NCBI GenBank assembly: GCA_947384095.1
Contig: CANDFU010000022.1
Coordinates: 1-11,905 of the forward strand
Source of the DNA: an uncultured Roseburia sp.
Lineage (GTDB): Bacteria > Bacillota > Clostridia > Lachnospirales > Lachnospiraceae
Reading direction: 5' to 3'
Length of the DNA stretch: 11,905 bases
Positions within the stretch are counted from its first letter, which is position 1; every line of letters begins with the position of its first letter. The translations under genes were made by a program, and so were the position numbers. The notes beneath the pieces are model-generated. The model ran no database searches and had not been told where the DNA came from. It saw nothing but the letters and a program-made list of their open reading frames with translations. Positions 1 through 11,905 of the stretch are shown one piece after another.

Positions 1-63
1 CGCAAGACGCGAGGCGATCTCATCTTCCTGTGGTCTTTCTGTTCCGTTCCATTCTTTCAGCAT
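1..63 (-). CDS. Start of an unidentified protein, cut by window edge
   Basis: Only the first 21 codons are visible, beginning MLKEWNGTERPQEDEIASRL, and the frame stays open to the window edge. The ATG at 63-61 is chosen because an AAGGA ribosome site sits 7 nt upstream (71-75), an in-frame TGA lies two codons upstream (67-69), and a strong promoter precedes it. The other ATG nearby (70-68) is in a frame that stops after 16 codons. The visible peptide is hydrophilic and has no signal peptide or recognisable domain. It follows the Hsp70 gene in the same orientation but has its own promoter, so it may be a downstream partner of the chaperone operon or an unrelated unit. Function is not recognisable. 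Confidence 0.6.
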   Translation of the reverse strand, partial: MLKEWNGTERPQEDEIASRLA

Positions 64-94
64 GCGTCATTCCTTCTCTCTTCAGATTTCCGTC

Positions 95-112
95 AATATT
101 TCTGAAAATATT
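95..112. repeat. Palindrome overlapping the -10 box
   Basis: AATATTT (95-101) and AAATATT (106-112) form a 7-bp inverted repeat with a 4-nt centre. It overlaps the 3' half of the TATAAT box and the expected transcription start, which is where a repressor operator would block initiation. It is AT-only and short, so chance is a real alternative. Confidence 0.35.
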
Positions 113-138
113 ATAACATAAGCCGCAAATTTTTACAA
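110..138 (-). promoter_or_regulatory. Strong sigma-A-type promoter with extended -10
   Basis: Read on the minus strand, TTGTAA (138-133) is followed by a 17-nt spacer and a perfect TATAAT (115-110). A TG dinucleotide one base upstream of the -10 gives an extended -10 element. Initiation would fall near position 103, leaving a leader of about 40 nt before the ATG at 63. It lies just after the Hsp70 stop codon, so the partial gene at the left edge can be transcribed independently of the kinase/chaperone operon. Confidence 0.75.
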
Positions 139-157
139 TTTTCCAGCGGACAGAACT

Positions 158-1630
158 TTAAAAATTAAGTTTTTTCCTCCCCTTGCTGATATGCCCGTTT
201 TTATCATCCGCGATCACCTCGATCAGTCCGTCCGTCGTCAGCGTCATCTTCGCCGTCACCGACGTCCCCTTAGGCGTCCCCTCGGGCAGATCGAGCACGA
301 CCTCCAGGATATGCTCCGCCGGAACCGCCTCCGGCGCACACTCATCCTCTGTCACGGCCGACTCAAACACTTTAAAGGAAGAAGTCCCCATGTCATCCTC
401 GATCGTGGAAAAGTTGTACTCCCCGGTCTTTGGCAGACGGTCTCCTTTTTTGATCAGATTCACAATAATTTTTTTGACCGGATCCTTGTCGTAATCCTGG
501 TAACAACGAATCCCATAGGAGTAAGCGGCGATGTCGGACACAATGTCGCAGCTCTGCGCATAAATTGCCGCTCCGCAGGCGATCGACTTTTCCGGCTCAA
601 AAATCTGTATCTCCATTTCCGGAAACGCCCCGGCAAGTCCTGCGAGAACCTGGGGCATATTCGAACTTCCGCCCACGCAGACCAGCCGCTTTACACCGGA
701 ACAGCTTTCCTTTTCCACCAGCCGTTTCGTCATCTGTATCGTTTCATTCAGCAGTTCCCCCGTCAGCTCGTCGAACAGCGTCTTTGTAATCTGGATCCGA
801 TACAGCCGTCCGTTTACTTCAACTTTGGCCGTTACCTTGTCGCGGTAGTGATCCCCCGTCTTTTCGCTGAAGGCATGCTTTGCCGATATGGCCGCCCGCT
901 TCGCTTTTTCTTTAAACGCCTTGTTTGTGGAGAGAACCGATCCCGTCTGCTTCTCAAGCTCCCTTAAGATATAAGTCTCCAGCCTGCCGTCCCAGTCCTT
1001 CCCTCCGATGCGCAGCATGTCGGATTCCAGCACTACATATTTTTCTTTTACGTCACTGCGTGCCTCCACCACGGCGACATCACAGGTTCCCCCGCCGAGA
1101 TCATAGACCAGCACTTTTGTGTTATCTTCTAGCGAAGCCTGAAAATAGGCCAGCGCAGCCGCAACCGGCTCCTTGATGAAACCTAAAACGGTAAGCCCCG
1201 GTCCCCCTTCCTCTCTGGGAATCTCCGCAGCCGCGCGGATAAATTCTTTTTCATTGTGCTCAAATGCAGCCGGAACCGATATGACGACGCCCTCCAGGGG
1301 CTCCTCGATCAGTTTTGTCTTTGCGATGGTAAGCGCGGTATCGACGACCTTCGCCAGAATATAGCCTACGATCTCACGCGCCGAAAACGTTCTTCCGTCC
1401 GCCGTGAATGACGAACCAAGCTCCAGCTTTACTTCCCGCTTTAAATTTTTCGCCTCGTCTCCCTGCCCGGCGTCCTCCGCTTCCTCTCCGACCAGGACGC
1501 CTTCCCAGTCGTTATAATAAAATACCGACGGAATGCCATATTTCCCGCTCGGAAGCAGCACAACCTGCGAATCCATATATACTGCCGCCGGCAGTGAAAA
1601 GCTTGTTCCAAAATCAATGCCCAGTTTCAT
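158..1630 (-). CDS. Short Hsp70-family chaperone (DnaK-like, no lid domain)
   Basis: ATP-dependent chaperone of the Hsp70/actin-ATPase superfamily, 490 aa, cytosolic. The ATPase domain is complete: phosphate-1 motif IDFGTS (5-10), EPVAAALAY (154-162), phosphate-2 motif DLGGGTCDVAVV (177-188), GGKDWD (209-214), adenosine motif VGGSSNMPQ (319-327) and ACGAAIYA (351-358). After about residue 375 only a short beta-type substrate-binding region of about 110 residues follows, ending KGRKKLNF. DnaK is about 640 aa, so the helical lid and acidic tail are missing. The ATG at 1630 has GGAGGT 7 nt upstream, whereas an in-frame ATG 18 codons earlier would start inside the GrpE-like gene without such support. 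It follows the GrpE-like gene by 16 nt. Last gene of the vWA/PP2C/kinase operon; it is likely the ATP-driven effector or client handler. Family assignment is certain; the specific client is unknown. Confidence 0.93.
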   Translation of the reverse strand: MKLGIDFGTSFSLPAAVYMDSQVVLLPSGKYGIPSVFYYNDWEGVLVGEEAEDAGQGDEAKNLKREVKLELGSSFTADGRTFSAREIVGYILAKVVDTALTIAKTKLIEEPLEGVVISVPAAFEHNEKEFIRAAAEIPREEGGPGLTVLGFIKEPVAAALAYFQASLEDNTKVLVYDLGGGTCDVAVVEARSDVKEKYVVLESDMLRIGGKDWDGRLETYILRELEKQTGSVLSTNKAFKEKAKRAAISAKHAFSEKTGDHYRDKVTAKVEVNGRLYRIQITKTLFDELTGELLNETIQMTKRLVEKESCSGVKRLVCVGGSSNMPQVLAGLAGAFPEMEIQIFEPEKSIACGAAIYAQSCDIVSDIAAYSYGIRCYQDYDKDPVKKIIVNLIKKGDRLPKTGEYNFSTIEDDMGTSSFKVFESAVTEDECAPEAVPAEHILEVVLDLPEGTPKGTSVTAKMTLTTDGLIEVIADDKNGHISKGRKKLNF

Positions 1631-1637
1631 GCAATTT

Positions 1638-1643
1638 ACCTCC
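1638..1643 (-). promoter_or_regulatory. Ribosome binding site that fixes the Hsp70 start
   Basis: GGAGGT on the minus strand, 7 nt before the ATG at 1630, located between the GrpE-like stop codon (1649-1647) and the Hsp70 start. It rules in the short form beginning MKLGIDFG over the longer in-frame form that opens at 1684. Confidence 0.85.
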
Positions 1644-1646
1644 GCG

Positions 1647-2672
1647 TCATAGCTGAATACGTTCTTTTTGCAGCACAATATCATTATATCGGAAACCCGG
1701 CCTGACGCTCCTTTTTACAACCGCCGTGCGCGCGGAAAAATTATCGGAACCGTCACAGACCTCATGAAACTTCCCGTCAAAAGACGTCCCCTCCACGCTT
1801 ACAATCTCTTCCACGCCAAAAACTGCCAGGGCGTCCGCGATCGAACTCATAAACTCCTCATAATTGAGAACCGCATTGTAATAATCTTCATTTCCGTCCC
1901 TCTCTGCCCGCCCTCTGTGAAACGCATATCCGTCCGCGATCAGGTTATAAATCTCCGTCATCGCGCGCGCAAACCGCAGGACATAATTTTCCGTGAGATT
2001 GTCCGAATAGCACATCAGCCGCTTTAATTCCCTGCCGATATCCGCCTGCAACGCAGACATGGTTCCGATCAGCTCTTTCTGGCTGTGGCGCCACTCCCCT
2101 GCTTCTCTCTGGTTTGCCTCAAGGCGCAGCTTCATCCGCTCCGTACATTCCTGTTCGGCACGAAGGCGCGCATTCACAAAATCAGCTTCCTTTTCCGGAC
2201 CGGAATCTTCCTTACTGTCCTTCTTACCTATGTTCTTCGCTTTCAGGCAGTTTTTTATACCCTCCACGTTTTTCTGAAAATCCGCAAGACGCCGCTCAAA
2301 ACCGGCTTCCTGACAGCCTCCGGCAAACAGGGCCACCTTTCCGTCCCCCATCCTGCCGTCCTCCGGCTCCGGCGCGTCTTCCCCGCGCAGACGCCCGAAA
2401 ACACATGCCGCCGCCTCACACGCATCCGGCAGGCCGGGCCGTCTGCGACGCAGCTGCCCGGCAGCTGCCTTCCCGCCCTTTCGCATCCCTCCGTATACCC
2501 TGTCGGCCTCGGCAAGGAACGGCGACGCCTTGATATCACCGTCCCCTTCCATGAGCTCCTTTACGATCAGATCCACCAGTTTTTCAAAATCGATCCGCCT
2601 TTCCCTGCCCGTCCCGCTCTTGCGTGCGGCATACCGGATACAGACCGCCTCATAAAGCACCAGACTATCCAT
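1647..2672 (-). CDS. GrpE-like nucleotide exchange factor with long N-terminal extension
   Basis: 341 aa. The C-terminal ~135 residues resemble GrpE, the ADP/ATP exchange factor for Hsp70: a helical stretch (about 205-285), then GVEEI (286-290), FDGKFHEV (298-305, compare GrpE FDPxxHEA) and a closing GFRYNDIVLQKERIQL (326-341, compare GYxLxDRVLRPAxVxV). An acidic/basic linker (145-200) with coiled-coil character precedes it. Residues 1-60 form an unrecognised helical region, and 60-130 is an Arg/Gly/Ala-rich, cysteine-containing stretch that looks like linker. Start chosen at 2672 because GAGG lies 6 nt upstream. An in-frame ATG at 2690 (six codons longer) overlaps the kinase stop as ATGA and is a credible alternative through translational coupling. 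It directly precedes the Hsp70 gene, fitting a dedicated exchange factor. GrpE homology is read by eye from the C-terminal motifs; the N-terminal role is unknown. Confidence 0.8.
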   Translation of the reverse strand: MDSLVLYEAVCIRYAARKSGTGRERRIDFEKLVDLIVKELMEGDGDIKASPFLAEADRVYGGMRKGGKAAAGQLRRRRPGLPDACEAAACVFGRLRGEDAPEPEDGRMGDGKVALFAGGCQEAGFERRLADFQKNVEGIKNCLKAKNIGKKDSKEDSGPEKEADFVNARLRAEQECTERMKLRLEANQREAGEWRHSQKELIGTMSALQADIGRELKRLMCYSDNLTENYVLRFARAMTEIYNLIADGYAFHRGRAERDGNEDYYNAVLNYEEFMSSIADALAVFGVEEIVSVEGTSFDGKFHEVCDGSDNFSARTAVVKRSVRPGFRYNDIVLQKERIQL

Positions 2673-2678
2673 CCCTTT

Positions 2679-2682
2679 CCTC
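2679..2682 (-). promoter_or_regulatory. Ribosome binding site favouring the shorter GrpE-like start
   Basis: GAGG on the minus strand sits 6 nt before the ATG at 2672 and 5-8 nt after the kinase stop codon (TGA 2689-2687). The competing ATG at 2690 has only a weak GGTTGGA upstream but overlaps the kinase stop in the ATGA configuration typical of coupled genes. Confidence 0.5.
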
Positions 2683-2686
2683 GCTT

Positions 2687-4030
2687 TCATTCCAACCGCA
2701 AAACATTTAACTGTGCCGTTTTCGGAATAATCCGTATCATCATTCCCTTTTCCACTGCAAACACACTGCCCGGCGGACAGTCTGTCCGGCTTTTGTCCTG
2801 CCCGATCACACACCAGGTCAGCCCGCTCAAATTCCGGATGCCGACTTTTCCTGCCGGCTTATTGTAGAGAATCTTCAGGAAATCTCCGCCGGGCAGGTGT
2901 TTTGAGATCTCTGTGCCCTGCAGGACGTCCGCCACGTAAAGCTTTGCTTCCCGTTTCGCTTCACCGGCGCTTAAAACCTTAAACACAATGCTGTGCCTTC
3001 GCACCGGCACGGCCGCTCCGCACTCAAAACAATGCCCGCTGCCTCCAAACGTCATACATCCGCATGCCCGGCACCTTACAAGCCCGGCCCGAAGCTCTTC
3101 AAAAGCATCCCCCCACGCCTCGTCCGACGGCCGTTCCGCCCGTTTTTCCTCCGGCAGATAAGTGACAAACGTATCGATAAAGAGATTCTGTATCCGCGCC
3201 GGAAGCTTTTTCCAGATCTTTGCCTGCGCCTCCCATTTTACATCCGTGCTGTTTTCGATGGAATTGCGCCGGTCAGACGGATTCCAGATAAACACGGCAT
3301 CCGTCCCATAAATGACTTTCTGCACGTCAATCTCGCAGACATCATGTTTTCTGCAATATTCCCTGGTATACCTGCCCTCAAAAGGGTAACCTCCGACCAG
3401 GAGGCGGAATATATAGACGGCAAACGAAAAGCTGTCCGACCTCTCATCCGGTTTTTTCCCAAGGACGATCTCGGGCGCCCGGTATCCGTAAGTACCGCTG
3501 ATTGTAACCTTCCCGGGATATGCGATATTGTCGTTGTCAATAATTTTCACATCGCCGGTCACGGGATTAAAAAAAATATTTCCCTCGTTGATGTCCTTAT
3601 AACACATACCGTGCGTAGAATGTAGCGCCTCCAGAAAAGAAGACATATTTTTAACGATGCGGCAGATTGCGTCGCAGGAAGGATAAAGCCCCGGCCTTGC
3701 CCATGCCTTTTTTAACGTCGTGTAATCCTTAAGATCCACCAGGTCCATGATATAACCGAAAGAATCCCCCTCCCCTTCGACAATGGCAAGCGGAAAAACC
3801 GCCGTGCTCAGCACGCTGCCGTTTTTATCCCGAAGCTGCCCTTTTGCGATCAGCGTCTCGATATTCTCCCTGATATCGCACGGGTTGCGTTTATAATATT
3901 TGTACGCATAAAACTGCTTCGTGCCGAGATTCTGCACCTGCCAGACTTTCGCCTGTCCGCCCTTCCCCAGGGACTTTACAATTGCGTACTGCTCGCCGTT
4001 TTCTCCTGTGATCATATCGCCTTTTTTCAT
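2687..4030 (-). CDS. Ser/Thr-type protein kinase with zinc ribbon and C-terminal beta module
   Basis: Cytosolic eukaryotic-like kinase, 447 aa, no membrane segment. Visible motifs: glycine loop LGKGGQAKVW (21-30), ATP-anchoring lysine in AYKYY (K44), catalytic loop YKDINEGN (144-151; D146, N151) in place of HRDLKxxN, metal-binding DND (165-167) in place of DFG, APE (185-187), the DxFSFA helix-F aspartate (D199) and a late conserved R300. It is therefore probably catalytically competent. A CxxC-GC...CxxC zinc ribbon (C320, C323, C334, C337) follows, then a beta-rich module (about 364-440) that aligns with the end of the neighbouring phosphatase. The ATG at 4030 is chosen because AAAGGA lies 10 nt upstream and the glycine loop starts 20 residues in; the longer open frame reads into the phosphatase gene. 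The phosphatase stop is 26 nt upstream. Kinase of a TerY-P-type triad; substrate unknown, with Hsp70, GrpE-like and vWA proteins as candidates. Confidence 0.93.
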   Translation of the reverse strand: MKKGDMITGENGEQYAIVKSLGKGGQAKVWQVQNLGTKQFYAYKYYKRNPCDIRENIETLIAKGQLRDKNGSVLSTAVFPLAIVEGEGDSFGYIMDLVDLKDYTTLKKAWARPGLYPSCDAICRIVKNMSSFLEALHSTHGMCYKDINEGNIFFNPVTGDVKIIDNDNIAYPGKVTISGTYGYRAPEIVLGKKPDERSDSFSFAVYIFRLLVGGYPFEGRYTREYCRKHDVCEIDVQKVIYGTDAVFIWNPSDRRNSIENSTDVKWEAQAKIWKKLPARIQNLFIDTFVTYLPEEKRAERPSDEAWGDAFEELRAGLVRCRACGCMTFGGSGHCFECGAAVPVRRHSIVFKVLSAGEAKREAKLYVADVLQGTEISKHLPGGDFLKILYNKPAGKVGIRNLSGLTWCVIGQDKSRTDCPPGSVFAVEKGMMIRIIPKTAQLNVLRLE

Positions 4031-4056
4031 ATGTATCGTTTCCTTTCTGTCCGGAA

Positions 4057-5814
4057 TTAAAACAATTCTGTCTCGTAGCGCACAAAACCACCAGACGGAT
4101 CCGCTTCCGTAAGTACATCCTCTTCCCCACAGGCGACATAAAAAGTCTGACTCCCCTTTAACCGCAGCACCTCGCCGGGCACAATCACCCGCTCCTTCGG
4201 GTATTTCACTTTCCACGGCCGGTCCGATATGTTCCAGAGGCCATAAATCTGCTTTTCGGGGTTGCGGGTGACACGGAGCATCGGAGCGCTTTCCCCGCCC
4301 AGATGGAGATATTTTATGGTCTGCCCCTGATCCATGCATTCATACAGGGGACACTGCAGTTTTCCGCACCGAAGTTTTCCCAGAAAGGCCGGCATCTCTC
4401 TTAATTCCGCAAATCCCCTCCGGTCCGCATCCCCTTCCTCCCACCGGATACCGTCGTCAAAGCAATACAGCGTTCCGTCGTCCTTCAGCTGCAGGGTCCT
4501 CGCAAAATCCTTTGTACACCCGGCGTTTCGCGCGCCCAGATATTGCTCCAGGCTTCTGAGATTTTCAAACACTTTCAGCCAGAATTCATTCGAATAACTG
4601 CTGTCCGTTTCCGCATCCTGAAGACGGGCCAGATATCGCTTCTCCAGCATTTCTCCATTCTCATACAACTCATAAAAACTCTTCACACCTTCGGGCACGA
4701 GATAAGAAGACACCTGCCTTCCGTCCGGCAGCACACATCCTTCCACACTTGCAAGAAGCGTACATCCCGCAACATCCACGTCGCCCTTTCCGGTTCCCGG
4801 AGACGTTTTTCCTCCTCCGATATGGATTTCATAAATCCGGCCGTCTTTTACAGCCGATAAAAGAATCGTCCCGCCGCAGACCCGCTTAAAAATGAGTTCC
4901 TCATACCCCATTCTTTTCAACGCTTCCCGCACAGACACTTCTGCCGGCATTGGATGTGAAAACGCTTCCTGCGCTTTTGCCGGCTGCGGATGCACAAGCA
5001 CGACCGTACAGTCGTCCCCTGTCCGCGCCGACACGTCGATGCCTTCCACCGTAAAGGGATATTCCGGCACTTCCCGCTCCCGCACCTGCGCTGCCAGCGC
5101 CCTGGCATACCGCAGAAACGAATCCTCCCGGTCCAGTTTATCGTAGATTCCGTCGGTCGAGAGCAGCACATGATCAAAAAGGCTCCTCTCATAAACATCC
5201 GTAAACAAAGCATACGCGCCACGCTCCGATGCGAGAGAGTTCGTCTTTGACCCCACTTTCACCGAATGCCGTTTCATAAGCTGCGCGTGTCCCCGCCCGT
5301 CAAAAAGCAAAACCGCGCCGTCGCCAAGCTGCCCCAGCACATAAAAATTCCTCGTGACAGCCGCGAATAAAACCGTCGTCCCATATTTCCGGATAATCTG
5401 TCTTCTGCCGCATCCCTCCCCCGGACGCGCTTCATCATCTTTCAGCACCGCCTGCCTCCAGCGCTCAACCAGCTTCACTTTCATCGCACGGCTTAAAAAC
5501 GCCGCGACAAGCTCACTCTCGTCCGCCCCTCTTTTTTTCATCTCCGCACAGATCTCTTCCGCCAGGCGCGCCGTCTCCTCACACGCCAGCCGCGCACCGA
5601 CGTCGCTTCTGGTATATGCCTCCCCGCCATGCCCGTCCGCCACGGCGGCAAAAAAGAGTTCCGGTGCGATCTCTCTCGCAACGCAATAGTCCTGGCAGGG
5701 CTTTTTTCCCACAACATGGCCGCTCCCGCGTTTTCTCACGTAAAAGGCGCCGCACTTTAAGCCCGGCATACCGATGTTTCCGCAATCCTCCAGGTTTAAA
5801 ACCGGATCCTCCAT
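4057..5814 (-). CDS. PP2C-family Ser/Thr phosphatase with large C-terminal extension
   Basis: Metal-dependent protein phosphatase (PPM/PP2C), 585 aa. The catalytic domain covers about 20-275 with all signature sites: QD (41-42), DGHGG (60-64), GTT (145-147), GDG (164-166), STDG (219-222) and GDD (266-268), so metal-binding aspartates are intact. Residues 280-585 are extra relative to a minimal PP2C. They contain a glycine-rich beta region (about 310-375), a charged helical stretch (about 380-430), clustered cysteines (C483, C488, C493) and a terminal beta module (about 490-562) that aligns with the end of the neighbouring kinase. The ATG at 5814 has GAGG 4 nt and GGAGG 11 nt upstream; an ATG 10 nt earlier is in another frame. 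Second gene of the operon, 86 nt after the vWA gene, with a hairpin in between. It presumably reverses the kinase's phosphorylation. No membrane segment seen. Confidence 0.93.
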   Translation of the reverse strand: MEDPVLNLEDCGNIGMPGLKCGAFYVRKRGSGHVVGKKPCQDYCVAREIAPELFFAAVADGHGGEAYTRSDVGARLACEETARLAEEICAEMKKRGADESELVAAFLSRAMKVKLVERWRQAVLKDDEARPGEGCGRRQIIRKYGTTVLFAAVTRNFYVLGQLGDGAVLLFDGRGHAQLMKRHSVKVGSKTNSLASERGAYALFTDVYERSLFDHVLLSTDGIYDKLDREDSFLRYARALAAQVREREVPEYPFTVEGIDVSARTGDDCTVVLVHPQPAKAQEAFSHPMPAEVSVREALKRMGYEELIFKRVCGGTILLSAVKDGRIYEIHIGGGKTSPGTGKGDVDVAGCTLLASVEGCVLPDGRQVSSYLVPEGVKSFYELYENGEMLEKRYLARLQDAETDSSYSNEFWLKVFENLRSLEQYLGARNAGCTKDFARTLQLKDDGTLYCFDDGIRWEEGDADRRGFAELREMPAFLGKLRCGKLQCPLYECMDQGQTIKYLHLGGESAPMLRVTRNPEKQIYGLWNISDRPWKVKYPKERVIVPGEVLRLKGSQTFYVACGEEDVLTEADPSGGFVRYETELF

Positions 5815-5857
5815 CCCGCCTCATGCCTCCCGCCTATCTGGTATTTTTATAATGAAA

Positions 5858-5890
5858 GAAAGAGACACCGATACCTCTGATGCCTCTTTC
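5858..5890 (-). terminator. Hairpin between vWA and phosphatase genes (possible attenuator)
   Basis: GAAAGAGGCA (5890-5881 on the minus strand) pairs with TGTCTCTTTC (5867-5858): ten pairs including one G-U, with a 13-nt loop. It is preceded by an A-run (AAAAAATGG) but followed only by TTTCATTATA, a broken U-tract, so it would be at best a leaky terminator or an RNA processing/stability element. Read on the plus strand it is followed by CCATTTTTTA and looks more terminator-like, but no plus-strand gene ends here. Confidence 0.4.
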
Positions 5891-5900
5891 CCATTTTTTA

Positions 5901-6596
5901 TCATTCGTCCTCTCCCCAGTCGGGGTCGCCCAGGTCAATCACATCCTCGTCATCGGTAATGCTGGAATACATGCTGCTCACTGCGACCCAGTTGATCACA
6001 CTGCCCAGGTCCATCGCCTTATCCACCTCAAAAATCAACGGCTGCTGCTGGTCTGCGATCAGCCCGACAGATGCAAACTCCACAAGCTCATCTCTGTTAT
6101 AATCCTCCACGCCGATCGCCACTCTCGTGACCTTTTCCTTTCCCGTATTCCCGGAAAGCTTCTGCTTCATCTCCTCAATGGCGTCCAGATAATCCCCATG
6201 CTCGCCCGGATTACAATACCCGTCCGTGATCAGGATCACAACCGGGTGAAGCGCATGCGCGCCGAGATACTGCTTTCTGAGCGCCTTGTTTGCCTCCCGG
6301 ATCGCCTTGGGCGTGCTCGTCCCGCCGACGACGTCTAAGTCCTGCCATACCACTTCGCCGATCTCTTCGCCCTTCTCAACCGTGCCCACTTTCCACACCG
6401 CCTCGTCGCTGAACGCTATGATACGCAGTTTTATATCGACACACTCGTCTTCCGCCATTTTCATCAATGTACTCTTGAGCGCCGGAATCGCATGATTGAG
6501 CTGTGCAATACGTCCGTTCACCATCGAATATGAATTGTCCAGAAGAAGAATCAGATTTAACTCTTCCCTTGTTATAATACCGTCTCTGTTCGCCAT
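5901..6596 (-). CDS. TerY-like von Willebrand factor A domain protein
   Basis: 231-aa stand-alone vWA protein, close to the usual TerY length. The metal-dependent adhesion site is complete: DNSYS (D20, S22, S24), GGTST (91-95, supplying the threonine) and ITDG (D125). The Rossmann-like core runs to about residue 195, followed by a short tail that ends in a very acidic cluster (about 215-231). No signal peptide or membrane helix, so it is cytosolic. The ATG at 6596 has AGGAGG 5 nt upstream. It is the first gene after the promoter at 6687-6715 and heads the phosphatase/kinase/GrpE/Hsp70 run. In TerY-P triads the vWA protein is thought to scaffold or recruit partners through the metal site, and that is the likely role here. 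The acidic tail may be a docking or chaperone-recognition segment (inference). Confidence 0.92.
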   Translation of the reverse strand: MANRDGIITREELNLILLLDNSYSMVNGRIAQLNHAIPALKSTLMKMAEDECVDIKLRIIAFSDEAVWKVGTVEKGEEIGEVVWQDLDVVGGTSTPKAIREANKALRKQYLGAHALHPVVILITDGYCNPGEHGDYLDAIEEMKQKLSGNTGKEKVTRVAIGVEDYNRDELVEFASVGLIADQQQPLIFEVDKAMDLGSVINWVAVSSMYSSITDDEDVIDLGDPDWGEDE

Positions 6597-6686
6597 CGTA
6601 TCCTCCTACGCCGACGTGACGATGTCCACGCCGCACCGTTTTCATTCTGTCCGTGTATACGGGAACCCCCTTATTTTTCCATGAAC

Positions 6687-6715
6687 ATTTTATCACAAAG
6701 TGCGGCCTTGCACAA
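6687..6715 (-). promoter_or_regulatory. Promoter of the vWA-phosphatase-kinase-chaperone operon
   Basis: On the minus strand TTGTGC (6715-6710), 17-nt spacer, TAAAAT (6692-6687), with TG one base upstream of the -10 (extended -10). The predicted start is near 6680, giving a leader of about 80 nt to the vWA ATG. The -35 is weak (3 of 6), so activity would rest on the extended -10 or on an activator. It shares the 17-nt spacing and TGN extension of the promoter at 110-138. Confidence 0.6.
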
Positions 6716-6766
6716 GAAGTTATAAAATATAAAAGACTTTTCAGGCCAAAATTAACCCGGTACGAA

Positions 6767-6794
6767 ATGGAAACCATAGTCAATTCCTTTCCAT
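6767..6794. repeat. Inverted repeat, possible operator
   Basis: ATGGAAA (6767-6773) and TTTCCAT (6788-6794) are perfect 7-bp inverted arms with centres 21 bp apart, two helical turns, as expected for a dimeric regulator. They lie upstream of the operon promoter (6687-6715) and also upstream of the plus-strand regulator remnant at 6841. As RNA the loop would be 14 nt without a U-tract, so it is not a terminator. Confidence 0.3.
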
Positions 6795-6840
6795 AATATT
6801 ACTGGACAATTTGACAAAATCGAAAAATGGAGGGATCGCA

Positions 6841-6888
6841 ATGCAAAGCGTAAGAATTTATGAAATGATATTTTATTTAAATAATCAG
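6841..6888 (+). pseudogene. Possible N-terminal remnant of a YafY/WYL-type HTH regulator
   Basis: On the plus strand, GGAGG (6829-6833) is 7 nt before an ATG that opens MQSVRIYEMIFYLNNQ. This resembles the first helix of YafY/WYL-type regulators, which in Clostridia often begin MQxxRLFEMxYxLL. After roughly 6888 the frame runs antisense to the phosphopantetheinyl transferase and stops at 6966, so no helix-turn-helix follows. The combination of a good ribosome site, a family-like start and an abrupt end at the neighbour's 3' end suggests a gene cut by recombination. It could also be a chance short frame, since it is only 16 residues of signal. Confidence 0.35.
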
Positions 6889-7515
6889 ATGACACATCAC
6901 AAGTACTGCCTTTTCCCGCACCTCATACACAAACGAAATATCCGAATATTTTTCCGCAAAGGATAACACCTTTTCTGATACTTCCAGCCCGACCACGCCT
7001 TTTTGGGGATTCATGGAATCCGTCCTGACCGAAGGAATCCCGTACCTGAGCCCGATCCCGAGCGCTTTTGTAAAGGCCTCCCCGACCGCCCAGGCCAGAC
7101 AGGAATCCACCGTGCGGACGCGTCCTCTCTGCACCGCCACATCAACCCCGATCGCATGATCTGCAAAACCGGCGAAAACAATCCCGGCATCGTGTGAGAT
7201 CGAAACGGCATAATCCGACGGCACACCGTTGACATAAAGCTGTGGTTTTCCGGACTGTTCCCCATATCTTTCGTTCAGAATACAGATATCTGCGTATTCC
7301 ACTCCCAGCTCCCTCGACAGCAGGTATTTCAGCGCAGATCTGCCGCCCAGATATTCCATGCCCTTCCTTTTTCTCTTCCGATAAAGGGGAAGTTCTCTCG
7401 CATGCAGCAGGGAACTGTCCGGATTCCGCATCCTTATATCCTCTGACACAATCACATTTTTTTCCGTGTGAAAACATCCTTTTATTATGGATGCACACAG
7501 AACATGATCAGGCAT
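6877..7515 (-). CDS. 4'-phosphopantetheinyl transferase (Sfp/HetI/AcpS superfamily)
   Basis: Transfers the phosphopantetheine arm from coenzyme A to a serine on carrier proteins. 212 aa, in the range of two-lobed Sfp-like enzymes. Motifs: GGRSALKYLLSRELG (57-71), SISHD (105-109), IGVDVA (122-127, metal-binding D125) and WAVGEAFTKALG (142-153, matching WxxKExxxKxxG with E146 and K150 kept but the usual first lysine replaced by G145). A basic run RKRKRK (46-51) precedes the first motif. The ATG at 7515 overlaps the radical SAM stop by 8 nt and has no clear ribosome site, so coupled translation is likely. ATG at 7431 (M29), with GAGG 8 nt upstream, is an alternative but would remove the first beta strand. 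It closes the biosynthetic-type block and implies a carrier-protein-dependent pathway whose synthase is not in view. Confidence 0.85.
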   Translation of the reverse strand: MPDHVLCASIIKGCFHTEKNVIVSEDIRMRNPDSSLLHARELPLYRKRKRKGMEYLGGRSALKYLLSRELGVEYADICILNERYGEQSGKPQLYVNGVPSDYAVSISHDAGIVFAGFADHAIGVDVAVQRGRVRTVDSCLAWAVGEAFTKALGIGLRYGIPSVRTDSMNPQKGVVGLEVSEKVLSFAEKYSDISFVYEVREKAVLVMCHLII

Positions 7516-8557
7516 AAAAATTCTGCAGGTCCCCGGACCAGTTTACGTCGATTCCTTCTTTCTGCCCCCTGTCGCGCAGTTCTTTCAGCAGCTCTGCAAT
7601 CAGAATTTCCTTTTCCGTCTGAAAGAATACGCTTACAGGGTATACGTCCAGCATTTTCGCCGCCGGCATCGGAAGCGTCATCGGCGTCAGATTCAGCTCG
7701 TCCGCGCACCCCGTCTCAATGATATATTCCAGAAGCCCCTCTAAGGAATCCAGGTTTTTCGAATTTACCACCGCCGCAATCACAATCCGAAGCCCGCTGT
7801 GTTTTCTCTCCCTGCACGCATTCAGACGCGTCAGATTGTCCAGAAGGATTTTCAGATCACCGCTTCTTAAAAAACGGAACAGTTCCGCATCGACGGTATC
7901 ACAGCTCACATAAATTTTATCCGCCTCCGCCAATGTATCAATCTCTTCGTCGGACAAAGCTTTCGCAAAATTTGAAAAAAGCGAAATCCTTAAGCCGGGA
8001 TACGTCGCTTTTATCCTTCGGATGATGCGGGTCCAGCCGGCAACCAGTGTAAACTCTCCAATGCCTGTGGTTGATATTTCCCGGACTCTCCAGGCTTTCG
8101 TAAGGACATCCAGCAGATCGAAAAATTTCTCAACCCCCATATCCGCAATCCAGTCTTTAAAGGCGGATGTACTGTGTAAACAGTAGATACATTTCAGATT
8201 GCACCTGGTCGTGATTTCAAAAAAAAGCTCGTCCGCATGATCGATCCTGCATATCTCTTCCGCGTCGTCTGTGATCCGCGGGATACAGCCCTCCTTAAAT
8301 AATTCCCCCACAAAATCACTCACCGTTTCATATTCCCTGAGCATCATACAGCCTTTGCAGAAACCGGGCAGTTTTTCCGCGATCATCTCACGGCGGAGCC
8401 GGTACACCTCGTCGCAGTTCAGGATCTCCCCCGCCTTTCCGGGATCGCAATGCTCCGGGTCAATTTTCTGCGTGCGCGACGGTTTCATACAGCAGAACCA
8501 GACCCGGCCGTTATTATGCACATAAATCTGCTTCCACAACTGGATACAGGCCTTCAT
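7508..8557 (-). CDS. Radical SAM enzyme with N-terminal SPASM-like region
   Basis: 349 aa. The radical SAM 4Fe-4S motif is C119-xxx-C123-xx-C126, followed by TTGIGEF (163-169) at the GGEP position, so it should cleave S-adenosylmethionine to start radical chemistry. Unusually, the segment before the core looks like a SPASM-type auxiliary cluster region: NGRVWFCC (16-23), GEILN (43-47), LRREMI (54-59) and a CxxC (C67, C70), with further cysteines at 4, 37 and 48. SPASM domains normally follow the core, and here the C-terminus (about 290-349) has no cysteines. The start at 8557 is chosen because AAGGAG lies 9 nt upstream; longer in-frame starts at 8566 and 8620 sit on top of that site or overlap the previous gene. 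Located 28 nt after the FAD oxidoreductase gene and overlapping the phosphopantetheinyl transferase gene. Substrate unknown: peptide, carrier-bound or small-molecule intermediate. Confidence 0.85.
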   Translation of the reverse strand: MKACIQLWKQIYVHNNGRVWFCCMKPSRTQKIDPEHCDPGKAGEILNCDEVYRLRREMIAEKLPGFCKGCMMLREYETVSDFVGELFKEGCIPRITDDAEEICRIDHADELFFEITTRCNLKCIYCLHSTSAFKDWIADMGVEKFFDLLDVLTKAWRVREISTTGIGEFTLVAGWTRIIRRIKATYPGLRISLFSNFAKALSDEEIDTLAEADKIYVSCDTVDAELFRFLRSGDLKILLDNLTRLNACRERKHSGLRIVIAAVVNSKNLDSLEGLLEYIIETGCADELNLTPMTLPMPAAKMLDVYPVSVFFQTEKEILIAELLKELRDRGQKEGIDVNWSGDLQNFYA

Positions 8558-8566
8558 TTTTTTCAT

Positions 8567-8572
8567 CTCCTT
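8567..8572 (-). promoter_or_regulatory. Ribosome binding site that fixes the radical SAM start
   Basis: AAGGAG on the minus strand. It abuts the ATG at 8566 with no spacing and is 9 nt from the ATG at 8557, so the latter is the workable start. The site lies between the FAD oxidoreductase stop (8588-8586) and the chosen start. Confidence 0.7.
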
Positions 8573-8585
8573 TTCCGACTGACAG

Positions 8586-10091
8586 TCATCCGAACAGGAT
8601 ATATTCCCGCATGTCCTCATGCAGCGGATATTGCTGCATGATCAGATTGGCTGTCTTTATACACTCCTGCATCACGCCGTTCACTCCGCCAATCACGGAT
8701 ACCCAGTGACTCGCAAAAAAGAGACGGTCGTACATGCCCTGATTCTGGTGTCTGGAACGGTCATACACATAATCCTGATATTTCTCAAACCCTAAATAGG
8801 CTCCTTTCGTATTCCCGCATTCCCGCTCATAGGTGACAGGCGTTGCCGCCTCCACAAAAACGTAATGTCCCCGCATTCCGGGATAACGCTTCTCCACATC
8901 CGCCAGCACACGTTCCACCAGAAGCCGCTTTTTATCGCTGTATCCCCCGTCCGGCCACCAGTGGTTTTCAAAATCATAAGGCACCAGAATACCGATGCAC
9001 ATCTGTGCGCCTCCTGCCGGTGTGGACGATGCGTCCCGGCTGAATGCGGTAAAACATTGATACCAGTAGCCGTCCGGCAGATTTTCCCCTTCTGTCTGCA
9101 TGACCCTGCGCACTTTCCCGATATTTCTTTTGTCCGGATAGCAGATGACGGAGCCGAAGTCCAGGCCCAGTTCCTCTAACGTGCGGTCGAAGCCAAGCCA
9201 GATGCTCAGACAGGACTTCGATATTTTCCATTTATCCTGCAGACGGTCCACTCCGATCAGACTGCGGTACGTCTTATGGATATCAATGCCGGAAACAATC
9301 ACGTCAAAGGCATATTCCCGCCCGTCCGCCACAATTCCGGTAACCTGGCTGCCCTGTGTGCGGATCTTTGTGACCATGGTATTTTTATGTATGACGCCCC
9401 CGTTTTTTTCAATCTGTTCCACGCACTTTGAAATAATATGGTATGCTCCCCCTGCCGGAACATAGTACTCCCCCTGCCCTTTGATTTCAAAATAGGTCAT
9501 CGGGATGGCAAGCGCCACGCTTTCTTCATCCAGCTCCAGCATTGCAAGAATGATCTCTTTCAACAGCACATTTTCAAAATATTGCTCCACAAACTGTTTT
9601 GCCGTTCTGGATATATTGGGGATATATTTTTTTATTTCCGACGCACAAAGCCCCCGGAACGTCATATCAGCCGCAAATACCTTATTCATAATCTGATAGA
9701 GCTCCGTAATTTCCGCAAAAAAAGCCTCGATCCGTTCTTTTTCTTCCGGAAAATGGCGGATCAGCTCCAGATCCATCCGCTCTGTGCACTGATCAATCCG
9801 GATGTCATCGCCAAACTGGTAATATTCCCTGTACCGCGTCCACGTAAGACGCCCGATCCCTGCCTGCCCGCAGTATCCGTCCACCATATCGGCACAGCTT
9901 TTTGACCCGATCCTTAAGACAGCCGGGTGGATCCGGTACCCCTTCCGCCCGAAAGCCTGGCAGTATCCGCCCGGAATCGGATTCTTATCAAAGATCTCAA
10001 CCTCATACCCCCTCTCCGACAACAGAACCCCCGTAAAAATACCGCCGATGCCGCCGCCCACAATCCCGACTTTTCTTTTTCCCATCGTCAT
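8586..10091 (-). CDS. FAD-dependent oxidoreductase, phytoene desaturase/carotenoid isomerase-like
   Basis: 501 aa, the usual size for CrtI/CrtISO/retinol-saturase-type flavoproteins. The N-terminal dinucleotide fold is clear: VGIVGGGIGGIFTG (8-21) with acidic strand end EIFDKN (32-37), then PIPGGYCQAFGRKGYRIHPA (39-57), the family's 'GG..........G...d.g' region. The C-terminal FAD-contact segment RLFFASHWVSVIGGVNGVMQ (about 463-482) corresponds to the L(F/Y)xxGxxxxPGGGVPGV motif of the family, with G-G-V-N-G retained. No signal peptide. It likely desaturates, saturates or isomerises a lipid-like, polyene or carrier-bound intermediate; the family alone does not say which. ATG at 10091 has AAGG 7 nt upstream; ATG at 10085 is two codons later. 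It starts 11 nt after the permease stop and precedes the radical SAM gene, so these are probably co-transcribed. Confidence 0.88.
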   Translation of the reverse strand: MTMGKRKVGIVGGGIGGIFTGVLLSERGYEVEIFDKNPIPGGYCQAFGRKGYRIHPAVLRIGSKSCADMVDGYCGQAGIGRLTWTRYREYYQFGDDIRIDQCTERMDLELIRHFPEEKERIEAFFAEITELYQIMNKVFAADMTFRGLCASEIKKYIPNISRTAKQFVEQYFENVLLKEIILAMLELDEESVALAIPMTYFEIKGQGEYYVPAGGAYHIISKCVEQIEKNGGVIHKNTMVTKIRTQGSQVTGIVADGREYAFDVIVSGIDIHKTYRSLIGVDRLQDKWKISKSCLSIWLGFDRTLEELGLDFGSVICYPDKRNIGKVRRVMQTEGENLPDGYWYQCFTAFSRDASSTPAGGAQMCIGILVPYDFENHWWPDGGYSDKKRLLVERVLADVEKRYPGMRGHYVFVEAATPVTYERECGNTKGAYLGFEKYQDYVYDRSRHQNQGMYDRLFFASHWVSVIGGVNGVMQECIKTANLIMQQYPLHEDMREYILFG

Positions 10092-10102
10092 AACAAAACC
10101 TT

Positions 10103-11905
10103 TTATCCTTCCATAATTTCACGGTATGATATCTTTTGCAGTTTCCTTTTAAAATACCACAAAATCAGCTCCACAATCCCGACGGTAAGCAGCAGACAGC
10201 ATGCAATGGATACCGGGCTGATACTGACGGGATAAGCAATATCCGAATTTGCAGAAATAATATGAAACATGACCGTACAGAGCACGATCGTATACGGAAC
10301 GGAAATAACAAATCCCGCCACAGCCACCAGCCGGTATCCGTCAATCACAGCCAGATTGCACTCTTTTTGCGTATATCCGTACATTTTCATAAGCGCAATA
10401 TACCTGCGGTTTCCGTTTACCACCCCTGCCAGCGACAGAGACAGGGTTATAAAACCGACCGCAAGCCCGCAGAGGAACAGCATCACAGACAAAATCACAT
10501 AAATACCGGTCGAACGCTCAATCGTCTCCCCGACCTCTTTTCTGGAAGTAACGCTCAGATAAAGCTCCTCGTCAAAAACAATCTCGTTGTCTGTATAAAT
10601 GCCATTATAGTCGTCTTTCCCCAGCCCAAACAGACTGGCCGCCAGCGCTTTTCCCACATAAATATTGCTCCCGTAAACGCTCTGCGAGACTGCGCCGACC
10701 TTTGTATGATACTCCTTATCCTTTAATACGATCGATATCCCGTCTCCTTTGCGCAGACCATATTTAATCTGCATCCACTGATTGATTACGACCCCGTCCA
10801 GCCGTCCGATCTCTATCTCGGCTCCCTGCGTATCATCCAGATGAAGCATGCGTGTATTTTTATTGTCAATCACACAGAGGTTCAGATGATAAAACACCTC
10901 TTCCGATTCCGTCTTCAGACGGACCGGCTCGCACAAATATTTCAGACTGTCCTGATACTTTGTCTCATCATCCTGTACTTCAATAAACCGGACGTCGTTC
11001 TCATAATGATATTCGCTCAGCACAAGCTCCCTGATCCCTGCCGTCATATGATACGTTGTATATGCGAACTGGATCTGGACCCCCAGGGCAAACCCGCCGA
11101 ATAAGACAAAGAAAAGAACCGCCTTTTTGGAAAAAAGCAGCGTCGTCCGGACCCCCTTCAGATAACTTGAAAACTGTATTTTTTTGTTTCTCCAGACGAC
11201 CATTCTGTTTGCAGCGGCGCCGGTCTCATTGCGGATCATCAGGAGAGCCGGTCTGTTTACCTTGAAAAACGCCCACAAAAAAGCAATCACAGTAAAGGCA
11301 AGCGTCGGGACAGCCGCCAGAAACAGCAGATTCTCCGGCACAATCCCCCAATGGGCATACGGAAGGGAAAACATACCGAATACCAGCCCGTAAAACAGAC
11401 CCGCAAGCTGATGCCCGGCAAGATACCCCGTGACCGCCGGAATACCGACGATAAAAAAATAGAAACCATATTTCCCTGCCACTTCAAAATTTGTATATCC
11501 AAGTGCCTTGAGCACGCCGAGATTTTTATACTCTTCCCTGATCTGTCCGCTGATGGTAATCAGCAGCAAAAGAACCGCGACAGAAGCCAGTATGCCCATG
11601 GAAAATCCCATAATAATCTGGTTCATCGTTTTCTGTGAATTTACGGCCGACAGGATCTGCGGGTTTTCTGCACTTTCTAAAAACAAATGAAAATCCTGAT
11701 CCTGTTTCATTTTCTGTGTGTCTCTCTCCGCGCCCTTTCGGAAAAGACCTGCATACGTGACATTCACCGTCTTTGACTTTGTAAACTGTTCAAACGCATC
11801 CGCTTTCACGACTGCGATACACTGTGTTCTTTCGTCATACATTTTCCCCGTATTGTCCACAACAGGGGAAATCTGATCCGGCAGCACGACGATGGCGGAT
11901 ATCGT
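10103..11905 (-). CDS. FtsX-family ABC transporter permease, N-terminus cut off
   Basis: The frame is open across the right edge (TISAIVVLPDQ...), so about 600 C-terminal residues are visible and no start codon is in the window. Two FtsX-type permease units are evident. The first has a membrane helix (visible ~97-118), the cytosolic motif REEYKNLGVLKALGYTNFEV (~123-142) and three more helices (~146-215). The second has a helix at ~262-282, a large extracytoplasmic domain of about 180 residues (~285-465), a helix at ~468-495, the repeat of the cytosolic motif (RRYIALMKMYGYTQKE, ~500-515) and two terminal helices (~526-586). This matches the long double-FtsX permeases that pair with a separate ATPase to export peptides or lipids or to sense antimicrobial compounds. 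No ATPase gene is seen; it probably lies upstream outside the window. Neighbouring biosynthetic enzymes suggest export of, or immunity to, their product. Confidence 0.9.
   Translation of the reverse strand, partial: TISAIVVLPDQISPVVDNTGKMYDERTQCIAVVKADAFEQFTKSKTVNVTYAGLFRKGAERDTQKMKQDQDFHLFLESAENPQILSAVNSQKTMNQIIMGFSMGILASVAVLLLLITISGQIREEYKNLGVLKALGYTNFEVAGKYGFYFFIVGIPAVTGYLAGHQLAGLFYGLVFGMFSLPYAHWGIVPENLLFLAAVPTLAFTVIAFLWAFFKVNRPALLMIRNETGAAANRMVVWRNKKIQFSSYLKGVRTTLLFSKKAVLFFVLFGGFALGVQIQFAYTTYHMTAGIRELVLSEYHYENDVRFIEVQDDETKYQDSLKYLCEPVRLKTESEEVFYHLNLCVIDNKNTRMLHLDDTQGAEIEIGRLDGVVINQWMQIKYGLRKGDGISIVLKDKEYHTKVGAVSQSVYGSNIYVGKALAASLFGLGKDDYNGIYTDNEIVFDEELYLSVTSRKEVGETIERSTGIYVILSVMLFLCGLAVGFITLSLSLAGVVNGNRRYIALMKMYGYTQKECNLAVIDGYRLVAVAGFVISVPYTIVLCTVMFHIISANSDIAYPVSISPVSIACCLLLTVGIVELILWYFKRKLQKISYREIMEG

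Follow-up and report, generated by a model that had tools for sequence, protein, structure and literature searches.

An 11,905-nt stretch of contig from a gut bacterium, an uncultured Roseburia sp. (hereafter the window), brings together genes of a phosphorylation triad and genes of a chaperone pair, and raises the question of whether they work as one system or merely lie side by side. The five genes, for a vWA-domain protein, a PP2C phosphatase, a protein kinase, a GrpE-like protein and an Hsp70, follow one another in this order on the minus strand, and recomputed gaps of 86, 26, 14 and 16 nt bear out the co-directional arrangement proposed in a first-pass annotation of the sequence. Pfam matches of all five proteins exceed the family cut-off. 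We hold, with about even confidence, that the five genes make up one functional module in which a TerY-P-type phospho-switch governs a dedicated Hsp70, which lacks a lid, and the GrpE that belongs to it. The features of the window are as follows.

1..63, minus strand, start of a PPK2 gene, judged to be flank outside the system (full gene at L033:11568-13037, Pfam PPK2 8.3e-133)
158..1630, minus strand, Hsp70 made up of a nucleotide-binding domain and a beta substrate domain and lacking the helical lid (490 aa; Pfam HSP70 2.1e-46)
1647..2672, minus strand, GrpE-like exchange factor with N-terminal extension (341 aa; Pfam GrpE 5.5e-9)
2687..4030, minus strand, protein kinase ending in a zinc ribbon and a beta-domain (447 aa; Pfam Pkinase 3.2e-18)
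4057..5814, minus strand, PP2C phosphatase with C-terminal pseudokinase and beta-domain (585 aa; Pfam PP2C_2 2.3e-31, residues 29-248)
4123..4359, minus strand, small beta-domain closing the PP2C protein (residues ~486-564; resembles the kinase C-terminal domain in a profile comparison, with probability 74 and E 2.9e-5)
4384..4944, minus strand, pseudokinase domain within the PP2C protein (residues ~291-477)
5901..6596, minus strand, vWA-domain protein (231 aa; metal-site residues intact, acidic C-terminal tail; Pfam VWA 3.4e-10)
6877..11905, minus strand, last part of a FAS/type II PKS-like biosynthetic cluster, with PPTase-like, radical SAM, FAD oxidoreductase and FtsX permease genes; flank, possibly linked to the module

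The single promoter assumed in the first-pass annotation was not confirmed, as a scan found no promoter-like site on the minus strand within the 280-nt gap that precedes the vWA gene; in all, it returned 5 promoter-like sites, where shuffles gave an expectation of 4.7. By eye, TGATAAAAT is present in the same gap. An alternative GrpE start at 2690 would create a 4-nt overlap with the kinase gene, and the 6 aligned homologues all begin at the 2672 start. No tRNAs were detected in the window or in L033, L041, L042, L053, L050 and L051, and the two found in L048 do not adjoin the module.

The gene starting at 63, which has a promoter-like match of its own at 138-110, had been put forward as a possible recurring partner. 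It looks like flank and was set aside as a part of the system: PPK2 occurs in 19 of 40 congeners, whereas the Hsp70 family occurs in 1 of 36 genomes of the same genus, namely the genome studied. This genome was itself missed in the PPK2 count, as the contig end retains no more than 63 bases of the gene. The PPK2 flanks in six congeners are not syntenic, and no empty site is readable there. At the other side of the module, the PPTase-like gene fails to reach the Pfam cut-off (E 0.044). What follows Hsp70 varies among three genomes of a single genus (a MoxR-type AAA+ gene by Pfam; pyrH/frr and a radical-SAM-like gene by eye), as expected of a moving unit. No defence island is evident among the module's neighbours, and none of the five operon proteins matched a nuclease or toxin family in Pfam.

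An intact vWA metal site, PP2C and kinase had been claimed, and inspection upheld this, with all expected active-site residues or motifs present; for the vWA protein, the kinase and Hsp70, the expected positions are those which we take to be typical of their families. Residues D20, S22, S24, T93 and D125 of the vWA domain are invariant in all five aligned loci, while K44, D146, N151 and D165 of the kinase, together with Cys 320, 323, 334 and 337 of the zinc ribbon located C-terminally to the kinase domain, are invariant in 6/6 aligned sequences. Among PADLOC models, the kinase matches those of the PD-T4-6 and mad6 kinases (best 5.5e-20), which we take as general kinase likeness. The PP2C protein, with 47 relatives at E<=1e-10, carries the motifs ADGHGG (59), GDGA (164), STDG (219) and TGDDCT (265).

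The C-terminal part of the PP2C protein folds as a pseudokinase in an AlphaFold2 model combined with a fold search. With residue places set by eye on the strands of this model, His occupies the presumed place of the beta3 Lys in 40/40 sequences and a DFG-like Asp is present in 40/40, while no catalytic-loop Asp, as in active kinases, is conserved. In L048, L050 and L051, an additional gene X sits between the PP2C and kinase genes. It gave no Pfam match in L048 and L050 and no profile match to the window pseudokinase; by eye only, it is kinase-like in look.

In the Hsp70, residues D6, T9, K68, E154, D177 and T182 are invariant in 8/8 aligned sequences, and the profile aligns over 3-482 with DnaK 37-508. 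The seven uncut rows of the alignment (one further row is cut by its contig) are 484-496 aa long and stop directly behind the beta domain, that is, they have no helical lid. In the tree, this family is placed on its own side, apart from DnaK. The same genome has two further Hsp70 frames elsewhere, both longer (634 and 586 aa), so the window Hsp70 is an extra one. In the PADLOC search Hsp70 matched PDC-M61B (4.2e-4), and there was no match for PP2C or GrpE.

The GrpE-like profile matches the GrpE structure PDB 4ani at 5.7e-9, and its C-terminal domain has a Pfam match over the cut-off in the window, L048 and L050. With only 8 relatives at 1e-10, the GrpE-like protein is therefore either little conserved or badly found. 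Its AlphaFold2 model was too poor for interpretation (pLDDT 55.9).

A small beta-domain recurs among the module proteins. In profile comparisons, the kinase C-terminus matched the GrpE N-terminus of L048, L050 and L051 (probability 94, E 1.6e-7), the remaining domain pairs in the kinase/GrpE test reaching probability 14 or less; its match to the end of the PP2C protein, listed above, came from an alignment with more rows. The kinase-type beta-domain is thus on GrpE in three of the five genomes with full five-gene order, and the same comparison detected none in the window GrpE. Sharing of one beta-domain by kinase, PP2C and, in relatives, GrpE suggests that these proteins form a complex. In the fold search kinases fill the match lists, so the fold of the small beta-domain was barely probed.

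The lidless Hsp70 family was found in nine genomes. Five of them (G000, G060, G156, G323 and G208) have the full five-gene order; G043 has PP2C-kinase-Hsp70 on a contig that ends inside Hsp70, another has a contig too short to show gene order, and in G216 and G1337 the triad is missing beside GrpE-Hsp70. Adjacency of the three triad genes is also seen in L033, L048, L050 and L051, in the last three with gene X interposed. Since the same gene order recurs in other genera and families, the arrangement is more than chance, and recurrence beyond the strain in these families probably makes the five-gene unit a real stress or defence machine. The Hsp70 match list, of 638 relatives, and that of PP2C also have in common three longest contigs of exactly the same size (466642, 34883 and 21613).

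Distribution of the Hsp70 family is sporadic. It was detected in 7/392 genomes of the order sample, 2/260 of the family sample and, in the class survey, 1/391 (the own genome only), while in the genus of G156 it is in 3/3 genomes and in that of G208 in one of two; the family of G043 is represented by one genome. The phylum survey at 1e-70 was too loose, with 296/398 genomes matched, mostly by DnaK-length frames; among the matches listed, the own genome scored 725 bits and the next one 264. Two shorter Hsp70 frames, in G1063 (beside a weak GrpE match) and G1017, fall on the DnaK side of the tree and were not counted. Searching plasmids by tblastn gave no Hsp70 match at 1e-40. Matches were obtained in 18 phage records (25-29% identical among the matches listed) and in two viral contigs, L130 and L131, which are distant relatives; in the Hsp70 tree L130 falls, with a long branch, on the side of the family.

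A somewhat unlikely alternative is a loose neighbourhood, in which two separate mobile units, one a TerY-P-like triad and the other a GrpE-Hsp70 cassette, have come to lie side by side, neither controlling the other. Triad-type kinases were present in 44/392 genomes of the order sample and beside the window-type Hsp70 in 5 of these 44; the other 39 had no match to that Hsp70, in a count that scored the best few candidates per genome, so that misses are possible. Hsp70-linked kinases are not one clade in the kinase tree (a single clade is not rejected, p-AU 0.201), nor are triad-linked Hsp70s in theirs, so the trees show no single origin of the link. Against separate units, however, stand the gene order and close spacing kept across different families, the fusion of GrpE to a kinase-type beta-domain in relatives, and a PP2C of 585 aa with a pseudokinase, whereas PP2C frames beside ordinary triads have ~270-290 aa. 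The triad being mostly without Hsp70, and GrpE-Hsp70 being without triad in two genomes, the coupling is therefore real but modular. Of the system-level link drawn in the first-pass annotation, a TerY-P-type triad wired to a private Hsp70/GrpE pair, the likeness to TerY-P and the link itself, kept in full order in five genomes, are supported, but the reverse link from triad to this Hsp70 is weak.

It is improbable that the module is a dedicated chaperone and regulator of the adjoining FAS/type II PKS-like cluster, steering how its enzymes or its exporter assemble or work. In the lineage of the window, the module does come after a co-directional cluster (carboxyltransferase, ACP, two ketosynthase-family proteins, dehydratase, aminotransferase, ABC transporter and a PPTase-like gene), and in G043, from another family, PP2C-kinase-Hsp70 adjoins a different ketosynthase/ACP/acyltransferase/PPTase cluster. 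The latter is, however, on the opposite strand, no such cluster was seen by eye in the stretches of G156, G323 and G208 (20, 12.6 and 11.1 kb; in G156 only 0.4 kb before vWA), and the association was noticed post hoc. Slightly less probable still is that the operon is a GAP1-N2 GTPase-centred conflict system merging its Hsp70/GrpE and kinase/PP2C/vWA themes, since passages of PMC7159879 call these themes non-overlapping although both component sets are named there, and GAP1-N2, sought in the nine genomes, was found at none of the loci (PF20013 in 1/9, there on another contig; several genomes are incomplete).

Returning to a single module with a phospho-switch, its parts would be a vWA adaptor, a zinc-ribbon kinase and a PP2C with built-in pseudokinase, and kinase, phosphatase and exchange factor may each bind, through the beta-domain, to a shared partner or ligand. 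A signal of stress or of an invader, perceived via vWA, zinc ribbon or beta-domain, would activate the kinase, whose phosphorylation target could be the exchange factor, the vWA tail or a shared client. GrpE would then alter nucleotide exchange of Hsp70, and the lidless Hsp70 would thereby assemble or dismantle a complex, until PP2C, positioned on kinase or substrate by the pseudokinase, resets the switch. By analogy with TerY-P, the likeliest role would be that of a mobile stress- or conflict-response cassette. More speculative, and unlikely in this full form, is a separate class next to TerY-P and NTP-dependent conflict systems, in which a kinase, a phosphatase and a pseudokinase dedicated to the Hsp70 switch its ATP cycle via a kinase-type docking domain on GrpE, as a phospho-gated engine assembling a defence or stress complex without a GTPase.

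Kinase/PP2C/vWA triads are common in the order and include reported antiphage systems, and we know of no phosphorylated target for them. With a conserved operon that couples the triad to a chaperone pair, and a docking-like domain common to kinase, phosphatase and, in relatives, exchange factor, GrpE, Hsp70 and the vWA tail become candidate targets, and five proteins suffice to address the question; the operon also adds the lidless Hsp70 family and the PP2C-pseudokinase fusion as objects of study. Titles, abstract openings and passages of the mostly non-subscription literature held no description of all five components in one operon.

Compared with the housekeeping DnaK-GrpE machine, the module has in common the nucleotide-binding domain, the beta substrate domain and a GrpE, but its Hsp70 is about 490 aa long, lidless and separate in the tree, and Pfam found no J-domain among the nine window proteins. 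GAP1-N2 GTPase-centric systems (Kaur et al. 2020, PMC7159879) have, in the passages concerned, the same component sets, including a kinase with zinc ribbon and beta-strand-rich domain, and their kinase theme is described there as restricted to actinobacteria; here, both sets are in one operon, with no GAP1-N2 at the locus. TerY-P, which a passage of PMC7699616 reports as active against T7-like phages, comprises the same three protein types, vWA, PP2C and a kinase with C-terminal zinc ribbon (passages of PMC11090510). However, the ordinary triads examined run kinase-vWA-PP2C instead of vWA-PP2C-kinase, the vWA protein matches the PADLOC TerY model weakly (E 0.0055), and here PP2C carries a pseudokinase and GrpE and Hsp70 are added. 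CoCoNuT type II/III-A restriction systems likewise combine a TerY-P triad with Hsp70-like proteins, according to passages of PMC11090510. No McrB/McrC or HEPN family was found by Pfam among the nine window proteins, and no McrB-like GTPase or McrC among 11 scanned L041 proteins, the rest of L033, L041 and L042 being viewed by eye only. The same passages expect extremely low hydrolysis from CoCoNuT Hsp70-like domains, whereas the Hsp70 described here keeps its ATP-site residues and is accompanied in the operon by its own GrpE.

The five genes named in the first-pass annotation were all borne out on the minus strand of the window, which is an entire contig of 11,905 bases from an assembly 61.6% complete:

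6596-5901, minus strand, vWA protein
5814-4057, minus strand, PP2C
4030-2687, minus strand, kinase
2672-1647, minus strand, GrpE-like protein
1630-158, minus strand, Hsp70

Each product exceeds its Pfam cut-off, and recomputation reproduced the intergenic gaps of 86, 26, 14, and 16 nt. Active-site residues expected for the vWA protein, kinase, and Hsp70 are intact and invariant across the compared loci. A consensus scan gave no backing to the single promoter proposed for the operon. The five-gene module is real and conserved, and the coupling of its vWA-PP2C-kinase triad with the chaperone genes is likely to be functional. The C-terminal tail of the vWA protein is acidic (window 5901-5950), as are those encoded in two loci of relatives, L048 and L051, and represents a possible docking or phosphorylation site.

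Profile searches for this lidless Hsp70 family, conducted with different profiles and thresholds in the three surveys, detected it in at least 7 of the 392 genomes sampled from the order, in 1 of 391 sampled at class level, and in 2 of 260 at family level. Misses are possible in the order-sample surveys of Hsp70 and of the kinase, because scoring in each genome was confined to the top candidates from a preliminary pass. Counting each genome once, the surveys together with an uncultured Roseburia MAG yield nine genomes with this family (G000, the genome of the window, and G060, G043, G156, G323, G326, G208, G216, and G1337). All five genes follow in order in five of them (G000, G060, G156, G323, and G208). 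The available part of the G043 locus comprises PP2C, kinase, and Hsp70, is devoid of vWA and GrpE, and stops within the Hsp70 gene at the contig end, while G326 carries GrpE and Hsp70 on a 4.1-kb contig, cut before any triad could appear. In G216 and G1337, GrpE and Hsp70 were found with no triad within the stretches examined, and there they form a cassette whose partners change. An additional gene, termed X, lies between PP2C and kinase in G156, G323, and G208.

Loci of the triad-less cassette and of gene X
L052:7052-18733, GrpE-Hsp70 of G216; neighbours are HD/CYTH and DUF2971 proteins
L132:79-10766, GrpE-Hsp70 of G1337; neighbours are triple-AAA+ and radical SAM proteins
L048:2069-3403, gene X, flanked by the PP2C and kinase genes
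L050:4844-6115, gene X, flanked by the PP2C and kinase genes
L051:6194-7510, gene X, flanked by the PP2C and kinase genes

Copies of gene X in L048 and L050 have no Pfam match. Its profile matches the PP2C protein of G043 at 2e-46, and gene X therefore seems to be fused to PP2C in that genome.

The kinase is more widespread than its association with this Hsp70. At 1e-30, its profile detected at least 49 places in at least 44 of the 392 order-sample genomes. Hsp70-linked kinases occupy five of the 49 places and score 654-821 bits, their own sequences being part of the profile; the remaining 44 places score at most 274 bits. In 25 of these 44, examined with about 1.5 kb per side where the contig allows, and in 12 of the 25 also in stretches of 14.6-19 kb, no match to this Hsp70 or GrpE was observed. 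A vWA protein was detected by profile at 14 of the 25 places and in 8 of the 12 longer stretches, and these places look like ordinary triads with the order kinase-vWA-PP2C.

At the protein level, the search disclosed 638 Hsp70 relatives at 1e-60, and Selenomonadaceae, Synergistaceae, and an Enterococcus are among the source names of the 120 matches listed. For PP2C, 47 relatives were detected at 1e-10, some of them from Selenomonadaceae, Phascolarctobacterium, and Solobacterium. Among the matches listed, the longest contig is of exactly equal size for Hsp70 and PP2C relatives in at least three cases, an indirect hint that they may lie on common contigs.

In the phylogenetic tree of Hsp70 sequences, the family of the module is separate from DnaK, and its triad-linked members fall into two parts, with the triad-less G216 beside the part of the window. 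In the kinase tree, a long branch sets the window pair apart from the other four Hsp70-linked kinases, although a single clade of Hsp70-linked kinases is not rejected (p-AU 0.201). Both trees were flagged with long-branch warnings. According to this split topology, the link between triad and Hsp70 is either old and accompanied by losses, or has arisen more than once.

The Roseburia MAG carries all five genes (L033), with identities to the window of 98% for vWA and Hsp70, 91% for the kinase, 82% for PP2C, and 80% for GrpE. In L041 of this MAG, a biosynthetic cluster precedes the module:

L041:2428-20000 and window 6877-11905, fatty-acid/type II polyketide-like cluster adjoining the module

Its first part encodes a carboxyltransferase, ACP, two ketosynthase-family proteins, a FabA-like dehydratase, a thioesterase, a BtrH-like protein, and a class III aminotransferase, followed by ABC ATPase and permease, FAD oxidoreductase, radical SAM, and PPTase-like genes. 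A phage-integrase family recombinase lies immediately upstream of the cluster (L041:1560-2399; Pfam 2.9e-20), and the two possibly constitute an island. In G043, which belongs to a different family, a second cluster with ketosynthase, ACP, acyltransferase, PPTase, and ABC genes adjoins PP2C-kinase-Hsp70 (L053:3580-14471). Downstream of the module, the gene starting at 63, considered in the first-pass annotation for the co-occurrence search, encodes PPK2. Since it is present in 19 of 40 congeners, it was judged to be a flank and set aside as a module part.

Comparison with known systems suggests that the work of the module would resemble that of TerY-P, for which activity against T7-like phages is reported (PMC7699616). 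Around GAP1-N2 GTPases, Kaur et al. 2020 (PMC7159879) describe Hsp70/GrpE and kinase/PP2C/vWA as non-overlapping themes. GAP1-N2 occurs in one of the nine genomes with this Hsp70 family, on a contig other than that of the module. CoCoNuTs (PMC11090510) differ from the module in their core of McrBC-type GTPases and nucleases, and resemble it in combining TerY-P with Hsp70-like proteins.
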